Shown one piece after another: positions 1-64,000 of a stretch of 64,000 nucleotides of DNA. Source of the DNA: a candidate division WOR-1 bacterium RIFOXYB2_FULL_46_45 (lineage in GTDB: Bacteria; Margulisbacteria; WOR-1; XYC2-FULL-46-14). The notes below the pieces were generated by a model that was not told the DNA's origin, did not search any database, and saw nothing but the letters and a program-made list of their open reading frames with translations. The translations under genes and the position numbers were made by a program. Each line of letters opens with the position of its first letter. Positions within the stretch are counted from its first letter, which is position 1. The stretch covers positions 620,001 through 684,000 of the forward strand of contig MEUE01000001.1 of assembly GCA_001771585.1 (NCBI GenBank), read 5' to 3'.

Positions 1-978
1 CAGTTTCGAAAAATTACCGGCGGCCGCTTTGGGATCTGCCGTTTGTCTTTTCTTGTCGTCAACCACCAGGCTCTTTTTGGCCATCTGGATAGCGTCCTGC
101 ACCGCTTTTGGAATACTGACTTTATCTTTGGAATCGCCTGCCTCCAAATAGGCCTGTTGGGCGACCAGATGGATTAACCCCTGCTGGACTTCCCTTCTTC
201 CACCTTCCATAAACATCAGGGCAATTTCCGGAACTTCGGCATTCATCTGGTTTTGAATCTCTTTTAGTTCTTCGGCTATGCAATCGATATCGGTCTCAAC
301 GGTCCGGCTCCCCTCGATTGCCTTAAGGGCTTCACCCGCCAGGCGTTTATATGTCCCAATTCTCTGCGCTTTTCGTAAAACTCTTCTTGTTTCAACAATA
401 TCTTTGGGAGGAGAAAACTCGGCGGAATCCTTTATCAAGCGTAAAATCCTCTCCACTTCAAGGGGAGGAGTTTTTTTGTCGATAATTTTAGCCAGAAGAT
501 TTTTTTCTTCTTCCAGCCGGTGTAATAACAAGGGGCCTCCCCCTTTAGTTCCACCGCCCGCGGCAGGAACACCGGTTGGTTGCGCGGTCACCGCCTCCGC
601 ATCTTCCCCTTTTAACATTATATGCAACCGGTCAAGCAAGCTTGTTTTTCCAACCGTGGGGAAACCGCTTTCCCCCGCCAAAGCAAAAGCAAATTGTTCG
701 GTAAATGAGAACCCAAAACCTCTAAATAATTTCTCTCCCGCCAATCTCCTCTCTTTCAACTCCAGCGTCAATCCGCTCCCCAAAAGCCCGTATTTTCGAG
801 CCGCCATTTCAATATCCAGCCGGCCGGTGAAGGCGGTAACAACCGCCGAATCGGAGGCGATCTGCCGCCCCAACTGTTCGGACCCAAAATGCCGGCCCAA
901 TACTTTCGCCAATTCCGGATTGTATCCGGTGCTGGTTTTTAAACCGATCCAACTTATTTTTTGTGTTAAACTTATCAT
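1..978 (-). CDS. Unknown protein, partial (C-terminus beyond left edge)
   Basis: An uninterrupted reading frame of 326 codons runs from ATG at 978 off the left edge, so the protein is at least 326 residues. Its ATG overlaps the stop of the upstream gene as ATGA (975-978), so translation is probably coupled and the two belong to one operon. It begins MISLTQKISWIGLKTSTG and has no signal peptide or clear membrane helix. A Gly/Ala/Thr-rich linker near residues 126-148 separates two charged, mostly helical halves. I recognise no family or catalytic motif. It is probably cytoplasmic and works with its upstream neighbour, with which it shares the promoter near 2142-2178. Confidence 0.75.
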   Translation of the reverse strand, partial: MISLTQKISWIGLKTSTGYNPELAKVLGRHFGSEQLGRQIASDSAVVTAFTGRLDIEMAARKYGLLGSGLTLELKERRLAGEKLFRGFGFSFTEQFAFALAGESGFPTVGKTSLLDRLHIMLKGEDAEAVTAQPTGVPAAGGGTKGGGPLLLHRLEEEKNLLAKIIDKKTPPLEVERILRLIKDSAEFSPPKDIVETRRVLRKAQRIGTYKRLAGEALKAIEGSRTVETDIDCIAEELKEIQNQMNAEVPEIALMFMEGGRREVQQGLIHLVAQQAYLEAGDSKDKVSIPKAVQDAIQMAKKSLVVDDKKRQTADPKAAAGNFSKL

Positions 979-2120
979 TTTCCGCCACCTCCGGAATCCG
1001 CCGCGGCCTGTGCCTGACCCGATCCTCCGGAAGCTCCCGCTCCGTCTCCTCCCGATGCTTTTTCCGCCCGATCCGATTCCGCCTGCTTTAACGCGTCAAG
1101 AGCCATTTTAACAAGTGCCAGTTCATCCGCTTGAAGTCCCGTCCCTTTTTCAAGCTTGTTGGTCAATACTTTCTTTAAATCTTCCAAATCTTTCGCCTCT
1201 ATCTTTATCCCTTTCCCTTTTGCCGCCATTTTTCTCGCGAAAAAACGAATTTTCTCCGCGATAAGTTTTCGATCGTTTTCCGCGGTTGTCGAGTTAATTT
1301 TTTCTATATCTTCAATAAGCTTTTTTGTTTTTTGATCCAATTCTATTTTTGCCCCCCCCCTTTCTCCCCCTTTGTTTTTTTGTTCTTCCACCTGTTTTGC
1401 CAGAGCAATATCCCTGATCCGATCAGCCAAAGCCTTGATTTCAACGGACAAAAACATCGGCTTAACTAAGCCGGCCGCGCCCGCCAACAGCCATTCACAG
1501 TCGCCAACCGCTCCTCCTCTGATGATCGAAAGATACGCGGAAAAGCGCTGGGGTTTTTTTCCGGTCCTTATTATTGAAAGGAGATCTCCTCCGCTAAATT
1601 GCGGCGCCGCTGGAACCATTGCCAATGGGGCTGTTTTTGGTGCGGAGACGATTGTCTGAGCGGCAAATCTCCTGGAGATTTCGTCCATGACTTTGCCGGC
1701 AAAAGGATCATCGGTTAAATCGGCAATCCTGCCACCGCAACCGACAATATGTTGCAAAAGAGGTGCTTTGTCCGCGGGATTAGAGAGTGAAGAGATATAC
1801 TTTTCGTCAACCCGCATCGCTCTCATTACCATGGGCCTATACCATAAGCGGCTAATTCCAAATCTTCCCAACCAGGTTAAAGAAAGGCTGGCAAGTGTGG
1901 TTTCTCCCAAAACCAGCATAAAAGCAGAAAAACTAGAGAAATCGATAAAGGCCGCTTCATAGGCGCTTCCAAATAATTTATATCCGGCCACAGTGGTTAT
2001 GCATACCGAAGCCCCAAAAGACAAGGCCCTGACCACTTTACCGGAAAATCTCTTAAAATTAGAGACCGCTGTAGGCAAACGGAGATCTGTACCGCCAGGG
2101 ATTCGAACCGGTGTTATCAT
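975..2120 (-). CDS. Unknown membrane-anchored protein with coiled-coil and Gly-rich tail
   Basis: The protein has 381 residues if it starts at ATG 2120. I prefer this start because AAAGGAG lies 10 bases upstream; a GTG at 2129 would sit almost on that site. Two hydrophobic segments (about 30-48 and 60-82) suggest an N-terminal membrane hairpin. Residues 235-345 are charged and likely coiled coil, and the last 35 residues are a Gly/Ser/Ala-rich tail ending GGGGK. No known domain is recognisable. It heads an operon with the downstream partial gene (ATGA overlap) and is preceded by the GTGAAATTT-N14-CGATATATA promoter shared with other surface-type genes in this window. The function is unknown. 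Confidence 0.7.
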   Translation of the reverse strand: MITPVRIPGGTDLRLPTAVSNFKRFSGKVVRALSFGASVCITTVAGYKLFGSAYEAAFIDFSSFSAFMLVLGETTLASLSLTWLGRFGISRLWYRPMVMRAMRVDEKYISSLSNPADKAPLLQHIVGCGGRIADLTDDPFAGKVMDEISRRFAAQTIVSAPKTAPLAMVPAAPQFSGGDLLSIIRTGKKPQRFSAYLSIIRGGAVGDCEWLLAGAAGLVKPMFLSVEIKALADRIRDIALAKQVEEQKNKGGERGGAKIELDQKTKKLIEDIEKINSTTAENDRKLIAEKIRFFARKMAAKGKGIKIEAKDLEDLKKVLTNKLEKGTGLQADELALVKMALDALKQAESDRAEKASGGDGAGASGGSGQAQAAADSGGGGK

Positions 2121-2141
2121 CTCTCTCACTCTCCTTTCTTT

Positions 2142-2178
2142 CTATATATATATCGTCAAAATGAAAGCGAAATTTCAC
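2142..2178 (-). promoter_or_regulatory. Shared-motif promoter P1 (alternative-sigma-like)
   Basis: Read on the minus strand: GTGAAATTT (2178-2170), 14 bases, then CGATATATA from 2155, followed by TATAG. It lies directly upstream of the unknown membrane gene at 2120. Motif and spacing are identical to the copies at 18288, 21535 and 46751. Confidence 0.75.
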
Positions 2179-2190
2179 ATTATCTTATGT

Positions 2191-2223
2191 TTTTATTTCG
2201 TGGGGCAATTTCGGAAATTTCAC
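2191..2223 (-). promoter_or_regulatory. Second, upstream copy of the shared promoter motif (P1')
   Basis: On the minus strand GTGAAATTT (2223-2215) is followed after exactly 14 bases by CGAAATA from 2200. The 15-bp block GAAATTTCACATTAT occurs at 2169-2183 and again at 2214-2228, so the promoter region looks tandemly duplicated. Its -10 part matches the CGAAATA form found upstream of the secreted protein at 6368. Confidence 0.5.
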
Positions 2224-2337
2224 ATTATTTTACAATGGAGCGATAAAATTCCTGGGGTATACTATGAGAGCTACTTTAGGATCCGGCAAGGAAAAAAGGT
2301 TAAAACCCTACTGCTCCGGGGTTAAGGGGGAATTATC

Positions 2338-3645
2338 ATGTCAACAAAGGTAAAAGAGTTTATCGGAAGAACAGGGGAAACAGCTTATCAATTTAACATT
2401 GTCTTGGATCCGGTTCTTTATGTGGCGATTGATGTCGCGAAATACTTCCACAAGGCCATGATTTTTGATCTTGACAAGAATGTGCTGGAAAAGCCGTTCA
2501 CTTTTGATATCTCCAGGCAAGGATTTAATCTCCTGCTGGAAAAAATCAAGCAGCAGGCCTCAAAGCTGAAGACCGAGTCGATTGTAATCGGCATGGAAGC
2601 TACCGGTCATTATCACGAAACCCTAGTCGAACATCTGCGTTCCAATGGCTTTAAGGTGCTGCTCTTCAATCCTTATGCCACTTTCAAAACCAGAGTGCTG
2701 AATATCGATTATGTCAAAACCGACGAGATTGACTTAAAAGCCATAAGTGAAGCCATGCTCTTGGGTAAGGGGAGAGAATTCCGGCCGGATGGAGACATCT
2801 ACACGGAATTAAAATTGCTGACCAGATTCCGCCGCGCAAAATGCAAGGACAAGGTGATCCTGAAGAATCAAATGCTGCGCGACCTGGACCGCGTCTGGCC
2901 GGGACTGCTCAAAGAATGCCGCAGCAAATTCGGTCTTTTTACCAAGCTCTGGGAGAGCAAGATTGCCCGCGCCCTCCTCAAATTAAACCTTCTTCCGCAA
3001 CAGGTGGCCGCCCTTTCTCCCCATGAAATGCTGGACTTGCTGAAAACTCAAACAAAAGGGGTCGGCCTGTGTTGGGCAAACAAAATCATCAAGCACGCAG
3101 CAAATATCTTGCCTTGCAATGATAAGGAGGCGGCCATACATCTCCATGTCTTAAAAAGCAATCTTGCTCTCCTTGAATCGCTTGATAATTTGATTGACGA
3201 ATTGGAGCGCCGAACCGCCATCTTGTTGGCGGAAACGCCCGGCGTCTATCTGCTTTCGGTTCAAGGACTCAGCTCTATCAGAGTTGCCGAATTCATTGCC
3301 GAGATCGGCAATCCCTACAAATACAACAATGCTCAAGAGTGGGTTAAACTGGCCGGCATTAATCCATCCCGCTACCAGTCCGGAACAATGGATCGGAAGA
3401 CCAATCGCATCACCAAAGTCGGCAATACTTACTTAAGGCATACGCTCTTTAGCCTCGCTAGGGATATTTGCCGCTGGGAACCTTTGTTTGTCGAATACAA
3501 GAACAAGCTTTGTGATAAGGGCAAGCATATTCAGGTTGCCTACGGCGCGGCAGCCAATAAGTTCCTAAGAGTAGCTTTTTCTATGATGATCAGGAAGAGC
3601 AATTTTATTATTGATTACGAAACGAAAAAGGAGAAAAATGCCTAA
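2338..3645 (+). CDS. IS110/IS1111-family DEDD transposase
   Basis: This 435-residue recombinase catalyses transposition of its insertion sequence. The N-terminal RuvC-like DEDD domain shows D32 in YVAIDVAK, E87 in GMEATGHY, and the D129/D132 pair in KTDEIDLK. The C-terminal Transposase_20 domain contains the helix-hairpin-like LLSVQGLSSIRVAEFIAEIG and AGINPSRYQSGT, whose Ser348 is the likely serine nucleophile. At 435 residues it is somewhat longer than common family members (about 330-400), with extra residues before the DEDD domain. ATG 2338 follows the purine-rich AAGGGGG. The family is guided by an RNA encoded in the element's flank; a candidate lies downstream. The frame is intact, so the element may still be active. 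Confidence 0.93.
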   Translation: MSTKVKEFIGRTGETAYQFNIVLDPVLYVAIDVAKYFHKAMIFDLDKNVLEKPFTFDISRQGFNLLLEKIKQQASKLKTESIVIGMEATGHYHETLVEHLRSNGFKVLLFNPYATFKTRVLNIDYVKTDEIDLKAISEAMLLGKGREFRPDGDIYTELKLLTRFRRAKCKDKVILKNQMLRDLDRVWPGLLKECRSKFGLFTKLWESKIARALLKLNLLPQQVAALSPHEMLDLLKTQTKGVGLCWANKIIKHAANILPCNDKEAAIHLHVLKSNLALLESLDNLIDELERRTAILLAETPGVYLLSVQGLSSIRVAEFIAEIGNPYKYNNAQEWVKLAGINPSRYQSGTMDRKTNRITKVGNTYLRHTLFSLARDICRWEPLFVEYKNKLCDKGKHIQVAYGAAANKFLRVAFSMMIRKSNFIIDYETKKEKNA

Positions 3646-3779
3646 CCTAAAATATCATAACGAGGTTTCCGACTAAATCGGATCCTCAAATCCCGAATAA
3701 AGGGATAAGGACAGGTTTTGGCACTCTTCTCCGATTGATATTGTACTCTCTTTTGCCTGGAAAGTGCAACAAAAAAATG

Positions 3780-3956
3780 GCTTAAGGCAAGGCGGGCCTC
3801 AGGAAATTTCAGGAGGCGCTGATTTTATCAGCGACCTCGATTTAGTGCCAGAGGTCGCCTTGCCCAAACCAATGGTAGCACGGAAAGTTTGTGGAGCAAT
3901 TAAGGCTCGATATTATACGTGAAAGTGCAGTTTGCGGCAGGGTAAAAGCCTTAAGC
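3780..3956 (+). ncRNA. Candidate bridge RNA / seekRNA of the IS1111-type element
   Basis: GCTTAAGGC at 3780-3788 is perfectly complementary to GCCTTAAGC at 3948-3956, giving a 9-bp closing stem. A competing 9-bp stem pairs 3786-3794 with 3856-3864. Inside are hairpins GCCTC/GAGGC (3796-3817), CGCTGA/TCAGCG (3817-3833), CGACCTC/GAGGTCG with a 12-base loop (3832-3857) and AAGGCT/AGCCTT (3902-3952). IS1111-subgroup elements are known to encode their guide RNA downstream of the transposase, which is where this lies. The structure is visible in the sequence; assignment as the guide RNA is inference. Confidence 0.42.
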
Positions 3957-3982
3957 ATCGAAAGAAGGGAGGTGATCGAAAC

Positions 3983-4111
3983 TTGGCGAAAACAGGATTT
4001 AAAAACTTAGAAAATCCTGAAGGGGGAAACTATGCGCTTCAGCAAAAATCAATTATTGACAAAGTTTGCAGGTTATTTTGGTCCCCACAAAAAAAGGGAC
4101 AAGAATGTTAA
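3983..4111 (+). CDS. Short ORF with strong ribosome-binding site, perhaps a truncated gene start
   Basis: A TTG-initiated frame of 42 codons follows AAGGGAGGTGATC with about 8 bases of spacing, the best Shine-Dalgarno match in this region. The first 30 residues (LAKTGFKNLENPEGG, then a Gln/Lys/Ile-rich helix) look protein-like. The last residues are read out of the terminator hairpin at 4088-4130. One reading is that this is the 5' end of a gene cut off when the DUF4143 ATPase cassette arrived. It could also be a chance frame in the IS flank. Confidence 0.25.
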   Translation: MAKTGFKNLENPEGGNYALQQKSIIDKVCRLFWSPQKKGQEC

Positions 4112-4130
4112 TTCTTGTCCCTTTTTAACC
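4088..4130 (-). terminator. Rho-independent terminator, left copy of the repeat bracketing ATPase 1
   Basis: A perfect 16-bp stem pairs 4091-4106 with 4111-4126 around the loop GTTA. On the minus strand it is followed by seven T, so it would end transcription of the ATPase gene that stops at 4217. It is a near-exact copy of 5635-5678: the same stem core, one loop substitution and a small tail difference. Confidence 0.8.
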
Positions 4131-4216
4131 GGGGATTTAGGCAAAAAAACGGGAGGCCGAAACAATATAAAAACCTTTCTTTGACTTTTTTACATGTGCA
4201 TATAAAAAAGTCAAGA

Positions 4217-5533
4217 CTAATTTACACTGCAGAAAAACCACCAGGGAACCGCAAAAAGATTGTCGGCAAATTTTTCCGCATGGGACTGACGGCTTAAAAC
4301 AAATCCTCTTTTTAGCCGCCCTTTTGATAATTCCATCAGTGATCTTATTCCCGAAAAATCGGAGTTTGTGACTTTTTCGGAATATTTGAATTCATAGGCA
4401 AAAAGATCCAATCCTTGTTCGACCACCAGGTCAACTTCCGCGCCGGCCGCGGTCCTAAAAAAATACGGCTCTCCGCCAAACAGGTAAGAACGCTCCTGCT
4501 TAAAAAACTCAGAAACCATCAGAGATTCAAAGGTCCTGCCCACCAACTGGGAAGAAATCAAATTCGCCTTGCCGTATAAATTAAGGCAATGGTTAAAAAA
4601 ACCGATGTCAACCGAAAAAAGCTTCGGAGATTTCACCAGCCGGCTTCTTATGTCTTTGCAGAAAGAAGGGAGCAAGCAGACGTTAAACGAAGCGATCAGG
4701 ACGGAAATATACTTCTTGACGGTGTTAAAGGCCAATCCGGTTTCCCTGGATATGTTCGTATAATTTAAAATTTGCCCGCAGGTGCGGTGGGCAATTTTCC
4801 AAACCAGATCAAAATCCAGCACATTGCCAACCTCTCTTAAGTCCCGAACGTCCTTTTCGATATAAGTTTGATGGTAGTTTTGATGCAGCAATTTCACCTC
4901 GTCAATGTTGTCCTGAAGGTACGCCTCCGGAAACAAACCGTAAGACAGCGCTTTATCCAAGACGTTTTCCGCTCTTTCGTTGGCATCCGAAAACCCCAAG
5001 GCTTCGGACCTTATTGTTTCAAAATCCATCCGGCTTTTTTCCATCCATAAAGGACGGGGAGCGCCGCTTAATATCTCTGTGAAGGAAAGCGGATACATAT
5101 TCACAATTTCAACCCGCCCTCCCAGCGATTCGCTGGTCCTATGCAGCAGGGAAAGAGAACTTGAACCGGAAATCGCGATTTTTATTTTTTCCTTAAACTC
5201 ATCATGAAGAATCTTAAGGTTATTAAACGCTTCCGGAATCTTTTGTACTTCGTCAAAAATCAACAATACCGGCAAATCAATTTTTTCCAAAGGACAACCG
5301 ATAGCAACTTCCAATTTATTTTTAAGATCGGAAAATTTCCCCTTCCACAGCAAAGCATCTTCCAGTCGGTCTCCCAGATATTTTATAACCTTTCCTTTCC
5401 AATCCAATGAAAAATCAATTAAAAGAGTAGTTTTACCAACCTGCCTCGAACCTAAAATGGCTACTATTTTTGCATCTTCTTTAAAATTAAGCTTATTTAG
5501 TGCAATTTTGGCCAATCTTTGATATTTTTGCAT
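4217..5533 (-). CDS. AAA-family ATPase with C-terminal DUF4143 (copy 1)
   Basis: The protein has 438 residues from ATG 5533. I chose that start because a TTGACA/TACACT promoter lies at 5577-5549, inside the longer frame that opens at 5617. Walker A GSRQVGKTT is at 28-36 and Walker B LLIFDEVQK has its DE at 94-95. The sensor-like AISGSSS follows, and the C-terminal DUF4143 part shows the PD-(D/E)XK-like pattern AEVDLVVE...FAYEFKYS. The biochemical role of this widespread family is not established. It lies alone between two copies of a terminator-like direct repeat (4088 and 5635), suggesting arrival as a unit. A relative lies at 17110. Confidence 0.88.
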   Translation of the reverse strand: MQKYQRLAKIALNKLNFKEDAKIVAILGSRQVGKTTLLIDFSLDWKGKVIKYLGDRLEDALLWKGKFSDLKNKLEVAIGCPLEKIDLPVLLIFDEVQKIPEAFNNLKILHDEFKEKIKIAISGSSSLSLLHRTSESLGGRVEIVNMYPLSFTEILSGAPRPLWMEKSRMDFETIRSEALGFSDANERAENVLDKALSYGLFPEAYLQDNIDEVKLLHQNYHQTYIEKDVRDLREVGNVLDFDLVWKIAHRTCGQILNYTNISRETGLAFNTVKKYISVLIASFNVCLLPSFCKDIRSRLVKSPKLFSVDIGFFNHCLNLYGKANLISSQLVGRTFESLMVSEFFKQERSYLFGGEPYFFRTAAGAEVDLVVEQGLDLFAYEFKYSEKVTNSDFSGIRSLMELSKGRLKRGFVLSRQSHAEKFADNLFAVPWWFFCSVN

Positions 5534-5548
5534 GGCAATATTATCAAT

Positions 5549-5577
5549 AGTGTAACGGAATTGCTTAAATTTGTCAA
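5549..5577 (-). promoter_or_regulatory. Sigma-70-type promoter of ATPase copy 1
   Basis: On the minus strand TTGACA (5577-5572) is followed by a 17-base spacer and TACACT (5554-5549). The start codon at 5533 lies 15 bases after the -10. This decides the start of the ATPase gene. Confidence 0.7.
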
Positions 5578-5634
5578 GGCCGTTTTCCAGGGCCATGTAA
5601 ACTGGCCTAAAATGCAATATGGCAGGATGATTAA

Positions 5635-5678
5635 CAAAAAAAGGGACAAGAATGTTACTTCTTGTCCCTTTAAAAACC
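5635..5678 (-). terminator. Rho-independent terminator, right copy of the repeat bracketing ATPase 1
   Basis: A 13-bp stem pairs 5640-5652 with 5659-5671 and is followed by a run of T on the minus strand. It lies just beyond the stop of the secreted protein gene at 5691 and is its natural terminator. The left copy is at 4088-4130. Confidence 0.8.
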
Positions 5679-5690
5679 GTTAAAGAATCT

Positions 5691-6368
5691 TTATTTCAAA
5701 CCGAATTCCAGGTTGTCGATATTGTAGTTAATCTCTCCGGTCTCGGTCACGGCAACACAGATCAACTGGATCTTGACCAGTCCGCCCGAACCGTTCGCTA
5801 GATTGGGGTTCCACTTGAAATCCCCGCGCCCGTCGTTTTTGAACTTGGACATAGGGATTGAAACATGCTTCCACCCTTTCCAGTTCACGTCAATTTCGGA
5901 CGACCAGACATCGTCATAGATCGCTTTCCAGCTCTTGTCGACTTCAACATCGGTGTTGCCGTTGTCGTCGTCGTAAAGCTCGATCTTGAGCTTGCCGCTC
6001 CCTTCTCCCATACCATAGATATCTATTTCAAAACTGGTGTAAGGAGTGGCGTCAACGCCCAGCATGGAGCCCATACCGCCAACATACCAGCTCTTCGCCA
6101 TCCCCTTCATGTTCAGCGAATAGATACCAAGGTTGGGAATAACCGACGGTTCTCCGTCCTGCAGCTTGGCGTTCTTCACAATGGTCGGAATAAGGTTGTC
6201 AAAAACAAACCACTCCGGATCCTTGGTGTAGGTCCCGTCCTCAAAATTATCGATTAAATAAGGATAGGCTTTGCCGGCGCTTTTGCCGCCGGTAGTTGGA
6301 GCCGCCGCAAAACCGCAAAGCATCGGAACAATAAAAATCAGAGCGAATATTAATGCTAGCTTCTTCAT
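5691..6368 (-). CDS. Secreted carbohydrate-binding-type protein
   Basis: The protein has 225 residues. A signal peptide (MKKLALIFALIFIVPMLCGF) likely leaves a mature protein starting near residue 23. The rest is a single beta-sandwich-like domain with YLIDNFEDGTYTKDPEWF at its start and a terminal INYNIDNLEFG strand, the layout of carbohydrate-binding domains of the CBM11/CIA30-like type. It may bind glycan in the periplasm or outside the cell. ATG follows AAGGAGGTGAAATT. The shared promoter motif lies upstream at 6383-6416 and a terminator downstream at 5635-5678, so it is its own transcription unit below the permease operon. Ligand unknown. Confidence 0.7.
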   Translation of the reverse strand: MKKLALIFALIFIVPMLCGFAAAPTTGGKSAGKAYPYLIDNFEDGTYTKDPEWFVFDNLIPTIVKNAKLQDGEPSVIPNLGIYSLNMKGMAKSWYVGGMGSMLGVDATPYTSFEIDIYGMGEGSGKLKIELYDDDNGNTDVEVDKSWKAIYDDVWSSEIDVNWKGWKHVSIPMSKFKNDGRGDFKWNPNLANGSGGLVKIQLICVAVTETGEINYNIDNLEFGLK

Positions 6369-6382
6369 AATTTCACCTCCTT

Positions 6383-6416
6383 AAATATATTTCGGAATGT
6401 TTTTTAAAAAATTTCA
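6383..6416 (-). promoter_or_regulatory. Shared-motif promoter P5
   Basis: On the minus strand CTGAAATTT ends at 6409, a 14-base spacer follows, then CGAAATATATTTA from 6394. It precedes the secreted protein gene that starts at 6368. The first base differs (C for G), but spacing matches the other copies. Confidence 0.6.
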
Positions 6417-6423
6417 GGTTATT

Positions 6424-8220
6424 TTAGCCCTTGACCGCCCCTGCCGTTAATCCCTTAACTATATATTTCTGCAATAGAAAAAAGATGATCATGACCGGAA
6501 CCGTCGCCACCACCGCCGCCGCCATCATCAGATCAAAACGGTTTTGGTAATTCCCCACAAAGTTGCGGATCCCAACCGGGATCGTCATCGTCTCCGCCGA
6601 GGTCAAAACCCAGGCAAAGATCAGCTCGTCCCAGGTCGATAAAAAGGTCCAGATCCCGGTGGCAATAATTCCCGGAACCGCCAGAGGCAAAACAATGTAC
6701 CAAAAGACCTGGATCGGAGAACAGCCGTCGATTGTCGCCGCTTCTTCAAGCTCGCGTGGAATAGCGGCAAAGAACCCGCGCAAAATCCAGATTGAAAACG
6801 GAATAAAAAAGGCGGAATAGACAAAGATGATCCCGTAATAGGTCCCTTTGAAAGGGATCCCGGTAGTTTCGGTAAATTTTACGAACATCGAATAGATCGG
6901 AATCAAAAACATAATCCCCGGGACCATCTGCGTCGCCAAAATCGTGACCGAAAAAAGCTTGGAGCCGGGAAAATCAAAACGCGCCAGGGCGTACGCCGCC
7001 AGGGTCGCAAAGATCATCGAAAAGACCATCGCCGCCCCGCAGATCAAAAATGAATTCTTGAGATAGAGCCCAAAATCGATGTTTCTCCACATGTCCAGAT
7101 AATTCACAAAAGAGACCACCAGCCGCCCCTTGGCCGCTCCGGAAGTGGCGATAACCTCATCTTTTTCTATGCTGTATTTACTGATCCGGCCGTAGGACGA
7201 TCCGGCATAAACATATTTGCCATTTTGGACGACCGCCGAAACTTCCGCCGGAACCAGCTCCCCGTCTTCGATTATCTCCGCGTGGGAAGACATCGGACGA
7301 AAAAGATCCTCATGCCTTTTGAACGTCCCGCCGTCGGGAAAATATTCGACAAAACCGGTATTGTTCCCCAGCGCGATCCGCCCGGCCGCGACGTCAACGC
7401 TGTCAACCTGCCCGCTTATAATTTTTTGTTCGAACCGCTCTTTTTGCGGAGAAAAGACAAACGCTCCAACCTTGCCGGCCAAAATCAGCCGGTCGTCAAA
7501 TTTTTTAAGCGTCTCCACCCCCAACGGCAGGTGGCCGATGATTGAATAAATATTCTGGATCCGGTCTTTTACCAAATTATATTTAATAAGCGTCTTGTCG
7601 GTCCCCACCCACAACAACTCCCCGTCGTAAAGGATCGACTGGATCTGCTGGGGAGAATAAAGATCGTTTTTTAAATTGAAGACCCGGTGGATCTTTTCGG
7701 TCTCGGTGTTGAATTCGATCACCTTTTCAAAGCCCTTGTACTGCATTGAAAACCAGACAAACTGCCGGTTGCGCGCCAACGCGGTCCCCACCACCTTCGC
7801 CCGGTCGTAATTGCCAAGCTTCAGGTCAAAATCTTTTTTCTCTTTCAGGTTGTCCTTAAAGACCCGGCTTAGGCCGCGGTTGGCGGAGCCGATCCAGACC
7901 TCTTTTCCGTCAAAATTGAAAGAAGTGGAAGCGGTTTCGATGCAGACATTCTGTTCTTTTTTAAAGGATTGCTTATTGAAGCGATTGATCCCCCCATCCG
8001 CCGTTCCGATCCAAAGGGTCTCCCCTTCCAACTGCATGATCTTGATATCGTTCTTGGCGTGGCTTAGGGGAATTTTTCCGACCAGAATATCGGTATTCTC
8101 TTTTAGGGAAGAGTAGATCATCCAAACGATCGGAAAAAGGGTAAAGACCAGAATGATCAGCATGATAGTCGAGATGACAACGTCGTTGATCCTCTTCCTT
8201 TTATAGTATGAAAGACTCAT
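6424..8220 (-). CDS. Sugar ABC transporter permease (MalG type) with inserted beta-propeller
   Basis: The protein has 598 residues, about twice the usual 270-300 for MalG/CUT1 permeases. TM1 is at about 13-35. Residues 368-598 hold the remaining membrane helices and the ATPase-coupling loop EELEEAATIDGCSPIQ. Between them, about residues 55-365 hold some seven repeats of the two-component-regulator propeller type, with recurring cores such as GETLWIGTADGGINRF, KEVWIGSANRG and GELLWVGTDKTL. The loop after TM1 is periplasmic in MalG-type permeases, so the propeller would face the periplasm and could sense or bind glycan. It overlaps the MalF-type permease gene as ATGA (8217-8220). No ABC ATPase gene is present in the window. 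Confidence 0.88.
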   Translation of the reverse strand: MSLSYYKRKRINDVVISTIMLIILVFTLFPIVWMIYSSLKENTDILVGKIPLSHAKNDIKIMQLEGETLWIGTADGGINRFNKQSFKKEQNVCIETASTSFNFDGKEVWIGSANRGLSRVFKDNLKEKKDFDLKLGNYDRAKVVGTALARNRQFVWFSMQYKGFEKVIEFNTETEKIHRVFNLKNDLYSPQQIQSILYDGELLWVGTDKTLIKYNLVKDRIQNIYSIIGHLPLGVETLKKFDDRLILAGKVGAFVFSPQKERFEQKIISGQVDSVDVAAGRIALGNNTGFVEYFPDGGTFKRHEDLFRPMSSHAEIIEDGELVPAEVSAVVQNGKYVYAGSSYGRISKYSIEKDEVIATSGAAKGRLVVSFVNYLDMWRNIDFGLYLKNSFLICGAAMVFSMIFATLAAYALARFDFPGSKLFSVTILATQMVPGIMFLIPIYSMFVKFTETTGIPFKGTYYGIIFVYSAFFIPFSIWILRGFFAAIPRELEEAATIDGCSPIQVFWYIVLPLAVPGIIATGIWTFLSTWDELIFAWVLTSAETMTIPVGIRNFVGNYQNRFDLMMAAAVVATVPVMIIFFLLQKYIVKGLTAGAVKG

Positions 8221-9152
8221 AGCCTTTTTTCCGCCCGGCGGTAGAAATAGAACCAGATATTAACCATAAAAATCATGCAGAGCATCAGGACCACCGAAGC
8301 GGCCGCTCCGGCCCCAAAGTTCCACTGCATAAAAGAGTTGCGAAAAATATTCGTCATCAGAAGGTCGCCCCACTCCCCGGGGAACCCCGCTCCAAAACCG
8401 AACATCATGATGACGATATTAAAACTGTAGACGTTGTAAATCATCCCGAAAAGGATCAAAACCGCCCAGACCGGAGTCAAAAGCGGAAAGGTGATGCTCC
8501 AGAACTTTCTCCACGGGCTGGCGCCGTCGATATCGGCCGCCTCGTAGAGCTCTTCGGGGATCGACTGCATCCCAGCTAAAAGGAGGAGCATGGAAAACGG
8601 CCAGTAACGCCAGATGGTCGGAATAATGATCGCCCAGAGGGTGTTGGGACCGATCAGCCAAAAGGGCTTGTCGGGCATAAGATGAAGGATATCAACCAGA
8701 ATGATATTGATGATCCCCACCCCTCTCTGCCACATGAAGCCCCAGAGAATTCCGGTGACATAGGTTGGAACAACCCACGGAAAGAGGAAGAGGGTGCGGA
8801 TCAGGCGCTTGCCAAAAAACTGGCGGTTGACCATGAGAGCGACGATCATCCCCAGGCTTAAAGTACCAAGGGTAACTATGATCGCGTATATAATAGTATT
8901 GCGGGTCGCTTCGAAGACCCCGATCCGAACCGGACTGTCCGGATTTAAAAGGACGTTGTAAAAATTTTCAAAGCCGATAAAGGGGGCGGAGAGGTATTGG
9001 TTGATGGTGAACTGGTTCAAATCAAGAAAAGCCATCCAGATTCCCTGCGCGATCGGCCCGACGTGCATTGTCAGCATCCCTAAAACTGTCGGTAGCAGAA
9101 AGAGGTAGGCTATTTTGTATTTTCTAAATTCTCGAATTATCCTCTGTATCAT
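8217..9152 (-). CDS. Sugar ABC transporter permease (MalF/UgpA type)
   Basis: This inner-membrane permease has 311 residues, normal length for CUT1 family subunits without the long MalF periplasmic domain. It shows about six helices starting near IAYLFLLPTVLGML, and the cytoplasmic coupling loop EELYEAADIDGASPWRKFW near residues 200-218, which docks the transporter ATPase. It is the first gene of a two-gene unit and its stop overlaps the start of the MalG-type partner. The solute-binding lipoprotein at 24115 is the likely partner, encoded elsewhere in the window. The substrate is probably an oligosaccharide, judged only from the surrounding hydrolases and phosphorylases. Confidence 0.92.
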   Translation of the reverse strand: MIQRIIREFRKYKIAYLFLLPTVLGMLTMHVGPIAQGIWMAFLDLNQFTINQYLSAPFIGFENFYNVLLNPDSPVRIGVFEATRNTIIYAIIVTLGTLSLGMIVALMVNRQFFGKRLIRTLFLFPWVVPTYVTGILWGFMWQRGVGIINIILVDILHLMPDKPFWLIGPNTLWAIIIPTIWRYWPFSMLLLLAGMQSIPEELYEAADIDGASPWRKFWSITFPLLTPVWAVLILFGMIYNVYSFNIVIMMFGFGAGFPGEWGDLLMTNIFRNSFMQWNFGAGAAASVVLMLCMIFMVNIWFYFYRRAEKRL

Positions 9153-9206
9153 AAAACAACTGGTTTATTGATAATACTATAAAAACGACCCCGTGTCTAT
9201 ACTATT

Positions 9207-9299
9207 ACTCACCCTAAATCCCTCTCTTTTCAAGAGAGGGACTTTCCTTTTTGTATCATCTCCCCCTCTCTAGAATAGAGAGGGGGCCGGGGGGTGAGT
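9207..9299. repeat. Compound palindromic intergenic element with two hairpins
   Basis: The outer arms ACTCACCC (9207-9214) and GGGTGAGT (9292-9299) enclose two perfect hairpins: CCCTCTCTT/AAGAGAGGG (9220-9240, 9 bp) and CCCCCTCTCTA/TAGAGAGGGGG (9262-9286, 11 bp). It fills the space between the GH8 stop and the permease operon, even covering part of the stop codon. It can act as a terminator in either direction; the layout resembles a dispersed REP-like element. Confidence 0.65.
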
Positions 9300-10447
9300 C
9301 AGTAAATCCTGAAGTTTCCCGAGGCCATCAACAGTCCAAAGTTCAACCAGCAGATTTCGTAGTAGCGGTATTGGCCGGTGGGGAGCGGCTGTGCCATCAA
9401 GTGGTTGAAAAAATTAACCTTGTCGGTATTGGACGATCCCCCCATTGCGGAGCCGGCAAAAGAACCGATCCATGAAACCACATGGTCGTCCCTGGTTTTG
9501 GTCCCGCCCAAAGAGTACCTGTTGCCAAAAGTATCGTATTGAGGACCAAAGAATCCGATAATTTTATCAAGATAAGTTTTCGCCCTCGGTTCGGTCGCCC
9601 CGAACCAGACGGCGTCAAGTGCAACCTGAAAGGGGACCCGCATCGCGTCGTAATAAAAATCCCGCCCGGTGCTCTGTAACGAGCCGTCTTTATTTGACCA
9701 GTCGGGAACCAAGCCGGTCGCAGCGTTTTTGGAACGATCGATCAGATCGTAGCCGTTTTTGGCAACCGTGTTCCAGATGTTGTCGGAAGTATAGATGGCA
9801 AATAAGCGGTAAAAGGCCGGCATATAATAGGAAAGGTTAAAAATGTTTTTATCGGAAACATTGAAGGTTAAATAGTAGTCGGAGGTCATTTCGTATTTGA
9901 GGATATTATCAAGGATCTTTTTTGCCTGGACCGAATAGTCGTACGGCGCCGCCTTATTTCCCCAGCGATGGGAAGCAAAATATAGCGCCATCGCGATCAT
10001 CTCTTCTCCGTCCGGCGCCGGTTCATAGCTTAAGACTTCACCGCTTGAATCGGTTTGCCAGGAGAAGAGCCCATAGGGGTTGGTATCCTGCATATGGGTT
10101 TTGGTCCAGAGCCAGATCTTATCGAAAGCGGCCTGATCGTTATTTTGGACCGCCAGCATCATCCCGTAGGACTGCCCTTCGGAGACGACCGTATTATCGT
10201 CGGTCCGTGAAACCGCGCCGCTTGGTTGCAGAAGTTCTTGTTTAAAGTAAGCCCAGGCCTCGGCGCATTTTTTGTCGGCCACTGCTTGCGTATAGCTTGA
10301 ACCGGAAAGCGCCGCTGCGGAAGGATAAGTCCCGCTCGCGTAACTCCCTTCTTTGGGAATATTTACCTGGTTTTGAGAATTATAATTGCTATTTTGCACG
10401 CTGCACCCGGACAGGAATAATACCAATATTAGAACAAGTATCCTCAT
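9299..10447 (-). CDS. Glycoside hydrolase family 8 lipoprotein (endo-beta-glucanase/chitosanase type)
   Basis: The protein has 382 residues. A lipoprotein signal ends at LFLSGC (Cys15), so it is membrane-anchored. The body matches GH8 (clan GH-M, alpha/alpha-6 barrel): VVSEGQSYGMM carries the expected catalytic Glu90, and APDGEEMIAMALYFASHRW (D146 region) corresponds to the family signature. GH8 enzymes cut beta-1,4-linked glucan, xylan or chitosan; BcsZ of bacterial cellulose operons is a member. With a cellulose-synthase-like GT2 in the same window it could trim a self-made glycan or degrade one. The start follows the -10 CGATATTG of the shared promoter by only a few bases, suggesting a leaderless mRNA. 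Confidence 0.88.
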   Translation of the reverse strand: MRILVLILVLFLSGCSVQNSNYNSQNQVNIPKEGSYASGTYPSAAALSGSSYTQAVADKKCAEAWAYFKQELLQPSGAVSRTDDNTVVSEGQSYGMMLAVQNNDQAAFDKIWLWTKTHMQDTNPYGLFSWQTDSSGEVLSYEPAPDGEEMIAMALYFASHRWGNKAAPYDYSVQAKKILDNILKYEMTSDYYLTFNVSDKNIFNLSYYMPAFYRLFAIYTSDNIWNTVAKNGYDLIDRSKNAATGLVPDWSNKDGSLQSTGRDFYYDAMRVPFQVALDAVWFGATEPRAKTYLDKIIGFFGPQYDTFGNRYSLGGTKTRDDHVVSWIGSFAGSAMGGSSNTDKVNFFNHLMAQPLPTGQYRYYEICWLNFGLLMASGNFRIY

Positions 10448-10450
10448 AAT

Positions 10451-10482
10451 ACAATATCGTTAATTTAACCAAAAAATTTCAA
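10451..10482 (-). promoter_or_regulatory. Shared-motif promoter P6, leaderless type
   Basis: On the minus strand TTGAAATTT, 14 bases, CGATATTGTATT, then ATG at 10447. The core GAAATTT (10480-10474) and CGATATT (from 10459) keep the spacing of the other copies. Confidence 0.6.
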
Positions 10483-10685
10483 TTCGAATTTTTCTCGCAA
10501 ATCAATTATCACAAATAAACGCAAATCCTCCAACTCGAATACACTTCTCTAATATAATCGAATATGCCCGCAAATTCCCCTCCCCGAGAGGGGAAGGGCC
10601 TTTCGAGAATCTATTCGAGCATTTGGGACTATAAATTCGAGACCAGGGGATTTGAGATATTTGAGATTCACAAATTCGTGATAAA
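10483..10685. repeat. AATTCG/TTCGAG-rich degenerate repeat tract
   Basis: The stretch is made of recurring words such as AATTCG, TTCGAG, CAAAT and ATTCGTGA. It includes a small hairpin CCCTCCCCGAGAGGGGAAGGG near 10577. The same kind of tract appears at 31548-31770, 58233-58440 and 58835-58925. I see no gene in it. It separates the clan-A hydrolase stop from the GH8 promoter. Confidence 0.55.
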
Positions 10686-13600
10686 TTAGAAAATAACTTC
10701 ATAAGCGAAGGATTGGTCGGAAGGATTAATTTTGAAAGAAGTTCCCGAAAAAGAGACCGCCGCTTTACGTCCGCCGTTCACATCAAGCGCGTAAACCGCC
10801 CTCGGCGTGCGGTCCAAAGTTACTTTGGCGTCAACTCCCTCAACCAAAAGCGGCGCCTCCCCCACTTCCTTAAGCTGGGCGCGTGACTCGGAGAATTTCT
10901 GCCCCTTATTTTCGATCCTGGCGCCGGCGGTCAAAATCAGCCGCCGGGAAGAACTAATCGGAGCGTTGTCCAAACTGCTCAAAGAGAGGGAAACAAAATT
11001 GGTCTCCGAAGAAAAAGAGACATCGGACAGCTTAACGCTCTCTCCTTTAAAAAATCCGACCGCCGCCTGGGTGCGGTTGGTGTTGATCGTAAAAATCCCC
11101 CTGCCGTAATCTATCTTCAGTTCTCCGGTATCGGATTTTATGGTCTTCTTCTCCGTGGAAGCAAACTGATTAACATACCCCTCGGTGGCGGAGACGTTCC
11201 CCTCTTTGGCAAAATCGATCTGGGTCTTTGAAATCAGCGGGAGGAGCGGCTCCTCCGCGATCGGGCTGTCTTCGTAAATCTTGCCAAAGAGCTCTTTGTC
11301 TCCCAGAGTTTGCTTGAAATCATACTTTGCCTTCTTCACATCTCCGCGATGGAAAAGCAGGGCGGCCGATTGCCAGGGAGCCAAAACATTCGGCCACTGG
11401 CTCAAGTCAAAATTGTCCTGCATCGGCGCGGTCCAGCCGGCATGATTAAAACTGAAGATCAAAACTCCGTCCCAATCCTGATGGTTGGCATAAGCGGCCA
11501 TCAGAAGCGGTCCTTCCGCCCGGTATTCGTTGGGGAAACAGCTGTTCCATTCCGAAACGACAAAGGGTTTCCCGGCAACGCGGTAAAAAGCAAAATTATT
11601 GGGAAGGGCGTCTTTGGGCTGTTTGACCATTGCCTGGTTTTCGAAGACCACTCTGGTGCCGTAACCGAATTGCGGATGATCCCAATAGCGATGGCGGTCG
11701 ATATAGTCCATTACGGCGTTCGCTTTGACATCCGCCGCCACATTGACCCAGTGGTTTGAACCGGAGATGGGGACGCGGCAACCTAAAAGTTTCAAATAAC
11801 TTCCCATATCTTTAAAATACTTGACCTGAAGGTCGTAATAAAACTTCATGGTATCCTGTTCCCGAAGCGGTTCGACTTTTTCGGAACCGCCGCGCTGATA
11901 TTGGAGCGGCGTATCGGCGCGGCGGACATTATTCTTTGAAGGGTTTTCTTCGGCCGAAAGGTCGCATCTGCCGTAGCGGTCGGTCCAGGCTTTTTCAAGC
12001 CCGGCGCGGCTCCCGTATTTATTCAAGAGCCACTTGTTCCAGATTGAATCGAGTTCCGCCAGATAAGTCTTCGAAAGCCCAAACTGCGTCCCGATATAAT
12101 AGAGCATCGCCTCGTTAATCAATTTATAAGAGACAATCGCCGGATCGTCCACATAGCGCAAGCCGGTATAAGGGTTCTTGTGGGTTAAAATCTGCTCGGC
12201 GTATTTTTTCTGCAAATCGATTATCCGCTTGTTATAAAAGCCGGCAAACTTGGCTCCACGCTCCACGTTCTGCCAGTCGGCCACCCCGTCCCCTTCTTTG
12301 AACTTGCGGTCAACCAGAAGGTCGACAAAGATATAAATACCGTTTTTCTTAAGCTGATAGAGGAGATAATCCAGCTTGTCGAGTGTCTCTTTGTTTATAT
12401 GCTGGGTATCGTTATAGTTTTGGTCAAAGATATTCGGGTTGGCCCAAAAAGCGTCGAGATGGTGGATGCGAACCAGGTTACAGCCCGATTTTGCCAGCCG
12501 TTTGGCCAGGTATTCGGCGTCTTGTTTTGAAGGGAAGGTCATCGGAGGATAAAGATTGGTCCCCCAAAAGCGGGCGCGGGAGCCGTCTTCAAAATAGAAG
12601 TGATCCCCTTTCACCTTTAGGAATCCTTTTTTTCCGGCGGGCGCGTCCAAAAGATAGCTCAAGTCAAAAGTGGAATCGGCAAAAGTGTCGGGAACAGGGT
12701 TAAATTGGTACCATTTGTCCTTCGCGGTAACGGAAACTCCCCCTTTTTTAATTCTTTCTCCCGAAGCGGTGATCGCTTCGACCTTAATCGAATCAAACCA
12801 GACCTCGCCGACGCATTCAAGCAGTCCGGCAAAAACATCAACCCTGACCGTTTCCTCCGGTACCGGAAAAGTACCGGAAAATTTCTGCCAGTTCGGAATT
12901 GTCCCGGTAAACTCGCCGACAATCGGCCAGCCGCCGATCCTTTTTCCTTTGCTGTCTTTAAATTCAAGATTGATCCGCGCTTTCTGCCACGGCTTCACCC
13001 CCTGCACCACATTTTTTGCCTTGGCATATGCCTCGACGTTAATTTTTTTGATCCTGCTCCCGTCTATCGGCACGGATTGCGAGGCAAAAGACCAGACCGG
13101 TGTTTTGTTATTAATGTATAAAGCCCCGACCCCTTCCTGCGCCGGATAAACAATCGCCCACTCCTCGCTCCCGCCGTAGGCCCAGTCCTCCCAAATCTCA
13201 AACCCGCCGTTTTCCAGCAAATTATATTCGTCAACCGCAAAGGTCCCCGTCTCAAGCCGGACGCTGTCAAAATAGGCCGCTCCGGTGGTGTTGTAAATGC
13301 CAAAAACCACTTTGGCCGTAACCGCCCCTTTGGGGACCCAAAACTGCCGCCCGACAAAGCGCCAGCCAAAAGAGCCGGTCCACGGGCCCAGCTCCGGCCA
13401 GCCCCCGACCTGTTTTTCGTCCTTGTCAAAAAAGAGGAGCTGGATATTCATCTTGTTCCAGTTCTCTTTCCCTTCAATTATATTTTCGGCTTTGATGTAG
13501 GCGGAGATCTGCATTTTTTTCATCTCCGGAGTGATCTTGATGCTCTGTGCCGCCAAACTCATCGCGGGAGCTTTGTTTTCAATTTTGATCGCTTTTCCGG

Positions 13601-13772
13601 AATAGCCGGGGACGATACTACAGTTATAATATTCGGTCCCCCAATGCAGGGGAATGTTGTTCTTTGCTCCGTCCTCAAAGCCGCTGTTCTTTAAAAGATC
13701 GACGCTCGCATCAATTGGCAAAATAAAAAATGCCAATGCTAAAAAGCTAGCCCAAAACAACTTCAACTGCAT
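10686..13772 (-). CDS. Large secreted glycoside hydrolase (clan GH-A-like) with two N-terminal sugar-binding modules
   Basis: The protein has 1028 residues from ATG 13772, whose signal peptide MQLKLFWASFLALAFFILP fits; an earlier ATG at 13805 would spoil it. Two CBM4/9-like beta-sandwich modules occupy about residues 25-175 and 185-340, each opening with a LLxNxGFE motif. A TIM-barrel of GH5-like type follows, starting near FYFEDGSRARFWGTNLYPP. The likely acid/base is E554 in KLINEAML and the likely nucleophile E741 in FVVSEWNS. The final 250 residues are beta-rich. Substrate is probably a beta-glycan; the exact GH family is uncertain. The start overlaps the end of the GH94 gene by 26 bases, so the two are cotranscribed. 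Confidence 0.8.
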   Translation of the reverse strand: MQLKLFWASFLALAFFILPIDASVDLLKNSGFEDGAKNNIPLHWGTEYYNCSIVPGYSGKAIKIENKAPAMSLAAQSIKITPEMKKMQISAYIKAENIIEGKENWNKMNIQLLFFDKDEKQVGGWPELGPWTGSFGWRFVGRQFWVPKGAVTAKVVFGIYNTTGAAYFDSVRLETGTFAVDEYNLLENGGFEIWEDWAYGGSEEWAIVYPAQEGVGALYINNKTPVWSFASQSVPIDGSRIKKINVEAYAKAKNVVQGVKPWQKARINLEFKDSKGKRIGGWPIVGEFTGTIPNWQKFSGTFPVPEETVRVDVFAGLLECVGEVWFDSIKVEAITASGERIKKGGVSVTAKDKWYQFNPVPDTFADSTFDLSYLLDAPAGKKGFLKVKGDHFYFEDGSRARFWGTNLYPPMTFPSKQDAEYLAKRLAKSGCNLVRIHHLDAFWANPNIFDQNYNDTQHINKETLDKLDYLLYQLKKNGIYIFVDLLVDRKFKEGDGVADWQNVERGAKFAGFYNKRIIDLQKKYAEQILTHKNPYTGLRYVDDPAIVSYKLINEAMLYYIGTQFGLSKTYLAELDSIWNKWLLNKYGSRAGLEKAWTDRYGRCDLSAEENPSKNNVRRADTPLQYQRGGSEKVEPLREQDTMKFYYDLQVKYFKDMGSYLKLLGCRVPISGSNHWVNVAADVKANAVMDYIDRHRYWDHPQFGYGTRVVFENQAMVKQPKDALPNNFAFYRVAGKPFVVSEWNSCFPNEYRAEGPLLMAAYANHQDWDGVLIFSFNHAGWTAPMQDNFDLSQWPNVLAPWQSAALLFHRGDVKKAKYDFKQTLGDKELFGKIYEDSPIAEEPLLPLISKTQIDFAKEGNVSATEGYVNQFASTEKKTIKSDTGELKIDYGRGIFTINTNRTQAAVGFFKGESVKLSDVSFSSETNFVSLSLSSLDNAPISSSRRLILTAGARIENKGQKFSESRAQLKEVGEAPLLVEGVDAKVTLDRTPRAVYALDVNGGRKAAVSFSGTSFKINPSDQSFAYEVIF

Positions 13773-16176
13773 GCTCCTTCCCTTTTTTGTAATATGGAAT
13801 AACATTTCCTGTAATCTCTTCGCCGTCAATTTTTAAAAATTTCACTCTTTTTTGTCTTCCATCCGGGTTCTTTATTTTTATATTATAAACCGAACCTCTC
13901 ACCACCCGCCGGACTTCAAGTTCCTTCCACTCCGACGGGATGCATGGATCAATTATTATACCATCATAGGATGGCCTGATACCCAGAATATATTGCGAAG
14001 CGGCATAAAGGTTCCAGGCGGCGGAACCGGTCAGCCACGAATTTTTCCCCTCCCCAAAGTCGGGGTGGTCGGGCCCGGCCACCATCTGGCAGTAGACGTA
14101 CGGTTCGATTTTTCTGGTTTCGGCAATTTCATTCTGCGCCGCCGGCAGGATCGCTTTGTAATATTCGAAAGCGCGGTCGCCCCGCCCCAAGATACATTCG
14201 GCCACCATCGCCCACGGGTTGGGGTGGCAAAAAATGGAAGCGTTTTCTTTCAGTCCCGGAGGATAGGTCGAGATTTCGCCGTGTTCCGGATAGTATTTTG
14301 TCAGCGCCGGCTGCTGCAATATAATTCCATGTTTACTAAAAAGCTTTTCATAAACCGAGTCCATGCATTCCATTGCGCGCTTCCCCTCCGCTGCTCCGCT
14401 CATCACTCCCCACGGTTGTGTTTCCAAATAAATTTTGCCCTCTTTATTTTTGTTTGATCCGACCGGTTTTCCTGCGTCATCATACGCCCTCCGGTACCAT
14501 GCCCCATCCCACCCATGCTTGTTCAATATCACCGTCATCTGTATTGCTATCTTTCCGAAAACCTTCTCCTCCGCCTTACCTACGCCTGCGCCTATGCCTA
14601 CGCCTTTTGCCCCAAGCATCTCTATCATCAAATTACAAGAATGAACCAGCATCTCCCCAACCAGCACCGATTCCGCCTTCCCGTTCGGTCCGGTCATATT
14701 GAGGCAGTCGTTCCAATCGGAGAATTTGGATAATGGAAGCCCATGTGGCCCCCTATTTTTCCACGAAAACTCGATTCCTCTTTTTAAATGTTCATATAAT
14801 GTCCCTACCTTAATTTTGCGCTTTGCATTTTGCACTTTGCGCTTATAAACATTGTCATGATGCCCCACCTGCGCAGGAACCATCGGCTCATAGGGAGCGA
14901 ACGGCACTTTCTCTTTCAGGATCGAAAAGTCTCCGGTTTCTTTGATGTAATTCGCGACGGCAATAATCAGCCAGTGCGGATCATCCGAATAACCAAGCAA
15001 CGCTCCTTTTTTGGTAAGAGGCGAATACTGGTGGTAAGTTGAGCCGTCTTCAAACTGGATGGCGGCCAGATCCAAAATTCTCCGGCGGACCTGGTCGGGG
15101 ATGATATGGCAGAAGCCCAAAGTATCCTGGCAGGAATCGCGGAATCCCATCCCCCGCCCGATCCCCGATTCGTAATATGAGGCGTAACGGGACCAGTTGA
15201 AGGTCTGCAAGCACTGATACTGGTTCCAGATGTTGATTGTCGTGTTCATGTCGGAATCCGGAGTTTCTATCTGTAATTTTGAGAGGTTTTCTTCCCAGTA
15301 TTTCTTTATTTTTTCTAATTCTTCGTCGGCTTCCTGAATGCTAAAGGTTTTAATCTTCTTGCTTTTAGAAACGCCGAGAGTAAAAAGGATCGTTTTGCTT
15401 TCGCCCGGATTTAATTTGATCTTTACGCAGTGCGCTCCGATCGGCGACCAGCCAATGGCGGTTGAATTCGAACATTCGTCGCGGACAACCGCTTCCGGCC
15501 TTGAGAGCGGATTGTAGCCGTTATTGCCGAGAAACGCCTTGCGCTGGCAGTCAAAAGAATGGATCGGCTCGGAGCAGGAAAAGTAGGCAAAGATATCCAC
15601 CCAGCTGCCATATTGGGTATCGTGGATGATCGTATTCCCTTCGCAGTGCGCCTTGCCGATTGACCAGGTCCGCTGGAAGTTGTTGGCGTCTCCGACCGCG
15701 TCCCAGAGGCAAAACTCGACAAAGGAGAATAAGCTTAGATCTCGTATCTCGTTGCTCGTATTTCGTATCTCGAGTTTCCAAACCTCCAAATTTTCATTCA
15801 GAGGCACAAAGTAGGTAATGGTGCTTTGCACTTTGAACTTTGAGCTTTGCACTTTAGTGTAGCCGAGTCCATGCTTACACTCATATGTATCTAAACTGGT
15901 TTGGCACGGTTCCCAAGTCGGCGAAAAGAACTCTCCGCTCTCGTTGTCTTTAATGTATATATAGCGGCCGTTGGAATCAAAGGGGATATTGTCGTAGCGG
16001 TAGCGGGTAATCCTTCTTTCACGGGGATCTTTGTAGAAGCTGTATCCTCCGGCGGTATTGGAAATCAAGGCGCAGTAGTCCGATTCTCCAAGATAGTTGA
16101 TCCAGGGGAGCGGCGTGTTGGGGGTTTCAATCACGTATTCTTTATTTATATTATCAAAGTAGCCCTGGCGCACCAT
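13747..16176 (-). CDS. GH94-type glycoside phosphorylase (copy 1)
   Basis: This 809-residue intracellular enzyme should split a beta-linked disaccharide with phosphate, giving a sugar 1-phosphate. The N-terminal GH94 domain begins GYFDNINKEYVIETPNTPLPW. FRDSCQD (D347 region) and SDWNDCLN (D487-D490) fall in the catalytic alpha/alpha barrel; the DWND motif holds the general-acid Asp of the family. Cellobiose or chitobiose are candidate substrates; I cannot choose. Four insertions look repeat-derived: KVQSSKFKVQS, EIRNTSNEIRD, KVQNAKRKIKV and GVGIGAGVGK. The start lies 7 bases after TGCTATAAT, so the mRNA is probably leaderless. It leads the operon with the clan-A hydrolase and is paralogous to the gene at 29155. 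Confidence 0.9.
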   Translation of the reverse strand: MVRQGYFDNINKEYVIETPNTPLPWINYLGESDYCALISNTAGGYSFYKDPRERRITRYRYDNIPFDSNGRYIYIKDNESGEFFSPTWEPCQTSLDTYECKHGLGYTKVQSSKFKVQSTITYFVPLNENLEVWKLEIRNTSNEIRDLSLFSFVEFCLWDAVGDANNFQRTWSIGKAHCEGNTIIHDTQYGSWVDIFAYFSCSEPIHSFDCQRKAFLGNNGYNPLSRPEAVVRDECSNSTAIGWSPIGAHCVKIKLNPGESKTILFTLGVSKSKKIKTFSIQEADEELEKIKKYWEENLSKLQIETPDSDMNTTINIWNQYQCLQTFNWSRYASYYESGIGRGMGFRDSCQDTLGFCHIIPDQVRRRILDLAAIQFEDGSTYHQYSPLTKKGALLGYSDDPHWLIIAVANYIKETGDFSILKEKVPFAPYEPMVPAQVGHHDNVYKRKVQNAKRKIKVGTLYEHLKRGIEFSWKNRGPHGLPLSKFSDWNDCLNMTGPNGKAESVLVGEMLVHSCNLMIEMLGAKGVGIGAGVGKAEEKVFGKIAIQMTVILNKHGWDGAWYRRAYDDAGKPVGSNKNKEGKIYLETQPWGVMSGAAEGKRAMECMDSVYEKLFSKHGIILQQPALTKYYPEHGEISTYPPGLKENASIFCHPNPWAMVAECILGRGDRAFEYYKAILPAAQNEIAETRKIEPYVYCQMVAGPDHPDFGEGKNSWLTGSAAWNLYAASQYILGIRPSYDGIIIDPCIPSEWKELEVRRVVRGSVYNIKIKNPDGRQKRVKFLKIDGEEITGNVIPYYKKGKEHAVEVVLG

Positions 16177-16183
16177 GGTGTGT

Positions 16184-16192
16184 ATTATAGCA
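16184..16192 (-). promoter_or_regulatory. Extended -10 promoter of GH94 copy 1
   Basis: Minus-strand TGCTATAAT, 7 bases before ATG 16176. No ribosome-binding site fits between, implying a leaderless transcript. Confidence 0.65.
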
Positions 16193-16250
16193 TATCGGGA
16201 TATCCAGGGGATCAGGGACCGGATATCAGGAGATCAGAAATCGCGATCCA
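16193..16250. repeat. GATATC/ATCAGG-type degenerate repeat
   Basis: Words such as GATATCCAGG, GGATCAGGG and GATATCAGGAGATCAG follow one another, partly entering the 3' end of the PIN-domain gene. Similar words occur at 18328-18368 and inside two coding genes (28477-28512 and 54188-54235). Confidence 0.5.
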
Positions 16251-16659
16251 AACTTAATACTTTAATTTCTGTGATCTTTTTGAGTTTTTTGTCGTTGGTT
16301 ATAAATAGGTCGGCATTGGAAACCAATCCTCCGGCAATCTGCAGGGCGTCCGGCAATTTAATTTTATATTTTGCTCTTACCCCTGCCGCTAAAGTTGCCA
16401 AGTATTGATTGATTTCCAATACAGTGAGATTTGGAAAGCTATTTAAAATGTTTTTATATTCATCGGCCAAAGGAAGATTCTTATGCTCCAAAGGTTTGGC
16501 CAAAATTTCGCTCAAAGTAATGACTGTGGTAACCGCTTTAGCTTCTCCCGATTCAACCTTTTTAAGTATCTTTTCGATTTTTTCAGAAAAAGCAGACCCT
16601 TCAAAATAATAAATAAAGAACATGGTATCAATAGCGACGGTTTTGTTTTTTAGTTCCAT
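16234..16659 (-). CDS. PIN-domain ribonuclease toxin (VapC-like)
   Basis: The protein has 141 residues, usual for VapC-type toxins. The conserved acidic residues of the PIN fold are visible: D11 in AIDTMFF, E50 in TLSEILAKP, the DALQIAGG acidic residue near 104, and the final ITNDKKL Asp. These bind the metal used for RNA cleavage. The gene overlaps the 3' end of the AbrB-type antitoxin gene by 10 bases, the classic arrangement for a toxin-antitoxin pair. The 3' end runs into a degenerate repeat. Confidence 0.9.
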   Translation of the reverse strand: MELKNKTVAIDTMFFIYYFEGSAFSEKIEKILKKVESGEAKAVTTVITLSEILAKPLEHKNLPLADEYKNILNSFPNLTVLEINQYLATLAAGVRAKYKIKLPDALQIAGGLVSNADLFITNDKKLKKITEIKVLSLDRDF

Positions 16660-16898
16660 TCTTTTCTTAGTGTTTTTACGTATTGGTTAATATTAATTCC
16701 CCGCCACAATTCTTTCCCCAATCCTTTCATGTGCGCAGTATAGTTTTTCGGTTTTTTCCATAAAAGTATTTGCCCGCCAGCGCTTATGGTGAGCAACAAC
16801 TTATCCCCCGCTTCAAGATGGGTCATCTCACGAGCCTCTTTGGGTATAACTACCTGATATTTTGAACTTAAAGTAACCTCTTTTTCTATTTCATTCAT
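16650..16898 (-). CDS. AbrB/SpoVT-type antitoxin
   Basis: The protein has 82 residues. The swapped-hairpin AbrB DNA-binding domain spans about 5-52, with the family core LSSKYQVVIPKEAREMTHLE. The C-terminal 30 residues would wrap the PIN toxin encoded immediately downstream. ATG 16898 follows AGGAGG with good spacing, and a TTGACA/TAAAAT promoter lies at 16947-16920. As in related systems it probably represses its own promoter. Confidence 0.88.
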   Translation of the reverse strand: MNEIEKEVTLSSKYQVVIPKEAREMTHLEAGDKLLLTISAGGQILLWKKPKNYTAHMKGLGKELWRGININQYVKTLRKEWN

Positions 16899-16919
16899 GA
16901 ATATGTCCTCCTGATTTAC

Positions 16920-16947
16920 ATTTTACAACAAAGTAAAGCGTTGTCAA
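16920..16947 (-). promoter_or_regulatory. Sigma-70-type promoter of the toxin-antitoxin pair
   Basis: On the minus strand TTGACA (16947-16942), a 16-base spacer and TAAAAT (16925-16920), followed by a leader with AGGAGG before ATG 16898. Confidence 0.65.
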
Positions 16948-16967
16948 GTCCCGGTTAAATTCTCGCA

Positions 16968-17009
16968 CAAAAATAATCCGCCTCAAAGTGAAATTTCCGC
17001 CGGGCTTTG
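16968..17009. repeat. 42-bp direct repeat, left copy, bracketing ATPase 2
   Basis: It is identical to 18268-18309 except for one base (C/T near the right end), exactly 1300 bases apart. It includes the GTGAAATTT element and spacer of the shared promoter, but here no CGATATA follows, so this copy is probably not a promoter. Confidence 0.9.
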
Positions 17010-17074
17010 TGCAAATTAAGCATTGACACTTCCATAATACCAGCTAAAATTGCAGGATAATTGCAAGATACCAC

Positions 17075-17103
17075 TTGACAACTTCTATTTTACGGCGTAA
17101 AAT
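17075..17103 (+). promoter_or_regulatory. Sigma-70 promoter of ATPase 2, leaderless
   Basis: TTGACA (17075-17080), a 17-base spacer and TAAAAT (17098-17103), with ATG 17110 six bases later. This is a near-consensus promoter that would start transcription at or next to the start codon. Confidence 0.8.
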
Positions 17104-17109
17104 AGAAGT
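17081..17109 (+). promoter_or_regulatory. 29-bp perfect palindrome over the promoter (operator)
   Basis: ACTTCTATTTTACG (17081-17094) and CGTAAAATAGAAGT (17096-17109) are a perfect 14-bp inverted repeat with a single central G. It covers the whole spacer and the -10 box and ends at the base before ATG. A protein bound here would block RNA polymerase. In RNA, if transcription began upstream, it would form a hairpin at the start codon. Confidence 0.75.
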
Positions 17110-18276
17110 ATGCTAAAGAGATTCCTTAACTTGCCTTTAGATGCTCATTTTTTTCTTTTTGGCGCCAGGCAAACTGGAAAAAGCACTCTGCTTCATTCCT
17201 TTTTTCAAAAAGAAACAATTTATTATTATGACCTTTTAAAAACCGAAGAATTTACAAGATTGGCCGCGCATCCCGAATTATTAAGAGAAGAAGTTCTTTC
17301 CCGTCCCGCTCACATAACCCATATAGTAATTGACGAGGTTCAGAGGATTCCGGAACTTTTAAATGAAATTCATCTTTTGATAGAATCTGCAAATGCCCCC
17401 TATTTCGCGCTTTCTGGATCAAGCGCCAGAAAACTAAAACGCTCAAAAGCCAATTTGCTGGCGGGAAGAGCTTTGTCTTATCACCTTTATCCTCTTACAA
17501 TAGAAGAATTGGGACAAAACTTTTCTCTAACCAAAGCCCTGCAATATGGGACTCTGCCAAGTGTTTATCTTGAGGAATCCGTTCAAAATGCGCAGGACCG
17601 GCTTCGCGCTTACGTGGAAGTTTACTTAAAAGAAGAGATTGAATTGGAAGCCCAATCCCGCCGCATCGGTCTATTTATCCATTTTTTGACGATCGCCGCC
17701 GGAGAAAACGGCAACGCCCTTAATTTCTCGAATATTGCCAGGGAAACAGGAACTTCCTACCAAACCGTGAAATCTTATTTCCAAATCCTGGAAGACACCC
17801 TGATCGGTAAATTCCTGTTTCCTTACCAGAAAGCCGCCAGAAAACGATTATCCAAACATCCTAAATTTTATTTTTTTGACACGGGGATCGTCAGGGCATT
17901 GACAAAAAAGATTACAGTTCCTCTTGAACCAAAAACAATCGAATTCGGACGGGCGTTTGAGCATTTTATCTTATTAGATATCATGCGCCAGGCGGAATAT
18001 CGGAAGCTGGATTATAATTTTTCATATTACCGGACCGAGGGCGGCTCTGAAGTCGATCTGATCATTGAAACGCCTAAGGGAGAAACTTTTGCCGTTGAAA
18101 TAAAATCAACTGATACAATCGATTCAACCCACCTGCGCGGGCTTAAATCATTCAAGGAAATATGCCCGAGCGCGAAACTATGTTGTGTTTCAACTTCTCC
18201 GCGCGTGATTAATATCGGAGAAATTACAATCCTCCCGTGGCAAGAGATGAACAATAGCTTTTTGCTCCAAAAATAA
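17110..18276 (+). CDS. AAA-family ATPase with C-terminal DUF4143 (copy 2)
   Basis: The protein has 388 residues. Walker A GARQTGKST is at 18-26, Walker B HIVIDEVQR has its DE at 75-76, and FALSGSSARKL is sensor-like. The C-terminal DUF4143 domain has the nuclease-like pattern SEVDLIIE...FAVEIKST near residues 313-336. It is the same family as the gene at 4217 but clearly diverged. The promoter, palindromic operator and start codon are fused into 35 bases, and there is no room for a ribosome-binding site. The last codons and the TAA lie inside the right copy of a 42-bp direct repeat, so the gene seems to have entered as a 1.3-kb unit. Its cellular role is unknown. Confidence 0.88.
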   Translation: MLKRFLNLPLDAHFFLFGARQTGKSTLLHSFFQKETIYYYDLLKTEEFTRLAAHPELLREEVLSRPAHITHIVIDEVQRIPELLNEIHLLIESANAPYFALSGSSARKLKRSKANLLAGRALSYHLYPLTIEELGQNFSLTKALQYGTLPSVYLEESVQNAQDRLRAYVEVYLKEEIELEAQSRRIGLFIHFLTIAAGENGNALNFSNIARETGTSYQTVKSYFQILEDTLIGKFLFPYQKAARKRLSKHPKFYFFDTGIVRALTKKITVPLEPKTIEFGRAFEHFILLDIMRQAEYRKLDYNFSYYRTEGGSEVDLIIETPKGETFAVEIKSTDTIDSTHLRGLKSFKEICPSAKLCCVSTSPRVINIGEITILPWQEMNNSFLLQK

Positions 18277-18309
18277 TCCGCCTCAAAGTGAAATTTCCGC
18301 CGGGTTTTG
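18268..18309. repeat. 42-bp direct repeat, right copy, bracketing ATPase 2
   Basis: This is the right-hand copy of 16968-17009. It contains the ATPase stop codon (18274-18276) on its left, and its right part forms the -35 and spacer of an intact shared promoter. Confidence 0.9.
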
Positions 18310-18324
18310 ACGATATATACATAG
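18288..18324 (+). promoter_or_regulatory. Shared-motif promoter P2
   Basis: GTGAAATTT (18288-18296), 14 bases, then CGATATATACATAG (18311-18324). It drives the AT-rich pair starting at 18383. Confidence 0.75.
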
Positions 18325-18327
18325 AAA

Positions 18328-18368
18328 GTCAAGGACATCAGGAGATCAGGCAATCAGAAAACCAGAAA
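18328..18368. repeat. ATCAGG-type degenerate repeat in the leader
   Basis: GGACATCAGGAGATCAGGCAATCAG and related words lie between the promoter and the ribosome-binding site. The same word family occurs at 16193-16250. Confidence 0.5.
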
Positions 18369-18382
18369 AAGGAGGAATAAAT

Positions 18383-19381
18383 ATGTCAGGAGAATATTTG
18401 GAAAGAAGTTATGCATGTATCAGAAACGAACAAGAATATATTAAAGGATTAAAAAGCTGGAAGGAATCATTAAAAAAATCTTGTGTAAAAGCGGAAGCAG
18501 GACCAGAAGATAAAAACTGCCAAACACTCAAACAATTAACAGATGATGCGATTAAATTTTTGTCTTCCGATAATAGGAAAAAGGCACTGTCGAAATGGCT
18601 TGAAATTCAAAAGCAATGCCAGAACAAAAAAACGCAAGCAGATCCTTTCTTGTTTGCAGCCCAAATGTCCCAACTTGCTATAAAAACGATTAGAACATGC
18701 AACGGTTACCCTCTGGACCAAGAAGCTCTTAAAAAAGCTCACAAAGATTTTTATCTAACGAAATCTGAAAATAATCCACTAAAACCGGAAGATCCTCGAA
18801 AATCACTCGAAAAAATTGTTCCAAAAACAGCTCCCCACAAAGAAAAAGAAATATCATTAGGATCCGGAAATCTTTATGTTAACTCAAAAACCGGCGTTAT
18901 GGCCATAGCCGAAGGAAATAATCTTGAAGTTGCAAGCAAAGAACACTTAAAAGAATGGTGGATGACTATGCCTCTGAGGGAAAGGGAATCTGTCGAAAAT
19001 ACCCTGATTGATCAAGAAAAACAATCAGGTATTACGATAGAATTTTTACATAATAACACCGAGTCGCTGAAACGTTATCTGCAAAACAAAAAAATAGGCT
19101 TATGCCCCAACAACGTCTTTGGAATAAAAGACGAAGATGTTTTAACATGGCTATCCAACAGGGCAAGCGGATATCCGGATTTGGCCGAAAAATTAATTTA
19201 CCTATTTGAAAACAAAATGATACCGTCTCCACCAGATGCTGAGAATATAAGCTTAAGCAGAATTAACGGAGCATATCAAAGAGCTCTTGAGAGAGGGTAT
19301 GAAACCCCAACCGTTAAGCATTCTTTGTTCTTATTAAAAATGATTTATGAGCAGCTTTATAATCATTACTATGAAAAATGA
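18383..19381 (+). CDS. Unknown soluble protein preceding a GT2 synthase
   Basis: The protein has 332 residues and I recognise no family. There is no signal peptide or membrane helix. The first 110 residues are Lys/Asn/Gln-rich and helical with several Cys, followed by a charged linker. A second half starts near SLGSGNLYVNSKTGVMAIA and ends in a helical bundle. ATG follows AAAGGAGG. The gene is visibly AT-richer than most of the window. Its stop overlaps or abuts the glycosyltransferase gene, so it is probably a cytoplasmic partner or regulator of that enzyme. Promoter P2 lies upstream. Confidence 0.7.
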   Translation: MSGEYLERSYACIRNEQEYIKGLKSWKESLKKSCVKAEAGPEDKNCQTLKQLTDDAIKFLSSDNRKKALSKWLEIQKQCQNKKTQADPFLFAAQMSQLAIKTIRTCNGYPLDQEALKKAHKDFYLTKSENNPLKPEDPRKSLEKIVPKTAPHKEKEISLGSGNLYVNSKTGVMAIAEGNNLEVASKEHLKEWWMTMPLRERESVENTLIDQEKQSGITIEFLHNNTESLKRYLQNKKIGLCPNNVFGIKDEDVLTWLSNRASGYPDLAEKLIYLFENKMIPSPPDAENISLSRINGAYQRALERGYETPTVKHSLFLLKMIYEQLYNHYYEK

Positions 19382-19392
19382 GGAGGTTTTCG

Positions 19393-21525
19393 ATGGCCTT
19401 AACAAGAGCCGCAAGAATAGCAAGTTACTTAAGTAGCAACAATGCGATAAACAGGTCCCTAAATGCCTTCGGTTATTTTGCAAGGGCAACCTACAGCGGT
19501 TATGTTCCCGGAAGAACCAGGGATCTCGCAAGTATTGCTCAACATCTTGATGGGTCCAAAGAACTTGAGATAACTCCTGAAGGGATTTTTATCGATCATT
19601 CCCAGCAGGTTTCAACCAACCCATTTTTAATTGAAGCCTTTTTAGAACATCAAATAACAAAAATAGAAACTTCGGGAATAGACTATAAAGATCTGGTTAA
19701 ACTATCAAAGGGGGAAATGCCAGAAGGATTAGAATCGCAAATTACAAGAGATGAAGCATCAGCTCAACAAAGTTTAGAAAAAGTAATGGATAAAAATAAC
19801 CAGAAAGTTATGAGATTAAATGCATTGGCAGCCTTATATGGAGGGATATTATATGCCTCCTATAAAGTATTAATGCTTGCGGTTCAAATAGCACCATTAA
19901 GCGCCATAGATCTATTCTGCAACATTATACTAGTCACATGCACTATATCATATGCCGCAATAAATATAATTAAACAAAAATTTGTAGCGGACTCAACACA
20001 GTATATTCCACCAAAAGCAACTGAAGAAGAAAAAGAATTTGCTAAAGGTAAAGATGGACCGAAAATAACACTATTGATTCCCGCAAGAAATGAGCCAACA
20101 AAGGTACTTAGAAGGACTCTTCAAGCAGCAGAACACCTTGATTATAAAAATTATGAGGTTGTGTTGCTCTTAGACTCTTATCCAAACTCTGAAAATTTTA
20201 AAGATGTCATGCAAATGTACGAACAAGAATTTAGAACCAATCCAAAAATAAAAGTATTTGCAAGAAAAAGACATCAGACAGTCAGAAATCAAAAATTAAA
20301 TAAAGCTGATTGCGTTAATGCTTTTTTAAATGATGCGCATGGAAGACAATTTGAAGAGACCTTTTTTATTGCTTCCGAATTCATTGCAATAACTGATGCA
20401 GATTATCGCCTCTATCCAGAATTTTTAGCCGAAACTGTTCCGCATTTATTAAGAGATAAAGACAATGCATATGTTATGACACCTCAAAATTTTCCTCAAG
20501 AACGGGGAAATCCTGTAGAACAATCCACTGCAGCATTAATAAACTCTTCTTGGCAAATAGTTAACAGAGGAGCAGCACATTCTACCAGGGTCCTTTTTGG
20601 CGGATGCAACGCAGTAATAAGGATGTCGGCACTTGAATCGGTTGCTGTTTATAGAGAAACCGGGGAGAAGGATTATTTACCAACGGATACGATAACAGAA
20701 GATTTGGCATTAACCCTAAGATTTTTTGAAAAAAAGTATAAGAGTGTTTATTTGCCCCAACCATTAGCAGTTGGAGATCCGATTTCCAGCCTTGGAGATA
20801 TTTTTGCCACCTATTGGAGATATGGAGAAGGATCGACAGAAAACACACTAAAGCACACAATTCCTTTTATGAGAAGGGGAATAATTAATCTAAATAGCTG
20901 GGAAGGCGCCGACTATTTGGCTAAAGCAATTAATCCTTTTATGGTAGCATTAGTTGGAGGCATTTCACAATTTCACTTACTATCTCTGTTTGGAGTTCAA
21001 TTAATCGGCACATCTGCGCTAGCCCCTATCTTATATTATTTTTTACTTTCAAATTCTGCAAAAGCTGCTCTTAAAAAACAGGGGATAAAAGATCCACTTG
21101 CTGTCGCAAAGATAACAACATTAACCTTCATTCAATTTCCTGTTTTTGTCGATTCAACCTATACTGCCATAAAAAACTATCTACTGGGAAAAGAAGCCTC
21201 CTATAGGGTAACAAAAAAAGACGGGAGTAGGACCAGAGTGCCACTAAAATATCTGCTGCCATTATTAGGCACATTCTCTTCAAGTATATATTCATTTGCG
21301 GGGCATTTGTCAGAGTTTTCTGCCTCCCATGATCTATGGAGGATAGAGGCTGCAAGCTGGGCCACACTACCAATATTATCTATCGGTTACGGACTTACTC
21401 ATTTTAATGGAATCAAAAACACTTTAAGTGATTTATATTATGGATTCAAAGAATTTGGAAGAGATGTTAAAGACAGCACAACAAGTACTGCTTTGGCTTT
21501 AGGCAGATTAAATTTTCCGGTTTAA
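19393..21525 (+). CDS. Cellulose-synthase-like membrane glycosyltransferase (GT2)
   Basis: The protein has 710 residues from ATG 19393, chosen because AGGAGGT lies 5 bases upstream; an ATG at 19378 overlaps the previous stop. Two helices lie near residues 140-190. The GT2 domain starts at KITLLIPARNEP and shows the D335AD337 metal/UDP-sugar motif, the TED acid triad ending at D437, and YWRYGEGS in place of the canonical QxxRW. Several helices follow from about 515. It probably polymerises a beta-linked glycan and moves it through the inner membrane. No PilZ domain or BcsB partner is visible. AT-rich coding suggests transfer or distinct codon selection. Confidence 0.82.
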   Translation: MALTRAARIASYLSSNNAINRSLNAFGYFARATYSGYVPGRTRDLASIAQHLDGSKELEITPEGIFIDHSQQVSTNPFLIEAFLEHQITKIETSGIDYKDLVKLSKGEMPEGLESQITRDEASAQQSLEKVMDKNNQKVMRLNALAALYGGILYASYKVLMLAVQIAPLSAIDLFCNIILVTCTISYAAINIIKQKFVADSTQYIPPKATEEEKEFAKGKDGPKITLLIPARNEPTKVLRRTLQAAEHLDYKNYEVVLLLDSYPNSENFKDVMQMYEQEFRTNPKIKVFARKRHQTVRNQKLNKADCVNAFLNDAHGRQFEETFFIASEFIAITDADYRLYPEFLAETVPHLLRDKDNAYVMTPQNFPQERGNPVEQSTAALINSSWQIVNRGAAHSTRVLFGGCNAVIRMSALESVAVYRETGEKDYLPTDTITEDLALTLRFFEKKYKSVYLPQPLAVGDPISSLGDIFATYWRYGEGSTENTLKHTIPFMRRGIINLNSWEGADYLAKAINPFMVALVGGISQFHLLSLFGVQLIGTSALAPILYYFLLSNSAKAALKKQGIKDPLAVAKITTLTFIQFPVFVDSTYTAIKNYLLGKEASYRVTKKDGSRTRVPLKYLLPLLGTFSSSIYSFAGHLSEFSASHDLWRIEAASWATLPILSIGYGLTHFNGIKNTLSDLYYGFKEFGRDVKDSTTSTALALGRLNFPV

Positions 21526-21534
21526 TAAAATAGT

Positions 21535-21571
21535 GTGAAATTTTTCAGATTTGTGTTCGATAAATATATAG
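21535..21571 (+). promoter_or_regulatory. Shared-motif promoter P3
   Basis: GTGAAATTT (21535-21543), 14 bases, then CGATAAATATATAG (21558-21571). It precedes the two-gene unit 21637-24048. Confidence 0.75.
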
Positions 21572-21636
21572 GCAGGTAAAACAGAAATAGGAGATCCGAA
21601 GATTGGAGAATTCGGTGATCCGGGAGGAATAGTAAA

Positions 21637-22278
21637 ATGGGAAATGTGATTGATGTAACGGGATCGGGGACTCCGAAAGCGATAAGGTCATATCTGGCAA
21701 AGGGAGACAAGGATTACAGCGGCAAACTGGAAACCCAGGAAGAAGTTAACTTGGCCGTGGCGTCTGCTTGTTCGGGAAAGGGAGAAGCTTGTGCTTCCGT
21801 AAAAAAATATGTCGAAAGCATGGGCTGGCAGGTAAAAGTTGAAAAAGTATCCGAAGCCAAATCAGAAAAATTAAATGAAACCCCTATTAAAGGATATTTC
21901 TATACCACTAATGGTGTGAAATTCCGGGCAAAAGGGGAAGGAAAATGGAGGATCTTTGGGGAAAGCAAGTGGGGTGGTTTTGGCGTAGACAATGGAGATT
22001 CCGAAGGAAAAACCCAGTGGCATATTCCGTCAAAAACCATGAAATATGTAGCATTTGAAATAAAAAACCCCAGCGAAGGGAAATTTGCCCTGCCAAGGTT
22101 TAAAGTGGAAATTAACGGAAATGAAGCGGAATGGATTGATGCAGACACAAAAGGAACAGTAAAGGTTGCAGTTGACTCCGAAATGTTCCCAAAAGGAAAA
22201 CTGCTAAAATTCCAGTTGATCTTTGCAGAAGGAACACTCAATATACAGCTTGAAAATCCTCGAGCGCTAAGCAAATAG
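21637..22278 (+). CDS. Unknown protein with an EF-hand-like loop
   Basis: The protein has 213 residues. Residues 24-35 (DKDYSGKLETQE) form a 12-residue calcium-loop pattern with D1, D3, S5, E9 and E12, like an EF-hand or dockerin half. The rest, from about residue 70, is beta-rich with many aromatic residues (KWRIFGESKWGGFGVDNGD), suggesting a carbohydrate-binding-like sandwich. No signal peptide is visible. ATG follows GGGAGG. It shares promoter P3 with the next gene, which carries two similar loops. Role unknown; glycan binding is a guess. Confidence 0.65.
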   Translation: MGNVIDVTGSGTPKAIRSYLAKGDKDYSGKLETQEEVNLAVASACSGKGEACASVKKYVESMGWQVKVEKVSEAKSEKLNETPIKGYFYTTNGVKFRAKGEGKWRIFGESKWGGFGVDNGDSEGKTQWHIPSKTMKYVAFEIKNPSEGKFALPRFKVEINGNEAEWIDADTKGTVKVAVDSEMFPKGKLLKFQLIFAEGTLNIQLENPRALSK

Positions 22279-22296
22279 TAAGCCAGGAGGCAAATA

Positions 22297-24048
22297 ATGT
22301 CTTTTAAAATATCTTCCTTGCCGGAAGAGTACCAAGTTTATCTTAGAAAGGCCGAATACGAGTCAGGAGACAATATTAATGGCTCGATAGATACCGGCAA
22401 GGAATTAAAAAAGGCGTTGGAATCCCTACCGGACGACCTGGCAAAACAATTAGTTGAAGCTATAAAGGTTGAGATAAAAAATGCCGCAGGGGTTGACAAA
22501 AAAATCCTGACAAAAGCCGATTATTATGATGGCAAAAAAGGTTACAACGGCTCAATCGACACAATTTCAGAGTTTGTTGAGGTTCTAACAAGCCTATCTC
22601 CGGAACAAGCTACAAAATTTGTCGGTTTATTAAACTATAAAAAGGCAACCTTTGTTTCCGCTCTTCCAAAATCCAGTACAACCGGAGGAAAAGCTGATTA
22701 CAAAAAGGCATCAGAAACCTTGGTGGCTTTTCTAACAAAAAACTCCGGAGACCCGCCAAATGCCGGAAAATCTTTTAGTGTAAACGGCAAAAAAGCCCGC
22801 GGTTACTACCATGCTTATGAAGATAATGAGACACACATAAAAAATGGTGGGGCAACAGTTTCCGAAACTCAGGTTCTCTGTTTCAACTTCTTCGAACTAT
22901 ACGGGAAGAATACCGGAAACACTACCCCCGCTCAAGAAAACTATAACTATCAGAGGTTTTTTATGATGCCGCATGACGGCTGGGACTCTCCGCAATTACC
23001 GGACAGCAAATTAACAAATCCAAATTATAATCCGAGTGGACTGCTACACTGGCTTATTCAGATTTCAAGCAAATCGAGAACCGGAAGCAGAGTATTTAAA
23101 CAGGGAGATAATATAAATTATAAAATCTATGATCCAGGATTTGAAAGCAACAAGACCCCGTCAATTCCATTAAAAAAAGACGGAACCCCCGACTTAACCA
23201 AATTTTGGCCGCATGACAATAATACCTACAAGTTTGGATCGGCTCTGGATGCCGACCAGTGGAGAGTATATGGTTTGTCAATAGGTAACTACACCGACGA
23301 CCTAAGAAAGGCTAAGGCATCACTGGAAGATGTACTGATGAAAAAGGGTTCATACGAAGGAGTCATGATGTTTGGACGAGCTTGGGGGGCAAGCCTTAAA
23401 AAAGGAGAAGTTTTCGGCTGGAAAGCCGACAGTCAAGACCTTTATCCCGGCTATCAGGATCCTGCTGTTTGGCACATATTAAAGCGTCCCGATATAAGCA
23501 AAAAAATCGTTGCTTTTTTAGAAGATGCGCAAAATGCTTTCCCGGGAAAACCGGGATTATTTATGCCGGTTTGGAAAGAAGGTAGCTTCGGCTGGTCTGG
23601 TGCCGACCCAAATACCGACTGGATGGGATTTCAATACAGAACCTTTGCCCACTTGGCACATTATTATTATCTGACCGGAGACAAAAAAGCAAAAGTAATT
23701 CTTGACAAATTTTACGGTTTCATAAAGAAAAAATGGACAAAAGGCTCCAACGGAGAAGTCGGAATTCCTTTAATGATCACCAAAGGAACAGCAAGAACAA
23801 CCAATACCTTTAGTCCCGATTCCCACGGACTAATGGCCCAGGGATTGCTCTATCTGGCAAAAAGAAGTGGGGATTTAAAATATAAGACAGACGCCGAATC
23901 ATTACTGGACGACCTGACTAAAAACCGCCAAGAAAAATCAGGAAAGATGAAAGGATCGTTTATTTCTCCCAAAGATAATTTAACTTTTGGCTTTCATCAA
24001 TGCGAGGTTGGCATTGCTCTCTCTCTGCATGACTTATTGATCAACTAG
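22297..24048 (+). CDS. Unknown protein: two EF-hand-like loops plus helical-barrel domain
   Basis: The protein has 583 residues. Two related N-terminal segments (about 20-37 and 74-93) contain NGSID-type loops, similar to the loop in the previous gene. From residue 150 onward the sequence is rich in Trp, Tyr and Asp. The C-terminal part (about 410-583), including DWMGFQYRTFAHLAHYYYL and SPDSHGLMAQGLLYLAKRSGD, resembles alpha/alpha-barrel glycoside hydrolases or lyases. I cannot name the family. No signal peptide is seen, so if exported it uses another route. AGGAGG precedes the start and the gene lies 18 bases after its partner. Confidence 0.65.
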   Translation: MSFKISSLPEEYQVYLRKAEYESGDNINGSIDTGKELKKALESLPDDLAKQLVEAIKVEIKNAAGVDKKILTKADYYDGKKGYNGSIDTISEFVEVLTSLSPEQATKFVGLLNYKKATFVSALPKSSTTGGKADYKKASETLVAFLTKNSGDPPNAGKSFSVNGKKARGYYHAYEDNETHIKNGGATVSETQVLCFNFFELYGKNTGNTTPAQENYNYQRFFMMPHDGWDSPQLPDSKLTNPNYNPSGLLHWLIQISSKSRTGSRVFKQGDNINYKIYDPGFESNKTPSIPLKKDGTPDLTKFWPHDNNTYKFGSALDADQWRVYGLSIGNYTDDLRKAKASLEDVLMKKGSYEGVMMFGRAWGASLKKGEVFGWKADSQDLYPGYQDPAVWHILKRPDISKKIVAFLEDAQNAFPGKPGLFMPVWKEGSFGWSGADPNTDWMGFQYRTFAHLAHYYYLTGDKKAKVILDKFYGFIKKKWTKGSNGEVGIPLMITKGTARTTNTFSPDSHGLMAQGLLYLAKRSGDLKYKTDAESLLDDLTKNRQEKSGKMKGSFISPKDNLTFGFHQCEVGIALSLHDLLIN

Positions 24049-24114
24049 AACTCCCCCCTTCATGCTATTAACTCCCCATGGTATAATTAATATAGTAAAG
24101 AAAGGAGTTTTATA

Positions 24115-25458
24115 ATGCTAAAAAAGGGATTGTTGTTTCTTTGTTTGTTGACCCTGGTTCTGTCGACTCTCTCCTGCGCCCCGGCCGAAAAAGACGACAC
24201 GGTGACCCTAAAGATGTGGATCATGCCCAATTCTTTAGAGCCGCAAATTGATATCGACGACGTGTTGAAGAAATTCGAAGAAAAAAATCCCAAGATAAAA
24301 GTCAAAGCGACCGTGATCGACTGGGGAGCGGCCTGGACCAAGATAACCACCGCCGCGACCAGCAACGATGTCCCCGATATCGTCCAGCTCGGTTCAACCT
24401 GGGTCGGCGCTATCTCCGGAATGGACGCTTTGCTTGACGTGGCCGACCGGGTAGAAGAAATTGGAGGGGCGGGCGCCTTTGTCCCCGCTTCTTGGAAGAC
24501 CGCCGGGATCGCCGGTAGCGGAAAAATCACCGCCATCCCCTGGATCGTTGACTGCCGCGCCCTTTTTTACCGGAGCGATGTGTTTAAAAAAGCGGGAGTG
24601 AACCCTGCCGAACTCGATACGTGGGAAGGATTTAAAAACGCCCTTGATAAAGTAAAAAAAGCCAATATTACAATCGAAGGACTGCAGATCTATCCTCTTG
24701 GGATGCCCGGGAAAAACGACTGGAACGTAGTACACAACCTGGCCCCATGGATCTGGGCCGCCGGAGGAAATTTTCTGGCAGAAGACAACCGGACCCCAAT
24801 TGTAAACAGCAAAGAAGCGTTGAAAGGCATCATGTTTTATATCGGGCTGGCCAAAGCCGACTATGTCCCCGCCGAATATCTTGAACTGAACACCGCGCAG
24901 GTCAGCTCAAATTTCAACAACGGCTCGGTCGGAATGTATTTTGACGGCCCGTATGAAGTCAAGACCCTAACCACCCCGCCGGCACAAGGGGGAGCCTCGG
25001 AAGGGATCACCGCCGGTAATTTTGGGGTCACGCAATATCCCAAGGGACCGACCGGAAGATATACTTTCATCGGCGGATCAAACCTTGGAATTTTCAAGGC
25101 GTCCAAGCACAAAGAAGAGGCCTGGCAGGTGGTCAAATACTTGACTTCCGACCCGACCGCCCAGCTTGACTACACCAAAGCGTGCGGCTTTTTACCGGCG
25201 CGGATGAGCGTCTTCAACCACCCCTATTTCTCGGCCCACCCGGGGAGAAAAATTTTCAAAGACGCGGTAAAGTACGGCCGCGCCTACCCGGCGATTTCCG
25301 GCTGGGGGCTTTTGGAACCGATCTTGACCAGGAGATTCGGCATCATGTGGGACTATGTTACCGGATCGAAAGACCCGATCAAAGAAGAAGATATTCAGAA
25401 ACAGCTCGACCTCGCCAAAAAAGAAATCGAGGCGGTGCTGTCTCAAGGAAAAAAATAA
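24115..25458 (+). CDS. Sugar-binding lipoprotein of an ABC transporter (family 1 SBP)
   Basis: The protein has 447 residues. The lipobox LSTLSC puts the modified Cys at 21. The body is a MalE-type periplasmic-binding fold, with DTVTLKMWIMPNS at the first strand, VPDIVQLGSTWV, and a hinge region near AAGGNFLAEDN. It would capture an oligosaccharide and deliver it to CUT1 permeases such as those at 6424-9152. Expression has an extended -10 (TGGTATAAT at 24076-24084) and an AAAGGAG site. The glmS gene follows after 4 bases, so they are probably cotranscribed. Confidence 0.92.
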   Translation: MLKKGLLFLCLLTLVLSTLSCAPAEKDDTVTLKMWIMPNSLEPQIDIDDVLKKFEEKNPKIKVKATVIDWGAAWTKITTAATSNDVPDIVQLGSTWVGAISGMDALLDVADRVEEIGGAGAFVPASWKTAGIAGSGKITAIPWIVDCRALFYRSDVFKKAGVNPAELDTWEGFKNALDKVKKANITIEGLQIYPLGMPGKNDWNVVHNLAPWIWAAGGNFLAEDNRTPIVNSKEALKGIMFYIGLAKADYVPAEYLELNTAQVSSNFNNGSVGMYFDGPYEVKTLTTPPAQGGASEGITAGNFGVTQYPKGPTGRYTFIGGSNLGIFKASKHKEEAWQVVKYLTSDPTAQLDYTKACGFLPARMSVFNHPYFSAHPGRKIFKDAVKYGRAYPAISGWGLLEPILTRRFGIMWDYVTGSKDPIKEEDIQKQLDLAKKEIEAVLSQGKK

Positions 25459-25462
25459 ATAA

Positions 25463-27298
25463 GTGTGCGGAATTTTCGGATACATCGGAAAGCGCGAAGC
25501 TCTCCCCTTCATACTTGAAGGGCTAAAGAAGCTTGAGTACCGCGGGTACGATTCCGCCGGGGTCTCCACTATTCAACACGGAAAGATATTCCTGAACAAA
25601 TCTTGCGGAAAAATTGCCCGCCTGGAAGAAGTCCTTGAGGCCAGACCGATCGGCGGTTCAATTGGGATCGGACACACCCGCTGGGCAACCCACGGAAAGC
25701 CCTCCGACGAAAACTCGCATCCCCACAGCGACTGCTCCGACCAAATCACCGTGGTCCACAACGGGATAATCGAAAATTACCTCGAGTTGAGAAGGCAATT
25801 GGCGGAAGAGGGGCATAAGTTTACCTCTGCCACCGACACCGAAGTGATCGCGCACCTTATTGAAAAATATTTCAAAGAGACCGGGAGCCTTGAAACGGCC
25901 GTCCGGAAAACCTTAAACGCCATTGATGGCTCCTACGCCCTGGGAGTTATCTCCGAACACGAACCGGACAAACTGATCGCCGCCCGAAAAGGAAGCCCGC
26001 TTTTGATCGGGATAGAAGAGGACGAAACTTTTATCGCCTCGGATATTTCGGCGCTGATAAAATACACCTCCCGCGTGATTTATTTGAACGATTACGAGCT
26101 GGCGGTCATCACCGAAAACGACATCGTTATAAAAGACCGGGACGGAAAAACTTTAAAGAAGAATATCTCTTTTATCTCCTGGGACCCGGAGTCGGCAGAA
26201 AAATGCGGCTATACCCATTTCATGTTGAAAGAGATCCACGAACAACCGAACGCGATCAGGAAGACGATCGAAGGGCGCATCTCGGCCGAATCGGCCAACA
26301 TCCATTTTGACGAGCTGAACTTAACCGAAAAAGAGATCAAAAATATCAACCGGGTAGTTTTTACCGCCTGCGGGACCTCCTGGCATGCCGCTCTGGTCGG
26401 AGAATATCTGATCGAACAGATGGTCAAACTGCCGGCCGAAGTCGAGTACGCCGCCGAGTTCCGCTACCGCCATCCGGTGATCGACGACAAAACTTTGGTG
26501 ATCGCCATCTCCCAATCGGGGGAGACCGCCGATACTTTGGCTGCCGCCTGGGAAGCAAAGTCGCTGGGAGCAAAAGTTATTTCAATCTGCAATGTGGTCG
26601 GATCAACTCTCGCCCGCGATTCGCACGGGGTAATTTATACCCAGGCCGGGCCTGAAATCGGGGTCGCTTCCACCAAGGCCTTTACCACCCAATTGAGCGT
26701 GATCTATCTTTTAACCCTCCTTTTGGCAAGGACCAAAGGGACTTTAACCGGAGCGGAAATTAAAAATTATATCCATGACCTGATCGAATTGCCCGGCAAG
26801 ATCGAACAGGTTTTGGCGCGTGAACATGAGATAGAAAAAATCGCCCAAAAATACTACTTGAGCAACAATGCCCTCTTCCTCGGCAGAGGGAAAGGCTTCC
26901 CGATCGCGCTTGAAGGGGCGTTGAAACTCAAAGAAATCTCCTATATCCACGCGGAGGGCTATCCGGCGGCGGAGATGAAACACGGGCCGATCGCTTTAAT
27001 CGACCAGAACATGCCGGTGGTTGTTTTGGCAATGACGGGAAAACGTTACGAAAAGATTTTGGGAAATATTGAAGAGGTCAAAGCGCGCGGCGGACAGGTT
27101 ATCGCCATCGCGAATGAAGGCGATAATTATATCCAGGAAAAAGCGGACGAGGTCTTCTATCTTCCCAAAAGCCCCATCGCGGTCTCACCGATCCTGGCGG
27201 TCATCCCGCTCCAGCTTCTGGCCTACTACATCGCCGTCAAACGCGGCTGCCATATTGATCAGCCCCGCAACCTCGCCAAATCGGTCACGGTTGAATAA
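25463..27298 (+). CDS. glmS: Glutamine-fructose-6-phosphate aminotransferase
   Basis: The protein has 611 residues, the normal length. It makes glucosamine-6-phosphate from fructose-6-phosphate and glutamine, feeding peptidoglycan and lipopolysaccharide synthesis. GTG 25463 is the start because the next codon gives Cys2, the glutaminase nucleophile, in MCGIFGYIGKREALPF. The N-terminal class II amidotransferase domain (GHTRWATHGKPSDENSHPH) is followed by two SIS domains (ISQSGETADTLAA and FLGRGKGFPIALEGALKLKE) and the C-terminal KSVTVE. It follows the sugar-binding lipoprotein by 4 bases, an unusual pairing that may link amino-sugar import and synthesis. Confidence 0.97.
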   Translation: MCGIFGYIGKREALPFILEGLKKLEYRGYDSAGVSTIQHGKIFLNKSCGKIARLEEVLEARPIGGSIGIGHTRWATHGKPSDENSHPHSDCSDQITVVHNGIIENYLELRRQLAEEGHKFTSATDTEVIAHLIEKYFKETGSLETAVRKTLNAIDGSYALGVISEHEPDKLIAARKGSPLLIGIEEDETFIASDISALIKYTSRVIYLNDYELAVITENDIVIKDRDGKTLKKNISFISWDPESAEKCGYTHFMLKEIHEQPNAIRKTIEGRISAESANIHFDELNLTEKEIKNINRVVFTACGTSWHAALVGEYLIEQMVKLPAEVEYAAEFRYRHPVIDDKTLVIAISQSGETADTLAAAWEAKSLGAKVISICNVVGSTLARDSHGVIYTQAGPEIGVASTKAFTTQLSVIYLLTLLLARTKGTLTGAEIKNYIHDLIELPGKIEQVLAREHEIEKIAQKYYLSNNALFLGRGKGFPIALEGALKLKEISYIHAEGYPAAEMKHGPIALIDQNMPVVVLAMTGKRYEKILGNIEEVKARGGQVIAIANEGDNYIQEKADEVFYLPKSPIAVSPILAVIPLQLLAYYIAVKRGCHIDQPRNLAKSVTVE

Positions 27299-27319
27299 GC
27301 TTACAATATAATATATAAT
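27291..27319 (+). promoter_or_regulatory. Promoter of the GH42 gene
   Basis: TTGAAT (27291-27296), a 17-base spacer and TATAAT (27314-27319), with ATG 27328 eight bases further on. It overlaps the glmS stop codon and implies a short or absent leader. Confidence 0.6.
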
Positions 27320-27327
27320 CACAAGTT

Positions 27328-29142
27328 ATGCGCTTTGGAATAACCTTCTATCCCGACCAGTGGTCGGAGAGCTATTGGAACGAGGCCTTCGCGAAGATAA
27401 AAGAGATCGGCTTTGATTTGGTGCGCTTCAACGAAATGGGCTGGGCGCAGACGGAGCCGCAAGAAGGGAAATTCGATTTTTCACTGCTCGACAAAGCGCT
27501 GAACCTCTGCAAAAAACATAAATTAAAAGTAATCCTGGGGACCGGAGCGGCCCAGGCCCCCCAATGGCTGATCAAAAAATATCCGGAAATTCTGCCGGTT
27601 GCCAACGACGGGCAGATTCATCCTGAATATGGACCAAGACCGAACTTCTGCCGCGATAATAAAATTTACCAAAAGTACGCCCTGCGACTGACCGAAAAAA
27701 TTGCCGCCCGCTACGCCAAACATCCGGCAATTGATATGTGGCAGATTGACAATGAGCCGGCCTACCCGCCGCTTGACCTCTCCGACAATAAGGATTGGTG
27801 CCATTGCGAAGCGACTAAAAAAGCCTTTGTCGCCTGGGCAAAAAATAAGTACAAAAACATTAAGGCATTAAACGAAGCTTGGGGGACCGAGTTCTGGAGC
27901 GGAAATTTTAATAATTTTGAAGAGATCTCAACGCCCAAAGTCGGCATGTGGAACGGCGGCAACCCGCATATTTATTTAGATTGGTACCGTTTTAAATCCG
28001 AACAACTGTCCGGCTGGCTGAAATTGTTAAAGAAAACCATCCGCAAATACGACAACAAACACAAGGTCGGCACCAACAGCTTCACCAACATTCCCAACCG
28101 GATCCCCGACCATGAGATCCTTTCGGAAGAGATGGACTGGTTCGGCTGGGATATCTATCCGACCGCGACACAAAACACCGACGAATCACTGGCGCAAATC
28201 GCCGACTACTGGAGATCGATCTGTGAAAGAAACGGCTGTGAATTTATCGTCGGAGAATTACAAGCCGGACCGACCGTGCGCTGGGGCGATCCGGCCCTGG
28301 TAAACCCGGAAGATATAAAAAAGTGGGTTAAGATCATCGGGGAACGCGGCGCGACCACCATTATTTTCCATAACTTGCGTCCGCCGCTTTACGGCTGTGA
28401 GACCGGAGGATATGGATTGCTTGATAATGATGGGAAAGAGACGGAGAGATCGAGGGCGGTTAGGGAAATAATTAAGGAGATCGGGAAATCAGGGGATCAG
28501 CAGATCGGTGAAAGGATGGGGATATTTTATTCCAAGTCATCCGAGATCGAAACTTTTCAGGAAGAGGGATGGCAAAGAGGAGCGCCAAACGGATGGTATT
28601 CCGGACGAGGAGAGCTGGGTCTGCTTTTTGGATTGAATTCCTTAGCCGGTGCCTATAAGCTGGTCTATCCAAACCGGGCCGACTTTATCTTTGAAAAACA
28701 ACTGGAAGAAGAAGTGCCAAACTGCAAAGTTCTTCTTTTGGCCAATCCTTATCTTCTCTCCGAAAAGCAATTTGAAAACATCAAAAAATTTGTCAATCAG
28801 GGAGGGATTCTTGTTTCCGACTCTCGGCTTAGATTAAAGGATGAAAGAGGCCATCTCCTGCCTTATCCGGGAGCCAAAGATTGGGTGAAATTTTTATATA
28901 TTGCTACCGAAATAATTACAGCCAAGGTTGGCCTTGCAAAGCTGAGAGCCAAGCCGGAAGGATTTAGAGATCTGGTTGACACGGACGCGGGAATTCTGGC
29001 AAAATATAATGACGGTTTCCCGGCGATAATTGAAAAAAATATCGGCAAAGGAAAGGTTATTTACTCCACCTTTAGCCTCTTTTCAAGCCTGCGCAACTGG
29101 GAAAACAAGAATTTACTAGAGTTTGTAAAAAGCAGAATCTAG
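27328..29142 (+). CDS. Glycoside hydrolase family 42 beta-galactosidase-type enzyme
   Basis: The protein has 604 residues with no signal peptide, so it is probably cytoplasmic. The TIM barrel opens with MRFGITFYPDQW. E143 in QIDNEPAY is the expected acid/base and E310 in FIVGELQAGP the nucleophile, both typical of GH42. The second half contains the family's Rossmann-like trimerisation domain (KVLLLANPYLLSEKQ) and a small C-terminal strand domain. Residues near 385-397 (IGKSGDQQIGERMG) are encoded by an ATCAGG-type repeat. GH94 copy 2 follows after 12 bases. Together they would process imported beta-linked oligosaccharides. Confidence 0.88.
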   Translation: MRFGITFYPDQWSESYWNEAFAKIKEIGFDLVRFNEMGWAQTEPQEGKFDFSLLDKALNLCKKHKLKVILGTGAAQAPQWLIKKYPEILPVANDGQIHPEYGPRPNFCRDNKIYQKYALRLTEKIAARYAKHPAIDMWQIDNEPAYPPLDLSDNKDWCHCEATKKAFVAWAKNKYKNIKALNEAWGTEFWSGNFNNFEEISTPKVGMWNGGNPHIYLDWYRFKSEQLSGWLKLLKKTIRKYDNKHKVGTNSFTNIPNRIPDHEILSEEMDWFGWDIYPTATQNTDESLAQIADYWRSICERNGCEFIVGELQAGPTVRWGDPALVNPEDIKKWVKIIGERGATTIIFHNLRPPLYGCETGGYGLLDNDGKETERSRAVREIIKEIGKSGDQQIGERMGIFYSKSSEIETFQEEGWQRGAPNGWYSGRGELGLLFGLNSLAGAYKLVYPNRADFIFEKQLEEEVPNCKVLLLANPYLLSEKQFENIKKFVNQGGILVSDSRLRLKDERGHLLPYPGAKDWVKFLYIATEIITAKVGLAKLRAKPEGFRDLVDTDAGILAKYNDGFPAIIEKNIGKGKVIYSTFSLFSSLRNWENKNLLEFVKSRI

Positions 29143-29154
29143 AAAGGAAGAAAA

Positions 29155-31515
29155 ATGAAATTCGGATACTTTGACAATAAGGAATATGTTATCACCCGTC
29201 CCGATACCCCGGTCCCTTGGATCAACTACATCGGAGGAGGCGAGTACGGAGGAATAGTTTCAAACACCGGCGGTGGCTACAGCTTTGATTCCGATCCGAA
29301 AAACAAAAGGATCCTGCGCTACCGCTACAATGCCATCCCGATGGACCAGCCCGGACGCTATATTTATATCCGCGACGAAAAATCCAAAAAGTTCTGGTCG
29401 GCTACCTGGCAGCCGATCTGCGAAAAACTCGATTCTTATGAGTGCCGCAACGGAATGGGATATACAAAAGTTAAAAGCTCAAAGTTTAAAGTTCAAAGTG
29501 AAATCACCTACTTTGTTCCGGGGGCGGAACATCTGGAAATCTGGATGGTTAAAGTAAAAAACAACGACAAGAAAAGCCGGACCTTGAAACTTTTCACCTA
29601 TGCCGAGTTTTCATTCTATGACGCGATAAAAGACCAGACCAACCTTGACTGGACCCAGCAAATCCAGCAGGGAACCTTTGAAAAAAACACGATACTCTGG
29701 ACCTCTTTCATGAAGACCCAGGGCTACACCTTTTTCTCGTCGTCGGAAAAGTTTGACAGCTTCGATACCCGCCGGGGCGCCTTTGTCGGCCGCTACCGGG
29801 GGCTGGAAAAACCCTTGGCGGTTGAAAAAGGAAAATGCTCCAATTCGATTGCCCTGCGCGGCAACGGCTGTGCCGGCACCTGCAAAAAAATTACCCTCAA
29901 GCCAAAAGAAGAAAAAATTATAGTTTATGTCCTGGGAACGGCAAAAGAACCGCGGGAAGCGTTTCCATTAATTGAAAAATACACCCGGATTGAGACTGTC
30001 GAATCGGCCTTTGAGGCCCTGAATAATTACTGGGATAATTATGTCAGCCACTTTCAGATCAAAACTCCGGACAAAGAGATGGATGAGATGGTGAATCTCT
30101 GGAACCAGTACCAGTGCAAAAGCACCTTCAACTGGTCCCGTTTTGTCTCTATGTACCAGCTGGGGGTCAACCGGGGGATGGGCTTCCGCGATTCGGCGCA
30201 GGATACGATGGGGGTCATGCACACGATCCCTTATGAAGCAAAAGCTCTGATTAAAAAACTGTTTAAAATCCAATTTAAAGACGGGATGGCCTATCATCAA
30301 TTCTATCCCTTGACCGGAGAGGGGAGCTGCGGCGACGCGGAAGAAGGGGCCAAGGTCTGCGCCAAATGGTATTCCGACGACCATCTTTGGGCAATACTTT
30401 CTTCCTGTTCTTTTATTAAAGAGACCGGAGAGACAATCTTCTTAAGAGAAGAGGTCCCCTTTGTAGACCAGGAGAAGGCGACCGTTTTTGATCATCTTAA
30501 AGCCACCATCGATTTTTCGGTAAAGCATACCGGGGAGCACGGGCTCTGCCTGGCCGGCTGGGCCGATTGGAACGACACCATCAATCTTGATACCGGCAAA
30601 GGGCGCTCCGAATCGGTTTTCACCACCATGCTGCTGGGATACGCTTTAAACGAAATGATCGACCTTTGCAAATTTATCGGAGAGCACGAGCTGGTCCAGA
30701 AATACAAACAGCATTACGAACATTTCAAGAAAATCGTGAACAGCGCCGCCTGGGACGGCGGCTGGTACCTGCGCGCTTATGACGACGAGATGCAGAAGCT
30801 CGGATCAAAAGAATGTGAAAAAGGACAGATTTTTCTTGAGCCCCAGCCGTGGGCGGTGATGGCCGGGTTTGCCGACGGGGAGAGGGCAAAGGAAACCCTT
30901 CAAAATGTTTATGACCTTATGAACACCAAATACGGAATTGTCCTGATGTATCCTTCCTACGACGGGTTCGACTGGAGGAAGGGAGGGGTTACCACCTATC
31001 CTCCCGGCGCGAAAGAGAACGGCGGTATTTTTGTCCATGCCAACCCGTGGGTGATCGTGGCGGAAGCGAAGATGAAAAACTGCCAGCGGGCCTTCCAATA
31101 TTACAAGCAGATCCTCCCTTCAACCAGAAACGAGATTGCCGACTTATATGAAGTTGAACCCTATGTCTACTGCCAGAATATTTTGGGGAAAGAGCATCCG
31201 CAGTTCGGTTTGGGGCGCAATTCCTGGCTGACCGGAGCGGCCGCCTGGAACTTTGTCGCCGCCAGCCAATGGATTTTGGGGATCCGTCCGGATTATCACG
31301 GGCTGATAATTGATCCGGCCATCCCCGCAACTTGGAAGCAATTCAAAGTAAAGCGCGTTTTCCGCGGGTCGGTCTATGAGATCACCGTCAAAAACCCGAA
31401 GAAAAAATCATGCGGCGTGAAACACCTCGTCGTCGACGGCAAAAAATTAAACGGCAATATCGCTCCCATTTTTGACGACAAGGCGACCCATAAGATAGAA
31501 GCAATACTGGGCTAA
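29155..31515 (+). CDS. GH94-type glycoside phosphorylase (copy 2)
   Basis: The protein has 786 residues, intracellular. It begins MKFGYFDNKEYVITRPDTPVPW, closely parallel to copy 1 at 16176. FRDSAQD and ADWNDTIN (D471-D474) mark the catalytic barrel; the phosphorolysis product would be a sugar 1-phosphate. It shares with copy 1 the KVKSSKFKVQS insertion at the same position, so that insertion predates the duplication. It lacks the GIGAGVG insertion seen in copy 1. AAAGGAAG precedes ATG. It forms an operon with the GH42 gene. The substrate is not determinable here; difference from copy 1 suggests two linkages or sugars. Confidence 0.9.
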   Translation: MKFGYFDNKEYVITRPDTPVPWINYIGGGEYGGIVSNTGGGYSFDSDPKNKRILRYRYNAIPMDQPGRYIYIRDEKSKKFWSATWQPICEKLDSYECRNGMGYTKVKSSKFKVQSEITYFVPGAEHLEIWMVKVKNNDKKSRTLKLFTYAEFSFYDAIKDQTNLDWTQQIQQGTFEKNTILWTSFMKTQGYTFFSSSEKFDSFDTRRGAFVGRYRGLEKPLAVEKGKCSNSIALRGNGCAGTCKKITLKPKEEKIIVYVLGTAKEPREAFPLIEKYTRIETVESAFEALNNYWDNYVSHFQIKTPDKEMDEMVNLWNQYQCKSTFNWSRFVSMYQLGVNRGMGFRDSAQDTMGVMHTIPYEAKALIKKLFKIQFKDGMAYHQFYPLTGEGSCGDAEEGAKVCAKWYSDDHLWAILSSCSFIKETGETIFLREEVPFVDQEKATVFDHLKATIDFSVKHTGEHGLCLAGWADWNDTINLDTGKGRSESVFTTMLLGYALNEMIDLCKFIGEHELVQKYKQHYEHFKKIVNSAAWDGGWYLRAYDDEMQKLGSKECEKGQIFLEPQPWAVMAGFADGERAKETLQNVYDLMNTKYGIVLMYPSYDGFDWRKGGVTTYPPGAKENGGIFVHANPWVIVAEAKMKNCQRAFQYYKQILPSTRNEIADLYEVEPYVYCQNILGKEHPQFGLGRNSWLTGAAAWNFVAASQWILGIRPDYHGLIIDPAIPATWKQFKVKRVFRGSVYEITVKNPKKKSCGVKHLVVDGKKLNGNIAPIFDDKATHKIEAILG

Positions 31516-31547
31516 AGTATCTTCTCCAACTCCGCGCGTGGGTGGGG

Positions 31548-31770
31548 AGGGAGTTTTAAGTCAAAGTCCCAAATTTTTATCGCAAATCAATAATCCCGAA
31601 TGAATTCGAATGAAAGGGTCTCAAATAAAAGTCCCGAATCCCCGAATTTAATCCCGAAACTTGAAAAGGGTTCGAGAATCAATTCGGGCATTCGAGTTCT
31701 TAATTCGGGACCTGTCCTATTCGCATTGATTCGAGAGATTGATTCGTGATAGAAATTCGAGTTGTTTATT
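31548..31770. repeat. AATTCG/CCCGAA degenerate repeat tract
   Basis: The 257-base gap between the GH94 stop and the dapB stop is filled with repeated words: TCCCGAAT, ATTCGAAT, TTCGAGAATCAATTCGGG and ATTCGAG. No gene or clear terminator is seen. It belongs to the same kind of tract as 10483-10685 and 58233-58440. Confidence 0.55.
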
Positions 31771-31772
31771 CC

Positions 31773-32435
31773 CTAAAGTATCTTCTCCAACCCGTAGACC
31801 AGGCCTTTAAGCGTTTTGATCTTGCGGATCGCCAAAATTACCCCCGGCATAAAAGACTCGCGGTTGATTGAATCGTGGCGGATGGTGAGCGTCTGCCCCA
31901 CCCCGCCAAAAATAACTTCCTGGTGTGCGACCAGCCCCGGCAAACGGACCGAATGGATCGGAACGTCTTTTTCCATAAGATGCGCCGTCTTGATCGCGGT
32001 ACCGGAGGGCTTGTCCAGCTTTTTTTCGTGATGGAACTCGATGATCTCCGCATGCGGAAGATATTTGACCGCTTCGGCGGCAAATTTCATCATCAAAACC
32101 GCCCCAACCGCGAAATTGGGAGCAACCAGGCAATTAACTTTATGTTTGGCGCAAAGGGAGCCGAGTTCTTTTAGGTTTTCGTTGCTCAAACCGGTCGTCC
32201 CGATCACAGCAGACGCCTCCGCCGAAATTATTTTCTTCGCGTTCCCCAAAGCCGCCTGCGGCACGGTGAAATCAACCACCACTTCCGCCTTGTTGTTGAT
32301 TATTTTTTCCGAAAGATCGTCTCCCACGTCGGTTGAGGCAACCAGTTCCATATCATCCTCCGCCATAATTGCCTTCACCGTCTCAATCCCCATTTTCCCC
32401 TTTGCCCCGTTTACTATCACCCTTATTTTTGCCAT
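31773..32435 (-). CDS. dapB: 4-hydroxy-tetrahydrodipicolinate reductase
   Basis: The protein has 220 residues, slightly shorter than usual (about 240-270). It reduces the dapA product in the lysine/diaminopimelate pathway with NAD(P)H. The nucleotide-binding loop VNGAKGKMG lies at the N-terminus. The substrate motif EFHHEKKLDKPSGTA includes the catalytic His and Lys. ATG 32435 is preferred because AGGAG lies 10 bases upstream; GTG 32444 would be too close to it. It is the last gene of the coaE-proA-nadD-M16-dut-dapB operon. Confidence 0.95.
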   Translation of the reverse strand: MAKIRVIVNGAKGKMGIETVKAIMAEDDMELVASTDVGDDLSEKIINNKAEVVVDFTVPQAALGNAKKIISAEASAVIGTTGLSNENLKELGSLCAKHKVNCLVAPNFAVGAVLMMKFAAEAVKYLPHAEIIEFHHEKKLDKPSGTAIKTAHLMEKDVPIHSVRLPGLVAHQEVIFGGVGQTLTIRHDSINRESFMPGVILAIRKIKTLKGLVYGLEKIL

Positions 32436-32440
32436 ATTTT

Positions 32441-32884
32441 TCACACTCCTGTATGACCGAATCCGCCGGAAGAACGCTCCGTTTCCGGAAGTTCGGAAAC
32501 TTCAACAAGTTCCGGCTGTTCGATCTTGTTCACGATCAATTGCGCGATCCGGTCGCCCCGTTTCACGATAAAAGCTTCCTTCCCGTGGTTCATCAAGATG
32601 ATCCCAACCTCACCCCGGTAATCGGCATCAATTGTCCCGGGGGTATTTAATACCGAAATCCCTTTTTTGAGCGCCAGCCCGGACCTGGGCCTGACCTGCC
32701 CTTCAAAACCGTCCGGAAGAGCAATTGAAATTCCGGTCGGAACCAGCCGCCATTCTACCGCCGGGATAATCAACTCACCGGCCACCGCCGCGTAAAGGTC
32801 CATCCCCGCCGCGTGGGTGCTCATGTATTTTGGAAGGGGCAAATCTTCATTATGCGGCAGGCGCTTGATAAATAATTTGATCAT
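32441..32884 (-). CDS. dut: dUTP diphosphatase
   Basis: The protein has 147 residues from ATG 32884; a longer frame exists but this start overlaps the peptidase stop as ATGA and gives the usual trimeric dUTPase length. It hydrolyses dUTP to dUMP and pyrophosphate. Family motifs are in order: [19 protein letters not shown] (substrate Ser), [13 protein letters not shown] with the catalytic Asp, [11 protein letters not shown], and the C-terminal [10 protein letters not shown] arm. Confidence 0.97.
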
Positions 32885-34146
32885 AATGCGAGCTCCAGTT
32901 TCGGAAGGCGCGGCATATCTCCGATCATAGTCAGCGTCAGGCATTTGTCCGAAAAATAGCGCTCCGCCAGCCGTAAAATATCGTCCTGGGTAACCTCGTC
33001 AATTTTTTTGAAGATTTCGTCGATTGTAATCGTCTTCCCGTAAAAATGCTCCGAGCGGGCGATAAAGCTCATGCGGGCGGAGGTCGATTCAAGCCCCAAA
33101 ACCAAAGTCCCTTTCAAATGTTCCTTTGCCCGCTTCAACTCCTCCGCGGTCACCCCGATCTTTTTGATACTCGAAAGCTCGATCATAATAAGATCAAGGA
33201 CTTTTCGATAGTTGGCCTTGCTGGCTCCGGCATAAATATAGTAAATCCCAAAGTCGCGGAAGGGCATCACCGACGAGAAGATCGAATAGGCCAAGCCCCG
33301 TTTTTCTCTGACCTCTTGAAAAAGCCGCGAGCTCATTGAGCCCCCCAAAATATTGTCAAGGACCGTAAAGGCGTAGCGGTCCGGATCCATCTGGGAGACT
33401 GCACGGCCGCCCAGGCAGAGGTGGACCTGGTCGATCTTTTTGCGCTTGAGCTTTAATTGCGATTCCATTTTCGGATGAAGATGGGTCAAGTGGTGTTTTT
33501 TCCCTTTCAGCCCGCCCAAATATTTTTTTACCAGAGAGACCGCCGTATAATGCCAAATATTCCCCGCGAAAGAGACGATAATATTGTCCGGAACATAATG
33601 CGCCGCCTTGTATTCCAAAAGATCGATCCGTTTAAGATTTTTAACCGTCTGCGGAGTGCCGAGCGTCGGCCAGGCGGAGGGATGCCCCTTTAAGATCGTC
33701 TCGGCAAAAAAGTCGTGGATCAGCTCGTCGGGAGTATCCTCGTACATATTGATCTCTTCCAAAATAACTCCCCGCTCCATCTCCATCTCTTTAAAATCGA
33801 ACTTTGAACTTAAAAATAAATCAGACAGGACATCAACCGCGATATTCAAGTGTCGATCCAGCACCACCGCGAAGAACATCGTCATATCTTTGCTGGTAAA
33901 GGCGTTGATCCTCCCTCCGATCTCGTCAAGCTCCTTTGCGATTTGGAAGGCGGAGCGTTTTTCGGTCCCCTTGAAGCACATATGCTCGATAAAATGGGTG
34001 ATCCCGAGATTCTTCTCTTCTTCGGAAGAAGAGCCGGTGCCGACAGTTATCCCCATCGCCACCGAGCGGACCTTGGGGAGGAATTCGCTGACAACCGTAA
34101 GCCCGTTTTCAAGTATCGTCTTTTTTACGCTCGGTATTTTTGCCAT
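32881..34146 (-). CDS. M16-family zinc peptidase (processing-peptidase type)
   Basis: The protein has 421 residues. The inverted zinc motif H51-F-I-E54-H55 ([12 protein letters not shown]) and the downstream acidic residue in [16 protein letters not shown] define an active M16 peptidase resembling PqqL/YmxG. The second half is the non-catalytic M16 C-terminal domain, including the arginine/tyrosine-type [13 protein letters not shown]. No signal peptide, so it should work in the cytoplasm. It follows nadD by one base and overlaps dut by four. Substrate unknown. Confidence 0.93.
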
Positions 34147-34147
34147 T

Positions 34148-34753
34148 TTATTTGTAAAGCCCTTCCTTTTCTATGTATTTTGCCACCTGTCTGCCGACCA
34201 TCTTCTCAATTGATTTGCCGTTTTTGATCCGTTCCCTGATCTCGGTCGCCGAGATGTTGACGTTAACTTCAATCAAATGGATCTTGTCGACTTCCCTCTG
34301 CAGCGGCGGGAATTTTACCAGACGCTTGAAGGTGCGGATGCGGTTCCCCGGCCGCGTTGCCACCACAAATTCGCAGAACTTGAAAAGTTCGAGCGGCTTT
34401 TTCCAGTTCAAAATATCATTAATCGAATCAAGCCCCATGATGTAGAAAATTTTCGCCTGTTTTCCGAATTCCTTGTAGAATTCGCGGAAGGTGTCGACCG
34501 CGTAAGAATAGCCGGGGCGGTCCATTTCTATTCTGGAAGCATAAAAATTTTTGCGGCCGGCAATCGCCATTTTCACCATCTGGTAGCGGTCTTCTTTGTC
34601 CGCAATTTCTGCTTTAGTTTTGTGCGGAGGGAGCCCGGCCGGAACAAAAACGACCCGGTCCAGGATAAAGTGATCCATTGCTTCTTTGGCAATAGCAATA
34701 TGTCCGTTATGGACCGGATTAAAAGTCCCCCCCATTATTCCAATGCGTTTCAT
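34148..34753 (-). CDS. nadD: Nicotinate-nucleotide adenylyltransferase
   Basis: The protein has 201 residues. It joins nicotinate mononucleotide and ATP to give deamido-NAD. GGTFNPVHNGHIAIA at residues 8-22 carries the HxGH nucleotidyltransferase signature, and ISATEIRERI is the family's second (ISSTxxR-like) motif. Its start overlaps the proA stop as ATGA (34750-34753), and the peptidase gene begins directly after it. Confidence 0.96.
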   Translation of the reverse strand: MKRIGIMGGTFNPVHNGHIAIAKEAMDHFILDRVVFVPAGLPPHKTKAEIADKEDRYQMVKMAIAGRKNFYASRIEMDRPGYSYAVDTFREFYKEFGKQAKIFYIMGLDSINDILNWKKPLELFKFCEFVVATRPGNRIRTFKRLVKFPPLQREVDKIHLIEVNVNISATEIRERIKNGKSIEKMVGRQVAKYIEKEGLYK

Positions 34754-35958
34754 CGAACCTGCCCGCTCCCTTCAATAATATATTTGTAGGAGGTTAATTC
34801 GGCCAGACCCATCGGGCCGCGGGCGTGGAGCTTTTGGGTGGAAATCCCGATCTCCGCTCCGAAACCGAATTCGCCGCCGTCGGTAAAACGGGTGGAAGCG
34901 TTGACGTAAACCGCCGCCGAATCGATTGAAGCAGTAAATTTCTTCGCCGCCAGTTTGTCTTTTGTAATAATTGTCTCCGAATGTTTGGTCGAATATTTGT
35001 TGATATGCAGAATCGCCTCGTCAATTCCCGAAACCACTTTGACCGCCAGGATCAAATCCAAAAATTCGGTCCTCAAATCCTCTTCCGAATCACCCCGTAT
35101 TTCAACTCCGGCCTCTTTCAATCTCTTAGAGATTACCGGCAGAAACTTATCGGCAATCGCCTTGTCGACCAACAGGGTTTCAATCGCGTTGCAGACCGAA
35201 GGGCGGGAAACTTTGGCGTTAAAAACAATATTTTCCGCCATCTTTAAATCGGCCGATTTTTCGACGTAAGCGTGGCAGTTCCCCTCCCCCGTCTCAATCG
35301 TCGGGACTTTCGATTGGGCAACCACCGTTTGGATCAACCCCTTTCCGCCCCTGGGGATCAAAACATCCAAATAGTCTCTTGCCTGCATCAGCTCCTCCGC
35401 GGAAGAGCGGCTGGTATCTTCGATAAACTGGATTGAACCGTTCGGGATGGCGGACAAATAAGCCGCTTCCGAAATGACTTTTGCCAATATTTTATTTGAT
35501 TGAATCGCGTCGGAGCCGCCGCGCAAAACCACCGCGTTGCCGGCCTTTAAACAGAGCGCCGCGGAATCAACCGTCACATTGGGGCGCGCCTCATAAATAA
35601 TGCCGATGACACCCAACGGAACGCGGACTTTTTTAATTTTTAAGCCATTGGGACGTTTCCATTCAAAAATTACCGAACCGACCGGATCGGGGAGCCCTTT
35701 GACAATCTCCAATCCTTGAGCCATCCCCCGAATTCTTTTGTCGTCTAAAGCCAGGCGGTCGATAAGAGTCGCCGATAATCCTTTTTTCTCCGCCGCTTCA
35801 AGGTCAACCGCGTTGGCGGCCAGGATTTCTTTTTCGTTTTTAAGAAGGGCCTCCGCCATAGCCGCGAGAGCACGATTTTTGGTTTCGGAAGCGGTCAAAC
35901 CCAGTTGTCCCGAAACCTCTTTGGCCTCTTTACACTTTAATTCTACTTCGGAGTTCAT
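34750..35958 (-). CDS. proA: Gamma-glutamyl phosphate reductase
   Basis: The protein has 402 residues, close to the usual 415. It reduces glutamyl-5-phosphate with NADPH in proline synthesis. It is an aldehyde-dehydrogenase-fold enzyme, with VPLGVIGIIYEARPNVT at the cofactor region and the catalytic Cys in SRPSVCNAIETLL. No proB is next to it. The gene overlaps coaE by 29 bases. Confidence 0.97.
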   Translation of the reverse strand: MNSEVELKCKEAKEVSGQLGLTASETKNRALAAMAEALLKNEKEILAANAVDLEAAEKKGLSATLIDRLALDDKRIRGMAQGLEIVKGLPDPVGSVIFEWKRPNGLKIKKVRVPLGVIGIIYEARPNVTVDSAALCLKAGNAVVLRGGSDAIQSNKILAKVISEAAYLSAIPNGSIQFIEDTSRSSAEELMQARDYLDVLIPRGGKGLIQTVVAQSKVPTIETGEGNCHAYVEKSADLKMAENIVFNAKVSRPSVCNAIETLLVDKAIADKFLPVISKRLKEAGVEIRGDSEEDLRTEFLDLILAVKVVSGIDEAILHINKYSTKHSETIITKDKLAAKKFTASIDSAAVYVNASTRFTDGGEFGFGAEIGISTQKLHARGPMGLAELTSYKYIIEGSGQVR

Positions 35959-36415
35959 CTAAGTTCCCTTTGTTCCAGATAGTCTTATCCGCAATTTGTA
36001 AATATCCCCTCTCCCCCATCTGGTTTTTCATGATAGCATTTATTTTCTTCCTGTCATAGCGTCCGAGCAGGCGCCGGATCCGCTCCCGGCGGGGAGCCAT
36101 CACCACCCACACTTCGTCGCATAATTTAATTAGGCCGATCTCTTTCAATAAAGCGGCGTTGATCGCTGCTAATGATAATGTTTTTATTTTTTTTGATATC
36201 TCTTGTTTGATTTTGGGATGAATAATTCTATTTAGTGCTCGCAATTTCTTCTTGTCGGCGAAAACTTCGTCTCCCAGTTTTTTTCGGTTGATCCCTTTGC
36301 CTAAGATTTGATGGCCGATCTTATCCGCGTCAATGATATGAAAACCGCGTTTTTTTAGGACCTGGCAGACCTCGTCTTTTCCTGAACCGATTGGGCCGGT
36401 AACACCTATGATCAT
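35930..36415 (-). CDS. coaE: Dephospho-CoA kinase
   Basis: The protein has 161 residues from ATG 36415, short compared with about 200. It phosphorylates dephospho-CoA in the last step of CoA synthesis. The P-loop GPIGSGKDE is at 7-15, followed by IIDADKIGH and the NRIIHP lid motif. ATG 36415 lies 7 bases after TGTTATAAT, giving a leaderless mRNA; a longer frame from 36439 would include the promoter. It heads the six-gene operon running to dapB. Confidence 0.92.
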   Translation of the reverse strand: MIIGVTGPIGSGKDEVCQVLKKRGFHIIDADKIGHQILGKGINRKKLGDEVFADKKKLRALNRIIHPKIKQEISKKIKTLSLAAINAALLKEIGLIKLCDEVWVVMAPRRERIRRLLGRYDRKKINAIMKNQMGERGYLQIADKTIWNKGNLDELRSRIKV

Positions 36416-36422
36416 GTGTAAC

Positions 36423-36431
36423 ATTATAACA
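36423..36431 (-). promoter_or_regulatory. Extended -10 promoter of the coaE operon
   Basis: Minus-strand TGTTATAAT, 7 bases before ATG 36415. It is back to back with the plus-strand promoter at 36433-36461. Confidence 0.7.
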
Positions 36432-36432
36432 T

Positions 36433-36461
36433 TTGACAAGCCTGGGTCATTAAATTAAAAT
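36433..36461 (+). promoter_or_regulatory. Sigma-70 promoter of the outer-membrane cluster, leaderless
   Basis: TTGACA (36433-36438), a 17-base spacer and TAAAAT (36456-36461), six bases before GTG 36468. Confidence 0.75.
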
Positions 36462-36467
36462 TGGGGC

Positions 36468-38351
36468 GTGAAGAAAATTGTTCTCACGCTATTAATCTTT
36501 GCCGCAATGGTTCTCCCCTCTTTTGCAAAAGTCGATTTTCCTTACGGAGAAATTAATATTAAGATGCCGCCGCTTACGGAACCCTACCCGGGAATCGGTA
36601 GCCATTTTTCAAGTGTTTCAAAAGGAATCGGGACGGTAATGTGGAACCCCGCTTCCCTGGTAAATATCGGAACGACCGAAGCGCTGTTAAGCTACGCGGG
36701 AATGTCCGGAACTACCCGCTTTGACAAGACCTTTAGAGTTGAAGACCTCACCTTTGAAGCGGACGTTTCCGGAAAAGCCGGCGCTTTTACCGGTGCCTTT
36801 TATTTTGACACTCTTGCGAATTCCACCTCGGTTACAACCAGGGACGTGGCGGGGCATTACAACTATTTGACCGAAAGTTCGGGGATCACCTACCAGCAGG
36901 CGCTGAGGATCAACGACTGGCTGGCGGCCGGCGTTATCTACCGCGGTCCGGTTGAAGTAAACGCCAACCTGGCCGGGGACTTCCCGACCACCGCAAAATA
37001 TAATTTAAATCTTTCGGGAGCGACGCTTGAAGGAGCTCCGATGTGGTTTGGCGACGACAATAAAGTTAATTACTCCTATACCATTCCAGGAACCACAACA
37101 ACCGTAACTTCCCAATCGGCCGGTCCCGTCTGGAACAGTTTTATAACCCAGGAAGCGGTTTTACCTCTGACTTCTTTTTCCGAGTTCAGGAACAATGTTT
37201 CGGTCAAGTCGGACTTGACAGCTTCACTGGCCGGAAAGGTCAAGGGGATTTCGTTCGGTGTCAATTTTACCCCGATGGCGGCGGAAATGAACATTGACAA
37301 CGCTCTGCGCACCGTGGTTAACAGCGGCACTTCGGACCTGACGGTTTACGCCCCTAATTTCGATATCAATTCGGCCGAATCGATCGCCACCTGGTTTGCC
37401 GACCCGACTAAATACGGCGCCGCAGCCGGTTACACCGCCAAAATCGAACAGGTCCCGGCCGGACAGGCGGTGGCGGACGGAAAATACCGCGGTTTTTACA
37501 CCGCTTCGACGATGCGGATGGATTTCGGAATGATGTACGACGTCTCGGATAATTTTAGGCTCGGAGTAGCCTACGAAAACTTAAACGCCGCCGGTTTAAA
37601 TTTTTCGGGAAACGGCCGGTCAACCTACGCCCAAACCAGATTCGGAACGGTCGAATTTTCCGACATCCTGGATCCGGCGCAGAATAAAGGGCCGGACTTT
37701 TTTAAAGATACTTTTTCTCCGGTAGCGGGGACCGAGAATTATTATCTTTACCCGCAAATGAATTTCGCTTTGCCGCAAAGATTACGTTTCGGCGGCGCTT
37801 TTATCAAACCGGTCTTGCTCGCGCTTGATTACGAGACCCAGCTTAATCCGATTGTCTTCCGCGCGCAGAACTCCAGCGGCGTCTATACGGACATGAAGAT
37901 CAGCAACTTAAACACCATAAAAATCGGAATGGATTTCAACTGGTTAAAATTCGGCACCACCCTGCTCATGAAGCCGTCGGTCTCCGGAATCGACGCCAAC
38001 ACCCAATCCAATATCAACAAGGCCTTCAAGTATTTTGTTTTGCCGATCCGGCTTGACCTGGGAACAAGCTTTAATTTGTGGGGATTAAAAACCAATCTTT
38101 CCGGAGGTTTCAACGGAACCTCAATCCTTGACGCCCTGCAATTCAACACGATAAACGGGGACTTGAGTAAAATTCTTTTTTACAACCTGTCGCTTAATAA
38201 AGATTATTGGACCGTTTCGTACCTGGCAACAATTGATCCCGGATCGACTGTCGCCGGCTATTACGCCGCAAAAGACACTAATCCAAGCAAAACTTTTGGA
38301 TGGGGAGACGTAAGATGGATATCAACGTATCAAATAAGCTACAAGTTTTAG
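36468..38351 (+). CDS. Outer-membrane beta-barrel protein (FadL/PorV-like)
   Basis: The protein has 627 residues. GTG 36468 starts a signal peptide (KKIVLTLLIFAAMVLPSFA). The mature N-terminus has GIGTVMWNPASLVNIGTTEA, the NPA-type motif common to FadL/OmpP1 and PorV-like barrels. The remainder alternates polar and hydrophobic residues and ends in an aromatic strand (STYQISYKF), as outer-membrane barrels do. It could be a channel or an assembly protein. It is the first of three overlapping surface genes. GTG sits six bases after the -10, so the mRNA is probably leaderless. Confidence 0.8.
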   Translation: MKKIVLTLLIFAAMVLPSFAKVDFPYGEINIKMPPLTEPYPGIGSHFSSVSKGIGTVMWNPASLVNIGTTEALLSYAGMSGTTRFDKTFRVEDLTFEADVSGKAGAFTGAFYFDTLANSTSVTTRDVAGHYNYLTESSGITYQQALRINDWLAAGVIYRGPVEVNANLAGDFPTTAKYNLNLSGATLEGAPMWFGDDNKVNYSYTIPGTTTTVTSQSAGPVWNSFITQEAVLPLTSFSEFRNNVSVKSDLTASLAGKVKGISFGVNFTPMAAEMNIDNALRTVVNSGTSDLTVYAPNFDINSAESIATWFADPTKYGAAAGYTAKIEQVPAGQAVADGKYRGFYTASTMRMDFGMMYDVSDNFRLGVAYENLNAAGLNFSGNGRSTYAQTRFGTVEFSDILDPAQNKGPDFFKDTFSPVAGTENYYLYPQMNFALPQRLRFGGAFIKPVLLALDYETQLNPIVFRAQNSSGVYTDMKISNLNTIKIGMDFNWLKFGTTLLMKPSVSGIDANTQSNINKAFKYFVLPIRLDLGTSFNLWGLKTNLSGGFNGTSILDALQFNTINGDLSKILFYNLSLNKDYWTVSYLATIDPGSTVAGYYAAKDTNPSKTFGWGDVRWISTYQISYKF

Positions 38352-39022
38352 TTAAAGGGTTCTTGATCCTGTTTCTGTTGGCCTGTCCGGCAGCCGCAAC
38401 CGTCACAATCGAGGCAATGACTGCCGACGGGGTCAGGCTCTATAGCGGTGACTCTATAAATACCAATACCCTGCTTGGAATCCAGTTTACCAGCGATTCA
38501 AATTTGGCCGCCGACGACAGCGCGTTAACCCTGCGGATCGATTCGGCCGATCACGCGGTTACCCCGTCGCAGAGAACCCCCGGAACCATCACCGGTTCTT
38601 ACAACGCCTCTTCTCTTGCGGACGGGGATCATATCCTGAGGATAACGGTAAAAGAGTTGTCCGGCAATACCACCACCTGGGAAGCGACCCATATCTCGGT
38701 CAATTCCGCCGATCGGGTGGATGTTTTGGCGCAACCTCTCAACTTTCCCAATCCCTGCGGACCGGCGGACACCAAAACCTATATCGGCTACAATCTTTCC
38801 AAGGATGCCAATATAACCTTAAGCATCCATGACATGATGGGAAACCTGATCAGCCGGCAAAGTTTTTCTGCCGGAACCAACGGCGGGCGCGCCACCTACA
38901 ACGAAGTTGAATGGAATTTGAAGACCGACGGAGGAAGCGCGGTCGGCAACGGAATTTATGTCTATTTAATTATCGGCGACGGCAGGATTTTATCTAAGGG
39001 CAGGATCGCGATAGTCAAATGA
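38315..39022 (+). CDS. Secreted protein with FlgD-like Ig C-terminal domain
   Basis: The protein has 235 residues from ATG 38315, preceded by GGGGAG at 7 bases; it overlaps the barrel gene by 37 bases. A signal peptide (FLILFLLACPAAA) is followed by a first beta domain. The second half from about residue 140 (NFPNPCGPADTKTYIGYNL, VEWNLKTDGG, NGIYVYLII) matches the FlgD/T9SS-type Ig-like module often found at the end of secreted proteins. It probably decorates or links the neighbouring barrel proteins. Exact role unknown. Confidence 0.72.
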   Translation: MDINVSNKLQVLVKGFLILFLLACPAAATVTIEAMTADGVRLYSGDSINTNTLLGIQFTSDSNLAADDSALTLRIDSADHAVTPSQRTPGTITGSYNASSLADGDHILRITVKELSGNTTTWEATHISVNSADRVDVLAQPLNFPNPCGPADTKTYIGYNLSKDANITLSIHDMMGNLISRQSFSAGTNGGRATYNEVEWNLKTDGGSAVGNGIYVYLIIGDGRILSKGRIAIVK

Positions 39023-40977
39023 AGAAATATATTTGGATTTTGATATTTGGATTTTGGATTTCCGCCCAAGCGGCGTGGGCCGACGGCCTCGCGGTCGACC
39101 CTTCCCAATCAATCCTGGGAGCGCGGCAGATTGGAATCGGAAGGGCGGGAACGGCGCTCAATGGAGATCCGTGGTCTCTCTTTATGAACCCGGCCGGTCT
39201 GGCGGATATTACCTATCCAAAAATCTCGGCTACTTCGCGCAAGATCTTTTTTGACGAAACACAATACCTCTGCCTCGGCGGCGCCGTCCCAACCCAGTGG
39301 GGGACCTGGGGCTTTGGCATCATTGGAACCGGGATCGCCAACTCCTACCAAACCCGACGCGATGCCGAAACCGATCGAATCGTCCTTAACCCGTCAAAAG
39401 AGGCAATAAGTTCGGCTAACAATGTGTATTTATTAAGTTATTCAAAACCGGTGCATAAAAACCTGGCGCTGGGAGCCAATTTAAAATTTTATGACCAGGG
39501 CTTTAACGGCGGATCGTCGGCACACGCCACCGGCTACGGGCTTGATCTTGGAGCGATGTACAATCTTTTCCCATACCTGAATCTGGGGATTGACTGGCAG
39601 AATTTTCTCTCTTCCGGATTAAAATGGACCGGAGGTGCCGGAGCAACCGATACCCTGGGCGGCTTTATTAAACTTGGCGGCGACTTAAGTATTTTGGGAA
39701 AAGAAGGAACTTCGCTTAAAAAACACGACCAGAAACTCAACGGATTTTTGGATATCGACCTTCCCCGCTCGGTCCTTTCACAAAACGGAAACCCGGTTTA
39801 TCATCTTGGGTTTGAATGGTCCCCTCTTACAATCCTCGACTTGAGGGCCGGCTACGATTCGAACCTGAACTTAAGCTACGGGGTCGGTTTTACAAACTGG
39901 GGTTTCCGCTTTGATTACGCCTACGCCCTCTCCCCCTATGGGGCGGGAGACAATCCGCATTATTTCACCCTGAGCTATATCGGAGATCTAATGAAGGTGT
40001 TTACAAAAAAACTTATCGACGAAAAAATCGCCTTAAAATTTTACAGCATAAAAGACCGGCAGATCACAACCCAAGAAAGCCTTTCCATTTTCGGCCTGGC
40101 GGTTTACGACAAGACCTTTGACGAGATCACCAGCTGGGTGATCCCTTCGATCTCGCAAAAAGACGACCACCGGATTGTGACCGAAGAGGCCAACTTGGTC
40201 AATTTTAAGATCAATGAGCGTTTAGTCGATGTAAAAGGATCCTTTGAGGTGGAAGAAAAATTGTATGCCGGAAGAAATGTTTTTTACATGCAGGGAGCTA
40301 TCCCGGGAAAAGGGACCACCTATGAATCGGTGCGTATTTTAAGAATACATCCTTTTAAAGATGTGAATGAACTCCATTGGGCTTTTGAACCGATTTCTAT
40401 GACCTCCACCCTAAAGGTGATCGAGGGGTATCCCGATCACCACTTTAAACCGGGAAAAGGGATCACCCGGGCAGAGCTGGTCGCCTTGCTGCTGCGCTCC
40501 AAAGGAATTTCTCTAGAAGCCGGCGGACACACGGTCTTTACCGACCTGAAAGAAGATTCCTGGTCTACCCCGTACATTGTAAAAGGAGTTAAAATTGATA
40601 TTGTAACCGGATATCCGGATCAAACCTTCAAACCGAACAAAGTGCTAAGCCGGGCGGAAGGAGTTGCCATTATTTCCCGTTTTGCCGGACTTGTTTCATC
40701 GATTGAAGCCAATCCGGCTTTTCCCGACCTGAAGGCGGGCTTCTGGGCCAACAAATTTATTGAGCCGGCCCATAAGGCGGGCTTGCTTAATTACTTGTCC
40801 GGAAAACATTTTGAACCAAACAAAGAGTTGAGCCGGGCGGAGGCCGCGGAGATACTTTATCAGACAAAATCGATAAAAGAGAGGGTTAATCTTTTCTGGG
40901 AAACCGGAAAGCTCAGCGAAGAAGTTGCTGTACCGCCGCAGAGTAGTCCTTTGCCCCAAAAAAATAAGAAGCCGTAA
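39019..40977 (+). CDS. Outer-membrane barrel protein with three C-terminal SLH domains
   Basis: The protein has 652 residues. A signal peptide (IWILIFGFWISAQAAWA) is followed by a PorV-like barrel with GDPWSLFMNPAGLADI, spanning about residues 25-320. A short beta linker follows. Three SLH repeats occupy about residues 445-630, each with the pattern F-D-hydrophobic, GYPD, F-x-P and RAE (TRAELVALL, SRAEGVAI, SRAEAAEIL). SLH domains bind pyruvylated or similarly modified cell-wall polymers, so this protein could tie the outer membrane to peptidoglycan. In known OmpM-type tethers the SLH part is N-terminal; here it is C-terminal. It overlaps rpe, on the opposite strand, by 65 bases. Confidence 0.88.
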   Translation: MKKYIWILIFGFWISAQAAWADGLAVDPSQSILGARQIGIGRAGTALNGDPWSLFMNPAGLADITYPKISATSRKIFFDETQYLCLGGAVPTQWGTWGFGIIGTGIANSYQTRRDAETDRIVLNPSKEAISSANNVYLLSYSKPVHKNLALGANLKFYDQGFNGGSSAHATGYGLDLGAMYNLFPYLNLGIDWQNFLSSGLKWTGGAGATDTLGGFIKLGGDLSILGKEGTSLKKHDQKLNGFLDIDLPRSVLSQNGNPVYHLGFEWSPLTILDLRAGYDSNLNLSYGVGFTNWGFRFDYAYALSPYGAGDNPHYFTLSYIGDLMKVFTKKLIDEKIALKFYSIKDRQITTQESLSIFGLAVYDKTFDEITSWVIPSISQKDDHRIVTEEANLVNFKINERLVDVKGSFEVEEKLYAGRNVFYMQGAIPGKGTTYESVRILRIHPFKDVNELHWAFEPISMTSTLKVIEGYPDHHFKPGKGITRAELVALLLRSKGISLEAGGHTVFTDLKEDSWSTPYIVKGVKIDIVTGYPDQTFKPNKVLSRAEGVAIISRFAGLVSSIEANPAFPDLKAGFWANKFIEPAHKAGLLNYLSGKHFEPNKELSRAEAAEILYQTKSIKERVNLFWETGKLSEEVAVPPQSSPLPQKNKKP

Positions 40978-41554
40978 CCAGTATATTTGCTCCGGCCTCA
41001 ATTACCTGTTTCACGGTTTTGTCGTTGATCCCGCCGTCGACGCGGATATCCCCTTTATAGATTTTTCTAATCGCCGTGATTTTGGGGAGGACTTCCGGCA
41101 TAAAACTTTGGCCGGAAAAGCCGGGATTGACCGACATGAAAAGGACTTCGTCCGCCTCCGCCAAAAACGGTTCCAGTTTCTTCTCTGAAGTTCCCGGATT
41201 GATGCAGATCCCGGTTTTTTTGTTGAGCGATTTGATGCGTTTTAGCGCGGAAGAAAGTTTGTCGCCGCTATGGTATGACTCAAGATGCAAAGTAATAAGA
41301 TCGGCTCCGGCTTTGGCAAAAGAATCTATGTAAAGATCGGGGTTATCAATCATCAAATGTGCGTCTAACGGCAACTTGGTCAATTTACGCACCGTCTGGC
41401 AGACCATCGGCCCCATGGTGAGGTTGGGAACAAAATGCCCGTCCATTATATCGAGGTGGAATCCGTCAACGCCGGCCGCCTCTGCCCTTTTGATCTCGTC
41501 GGCCAGGTGCCCAAAATCGGCGGATAGGATGCTGGGTGCGATTTGGATTTTCAT
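40913..41554 (-). CDS. rpe: Ribulose-phosphate 3-epimerase
   Basis: The protein has 213 residues. It interconverts ribulose-5-phosphate and xylulose-5-phosphate. The TIM barrel shows APSILSADFGHL, the metal-binding HLDIMDGHFVPN, DAHLMI, and VDGGIND near the phosphate site. Its start overlaps the comEC stop as ATGA, yet TGTTATAAT lies six bases before ATG inside comEC, so it also has its own leaderless promoter. Its 3' end overlaps the SLH barrel gene on the other strand for 65 bases. Confidence 0.96.
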   Translation of the reverse strand: MKIQIAPSILSADFGHLADEIKRAEAAGVDGFHLDIMDGHFVPNLTMGPMVCQTVRKLTKLPLDAHLMIDNPDLYIDSFAKAGADLITLHLESYHSGDKLSSALKRIKSLNKKTGICINPGTSEKKLEPFLAEADEVLFMSVNPGFSGQSFMPEVLPKITAIRKIYKGDIRVDGGINDKTVKQVIEAGANILVTASYFFGAKDYSAAVQQLLR

Positions 41555-43374
41555 GGATTGATTATAACATATTTGCCGTCGGTCTTAACCGTGATCGTCC
41601 CCTTTTGGTCGGTGCGCAGGCACTTGATTCCCAACGACTCCAGCCGCTCTAAGACCTCCACGTGGGGATGTTTAAACTGATTTTCTTTGCCGCAGGAAAT
41701 TACGGCGATTTTGGGGTTGACCGCCTCCAAAAAGGGCAAAGATGAAGCGGTGCGGCTGCCGTGATGGCCGATTTTTATAAGATCCGCCTGCAAATTTCCT
41801 TCCTGAAACATCCGCTCTTCCGCCTCGGACTCCGCGTCTCCCATCAAAAGGAAACTGACCTGCCCATAAGTTAATTTAATGACGACCGAATTGTTGTTCA
41901 GCGCCGATTCATCGATCAACGGCTCCGATGGATTTAAGACCCGCATCCACACCCCCTTTCCCACTTCCATCGTTTGGCCTGCCCGCGCCAAAACATATTT
42001 GATCTTCTTGCGGTCGATCGCCTTTAGAAATTTTTGGTAGCTCTGCGACGTATGGATTTGGCCGGAATCTAATACCGCGTCAACCGCGAAATCGTTTAAG
42101 ACCGAAACCAATCCCCGCAAGTGGTCGTCGTGCGGATGAGTCAAAACTACCAGATCCAACTTGTTGATCCCTTTCTGGCGCAAGAAAGGCAAAACGACTC
42201 TTTTGCCCATATTTTGCTTGTTAAACATTCCGCCCCCGTCGATTAGAATCTTTTTACTGTCGGGAGTTTCGATAAAAATCGAGTCCCCCTGCCCCACATC
42301 CAAAAAAACCGCCGTCAAACCGGTTTCGGCCGGCGATAAAGCGGCCGACCAGACCCAAAAAACGGCCAGCAGTAAAGCTATCGCCGCCGTTTTCTTAAAA
42401 CTTATTTTAATCATATTATTAAAAAACATTATCACCACAATATAATAAAAAACCACAAAGATAAAGTGCGGCGCGGGGAGATAAACGGAAGAAAAAGGGA
42501 GCCCGGCCATAAAAGAGACCAATATATTAAGCAGTTTCAAAATCACCATCAGCCCTAAACCAAAAATCTGCGCCAGCGGCATTGCCATAAAACCCAAAAC
42601 CGCCGCCAGGAAACCGAAGATGACCAGATAATTTATCCAGGGGAGCAGAATGATGTTGGCAAAAAGAGCGATCGGAGAGAACTGGTTGAAATTATAGAGG
42701 ATAATCGGAGCGCTTAAAATTATCGGGGCGGTTGAAACAACGACAATTTCCGGCCATTTGACTTTCTCCTGCATCTTCGGAACCAGCCAGATCAAGGCAG
42801 CGGTGGCGGCAAAAGAGAGCTGGAAACCAAGATTAAAGAGGACCAGCGGATCAAAGATCAGCATCGGGAGGGCCGAGGCGGCAACCAGAGTCAAACCGTC
42901 GCTTTCACGGTTGAAAAGTTTGCCGATCAAGGCGACCTCCGCCATAATTCCGGCACGGACAACCGAAGCGTCGGTCCCGACCGCCAGGATAAAAAATAAA
43001 CTGAAAAACGATGAAGCAAAAAAACCGATCCAGCGGTTGAATTTTTTGAAAAAGAGCTGGCAGATCCCGATAAGCAGCGATACCTGCATGCCGGAGACGA
43101 CCAAAAGATGGACCGTTCCGGTCTTTTTAAAATCTTCTTTGGTCTCTTCCGATATTTTGGAGGCGGCTTTTCCCAACAGCAGGCCGTTTAGAAGCCCGGA
43201 GCAATCTTCCGGCATAATCGCAGTAATTTTTCCGGTAAAACTATCCCGTATCGCTTCCAGCCAGCCGATCTTAAGCTTTAATTCGTCGGCAGGGGCAAGA
43301 AACGGACGGAAAAGAATAATTATCAACATGACAAGGAGCGTGATAATCAGCAGGGGGCGGTTAAATGACAACAT
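41551..43374 (-). CDS. comEC: ComEC/Rec2-type DNA uptake channel
   Basis: The protein has 607 residues, shorter than the usual 700-800 because the N-terminal OB-like DUF4131 region is missing. The competence membrane domain begins near residue 70 (GTVHLLVVSGMQVSLLIG) with about nine helices. The metallo-beta-lactamase-like domain from about 350 contains VGQGDSIFI and the metal motif LTHPHDDHLRG. It should carry single-stranded DNA across the inner membrane. The gene overlaps comEA by 14 bases. The lack of the OB domain may be natural in this lineage. Confidence 0.93.
   Translation of the reverse strand: MLSFNRPLLIITLLVMLIIILFRPFLAPADELKLKIGWLEAIRDSFTGKITAIMPEDCSGLLNGLLLGKAASKISEETKEDFKKTGTVHLLVVSGMQVSLLIGICQLFFKKFNRWIGFFASSFFSLFFILAVGTDASVVRAGIMAEVALIGKLFNRESDGLTLVAASALPMLIFDPLVLFNLGFQLSFAATAALIWLVPKMQEKVKWPEIVVVSTAPIILSAPIILYNFNQFSPIALFANIILLPWINYLVIFGFLAAVLGFMAMPLAQIFGLGLMVILKLLNILVSFMAGLPFSSVYLPAPHFIFVVFYYIVVIMFFNNMIKISFKKTAAIALLLAVFWVWSAALSPAETGLTAVFLDVGQGDSIFIETPDSKKILIDGGGMFNKQNMGKRVVLPFLRQKGINKLDLVVLTHPHDDHLRGLVSVLNDFAVDAVLDSGQIHTSQSYQKFLKAIDRKKIKYVLARAGQTMEVGKGVWMRVLNPSEPLIDESALNNNSVVIKLTYGQVSFLLMGDAESEAEERMFQEGNLQADLIKIGHHGSRTASSLPFLEAVNPKIAVISCGKENQFKHPHVEVLERLESLGIKCLRTDQKGTITVKTDGKYVIINP
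41561..41569 (-). promoter_or_regulatory. Internal extended -10 promoter of rpe
   Basis: Minus-strand TGTTATAAT within the end of comEC, six bases before the rpe ATG at 41554. Confidence 0.6.
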
Positions 43375-43891
43375 AATCCTTCAGCTTTTCAAAGCTCTTC
43401 TTGCCGATCCGGTCAACTTTGAGAAGATCTTCCGGTTTGGCAAAGGGACGCTTTTCAATTATTCTTTTGGCGGTGGCGGGACCGATTCCCGGCAATGTTT
43501 CTAAATCTTTTTGCGATGCCAAATTGATATTTATTTTTTTTGTCCCGCTTTTTGTTGTTTGAGCGGCAACCGGATCGGGATTTTTGGACGGGATGACGAT
43601 TTTCTGGCCGTCTTTGACCCGTTCGGCCAGATTGACCGCCGACAAATCGGCGGACGGATAGTTCCCTCCCGCGATTTTTACCGCATTAAGGACCCTTTCT
43701 CCTTCTTTGAGCTTATAAACCCCCGGGTTCCTGACCGATCCGCTGATATGGATCACCGCAAAGCGCGGTTTTTCTTCGGCAATCGGCACAATTGGCTCAG
43801 TCGTTTTGGTGTGGCGGAAAAGATAAACTGCGCATCCCAGGGCAAAAACTATGATTAACCCGATGATTATCGTTTTGGGATTGTTCTCCAT
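43361..43891 (-). CDS. comEA: ComEA-type DNA receptor
   Basis: The protein has 176 residues. One N-terminal membrane helix (IIIGLIIVFALGCAVYLF) anchors it with the body outside the membrane. An SLBB domain (HISGSVRNPGVYKLKEG, residues 48-105) is followed by a helix-hairpin-helix DNA-binding domain (LPGIGPATAKRIIEKRPF). It binds incoming DNA and hands it to ComEC. Together with comEC and the gspE-like ATPase at 57222 it suggests natural competence. Confidence 0.95.
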   Translation of the reverse strand: MENNPKTIIIGLIIVFALGCAVYLFRHTKTTEPIVPIAEEKPRFAVIHISGSVRNPGVYKLKEGERVLNAVKIAGGNYPSADLSAVNLAERVKDGQKIVIPSKNPDPVAAQTTKSGTKKININLASQKDLETLPGIGPATAKRIIEKRPFAKPEDLLKVDRIGKKSFEKLKDYVVI

Positions 43892-43921
43892 GTTATGGAG
43901 ACCAGCAATTTTGCCGCCAAT

Positions 43922-44557
43922 TTAGATTTTATTATATATCTTCAGTATATCTTCCACGTACGGCTTGCTGGTCGGTTTGTAACCGCTGTTGCGCTCGATG
44001 TTCCCCGGTCCTTCCAGGTAGCCGGCAATGGCAAAAGGGACTTGAGGCGAGGTCTTGGAAAAACGGTCGAGACAGTGGCGCAGATAGCGGGCGGTCCCTT
44101 TCACATTCTGGTCAATATCAAAAGGATCGGAAATTTTGACCGTGGCACAAGTCGATTGAAGCAGCTGCCCCAACCCCATCGCCCCGGAAGAGGAGATGGC
44201 ATATTTGTTGAAGCGCGATTCGCGCGCGATCAGCGAAGTCAAAAGGAGCGGATTGACATTGTATTGTTCGGAATATTTTACGATTGAATCGGTGATTGAG
44301 GAAGTATCCGGACGGTTTTCAACCCTGGCATACCCCATTATAAAACGGTTGATCCGATCCGAAAGATCGGGAATTACCCCGTCGGCATAATTTGGTCCGG
44401 GAATAACCGAAGCATCGGGGGCCTTGATATATTCGGTATAGGACGTTGCCGGGACCGGATTGGAAGCGGCGCGTTTTGCCGCGTCTTTCTGATTGGTGAC
44501 ACCGCTTATGATCGAAAAGGTAAAGACCAGGATTACAATTACAGTTGTAGCGTCCAT
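43922..44557 (-). CDS. Soluble lytic transglycosylase-like protein (SLT domain)
   Basis: The protein has 211 residues. An N-terminal helix (VIVILVFTFSIISGV) serves as an anchor or signal. The SLT fold begins near residue 90; the catalytic Glu is in LIARESRFNKYAISSSG and the following AMGLGQLLQST is the family's second motif. It cleaves glycan strands of peptidoglycan. The gene overlaps purL by 19 bases. Its local role may be envelope remodelling, possibly around competence machinery. Confidence 0.9.
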   Translation of the reverse strand: MDATTVIVILVFTFSIISGVTNQKDAAKRAASNPVPATSYTEYIKAPDASVIPGPNYADGVIPDLSDRINRFIMGYARVENRPDTSSITDSIVKYSEQYNVNPLLLTSLIARESRFNKYAISSSGAMGLGQLLQSTCATVKISDPFDIDQNVKGTARYLRHCLDRFSKTSPQVPFAIAGYLEGPGNIERNSGYKPTSKPYVEDILKIYNKI

Positions 44558-46710
44558 TTTTCCCGTAGTTTGGTAAGCGAAAGATCAATAATCTTCTTTT
44601 CCCCGTAATGGATCGTCACTTTTTTCCCTTTGACCTTCCCGATAATCTGAAAGGGGGTCCGGTTTATCATCAAAATATCTTGCAGAGAAAAAATACTTTC
44701 GGGAGCAATGGTAATTATAATGCGCGATTGGCTCTCCCCAAAAAGAAGAGCATCCAAACGGATCCGGTCGGTCAAAGAGACCATGACCCCTTTTCCGCCA
44801 AAAAGGGACGATTCGGCCAATGCCACCGCCAATCCTCCCTCCGCCAAATCGTGAGCCGATTTTATGACCCCGACTTCAATCCCCTCCAGGCAGGCCTTCT
44901 GGACCCTTCTTTCGATACGCAAATCCAGTTCCGGAGGAGGACCTTCCTCCTTGCCATGGACAACTTTAAGGTATTCGCTCCCGCCCAATTCTTCTTTGTT
45001 TTCACCAAGCAAGACCACCAGATCGCCATCGTCTTTAAAATCGGCGGTGCATCTTTTTTCAACATCTTTTATGATCCCGATCATCCCAATCCCGGGGGTC
45101 GGATAAATCGCCCCTTTGGGACTTTCGTTGTAGAAAGAAACGTTGCCGGAGACGACCGGAAGTTCCCAGGCGCGGCAGATGTCTGCGATCCCTTCAACCG
45201 ATCTTTTGAAATAATAGTAGCGGTCCGGCTTTTCGGGGTTGCCAAAATTCAGGCAGTCGGTGACCGCCGCCGGATCGGCCCCGGTCACAACCAGGTTGCG
45301 GCACGCCTCGGCAACAGCGATTTGAGCCCCTTTATACGGATTTAAAAAACAGTAGCGGCTGTTGCAGTCGGTCGTCGCCGCAATCCCCCATTTTTTATCT
45401 TTTACGCGGATGACCGCCGCATCCCCTCCCGGCAAAACCACCGTGTTCAACTGCACCATATGATCGTATTGTTCAAAAACCGCTTTTTTGGAAGCGATGT
45501 TTGGCGAAGATAATAACTGAATTAAGGTCTTATTGAAATCTTTGGGTTGTTTTATGCTTTGCACTTTGATATTTGCACTTTGCACTTTAAGGTACGGCAT
45601 GTCGTAAACCGGAGCTTCGGCCATGGCGAAAGTTGGGACCTGGCAAACTTTTTTTCCTTTGTAATTTATTTTTAGTGTTTTTTCTTTGACCACCACCCCC
45701 ATCTTGACCGCCTCCAACCCCCACTTTTTATAAATCTTTTGGATAATCTTTTCTTTCCCTTTTTTTACGCACAGGAGCATCCGCTCCTGTGATTCGGACA
45801 TCATAATCTCGTACGGCTCCATCCCCTCCTCGCGCAGAGGAACCTCATCCAGATCAACATGCATCCCCACCTCTCCCGCCGCCGCCATCTCCGCGGTTGA
45901 GCAGGTCAGTCCGGCCGCCCCCATATCTTTTATCCCGAGGACAACGCCGGTATCAAGCGCTTCGAGAGTTGCCTCAATCAGGCATTTTTCCAAAAAGGGG
46001 TCGCCGACTTGGACGGTGGGGCGTTTCTCTTCTTCCCCTTCTTTGAATTCGGAAGAGGCCAGAACCGAACAGCCGCCGATCCCGTCGCGTCCGGTCTTTG
46101 CCCCGGCGTATAAAATAGTATTTCCGATCCCGACCGCTTTACCGCGGGCCAGTTTTTCTCTGGGGGCGATCCCGATGCACATGGCGTTGACCAGGCAGTT
46201 GCCGGAATAGCAGTCGTTAAAGTAAATCTCTCCGCCGATCGTCGGAACGCCGATGCAGTTGCCGTAAAAGCTGATGCCGGAGACGACCCCGTTTAGTAAA
46301 AATTTGTTGTAGGGGTCGCTCAATTCTCCAAAGCGGAGGGAATCGAGGCAGGCAATCGGCCTGGTCCCGGCGGTAAAGATATCGCGGACGATCCCGCCGA
46401 TTCCGGTCGCCGCCCCTTGTCTCGGTTCAACTTGTGAAGGATGATTATGGCTCTCCATCTTAAAAACGATCGCCATCCCGTCGTAAATGATCCCGCCGGA
46501 ATCCTCCCCGACCAGAGTTTCGTACTTTCCGGTTTGAGGGAAAAGTTTCAGGTATTTTCTTGAACGGGGATAGCCGCAATGTTCCGACCATTCGACCGAA
46601 AACATCGCCAGTTCGGTCGGAGTCGGGTTTCTTTTGAGGATTTTAAGGATATTTTTGTACTCTTGATCCGTCAATCCCAGTTCGCGATACGCGTCTTTCG
46701 TGAGTACCAT
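44539..46710 (-). CDS. purL: Phosphoribosylformylglycinamidine synthase subunit PurL
   Basis: The protein has 723 residues from ATG 46710, the small PurL type that works with PurS and PurQ. It converts FGAR to FGAM with ATP and ammonia. The catalytic His is in FSVEWSEHCGYPRSR; the ATP/Mg motif ESHNHPSQVEP and two AIRS-like halves follow. I rejected a longer frame from 46863 because TGTTATAAT lies 9 bases before 46710. Residues near 380-390 (LKVQSANIKVQSIKQ) come from the KVQ repeat family, a non-standard insertion in a conserved enzyme. Confidence 0.96.
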   Translation of the reverse strand: MVLTKDAYRELGLTDQEYKNILKILKRNPTPTELAMFSVEWSEHCGYPRSRKYLKLFPQTGKYETLVGEDSGGIIYDGMAIVFKMESHNHPSQVEPRQGAATGIGGIVRDIFTAGTRPIACLDSLRFGELSDPYNKFLLNGVVSGISFYGNCIGVPTIGGEIYFNDCYSGNCLVNAMCIGIAPREKLARGKAVGIGNTILYAGAKTGRDGIGGCSVLASSEFKEGEEEKRPTVQVGDPFLEKCLIEATLEALDTGVVLGIKDMGAAGLTCSTAEMAAAGEVGMHVDLDEVPLREEGMEPYEIMMSESQERMLLCVKKGKEKIIQKIYKKWGLEAVKMGVVVKEKTLKINYKGKKVCQVPTFAMAEAPVYDMPYLKVQSANIKVQSIKQPKDFNKTLIQLLSSPNIASKKAVFEQYDHMVQLNTVVLPGGDAAVIRVKDKKWGIAATTDCNSRYCFLNPYKGAQIAVAEACRNLVVTGADPAAVTDCLNFGNPEKPDRYYYFKRSVEGIADICRAWELPVVSGNVSFYNESPKGAIYPTPGIGMIGIIKDVEKRCTADFKDDGDLVVLLGENKEELGGSEYLKVVHGKEEGPPPELDLRIERRVQKACLEGIEVGVIKSAHDLAEGGLAVALAESSLFGGKGVMVSLTDRIRLDALLFGESQSRIIITIAPESIFSLQDILMINRTPFQIIGKVKGKKVTIHYGEKKIIDLSLTKLREKWTLQL

Positions 46711-46719
46711 GATAATAAT

Positions 46720-46728
46720 ATTATAACA
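46720..46728 (-). promoter_or_regulatory. Extended -10 promoter of purL
   Basis: Minus-strand TGTTATAAT, 9 bases before ATG 46710, with no ribosome-binding site in between. Confidence 0.65.
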
Positions 46729-46750
46729 TGAGGGGCAAATTGAGGATTGA

Positions 46751-46785
46751 GTGAAATTTTTGTCGAATTGCGGCGATATATAAAT
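46751..46785 (+). promoter_or_regulatory. Shared-motif promoter P4, leaderless type
   Basis: GTGAAATTT (46751-46759), 14 bases, then CGATATATAAAT (46774-46785), immediately followed by ATG 46786. Confidence 0.75.
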
Positions 46786-48315
46786 ATGACAACAGCGGCA
46801 ACCGCATTGGCAGGAACACAGGGACGTCTTGGATATCCGACTTATCCTACCAGAAATCCACAACTGGCACGGAAACCAGATATCTTACGCCCCATTCCTG
46901 CCGAAGTAGAAGCCATTCGTGCGCAAATACCCATAGTAGCGGCTGCGGTTTCAAAAAACCTTGGAGAAGCCATCGCAATTCTATCTGATCCACGGTTAAT
47001 TTCTCTTGCGGGAGAAATAGAAGGAATCGCGAAACAACTTTCACAGGCACTTTTAGTCGGAGATATTCGCTATTCGATGCTTAAATACTACCATGCGGTT
47101 CCGGAAGATTTTGGCATCTTTGATGAAGAGGTAAAAAGCCTTATTCAACACCTAACCTTTGAAGAAGCGGGACAAATAGAAGTATTACAAAAACTACAGC
47201 GGGGGGAATTGCGAGAATTGATCGCTTCCCGTAAATCAGGCTACTGCCCGCCGCCACAAACCGAAGAACTAAAAAGCCTTTTTGTAAAAAAAATATTTGA
47301 ATTAAAAGGTTTTTTTGCTTTAATAAATCTTTCAGAATCACCGATAACCGAACTTTCTATGAGAATCAAAGAAGAGATAACCGATCCAAACCTAAAAAAA
47401 CAGCTTCTTGACGAATCTTCCACTCTTTTAGAACTTGAATTATTTATGGGACACGATATGTATCATTGTTTTAGCACTAAGTTTTTATCCGGGCAAGCAT
47501 TTTGGAAAAAGGATGCCTGGACACCGCTTTTTGAATGCAACCTTCAAAACTTTAGCCGCTTAACTTGCCATTTAAGACACCTTACTTCAATACTTATCGT
47601 CAGCAAACACAGAGCCGACAAAAAAACGCCTATTTTGGAAAGAACCAACTTGGCCGAAGTTGTTTATACCGCCGCCCATGCGATTGGCTTTCGTCTACAT
47701 ATGCCTATAAACCATACCGCGGAATTTTTAATGGGCCATATTAACTTGCGTTTTTTTACAAATATTACAATTGAAACGGTTGCGGCTTTTCTGGAAGCTA
47801 TACTTTACCAGGTAATTAAAAACTCCATGAAAGCAGTGAAAGAAGCCTTCGAAGACTTAAAAAAAGTAAGCTTAAAAATAGATGTCGAATTAAAAACCGA
47901 CGAACAATTTCCTGATGTTGCCATAATAAGCGTGGAAGACAACGCTACCGGTTTTATGATAAACCGGATACTTGAAAAAGGATTTGCCCTGGCCAAAGAG
48001 CTGTCGCAAAAAGGAGTTGTTTTTGAAGAAAACAGCATCCTGGCAAAACTGCTGAAATGGGGACAAGTGCCGGCCGTCGTCCGCACTTTTACCGTTGGAG
48101 AAATTATCGACCTGGCTTTTATACAGAATCTTTCCGGCTTCGGCAGTCAATCCTTTTCATCGGGATTGGGGTTGAATGAAGCGGCCGAAATGGCCCAATT
48201 AATGGACGCGGATATTTTGATGACCAACACCGCAAGCGGAGGAGCGTTGACCAGCATCATTATCGGACCGCGGGAAAAAAGAGAACAGGTTATCGCAAGA
48301 AAATTGGGGCTTTGA
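46786..48315 (+). CDS. Histidine-kinase-like ATPase, orphan
   Basis: The protein has 509 residues from ATG 46786, directly after the -10 box. No membrane helix or known sensor domain is visible. The C-terminal third looks like a HATPase domain: an N-box (YQVIKNSMKAVKEAF), a G1-type VEDNATGFM, and a G2-type SSGLGLNEAAEMAQLM. LFMGHDMYHCFS and the following helical stretch near residues 215-275 could be a dimerisation/phospho-His segment, but the acceptor His is not certain. The N-terminal 40 residues are Pro/Thr-rich. No response regulator is adjacent; the nearest is at 53551. Probably a cytoplasmic signalling kinase in the shared-promoter regulon. Confidence 0.65.
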   Translation: MTTAATALAGTQGRLGYPTYPTRNPQLARKPDILRPIPAEVEAIRAQIPIVAAAVSKNLGEAIAILSDPRLISLAGEIEGIAKQLSQALLVGDIRYSMLKYYHAVPEDFGIFDEEVKSLIQHLTFEEAGQIEVLQKLQRGELRELIASRKSGYCPPPQTEELKSLFVKKIFELKGFFALINLSESPITELSMRIKEEITDPNLKKQLLDESSTLLELELFMGHDMYHCFSTKFLSGQAFWKKDAWTPLFECNLQNFSRLTCHLRHLTSILIVSKHRADKKTPILERTNLAEVVYTAAHAIGFRLHMPINHTAEFLMGHINLRFFTNITIETVAAFLEAILYQVIKNSMKAVKEAFEDLKKVSLKIDVELKTDEQFPDVAIISVEDNATGFMINRILEKGFALAKELSQKGVVFEENSILAKLLKWGQVPAVVRTFTVGEIIDLAFIQNLSGFGSQSFSSGLGLNEAAEMAQLMDADILMTNTASGGALTSIIIGPREKREQVIARKLGL

Positions 48316-48330
48316 TCTTTTGGGCGGCTG

Positions 48331-50424
48331 CTACAACTTTGCTTTCTCTTCTTCCGTAACCGCTTTCATCGAGAGGTTGATCCGGCCCATATCGTCGACT
48401 TCCATAACTTTGACGATGACTTCATCGTCAAGCTTTAGAGCGTCTTCAACTTTATTAAGCCGTTTTTGTGAGATTTGTGAGATGTGTACCAGGCCGTCTT
48501 TGCCGCCGGGAAGTTCGCAAAAAGCGCCAAAGGGCATAATCCGCACCACGTGGGACTTGAAAACATCTCCCGGTTTCGGCTCATAAGTCATCCCTTCAAT
48601 AATTTTACGGGCCTTTTCTCCGGCATCGCGGTCAACCGAAGTAATCAAGACCTGCCCGGAATCTTCAATGTCGATTTTCGCGCCGGTCTCTTCAATAATT
48701 CCGCGAATGTTTTTTCCTCCGGGACCGATTACCATCCCGATCTTGGCCGGATCGATCATTAAAGTGATAACGCGAGGAGCGTTTTCGGAAAGTTCGGCCC
48801 TCGGCGCGGCAATCGCCTTCTTCATAATATCCAAAATCTTTAAGCGGTTCTCTTTTGCCTCCGACAATGCCTTCTTAATTATTTCATGGGTTAACCCGTC
48901 AATCTTTACGTCAACCTGGATCGCGGTGATCCCCTTCTCGGTCCCCGCCACCTTGAAATCCATATCGCCAAAGTGGTCTTCAATCCCCTGGATATCAACC
49001 AAGGTAACTTCTTTGTCCCCTTCAGTGATCAAACCGATCGAAATGCCGGCTACCGGCGCTGAAATTTTTACTCCGGCATCCATCAGCGCCAAAGTGCTGG
49101 CACAGGTAGAAGCCATTGAAGTCGATCCGTTTGATCCCAAAACTTCGGAGACCAATCGGATAGTATATGGAAAAACTTCTTCATTCGGCAAGACCGGAAT
49201 CAAAGCCCGTTCGGCCAATGACCCATGGCCAATCTCACGGCGTCCCGGCCCCCGATTCGGCCGAACCTCTCCAACCGAATAGGACGGAAAATTGTAGTGG
49301 TGCATGTAGCGCTTGGTCTCTTCTTCGACATTGAGCGCGTCGATGATCTGCTCTTCTCCCAGCGATCCCAAAGTCGCGATCGTCATGACCTGGGTCTGCC
49401 CGCGGGAGAATAAGCCGGAACCGTGGACCCTGGGAAGGACACTTACCTCGGCAGAAATTTCACGAAGCTCGGTCAGCTTCCTGCCGTCAAGCCGTTTCCC
49501 TTCGTTTACCATCATTTGGCGGATGATCTTTTTTTGTTCATCCTCAATCGCGGTTTTTATCTCTTTCTTGGCCAGTTTTAACTCTTCGTCCGATCCTATA
49601 AGCTCGTCGGCCAGCAAAGATAACGCCTCTTTTTGTTCGGCCTTATCTTTGCCCAGGATTGTCTCTTTAATTTTTGGGGACGCTTTTTTGACCAGTTCGA
49701 CAATCTCTTTTGCCGGCGCGTAAACCTTGAACTCTCTCTTCTTTTTTCCGACCAGCTTCGCCAGCTCTTCCTGCGCTTTGATCAGCTTCTTGATCGCCTT
49801 ATGCGCCTCTTCGATCGCTTCCATCACTTCGGCCTCGGAAACCTGTTCGGCTCCGGCTTCAATCATCAAGATCTTGTCTTTGGTTCCGGCTACCATAATA
49901 TCCATACTTGATTCTTCCATCTCTTTTGAGGTCGGATTAATTATGATCTTTCCGTTCACTTTTGCCGCCCTGGCCGCACCGATCGGTCCCTGGAAAGGAA
50001 TATCGGAGATAGTTAACGCGGCGGAAGCGCCGTTAATTGCCAAAACATCCGGCGGATTATCAAGATCAACCGAAAGTGGGGTTACGGAAATCTGGACATC
50101 GTTTCTAAATCCTTCCGGAAAAAGCGGCCGGATCGGACGGTCGATTTTGCGGGAGGTTAAAACCGCGGTTTCGGACGGCTTCCCTTCCCTTTTGAAAAAA
50201 CCGCCCGGAATTTTACCGGCGGCATAAAGTTTTTCTTCGTAGTCAACCAATAAGGGAAAAAAATCGATCCCTTCGCGGGGAGTCTGCGAGGCAACGGTCG
50301 CCGCTAAAACTACGGTATCGCCCAGGCGAACCACTACCGCTCCCGACGCTTCTTTGGCTAATTTTCCGGATTCTATAGAGAGGACTCTCCCTCCACCCAG
50401 ATCAACTTCAACCTTTTTCATCAT
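48331..50424 (-). CDS. pnp: Polyribonucleotide nucleotidyltransferase (PNPase)
   Basis: The protein has 697 residues, the normal length. This phosphorolytic 3'-5' exoribonuclease has two RNase PH domains (FFKREGKPSE in the first, LPRVHGSGLFSRGQTQ in the second), a linking helical domain, a KH domain with GPGGKNI, and a C-terminal S1 domain (PGDVFKSHVVRIMPFGAF). It acts in RNA decay. The start overlaps the rpsO stop as ATGA, the widespread rpsO-pnp order. Confidence 0.97.
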   Translation of the reverse strand: MMKKVEVDLGGGRVLSIESGKLAKEASGAVVVRLGDTVVLAATVASQTPREGIDFFPLLVDYEEKLYAAGKIPGGFFKREGKPSETAVLTSRKIDRPIRPLFPEGFRNDVQISVTPLSVDLDNPPDVLAINGASAALTISDIPFQGPIGAARAAKVNGKIIINPTSKEMEESSMDIMVAGTKDKILMIEAGAEQVSEAEVMEAIEEAHKAIKKLIKAQEELAKLVGKKKREFKVYAPAKEIVELVKKASPKIKETILGKDKAEQKEALSLLADELIGSDEELKLAKKEIKTAIEDEQKKIIRQMMVNEGKRLDGRKLTELREISAEVSVLPRVHGSGLFSRGQTQVMTIATLGSLGEEQIIDALNVEEETKRYMHHYNFPSYSVGEVRPNRGPGRREIGHGSLAERALIPVLPNEEVFPYTIRLVSEVLGSNGSTSMASTCASTLALMDAGVKISAPVAGISIGLITEGDKEVTLVDIQGIEDHFGDMDFKVAGTEKGITAIQVDVKIDGLTHEIIKKALSEAKENRLKILDIMKKAIAAPRAELSENAPRVITLMIDPAKIGMVIGPGGKNIRGIIEETGAKIDIEDSGQVLITSVDRDAGEKARKIIEGMTYEPKPGDVFKSHVVRIMPFGAFCELPGGKDGLVHISQISQKRLNKVEDALKLDDEVIVKVMEVDDMGRINLSMKAVTEEEKAKL

Positions 50425-50687
50425 TTCAATCCCAAATTAGCGGTCAAGCTCGCGTGGCGCCCCTGGTTTTTCTCCTCCAGGTAGTTTAGCAGTTTCTTTC
50501 TTTGCCCGACCAAAGTCAAAAGCCCGCGCCGTGAAGCGTGGTCTTTCTTGTGTTTTTTCAGATGCTCAACCAGATAGTTAATCCGCTCCGTGATGATTGC
50601 TACTTGTACCTCGGGGGATCCGGTGTCTTTCTCGTGCAGTCTGAAATCGGAAACAATTTTATCTTTCTTCTCTTTGACTAATACCAT
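50421..50687 (-). CDS. rpsO: 30S ribosomal protein S15
   Basis: The protein has 88 residues from ATG 50687, the standard size. It binds 16S rRNA early in small-subunit assembly. It has the conserved DTGSPEVQVAIITERI and HKKDHASRRGLLTLVGQR. TGTTATAAT lies 9 bases upstream with AGGAG between, so this gene may use a very short leader. It sits between ribF and pnp. Confidence 0.97.
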   Translation of the reverse strand: MVLVKEKKDKIVSDFRLHEKDTGSPEVQVAIITERINYLVEHLKKHKKDHASRRGLLTLVGQRKKLLNYLEEKNQGRHASLTANLGLK

Positions 50688-50696
50688 TACTCTCCT

Positions 50697-50705
50697 ATTA
50701 TAACA
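50697..50705 (-). promoter_or_regulatory. Extended -10 promoter of rpsO-pnp
   Basis: Minus-strand TGTTATAAT overlapping the ribF stop codon, 9 bases before ATG 50687. Confidence 0.6.
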
Positions 50706-51525
50706 CAATAAATTTGGTCTTGGCAACATCTTTTGTTATTTGTGCTTTAAGTTTTTCAATGTCCGGAAATTTTTTTTCTTCTCTTATTTTTCTTTCGAGC
50801 CGCAAGGTTACTCGGTGTCCGTAAATCTTCTTGTCAAACCCGATCAGATGCGCTTCAACTATTTTTCCTATATTTATCGCGGCCTTAAAATTTTGGCACC
50901 GTCCGGCGTAGACTCCTTGTGAAGGAATTAATTTATGAGGATCGGTTTTTAGGTTTATGGTTGGAAAACCCAATCCCTTGCCTATGCCCGCGCCGTAAAC
51001 CACTCGCCCGGTAATTTGGTAGGAATGCCCCAGTTGTTTTACCGCGTTATTAAAATTGCCCGAACGGATATCTTCCCTTATCCCGCTGGACTTAATCGGC
51101 TCCCCATTCTTTTTTGCCGCGGGAACCACCGTCACCGAAAAGCCATGTCCTTTAAGTTGTTCTCCCCCTCCCAACCTCCCCCTGCCAAAAGCAAAATCGT
51201 AGCCGACAAAAACATGTTTGGCTTTTAATTTTTTTATCAATATCTTTTCGATGAATTTTTCCGGTCCCATTTTACGGAAAGCGCCGGTAAATTTTATGAC
51301 ATAAACTTTTTTTATCCCGTACTCGTGTAAAAGTTCGCGGCGCTCGTTGAGCGTCGTCAAAAGTTTCAAGCCGCGGCCGGGGGCAACCACTTGCTGGGGA
51401 TGGGGATCGAAAGTAATCGCCATCGGAGTCAAACCATGTTTTTTGGCGTAAGCCACCGTAGCTTTAATTATTTTCTGGTGGCCAAGATGGACGCCATCAA
51501 AGGTCCCGAGGGCAATTACGGTCAT
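50698..51525 (-). CDS. ribF: Bifunctional riboflavin kinase / FAD synthetase
   Basis: The protein has 275 residues, slightly short. It makes FMN and then FAD. The N-terminal adenylyltransferase domain has GTFDGVHLGHQ and FVGYDFAFGRGRLG. The C-terminal kinase domain has GKGLGFPTINLKTDP and the GVYAG strand. Its start overlaps the amj stop by four bases (51522-51525). Confidence 0.96.
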   Translation of the reverse strand: MTVIALGTFDGVHLGHQKIIKATVAYAKKHGLTPMAITFDPHPQQVVAPGRGLKLLTTLNERRELLHEYGIKKVYVIKFTGAFRKMGPEKFIEKILIKKLKAKHVFVGYDFAFGRGRLGGGEQLKGHGFSVTVVPAAKKNGEPIKSSGIREDIRSGNFNNAVKQLGHSYQITGRVVYGAGIGKGLGFPTINLKTDPHKLIPSQGVYAGRCQNFKAAINIGKIVEAHLIGFDKKIYGHRVTLRLERKIREEKKFPDIEKLKAQITKDVAKTKFIVL

Positions 51526-52340
51526 CTCAAAAAGACCTGTTTCACAAACGCGGTGACGCTTTCTATATAATAGGCGCCGGGGAGGAGGAACAACTGGGAA
51601 AGGAGCAGTGTCCCGACAATCCGGCCCAAAACGATGTAAAAGACGACCGTCCGGACATCGTTGACCGGCCGTTTCCCCTTTGCCGCCTGGTCGGTGATAT
51701 GCGCCGCGACCGGATCAACCATCAGGGTAAAGAGGATCGTCGCGATCCCGTTGACGATCCCGGAGAGCTGGGTGGCGGTGACACGATAACTGGGGATCAA
51801 GGCCCCGGCTAAAAGGGAACAGAGAACCCCGATCGCGTAAATTGAGACCATGAAGACATTCAAGATTAAAAAGGTCTTGGGAATCCCGGACAAAGACAAG
51901 TTTTTAAAAGAAGCCAAACTTGGAAGTTTAAATATCTTGGCCATGGCAATAATATTTTTATAATAAAAAGCGGAAACAATTAATCTTGGCACCGAAGCTC
52001 TCTTTTCAAAACGGAGGACTGCCCGGGTAAAAACCGCCACCGCAAAAGGAAGCAGGATCGCCCCGATCAGGTTGCCGATAAAAGCGGCAAAAATGATGAT
52101 ACGAAAATTTCCGATCAAAGTTTCCGGATTATTACGCAGGATCGCAATGTCTACCATCCCGCCCAAAAGCGGCGCCTGCAGCATGTTGGACATTCTGGAA
52201 ATCAACAAAGAAGCGTTAACAAAAGAGAGAGAAGTGGCAACCTGTCCGGTTCGGACTCCCGCCAGGCGCATTGACGACGCCAAGGTTTCGGTCATATGGA
52301 TTAAGGCGGTAAAGAAACAGACAACGTATAAGGGATTCAC
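51522..52340 (-). CDS. amj: Alternative lipid II flippase Amj
   Basis: The protein has 272 residues and about six membrane helices. It matches the Amj (YdaH) family, with FTALIHMTETLASSMRLAGV and VRTGQVATSLSF at the N-terminus and LLISRMSNMLQAPLLGG soon after. Amj moves lipid II across the inner membrane in place of MurJ. It is coupled by four-base overlaps to the response regulator before it and ribF after it, so a stress-type signal may control it. Confidence 0.85.
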   Translation of the reverse strand: MNPLYVVCFFTALIHMTETLASSMRLAGVRTGQVATSLSFVNASLLISRMSNMLQAPLLGGMVDIAILRNNPETLIGNFRIIIFAAFIGNLIGAILLPFAVAVFTRAVLRFEKRASVPRLIVSAFYYKNIIAMAKIFKLPSLASFKNLSLSGIPKTFLILNVFMVSIYAIGVLCSLLAGALIPSYRVTATQLSGIVNGIATILFTLMVDPVAAHITDQAAKGKRPVNDVRTVVFYIVLGRIVGTLLLSQLFLLPGAYYIESVTAFVKQVFLR

Positions 52341-53551
52341 TGGAGTTTGCTTTCCAAAACGTGGGGCTTAATCCCCAAAAGAGCGGCCGCTTTCTGTTTG
52401 TCAAAACCGTTCTTCTTCATTACCGAATCGATCAACTCTTTTTCAAATTCGGCATAAAGGTCTTCAAAGGGCAAACTCCGAAATGCCAGCAGGATATAAA
52501 TAGGAAGACTCGAAACCGCAATCTCCCCTTCTTTTTGATTTAAAACCGCGGTTGAGACAACCGCCTTAAGCTCCGTCAAATTTCCCGGCCACGGATGAAG
52601 CGACAAGACCGAAAGGGCATCTTCGGAAAAAAGATTGGTCTTTTTACCGTAGAGATTGTTGTAATGGGTACGATAGTGCTCCAAAAGTTCAACCAGGTCC
52701 CCCGCCCGATCCCTAAGCGGCGGAACAAATAAGATGTTCAAAGAAAACTTTTGATACAGGTCGCGATTGAAATCCGAACCGGACGGGTCGGAGACCACCC
52801 CGCCGATTATTCTGATGTCGTCGCGAAAAGAGAGAAGTTTTTTCGCGAAAGAGGGAGAGATCCGGTCAATCCGGTCAATAAAGACCGTTTGTAGATTCGT
52901 TAAAGTTCTTCCCCTCCGGGTTAATTCCTCGGTAGAAACGATCTCTTTTCCAAAAATTTTCTCGGCCCGGTCGGATCCGGCCGTAACCGACAGGAAACCG
53001 GAAGAGGTACCGCGCCTGATGCAATGGATCATCCTGGCCAGCTCTTCTTTTTCCAACCCCTCCTCTCCCAAAATTAGAGCCCACTCATCCCCTTCCGCTA
53101 TTTTTTTGGCGGCAGCCGCAAGCTTCCTGATCTTTTCTCCGCTCCCCAAAAGCCGAGGACACGCTTCAGCCGCGAGTAAACCTTTTTTAAAGACCGCTGC
53201 CCGGGCGATCGACAGGATTTGATCAACGTCAAACGGCTTGACCACATAATCGCGCGCCCCGTATTTGATCGCCTGAGAAGCCTTCTGGACATCGTAAACC
53301 GCGGTAACCATCACCACTTCGGTCTGCGGGGAGATTTTTTTGAGGCGGGAGAGGGTTTCAATCCCATCCATCCCCGGCATGCGGATATCGAGAAAAACCA
53401 GGTCAACTTTTTGGTCGGCCGCTTTTTTGAGTGCAACTTCGCCTGTACCTGCCAGGAGGACATTATAGTCGGACCCCAGGACAAGGGAAAATGATTCCTG
53501 GATTGAAGATTCGTCGTCAACCACTAAAATTGTAGATTTATCTTGGTTCAC
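52337..53551 (-). CDS. NtrC-like response regulator with degenerate AAA domain
   Basis: The protein has 404 residues from GTG 53551. The receiver domain is intact (VDDESS, phospho-acceptor D55 in VFLDIRMPGMDG, and VVKPFD). The central region aligns with sigma-54 activators, but its Walker A is GEEGLEKEE rather than GESGTGKE, and the GAFTGA loop that contacts sigma-54 is absent. A Fis-type helix-turn-helix ends the protein (KQKAAALLGIKPHVLESKL). It probably works without ATP hydrolysis. Its start overlaps the previous gene as GTGA and its stop overlaps amj. Confidence 0.87.
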   Translation of the reverse strand: MNQDKSTILVVDDESSIQESFSLVLGSDYNVLLAGTGEVALKKAADQKVDLVFLDIRMPGMDGIETLSRLKKISPQTEVVMVTAVYDVQKASQAIKYGARDYVVKPFDVDQILSIARAAVFKKGLLAAEACPRLLGSGEKIRKLAAAAKKIAEGDEWALILGEEGLEKEELARMIHCIRRGTSSGFLSVTAGSDRAEKIFGKEIVSTEELTRRGRTLTNLQTVFIDRIDRISPSFAKKLLSFRDDIRIIGGVVSDPSGSDFNRDLYQKFSLNILFVPPLRDRAGDLVELLEHYRTHYNNLYGKKTNLFSEDALSVLSLHPWPGNLTELKAVVSTAVLNQKEGEIAVSSLPIYILLAFRSLPFEDLYAEFEKELIDSVMKKNGFDKQKAAALLGIKPHVLESKLQ

Positions 53552-53871
53552 TTGGCAAAACGATCTACTATAAGGAGAACCTGCTTTCTTAGTTCCGCGT
53601 CATGCAGGATCCCGTAAGAGATCGTATTTATCATAGCGCGCGACCCGGGGGAAGTCAATAAAGAGGGACCGAATTCGGCGGCCAGCGCCATCTTTACTAT
53701 TTTTTCTACCGCAATTTCTATTGTATCGTTTTTTTTAATGTCCGCCTCAAGCCCTTTTTCAAAAAGATCAATAGATGAGGCCTCTTTTTTATTGAGTTTT
53801 TCTTCGCTCAAAAGAAACGGGAGCATCACCTTGTCGTTTTTCCATAATTCTCTTTCAATTGTTGTTTGCAT
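53548..53871 (-). CDS. Unknown small protein upstream of the response regulator
   Basis: The protein has 107 residues from ATG 53871, preceded by AAGGTGGG. The longer frame reaching into apgM is not needed. It is helical and acidic/basic mixed, with no membrane helix and no known motif. Its coupling to the response regulator (GTGA overlap at 53548-53551) suggests a partner or a phospho-signalling helper. A 20-bp palindrome sits 18 bases upstream. Confidence 0.65.
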   Translation of the reverse strand: MQTTIERELWKNDKVMLPFLLSEEKLNKKEASSIDLFEKGLEADIKKNDTIEIAVEKIVKMALAAEFGPSLLTSPGSRAMINTISYGILHDAELRKQVLLIVDRFAK

Positions 53872-53889
53872 TTTATATCCCACCTTTTT

Positions 53890-53909
53890 CCCCACAATTA
53901 ATTGTGGGG
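53890..53909. promoter_or_regulatory. 20-bp perfect palindrome, likely operator
   Basis: CCCCACAATTAATTGTGGGG is fully self-complementary. It lies 19 bases before the start of the small unknown gene and its response-regulator operon. A dimeric regulator, perhaps the response regulator itself, could bind here. Confidence 0.6.
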
Positions 53910-53995
53910 AATATCCTATCCTGTAACTAGCAATTATGTGGCCCGGAAAAAAGCCGAAAATAGCGGGTTTTTGCACAGAACAAAGTGCGGCACGC

Positions 53996-55126
53996 CTATT
54001 TTTTGTGCACAAAAAGCTGTTTGGAAAGAAGCAGGTAGCCCTCTTTAATCCGTATCTTAGCTTTTTTAAGCTCTTTTTCACCGAAGCTTTGGATCCCGCC
54101 AGAGATCTCTTTCGGCCCGTAAATAACAAAAGGAACAGGGTTTCGAGTATGAGTCATCTTCGCAACCGGCGTCGGATGATCGGCCAATACTAAAATCCTG
54201 ATATCCTGATCTCCTGATGTACTGATATCCTTAAGTATCGTACCAACGACCAGCTTATCAAAATCCTCAATGGCTTTTACCTTATGATTAAAGTCCCCCT
54301 CGTGTCCCGCTTCGTCCGGCGCTTCGACGTGGACAAAGACAACGTCGTTTTTCTTAAGCGCGGCAAGGGCGTATTCGGCCTTTCCTTTATAATTGGTGTC
54401 GAGATAGCCGGTCGCTCCCGGAACATTAATAACCGAAAGGCCGGCCAGTTTCCCCAATCCTTTCAATAAATGCACCGCGGTAATGATTGCTCCCTTTTTG
54501 GGAAACTTTTTCAGCTTTGGAGCGATCCCCTGCCCCCACAGCCAGATCATGTTGGCTTGTTGATCTTTTAAGAGGCTTTGGCTCTTAAACATCATCTCTT
54601 TTAGAAATTTATTCTTCGGTAAATAATTTTTGATCGGCTTCCCGGTGATATCATGCGGCGGGACGGTTTTGACTTTTACCAGCTCTTTCTTTTTGATGAC
54701 GCACAAGTGGCGGTAGGACAATCCGGTATAAAAACGGCACGATTCGGAACCGAATTCATGATTTAATTTTTTGATGATCCCATCCGCGGTTTCGGTCTTG
54801 ATCTGATGGGCGGTGAAGCTTTCCATTTTTCCGTCTTTGATTGCAACCAAATTGCATCGAAAGCAAACTTCGTCCTTTTTTAGTTTTACACCCAAGCTGG
54901 CCGCTTCCAATGGCCCGCGCCCGGTGTAGAATTTTTTCGGATTGTAGCCGAGGATCGACATAGAGGCAACGTCGGAGCCGGGCTCCATGCCGGCCGGGAC
55001 ATTTGAGACCCAGCCGCAGGTCCCGTTTTGCGCGAGATAATCCAGATTGGGCGTTTTGGCAACTTCAAGCGGAGTATTTTTCCCTTCGTCGCTCATCCCG
55101 TCGGCAATCAACACTAAATATTTCAC
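53996..55126 (-). CDS. apgM: Cofactor-independent phosphoglycerate mutase, archaeal (ApgM) type
   Basis: The protein has 376 residues from GTG 55126. It interconverts 2- and 3-phosphoglycerate in glycolysis. The alkaline-phosphatase-superfamily pattern is seen in LVLIADGMSDE, PGSDVASMSILGY with the catalytic Ser, HVEAPDEAGHEGD and LADHPTPV. This archaeal-like form also occurs in some bacteria. GTG lies 9 bases after TGTTATAAT. Residues near 297-307 (KDISTSGDQDIRI) are encoded by an ATCAGG-type repeat. Confidence 0.93.
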   Translation of the reverse strand: MKYLVLIADGMSDEGKNTPLEVAKTPNLDYLAQNGTCGWVSNVPAGMEPGSDVASMSILGYNPKKFYTGRGPLEAASLGVKLKKDEVCFRCNLVAIKDGKMESFTAHQIKTETADGIIKKLNHEFGSESCRFYTGLSYRHLCVIKKKELVKVKTVPPHDITGKPIKNYLPKNKFLKEMMFKSQSLLKDQQANMIWLWGQGIAPKLKKFPKKGAIITAVHLLKGLGKLAGLSVINVPGATGYLDTNYKGKAEYALAALKKNDVVFVHVEAPDEAGHEGDFNHKVKAIEDFDKLVVGTILKDISTSGDQDIRILVLADHPTPVAKMTHTRNPVPFVIYGPKEISGGIQSFGEKELKKAKIRIKEGYLLLSKQLFVHKK

Positions 55127-55135
55127 AATGGGTTT

Positions 55136-55144
55136 ATTATAACA
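55136..55144 (-). promoter_or_regulatory. Extended -10 promoter of apgM
   Basis: Minus-strand TGTTATAAT, 9 bases before the GTG at 55126. Confidence 0.6.
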
Positions 55145-55151
55145 TCCCTCG

Positions 55152-55288
55152 GGAATAAGGCATAGGCGCAGGCATAGGAATAGGAAGGCAAAGGAGAGGA
55201 AAGAAAAAAAGGAAAGGAAAAATTAAAATTTTCGTTTTCCTTTCCTTCGCCTTACCTGCGCCTTCGCCTATGCCTACGCCTTAGTTTT
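55152..55288. repeat. Long imperfect inverted repeat of GCCTATGCC/GGCATAGGC words
   Basis: The left side is made of GGCATAGG, GGCGCAGG and GGAAAGG words, the right side of their complements, with GGAAAGGAAAA/TTTTCCTTTCC at the centre. Transcribed, it would fold into a hairpin of over 100 bases. Related words lie in frame in cvpA (55418-55446) and GH94 copy 1 (14576-14612). Confidence 0.65.
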
Positions 55289-55294
55289 TTGTAA

Positions 55295-55909
55295 TTACGG
55301 GGCGAATCTCTTCAATGTCTTCGAGGCCTCTTTTGTAACCGCGTCAATAACCGCATCCGGAACTTTCGGAATCATTATTTCTTTCTTTTTCTCTTCTTTA
55401 TCTTCCTTAACCTTATCCTTACCTATGCCTACGCCTGCGCCTGCGCCTATTTTTTGTACCTCTTTATAAACCCTTATCGAGGTTCTTTTGACAAAAGAAT
55501 CATCAAGCATTTTTTTGACTTCAGCGGATAAAGGGAAAATCCCGATCAGTTCAAAAATGATTCCCAGCACCAGTAACGCTTTAAATGCCCCCAAAACAAG
55601 CGCGGCGATCGAATCGAGAATCCCCATCAACTGGACACTGATAATTTTTTTTAGTATCCAGATAGCCACTTCTCCCATCGCGTAGGTGACTAGAAAAATA
55701 AAAAGAAAAAGAATCGTGTAAAGCAGACCGGAACCCTCCCCCAGGAACCCCGCTCCCCCTTTGGCGAAACCGGCGGCGGCCGCGGCAAAATAGGCGGCAA
55801 GATAGACCATAATGACGCTTAAAAATGTGCTGAGGAAACCGACCCTCAAACCCCAAACCGAGAGGATTATTATTATAATCCCGCAGGTAATATCTACTAG
55901 GTTGATCAT
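55295..55909 (-). CDS. CvpA-family membrane protein
   Basis: The protein has 204 residues with four hydrophobic helices (about 1-30, 32-50, 64-88, 100-122), the CvpA topology. The final third is a basic/acidic cytoplasmic tail. It includes KIGAGAGVGIGKDKVKEDKE, whose Gly-rich part is read from the GCCTACGCC repeat family. CvpA proteins are linked to colicin V production and envelope maintenance; the exact function is not established. The start overlaps the purE stop by four bases. Confidence 0.8.
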   Translation of the reverse strand: MINLVDITCGIIIIILSVWGLRVGFLSTFLSVIMVYLAAYFAAAAAGFAKGGAGFLGEGSGLLYTILFLFIFLVTYAMGEVAIWILKKIISVQLMGILDSIAALVLGAFKALLVLGIIFELIGIFPLSAEVKKMLDDSFVKRTSIRVYKEVQKIGAGAGVGIGKDKVKEDKEEKKKEIMIPKVPDAVIDAVTKEASKTLKRFAP

Positions 55910-56352
55910 TTTTTTGCCAGGTTTTTCTTAAAATCCTTGAGCTTTTCTTTGAGAGCCGGATATTTAAGGGCTAAAATCTGGGCGGCCAAAATCGCCGCGT
56001 TCTTCGCTCCGTCAATCGCAACGCACGCCACCGGAACACCTGGGGGCATCTGGGCAATCGAGAAGAGCGCATCCTGGCCTTTTAACGCTCCGGACGCAAT
56101 CGGGATCCCGATAACGGGGAGAGTGGTCTGGGCGGCGATAACGCCCGGCAGGGCGGCCGACATCCCCGCGGCGGCGATGACGCAATCACATTCCTGTTCC
56201 GCTTTTTGCACAAATTCCTCAACTTTTTTGGGGGAACGATGGGCGGAGGCGACCACAATTTCATTTTGGATCCCAAACTCGTCAAGCTGTTTGCCGGCCT
56301 TTTCCAGTATGGGGAGATCCGATTCCGATCCGCAAATAATGCCGACTTTCAT
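55906..56352 (-). CDS. purE: N5-carboxyaminoimidazole ribonucleotide mutase
   Basis: The protein has 148 residues, small class I PurE. It moves the carboxyl group from N5-CAIR to CAIR in purine synthesis. GSESDLPILEKA, VASAHRSPKK (active His) and AAGMSAALPGVIAA mark the substrate pocket. ATG lies 6 bases after TATAAT (56359-56364), so the mRNA is likely leaderless. It is divergent from aroE. Confidence 0.96.
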   Translation of the reverse strand: MKVGIICGSESDLPILEKAGKQLDEFGIQNEIVVASAHRSPKKVEEFVQKAEQECDCVIAAAGMSAALPGVIAAQTTLPVIGIPIASGALKGQDALFSIAQMPPGVPVACVAIDGAKNAAILAAQILALKYPALKEKLKDFKKNLAKK

Positions 56353-56358
56353 ACCCGT

Positions 56359-56364
56359 ATTATA
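56359..56364 (-). promoter_or_regulatory. -10 box of purE
   Basis: Minus-strand TATAAT, 6 bases before ATG 56352; it faces the aroE -10 at 56378. Confidence 0.55.
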
Positions 56365-56374
56365 TAGTCAGAAG

Positions 56375-56383
56375 TGATATAAT
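56375..56383 (+). promoter_or_regulatory. Extended -10 promoter of aroE
   Basis: TGATATAAT, 6 bases before ATG 56390, leaving no space for a ribosome-binding site. Confidence 0.65.
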
Positions 56384-56389
56384 ACAAGC

Positions 56390-57256
56390 ATGAAAAAATG
56401 CTACTTGATCGGCCATCCGCTGGGGCATTCAATTTCGCCCGCCATGCACAACGCCGCTTATAAAGAACTGGGATTGGATTTTGAATATCTATTAAAGGAT
56501 ACTGCTCCCGGCGAGCTCAAAGCTCAAATTGAAAAGTTCAAAGCGGAAAATGTGGCGGGATTTAATGTAACCATCCCATATAAAGAAAAGATCATGCCGC
56601 TTTTGGATGAAATAACACCGCTCGCCGAAAAGATCGGAGCGGTAAATACCGTAAAGAACGAAAACGGGAAACTGATCGGCTATAACACCGACGGTCCCGG
56701 CTTTTTGGAATCACTCAAAGACGACGCCGGCTTCAATCCGGCCGGAAAAAAAGTCGTTATTCTGGGAGCCGGCGGCGCCGGACGGGCTATCGCGGTAACC
56801 CTGGCCGAAGATAATGCCAGTTCAATTATAATCTATGATCCCGAAGAAAAAAAACAGGATGACCTGGTCGAATATCTCTTTGATCTTTTTGAAATCGAAA
56901 TTAAAAAGAGCGCCGATCTGCAAAGAGAAATAAATGAGGCCGATTTACTGGTAAATGCTTCGCCGATTGGAATGCATCCAAATGTTCGACTTTCGCCTAT
57001 CGACTTTCGACTTTCTCCCAACTTAACTATCTACGATATCATTTATAACCCTCCAGAAACCGAACTGATAAAACAGGCCAAAAGAGCCGGAGCTAAAGCG
57101 GTATCGGGCCTGGGGATGCTGGTCCGCCAGGGAGCGCTCGCCTTTGAAATCTTTACCGGAAAGCCCGCTCCCTACCAAACCATGCTTTCTGGCGCCAAAA
57201 TTGCTCTCCATCTTAAACAAGATGGACATCATAAAGACCCTAAACCAAATAATTGA
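56390..57256 (+). CDS. aroE: Shikimate dehydrogenase
   Basis: The protein has 288 residues. It reduces 3-dehydroshikimate with NADPH in aromatic amino acid synthesis. The substrate domain has GHSISPAMHNAAYKELG and TIPYKEKIMP with the catalytic Lys; YNTDGPGF follows, then the nucleotide loop GAGGAGRA. Residues near 202-216 (NVRLSPIDFRLSPN) are read from a CGACTTTCG tandem repeat, an unusual insert in the NADPH domain. The GspE-like gene starts within its last 35 bases. Confidence 0.95.
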   Translation: MKKCYLIGHPLGHSISPAMHNAAYKELGLDFEYLLKDTAPGELKAQIEKFKAENVAGFNVTIPYKEKIMPLLDEITPLAEKIGAVNTVKNENGKLIGYNTDGPGFLESLKDDAGFNPAGKKVVILGAGGAGRAIAVTLAEDNASSIIIYDPEEKKQDDLVEYLFDLFEIEIKKSADLQREINEADLLVNASPIGMHPNVRLSPIDFRLSPNLTIYDIIYNPPETELIKQAKRAGAKAVSGLGMLVRQGALAFEIFTGKPAPYQTMLSGAKIALHLKQDGHHKDPKPNN

Positions 57257-58232
57257 AGACGGGATAACCGAAAACGCCTCCGACATCCATATTGAACCGA
57301 AGCCCGATTCCCTGAAAATCCGCTACCGGATTGACGGCATATTAAAAGACCAGCTTGAATTAGCCAAAGAACTGCACCCACCGCTGATCAGCCGGATTAA
57401 GATCCTGGTCAACCTGGATATCTCCGAATCGCGCCTTCCTCAAGACGGGAGGACCAATCACGAAAATATCGACCTCAGGGTCTCGATCCTCCCCACCCTC
57501 TTCGGCGAAAAAGCGGTCTTGAGGATCTTAAAAAGAAACCAAACCCTCCTCCCCCTCCACCAATTAGGAATGGGATCGGAAGAATTTTCAAGTTATCGAA
57601 AGCTTATCGACCAAAAAGGGGGAATTATTCTCGTTACCGGCCCGACCGGCTCCGGAAAAACAACCACCCTCTACGCGACGCTGAAAGAATTAAAATCGAA
57701 CGAAAACAACATTATAACTATCGAGGATCCGGTCGAATATGTCCTTCCCGAGATCACCCAGATACAGGTAAACAATAAGACCGGGCTGACTTTTGCGAGA
57801 GGTTTACGTTCGATATTGAGGCAGGACCCAGACATAATTTTTATCGGTGAGATTCGCGATCTTGAAACGGCACAAATCGCCATCCAGGCGGCGCTGACCG
57901 GGCACTTGGTTTTGGCAACCATACATACCAATGATGCCGTATCATCAATCTGCCGCCTGATTGACATGGGGATAAAAAATTATCTGGTCTCCGCGACTTT
58001 ATTGGGAGCAGTCTCCCAACGCCTTTTGCGTAAGAAAGAAGGGGGACGGATCGGTATTTTTGAAGTTTTTAGTATCACGGATGAAACAAGGGAAATTATT
58101 AATAAAAAATATTCGAAGGCCAATATTCTTGAGTCGGTCCGCTTTACTTCGCTTCTTCAGAACGCGAATAAACTGCTCAAAGACGGGATTGTTGATAAAA
58201 AAGAGCTCTTTAGAGTGTTGGGAAATGAATAA
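57222..58232 (+). CDS. Compact GspE/PilB-like secretion or pilus ATPase
   Basis: The protein has 336 residues from ATG 57222, far shorter than GspE/PilB (about 500-570). The N-terminal MshEN part is missing. The two-domain core remains: ASDIHIEPKPDSLKIRYRIDG, Walker A TGPTGSGKTTTL, the Asp box IITIEDPVEY, Walker B DPDIIFIGEIRD and the His box ATIHTNDA. The zinc-binding tetracysteine loop is replaced by KKEGGR. It should power assembly of a type IV-like or type II machine. Because the N-terminal motif is GspE-like rather than PilT-like, I favour an assembly motor, but no pilin genes are nearby. It may serve DNA uptake with comEA/comEC. Confidence 0.85.
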   Translation: MDIIKTLNQIIEDGITENASDIHIEPKPDSLKIRYRIDGILKDQLELAKELHPPLISRIKILVNLDISESRLPQDGRTNHENIDLRVSILPTLFGEKAVLRILKRNQTLLPLHQLGMGSEEFSSYRKLIDQKGGIILVTGPTGSGKTTTLYATLKELKSNENNIITIEDPVEYVLPEITQIQVNNKTGLTFARGLRSILRQDPDIIFIGEIRDLETAQIAIQAALTGHLVLATIHTNDAVSSICRLIDMGIKNYLVSATLLGAVSQRLLRKKEGGRIGIFEVFSITDETREIINKKYSKANILESVRFTSLLQNANKLLKDGIVDKKELFRVLGNE

Positions 58233-58440
58233 AAAAACGCTAATTATCGCCAATTTTATTAATCGCGAATTATGCGAATTTCCGGCTCACGAATTGCTCG
58301 AATTTACGCCAATGAACTCGAATGAGCGACCTTTTTTATTCGTGTTTTTTTATTCGCGTGAATTAGAGTAGATTTGCGAAATTGGAGATAGGAAATTAGT
58401 GTTTATTCGAGATAAATGAATTCGTGAAAATTAAAGGAGG
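58233..58440. repeat. AATTCG/ATTCGCG degenerate tract, left of the GxxExxY gene
   Basis: Repeated words AATCGCGAATTATGCGAATT, GCTCGAATTT, AACTCGAATGA, TTATTCGCGTG and GAATTCGTGAAAATTA follow each other. It ends just before the ribosome-binding site of the next gene and continues, after it, at 58835-58925. Confidence 0.6.
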
Positions 58441-58451
58441 TGAAATAAAAA

Positions 58452-58853
58452 ATGACAGAAATTATTTATCCGGACTTAAGCTATAGGATCGTAGGAATAC
58501 TTTTTAAGGTCCACAATCAATTGGGCGGCGGGCTTCAGGAAAAATATTATCAACAAGCTATCAAAAGAGAATTTTTTACCAATAACATACCTTTTCTAGA
58601 GCAGCTCCGAGTTGATTTTAATTACAACGGCAGTTTTCTTGGAAGGTACTATTTAGATTTTGTTGTTGATCACAAGATTGTGCTGGAGCTAAAAATAACT
58701 CCGGCTTTTTCAAAAAGAGACATAATACAAGTATTGAACTATTTAAAACAAAGCAATCTTAAATTGGGGATTTTAGCCAGCTTAAACCGCAACAATGTTT
58801 TTTATAAAAGGATCCTCGCTGGCAACGGTCCGAATTCGAGTCATTCGAGTTAA
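58452..58853 (+). CDS. GxxExxY-family protein
   Basis: The protein has 133 residues. The family signature G-x-x-E-x-x-Y is at GGGLQEKYY near residues 25-33. The core LDFVVDHKIVLELKI resembles PD-(D/E)XK nuclease-fold strands (D...ExK). ATG follows a perfect AAAGGAGGTG. The gene is embedded in an AATTCG repeat tract on both sides, and its last codons (NSSHSS) are read out of that tract. The molecular function of the family is not established. Confidence 0.88.
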   Translation: MTEIIYPDLSYRIVGILFKVHNQLGGGLQEKYYQQAIKREFFTNNIPFLEQLRVDFNYNGSFLGRYYLDFVVDHKIVLELKITPAFSKRDIIQVLNYLKQSNLKLGILASLNRNNVFYKRILAGNGPNSSHSS

Positions 58854-58925
58854 TTCGTGAGATTAGCGTTTGGAAATTCGTGTAATTCGCGACAAAAGAC
58901 AAATTCGCGAAAATTAGAGATTTCG
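58835..58925. repeat. AATTCG/ATTCGCG degenerate tract, right of the GxxExxY gene
   Basis: It repeats ATTCGAGTCATTCGAG, AATTCGTG, AATTCGCG and AATTAGAG. It covers the end of the GxxExxY gene and reaches the small Cys protein on the other strand. Confidence 0.55.
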
Positions 58926-58934
58926 TCTTTTTAT

Positions 58935-59213
58935 TCAGATCTTTAGGTCAGTATGCGGAGGAGGAGACTTTTGGTTCTGTCCCAATAAATAGATCGCGCT
59001 GCCGATAATCTTTTTATAAAGTTTTTTCTCGTTCTTGTCCTTATCCCTATCCTTGATCCTCGGGCATTCTTCGCAGAGCCGGTAGCGCTTTTTGGGAGCA
59101 AAACAGAGGGCGTCGGCGGAATAAATACAGCGGCCGGCGCGGATATTCCTCTTCTCAACTTTAGGTTGTTTGCTAAAATTCATTTTCTTCTCTTCAGGGC
59201 GTTTAACTTCCAT
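58935..59213 (-). CDS. Small Cys-containing protein of unknown function
   Basis: The protein has 92 residues from ATG 59213, which lies 6 bases after a TAAAAT box. Four Cys (GRCIYSADALCFAPKKRYRLCEEC, split C-x7-C-x9-C-x2-C) could hold zinc or an iron-sulfur cluster. The adjacent RIKDRDKDKNEKKLY is read from a GATAAGGACAAG-type repeat. The C-terminal part has a short hydrophobic stretch (IIGSAIYLLG). No known family is recognised. It faces plsC across a shared divergent promoter. Confidence 0.55.
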   Translation of the reverse strand: MEVKRPEEKKMNFSKQPKVEKRNIRAGRCIYSADALCFAPKKRYRLCEECPRIKDRDKDKNEKKLYKKIIGSAIYLLGQNQKSPPPHTDLKI

Positions 59214-59219
59214 GGCATC

Positions 59220-59249
59220 ATTTTAACGTTGTTTTTTGGTGGATTTCAA
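59220..59249 (-). promoter_or_regulatory. Promoter of the small Cys protein, overlapping the plsC promoter
   Basis: On the minus strand TTGAAA (59249-59244), an 18-base spacer and TAAAAT (59225-59220), 6 bases before ATG 59213. Confidence 0.55.
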
Positions 59250-59256
59250 GTAAAAT
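59229..59256 (+). promoter_or_regulatory. Promoter of plsC, leaderless type
   Basis: TTGTTT (59229-59234), a 16-base spacer and TAAAAT (59251-59256), 7 bases before ATG 59264. Confidence 0.55.
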
Positions 59257-59263
59257 TATACCT

Positions 59264-59959
59264 ATGGCGCTACTAAGAACAATCTTCTTTAGCCTCTTTC
59301 TGGTCTTAAGCTTTTTGGTCGGGACATTGCTTACTCTAGCGATTGCGGCTTTTACCCGAAGTTCCAAAACTTTCCGCCATGCGGCGCAGATCTGGTCCAA
59401 AGCGCTGGTTTTGGCTTCCGGATCGAAGCTGACAGTAAAAGGGCTCGAAAATATCCCTAAAGATGAACCGCTGATCATCGTTTCAAACCACCAGAGCGCC
59501 GCCGATATCATCATTTTGCTGGCGGCAATCCCGAGATATTTTCGTTTTGTGATAAAAAAGGAACTTTTTGCCGTCCCGATCTTCGGCTTTTATTTGAGAA
59601 TGGCCGACTATGTCCGGCTCGACCGCGAAGCCGGAGCCTCTTCCGTAAAATCTTTGCTTAAAGCGGATGTCGCCGACGCGGTCTTAATTTTTCCGGAAGG
59701 GACCAGAAGCGGCAGCAGTGATCTCTTGCCCTTTAAAAAGGGCTCGCTCTTTCTGGTCTTCAACAGCAAAGCCAGAGTGCTCCCTGTGGCAATTAACGGC
59801 AGTTATAAAATAGTCCCCAAAGGAAGCGCGGTAATTAAACCGACCGATGTAACGATCAGTTTCGGCCCGCCGCTGGATTTGACCAACTATCCGAGAACCA
59901 AGATTGGCTACGAACAGGCCATGGGAGAGTTAAGAAATTCTATTGAGAAGATGCTATAA
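59264..59959 (+). CDS. plsC: 1-acyl-glycerol-3-phosphate acyltransferase
   Basis: The protein has 231 residues. It adds the second acyl chain to make phosphatidic acid. An N-terminal helix (FLVLSFLVGTLLTLAIAAF) anchors it; the NHQSAADI box (HX4D) and the LIFPEGTRS box are the acyltransferase catalytic and substrate sites. Promoter 59229-59256 lies 7 bases before the start. thrC follows. Confidence 0.94.
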   Translation: MALLRTIFFSLFLVLSFLVGTLLTLAIAAFTRSSKTFRHAAQIWSKALVLASGSKLTVKGLENIPKDEPLIIVSNHQSAADIIILLAAIPRYFRFVIKKELFAVPIFGFYLRMADYVRLDREAGASSVKSLLKADVADAVLIFPEGTRSGSSDLLPFKKGSLFLVFNSKARVLPVAINGSYKIVPKGSAVIKPTDVTISFGPPLDLTNYPRTKIGYEQAMGELRNSIEKML

Positions 59960-59960
59960 T
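59952..59960 (+). promoter_or_regulatory. Extended -10 promoter of thrC
   Basis: TGCTATAAT overlapping the plsC stop codon, 6 bases before ATG 59967. Confidence 0.6.
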
Positions 59961-59966
59961 TAAAGC

Positions 59967-61016
59967 ATGAAATACAAAGGCGTTATCGAGACCTACCGAG
60001 AATACCTGCCGGTGTCGGAAAATACTCCTGTTATCACTTTTTATGAGGGAAATACTCCGTTAATCCACTCCAAACATTTGTCGGACCTGACCAAATGCGA
60101 AGTTTATTTAAAGTTTGAAGGGGCCAACCCGACCGGCTCGTTCAAAGACCGCGGAATGACGATGGCAATTTCAAAAGCAAAAGAGGCCGGCAAAAAAGCG
60201 GTTATCTGCGCTTCAACCGGCAACACCTCCGCCTCCGCCGCCGCCTATGCCGCCCAGGCGGAGATGGATTGCGTCGTAATTATTCCCAAAGGAAAGATCG
60301 CCTTGGGAAAACTTTCACAAGCGATCATGCACGGGGCAAAAGTTTTTGAAGTCGACGGCAATTTTGACCAGGCCTTGAATTTGGTCCGTGAGCTGGGTGA
60401 AAAATACCCGGTTGAGATCGTTAACTCAATTAATCCGTACAGAATCGAGGGACAAAAGACCGGCACCTTTGAGATCTGCGATCAGCTGAATGCCGTACCC
60501 GATTATTTTTGCCTGCCGGTCGGCAACGCCGGCAACATTACCGCCTACTGGAAGGGGTTCAAAGAATATTACAACAAAAAACAGATCGACAAACTGCCAA
60601 AGATGACCGGCTTCCAGGCCGCCGGATCGGCCCCAATCGTCCTGGGAAAACCGGTTGAAAAACCGGAGACGATCGCCACCGCGATTCGGATCGGCAATCC
60701 GGCCTCATGGAAAACCGCCGTTGCCGCGCAGGAAGAATCCAACGGCTCAATCACCGCCGTAACCGACGATGAAATAATCGAAGCTTATAAATTGATTGCC
60801 GCGAAGTCCGGAGTTTTTTGCGAGCCGGCTTCGGCCGCCTCGGTCGCGGGGCTCTTAAAAAGAAGGAAAGAAGGAAAACTTCCCGACCAACAGCTGGTCG
60901 TTTGCGTCTTGACCGGACACGGTTTGAAAGATCCCGACACCGCCATCAAGTCCGGACAAAAACCGAAAAGCCTCCCCTGCAATACCAGCGCGGTCATCAA
61001 GGAGTTGGGATACTAG
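59967..61016 (+). CDS. thrC: Threonine synthase
   Basis: The protein has 349 residues, the short PLP-dependent type. It turns O-phosphohomoserine into threonine. The PLP Lys lies in [30 protein letters not shown] and the Gly-rich [11 protein letters not shown] bind the cofactor phosphate. The LpxB-like gene starts at the base after its stop. Confidence 0.95.
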
Positions 61017-62165
61017 GTGGACAATTTTGACTTTGTCCTGGTCGCCAATAGTCCTGGGGAATTGAGCTCTCTGGTAAAGCCGATCGTCGAAAGGATCAAG
61101 GCCCGCTCCAAAGAGAGCCGGATCACCCTTTTTCTGACCCCCTGCCAGTATTCTTCCGGCCGCGAAGCCGGTTACGCCAAAACGCTCGGAGTAAACGAAA
61201 TTATTTGTCCCGAAGATTACCGCAAATGGATCCTCGGTATCCCGATTAAACGGGAGATGAATTTTAAAAACCGGGGAGCGGTCCTCTTTCTGGGAGGAGA
61301 TTTGATGCACGCGGTCCTAATCGCCAAAAAACTCGGCTTCAAGGCCTACGCCTATCTCCACGGCCAAAAGGCCGGCTGGAAAAATGTTTTTTCCAAATTT
61401 TTTGTAATCGACCAGAAAGCGGCCGCGGGAATCCGTCATAAAAATGTGCGGGCGGTCGGTGATCTGATGATGAATTCGATTACCGCCCTCTCAAAAACGG
61501 AGACGATCAAAAACTGGAAACTGGATTCCAATAAACCGATTGTCGCCATGCTTCCCGGTAGCCGGCTCTGGGAAAGCGATCTTTTGGTCCCGTTTTATGA
61601 GATTGTCGCGGCGGAGCTAAAAAAAATCATCCCCGGAATGCAAATCATCCTGGTCCTTTCCCCTTTTACCTCGATGAAAGACATCGAAAAAAAGTTGAGC
61701 GGTAACATGTTTGATTTGATCGCGCCGCTCAATTCGATCCCCGCCGCCGACCTGGCGATAACGATCCCCGGGACCAACACCGCGCAGATTGCCGCGCTGG
61801 GGATCCCGTTTTTGATGATCTTCCCGCTAAACAAACTTGACAGTATCCCGCTGGAAGGACTGCTCCACTATGTGACCAAAATCCCTCTGGCCGGCAAAAT
61901 AATCAAACAACTGGCGGCAAAAATCATTTGTAGCAAGACCCGTTTTTTTGCCCTGCCAAATATGAAGGCGCGCAAAATGGTGGCGCCGGAACTGGTGGGT
62001 AAATTGAGCGCCGAACAGGTGGTTGAAAAGACGCTTGAACTGCTCGGCAATCCCGAAGCCTTGAAACATATGGGAAACGAGCTAAAAAAACTGATGGGCG
62101 AATCAAACGCCGCCGACATAATCGTCGAGGAGATAATAAATGAAGCTTTTCTTCCGGCTTGCTAA
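61017..62165 (+). CDS. Lipid-A-disaccharide-synthase-like glycosyltransferase (LpxB family)
   Basis: The protein has 382 residues from GTG 61017, immediately after thrC. It matches the LpxB/GT19 fold: VLVANSPGELSSLVKPIVERI at the N-terminus and, in the second half, MLPGSRLWESDLLVP and TIPGTNTAQIAALGIP, the nucleotide-sugar site. True LpxB makes the lipid A disaccharide from UDP-diacylglucosamine and lipid X; here the divergence is high and LpxA/LpxC/LpxD are not in the window, so I call it LpxB-like. The MsbA-like gene overlaps its end by 26 bases. Confidence 0.85.
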   Translation: MDNFDFVLVANSPGELSSLVKPIVERIKARSKESRITLFLTPCQYSSGREAGYAKTLGVNEIICPEDYRKWILGIPIKREMNFKNRGAVLFLGGDLMHAVLIAKKLGFKAYAYLHGQKAGWKNVFSKFFVIDQKAAAGIRHKNVRAVGDLMMNSITALSKTETIKNWKLDSNKPIVAMLPGSRLWESDLLVPFYEIVAAELKKIIPGMQIILVLSPFTSMKDIEKKLSGNMFDLIAPLNSIPAADLAITIPGTNTAQIAALGIPFLMIFPLNKLDSIPLEGLLHYVTKIPLAGKIIKQLAAKIICSKTRFFALPNMKARKMVAPELVGKLSAEQVVEKTLELLGNPEALKHMGNELKKLMGESNAADIIVEEIINEAFLPAC

Positions 62166-63864
62166 ATACCTCACGCCCTATAATAATTATGTTATTGGGG
62201 CGGCAATTTCCATGCTGATCTTTTCACTCTGCAATATTGCCATGATCCCGTTGATTGCGCGCCTTTCCGAAGCGATCGCCCAAAAAAGCATCTTTCAGCT
62301 GAATTTGGTGGTGGCAATGGCGGTTGGGATTTATTTTCTGCGCGGCGCCGCGACTTACGGTCAGGGATATTTGATCTCTTTCGCCTCGCAAAGGATGCTT
62401 TTTGATTTAAGGACCCAGCTGTTTGAGCATTTAAACAAGCTCTCCTTCGATTTTTTCCAAAAGTGGCGCACCGGCGATTTGATCTCACGGTCGACCAACG
62501 ATATTGACAATATCCAGAACGGGATCTCTTCCACCGTGATCCAGCTTTTGCCGAATATGCTGACGCTCTTGGGCGCGATCTGTTATTTATTTTATTTAAA
62601 CTGGAAGCTTTCTCTTTTAACCCTCATGATCATCCCGTTGCTTTCGCTAATCATCAATAAGTTCGGAAAAGAGATGCACAAAGTTTCATCCGACGCGCAA
62701 AAGAAGACCTCCGATATCTCTTCTATACTGCAAGAAAAGGTGGCCGGGGTGCAGGTCGTCAAATCTTTCGCCATGGAAAAACATGAGATCAAAAAATTTA
62801 AGGAAGAATCGGAAAAGAGCTTCTGGCTCTCTTTGAAACAGGTGCAGATCAACGTGACCCAGACGCCGCTTCTGGCCTTTATCCAGGTTTTGGGAATGGT
62901 GGCAATCATCTGGTACGGCGGCTATCAGGTGGTAACCGGAAAACTCAACCCGGCCGACCTGATCGCCTTCTTTGCCGGGATCGCACTAATCGCCGATCCG
63001 GTCTCCCGCCTGGGAGACACCAACGCGATTGTCCAGAGGTCGCTCGCTTCCGCGGAAAGGATCTTTGAAATCATTGATCTTGAACCGACAGTGCAAGACG
63101 CCGTAAACGCCCACGATATAGAAATAAAGGGAGAGGTCCGTTTTAATTCCGTTTCGTTCAAATATCAGGAAGAGCTCCCTCTGGTCCTTGAAAAAGTCGA
63201 CTTGAAAGCGAATCCGGGAGAAATCGTCGCCTTAGTCGGCAGATCGGGAGCCGGAAAAACTACCCTTGTAAACCTGATCCCCCGCTTTTATGACGCGACC
63301 GAGGGTGAAATATTAATTGACAACATCCCCATCCGGGATTCTAAATTGCACTCGCTCAGATCGCAGATGGGGATCGTTTCGCAGGAGACAATTTTATTTT
63401 CGGGGACGATAAAAGAGAATATCGCTTACGGCAAGATCGGCTCAAGCGACGAAGAGATCAAACAGGCCGCGATCGCCGCCAACGCCCACAATTTTATAAT
63501 CGAACTTGAGGACGGCTACGAAACGGTCGTGGGCGAACGGGGGGCCTCTCTTTCCGGCGGCCAAAAACAGCGGGTTGCGATCGCAAGAGCCCTCTTAAGA
63601 AATCCGCGGATCTTGATCCTTGATGAAGCCACTTCGGCGTTGGATACCGAATCCGAAAGGCTGGTCCAGGAGGCGATGGATAAATTGATGCAGGGAAGGA
63701 CCACTTTTGTGATTGCTCACCGCCTGTCAACCGTCCAGCACGCCGATAAAATTATTGTACTCGACCGGGGAAAGATCGTGGAACAAGGAAAACACGACGA
63801 GCTCCTCTCAAAGAGCGGGATTTACAAGATGCTCTATGAGATGCAGTTTAAAGAACCTGCATGA
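62140..63864 (+). CDS. MsbA-like lipid/lipopolysaccharide ABC exporter
   Basis: The protein has 574 residues, a complete half-transporter. Six helices lie in residues 15-300, followed by the ATPase domain: Walker A VGRSGAGKTTLVN, signature LSGGQKQRVAIARA, Walker B ILILDEATSALD and the switch His in VIAHRLSTVQHAD. It probably flips a lipid A-like glycolipid, as it lies between two LpxB-family genes. The next gene starts inside its stop codon (63861-63864). Confidence 0.93.
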   Translation: MKLFFRLAKYLTPYNNYVIGAAISMLIFSLCNIAMIPLIARLSEAIAQKSIFQLNLVVAMAVGIYFLRGAATYGQGYLISFASQRMLFDLRTQLFEHLNKLSFDFFQKWRTGDLISRSTNDIDNIQNGISSTVIQLLPNMLTLLGAICYLFYLNWKLSLLTLMIIPLLSLIINKFGKEMHKVSSDAQKKTSDISSILQEKVAGVQVVKSFAMEKHEIKKFKEESEKSFWLSLKQVQINVTQTPLLAFIQVLGMVAIIWYGGYQVVTGKLNPADLIAFFAGIALIADPVSRLGDTNAIVQRSLASAERIFEIIDLEPTVQDAVNAHDIEIKGEVRFNSVSFKYQEELPLVLEKVDLKANPGEIVALVGRSGAGKTTLVNLIPRFYDATEGEILIDNIPIRDSKLHSLRSQMGIVSQETILFSGTIKENIAYGKIGSSDEEIKQAAIAANAHNFIIELEDGYETVVGERGASLSGGQKQRVAIARALLRNPRILILDEATSALDTESERLVQEAMDKLMQGRTTFVIAHRLSTVQHADKIIVLDRGKIVEQGKHDELLSKSGIYKMLYEMQFKEPA

Positions 63865-64000
63865 AAATTTTAATAATCTCCAACGGTCACGGGGAAGATC
63901 TGGTCGGAGCTAAACTGGCCGAAAAACTATCCGATGTCCTGGCGTTGCCGTTGGTTGGAGAAGGAAACGCTTATAAGTGTAAGGTCCTCGGTCCCCGCAA
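63861..64000 (+). CDS. LpxB-related protein, partial (C-terminus beyond right edge)
   Basis: Forty-six complete codons are visible. MKILIISNGHGEDLVGAKLA matches the N-terminus of the lipid-A-disaccharide-synthase-related family known from cyanobacteria and Deinococcus. The start overlaps the MsbA-like stop as ATGA. It would be a second glycosyltransferase of this envelope-lipid cluster. Confidence 0.75.
   Translation, partial: MKILIISNGHGEDLVGAKLAEKLSDVLALPLVGEGNAYKCKVLGPR

Follow-up and report, generated by a model that had tools for sequence, protein, structure and literature searches.

In the MalF subunit of the E. coli maltose importer, residues 91-271 form the periplasmic domain P2, and on the periplasmic side of MalG residues 70-72 contact the binding protein MalE, the N-lobe of which has MalG as its main contact (PMC3150292). 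The MalG1 and MalG2 proteins of Thermotogales have about 500 residues between TM1 and TM2 (Noll et al. 2008, PMC2246101), and a periplasmic propeller fold occurs in hybrid two-component sensors of the BT4663 type. Here we analyzed a window of 64,000 nucleotides from a candidate division WOR-1 bacterium (contig MEUE01000001.1, positions 620,001 to 684,000), which encodes a MalG-type CUT1 permease, referred to as P0001, with a predicted beta-propeller inserted between TM1 and TM2.

The P0001 insert is, like MalF-P2, a large periplasmic domain in a topologically equivalent CUT1 loop, but P2 belongs to the other half-transporter, comprises about 180 residues, and is not a propeller (PMC2246101, PMC3150292). 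With the Thermotogales proteins P0001 shares the MalG-type CUT1 permease and a large hydrophilic TM1-TM2 insert; this comparison is by description only, and the source gives neither fold nor function for the Thermotogales insert (PMC2246101). The BT4663-type proteins have the same fold, but they are sensors and not transporters, and the Reg_prop sequence matches of P0001 are weak. No permease with a propeller was found in the literature searched, which left most subscription papers outside its scope and is thus not proof of absence.

The permease gene and its insert

The P0001 gene is located on the minus strand, from an ATG start at 8220 to position 6424, and encodes 598 amino acids in an uninterrupted frame. 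The BPD_transp_1 domain (Pfam PF00528) is assigned to residues 405-591 (E 2.8e-20), homology to SugB (4.8e-54) and MalG (6.6e-37) extends over TM1-TM6, and the EAA region shows no variation among 23 relatives. Both ends of the protein align with short MalG-type permeases, leaving about 314 extra residues between them (range about 310-314); over the shared columns a 280-residue Endomicrobia orthologue is 65% identical to P0001, and Bacillota orthologues are 55-60% identical to its ends. Solved SugB and MalG proteins align across the insertion point, which places the extra residues in the TM1-TM2 loop. From the alignment to these proteins and to the short orthologues, the junctions lie after '..KENTDILVGK' and before '..NYLDMWRN'. 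In particular, residues 1-51 (8068-8220, minus strand) comprise the cytoplasmic N-terminus, TM1, and the start of the periplasmic loop, residues 52-365 (7126-8067, minus strand) the insert, and residues 366-598 with the stop codon (6424-7125, minus strand) the remaining loop and TM2-TM6 with the EAA motif. An earlier note on this DNA had described a continuous MalG-type CUT1 permease, intact at both ends, with an insert of about 310 residues between TM1 and TM2, and all of this is borne out. We regard it as nearly certain that P0001 is a MalG-type permease with a propeller in this loop.

In the AlphaFold2 model, built from 14 sequences, residues 59-361 are predicted to form 28 strands arranged as seven blades of four antiparallel strands (pLDDT about 90), so that the insert as modelled is well folded and not disordered. 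Solved seven-bladed propellers match it over about 265 residues (Z about 27, rmsd 2.4-2.9). The Foldseek matches include the heparin sensor BT4663, a glycan-sensing propeller, and many unrelated propellers match as well as BT4663 or better. The mean pLDDT of the whole protein is 72, with a poorly modelled membrane part in which many stretches fall below 50; hence the orientation of the propeller cannot be read from the model. The earlier assignment to the two-component-regulator propellers stands for the fold and is doubtful for the sequence family, since Reg_prop scores 17.5 bits in P0001, below the curated cut-off of 20.4, and among the 23 relatives it is matched by 5 proteins (at E up to 0.05) as compared with 16 for the PorZ propeller and 10 for PQQ_2. 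Judged by these profile matches, the insert propeller fits no single sequence family. Its conserved residues are mostly repeat-motif positions; among the loops, conservation is strongest in the B-C loops, where part of it reflects the structural repeat motif. A recent origin of the insert from a sensor propeller of the same genome was rejected, as the genome has no Reg_prop protein. The comparison family PF12501 was found, among the controls, in Caulobacter only.

The earlier note placed the MalF domain in a loop different from that of the propeller, which does not agree with the alignments. The MalF-type partner of P0001, a 311-aa permease, is encoded at 8217-9152 (minus strand) with a 4-base overlap between the two genes. 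The helix immediately following P2 (MalF 280 onward) aligns with this subunit from residue 82 on, and residues 466-544 of P0001 align with MalF 380-458. P2 is therefore followed directly by the counterpart of TM2 in a six-helix permease, and by this alignment P2 and the propeller occupy the same loop of opposite half-transporters.

Distribution and loss of the propeller

Among named genomes, the closest relatives come from Candidatus Saganbacteria, WOR-1, and Margulisiibacteriota, which places the window genome in the little-known phylum Margulisbacteria (Margulisbacteria/Saganbacteria). Of the 74 genomes of this phylum that were searched, 28 have the complete fusion with identical junctions (families f1-f7, f10, and f27-f30). 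In two more, G014 and G033, the fusion is interrupted by a frameshift or by the ends of contigs; in G014 it is split into two overlapping frames (L083, 9921-11390 and 11321-11716) by a frameshift or sequencing error. The earlier note had asked for homologues with the same fusion as a control for misassembly. Since the fusion recurs with identical junctions in 28 genomes, covering many independent assemblies and families, it is due neither to chance nor to misassembly; nothing was found in favor of an assembly error or chimera, the probability of which is negligible.

Six genomes of family f8 have an insert of about 200 residues, and ten genomes (nine of the sister family f9 and one of f8) have only a 14-residue linker. 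Strand alignment showed blades 1-3 and 7 to be retained in the short f8 insert and blades 4-6 (P0001 residues 193-304, 7309-7644, minus strand) to be missing, both breaks falling in inter-blade loops. In the phylogenetic tree built on the permease cores (MalG-type and MalF-type, insert columns excluded), all rows with four blades or none group in a single clade (SH-aLRT 100) that lies within the full-length rows, and loss is thus the best interpretation of both states. The base of the tree, with Endomicrobia L007 and the divergent G001, consists of long branches and is not resolved, so that a gain of the insert just before the phylum and a gain just within it are indistinguishable.

Selection was measured on three close pairs, L035/L038, L031/L032, and L055/L061, with dS of 0.16, 0.45, and 1.06, respectively. 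The corresponding dN/dS values are 0.10, 0.10, and 0.12 for the insert versus 0, 0.03, and 0.04 for the core; where dS is saturated, the pairs show this contrast in direction only. The insert is maintained by purifying selection, yet it is less constrained than the pore.

No propeller-bearing orthologue was detected in 149 Elusimicrobiota and 398 Bacillota genomes sampled, of which few candidates per genome were scored, and thus rare fusions could be missed. Orthologues from Endomicrobia (L007) and Bacillota (L008-L013) represent the same permease, being 55-65% identical, with SBP and MalF-type genes adjoining, but unlike P0001 they have no insert. A 757-codon frame in Bacillota genome G406 was rejected as a fusion, since its length comes from a high-GC extension that runs out of frame across the MalF-type gene, and a search of viral contigs yielded one distant permease. 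MalG-type permeases of 625-639 residues were observed in Elusimicrobiota (L095 in G116, L096 and L097 in G087, and L098 in G141). They resemble P0001 in having an insert, of about 370 residues, at the same MalG-type site; however, it consists of repeats that follow the pattern 'FLKxKYxxxIxxLNxxYxTxYxSF', is probably helical (as judged by eye), and is unrelated in sequence. Taken with the Thermotogales and Margulisbacteria inserts, these proteins identify the TM1-TM2 loop of MalG as a recurrent insertion point.

Partner proteins and neighboring genes

The putative CUT1 partner set of P0001 is completely encoded in the genome: the MalF-type subunit, a solute-binding protein (SBP), and one MalK-type (OB_MalK) ATPase located on another contig. 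The SBP is the lipoprotein encoded at 24115-25458 (plus strand), an orthologue of the SBP that adjoins the permease pair in Elusimicrobiota, Bacillota, and other Margulisbacteria; the two partners named in the earlier note, this lipoprotein and the MalF-type protein, are thereby supported. The gene order SBP, MalF-type, MalG-type is found in Endomicrobia, Bacillota, and the f27-f30 genomes, and in the class of the window genome the SBP gene lies away from the permease pair. The orthologues of the lipoprotein are 48-76% identical for near-complete matches. By family, they are present where the permease is present and absent where it is absent, the exceptions being a few incomplete genomes. Indels in the SBP follow the clade.

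Upstream of the permease genes and on the same minus strand are genes for a GH8 family enzyme (9299-10447) and a GH94 phosphorylase family enzyme (13747-16176), and GH42 and CBM4_9 proteins also occur among the neighbors. These genes suggest oligosaccharides derived from beta-glucan, probably beta-gluco-oligosaccharides, as the substrate of the importer. The downstream neighbor at 5691-6368 (minus strand) encodes a 225-aa protein with weak CBM/SGBP matches, which most Margulisbacteria of the same class as the window genome retain close to the permease (37-62% identity). Directly downstream of the f8/f9 permease there is a gene for a GH26-like secreted protein with a CBM9-like C-terminal part, as judged by eye (L067 4714-6489, L069 8280-10019, L076 8484-10178, and L079 8335-9978). 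This gene of 550-600 aa was considered as a separated propeller and rejected, as by eye it reads as a GH26-like secreted enzyme.

Just upstream of the SBP gene, the product of 22297-24048 (plus strand) matches GH48 cellulases weakly and only in part (E 4.7e-11, 112 residues). The gene directly following the SBP gene (25463-27298, plus strand) encodes a GlmS-like protein with SIS and glutamine amidotransferase domains, and a GlmS homologue precedes the SBP in G035 (L064). Around the glycan locus there are also an IS110-type transposase (2338-3645, plus strand) and two AAA_14/DUF4143 proteins (4217-5617, minus strand, and 17110-18276, plus strand).

Possible roles of the propeller

By analogy with MalF-P2, we propose that the propeller may be an accessory platform that helps to dock or retain the binding protein, a reading to which we give a probability of roughly 40%. 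P0001 is the MalG-type subunit of a CUT1 ABC importer, and a whole propeller of seven blades would have entered its periplasmic TM1-TM2 loop in an ancestor of Margulisbacteria; on the periplasmic side, the propeller would then stand next to the docked binding protein. By the strand order of the model and the register of the Reg_prop-like motif, the first element of the inserted chain is the inner strand of blade 1 and the last is the outer strand of blade 7. In propellers, such chain ends exit on the face of the D-A and B-C loops; both linkers should therefore leave this face, which should look toward the membrane and the binding protein. The docking role is favored by the P2-equivalent loop, the contact of MalG with MalE, and the conserved B-C loops, with a glycan receptor as the second choice. 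A single SBP orthologue accompanies the permease across the phylum and its gene still adjoins the permease in other lineages, which is consistent with docking. Against it, SBP and insert distances do not co-vary when the permease core is held fixed (partial r 0.16). Since about ten genomes have lost the insert and keep the SBP, docking does not require it, and the pore does not include it, since relatives dropped it without visible change in the permease.

A role as a glycan receptor, in which the propeller would capture oligo- or polysaccharides beside the importer or sense a glycan, as the earlier note suggested, would agree with the glycan-degrading functions of adjoining genes and with the presence of BT4663 among the structural matches. 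However, unrelated propellers score equally or better and the fold does not show function, the conserved positions of the insert contain no recognized sugar-binding signature, no signalling partner was found for P0001, and the genome has no Reg_prop sensor elsewhere; we consider this role unlikely. It is likewise unlikely, in our view, that the importer carries in the propeller a ligand-responsive domain, binding either a glycan or the loaded SBP and tuning transport, which one clade then removed stepwise.

Propellers are common protein-binding scaffolds, and the domain might tether another envelope protein to the importer, either a periplasmic glycosidase or the CBM-like protein encoded just downstream in most relatives. 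The gene for the latter, however, still adjoins the permease in f8/f9, where the propeller is reduced or absent, and a tethering role appears quite doubtful. Finally, the faster evolution of the insert relative to the pore and its shrinkage in one clade to four blades and then to none could indicate a tolerated, largely functionless insertion that is being lost. Purifying selection and the retention of seven blades in most permease-bearing families of the phylum argue against such an explanation, making it improbable.

The usual picture of a type I importer is a bare pore supplied by a separate binding protein, MalF-P2 being the well-studied exception. The conserved propeller on the MalG side means that the equivalent loop of the second half-transporter was put to use as well, by a fold known for versatile binding. 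New in this analysis are the identified propeller fold in the MalG loop, its phylum-wide retention, and the series of seven, four, and no blades. The related four-blade and no-blade genomes provide ready-made comparison proteins, and should the propeller be ligand-responsive, the series would represent a natural dissection. The propeller also offers a better-defined counterpart to the large Thermotogales MalG inserts, for which the 2008 description gave no explanation.
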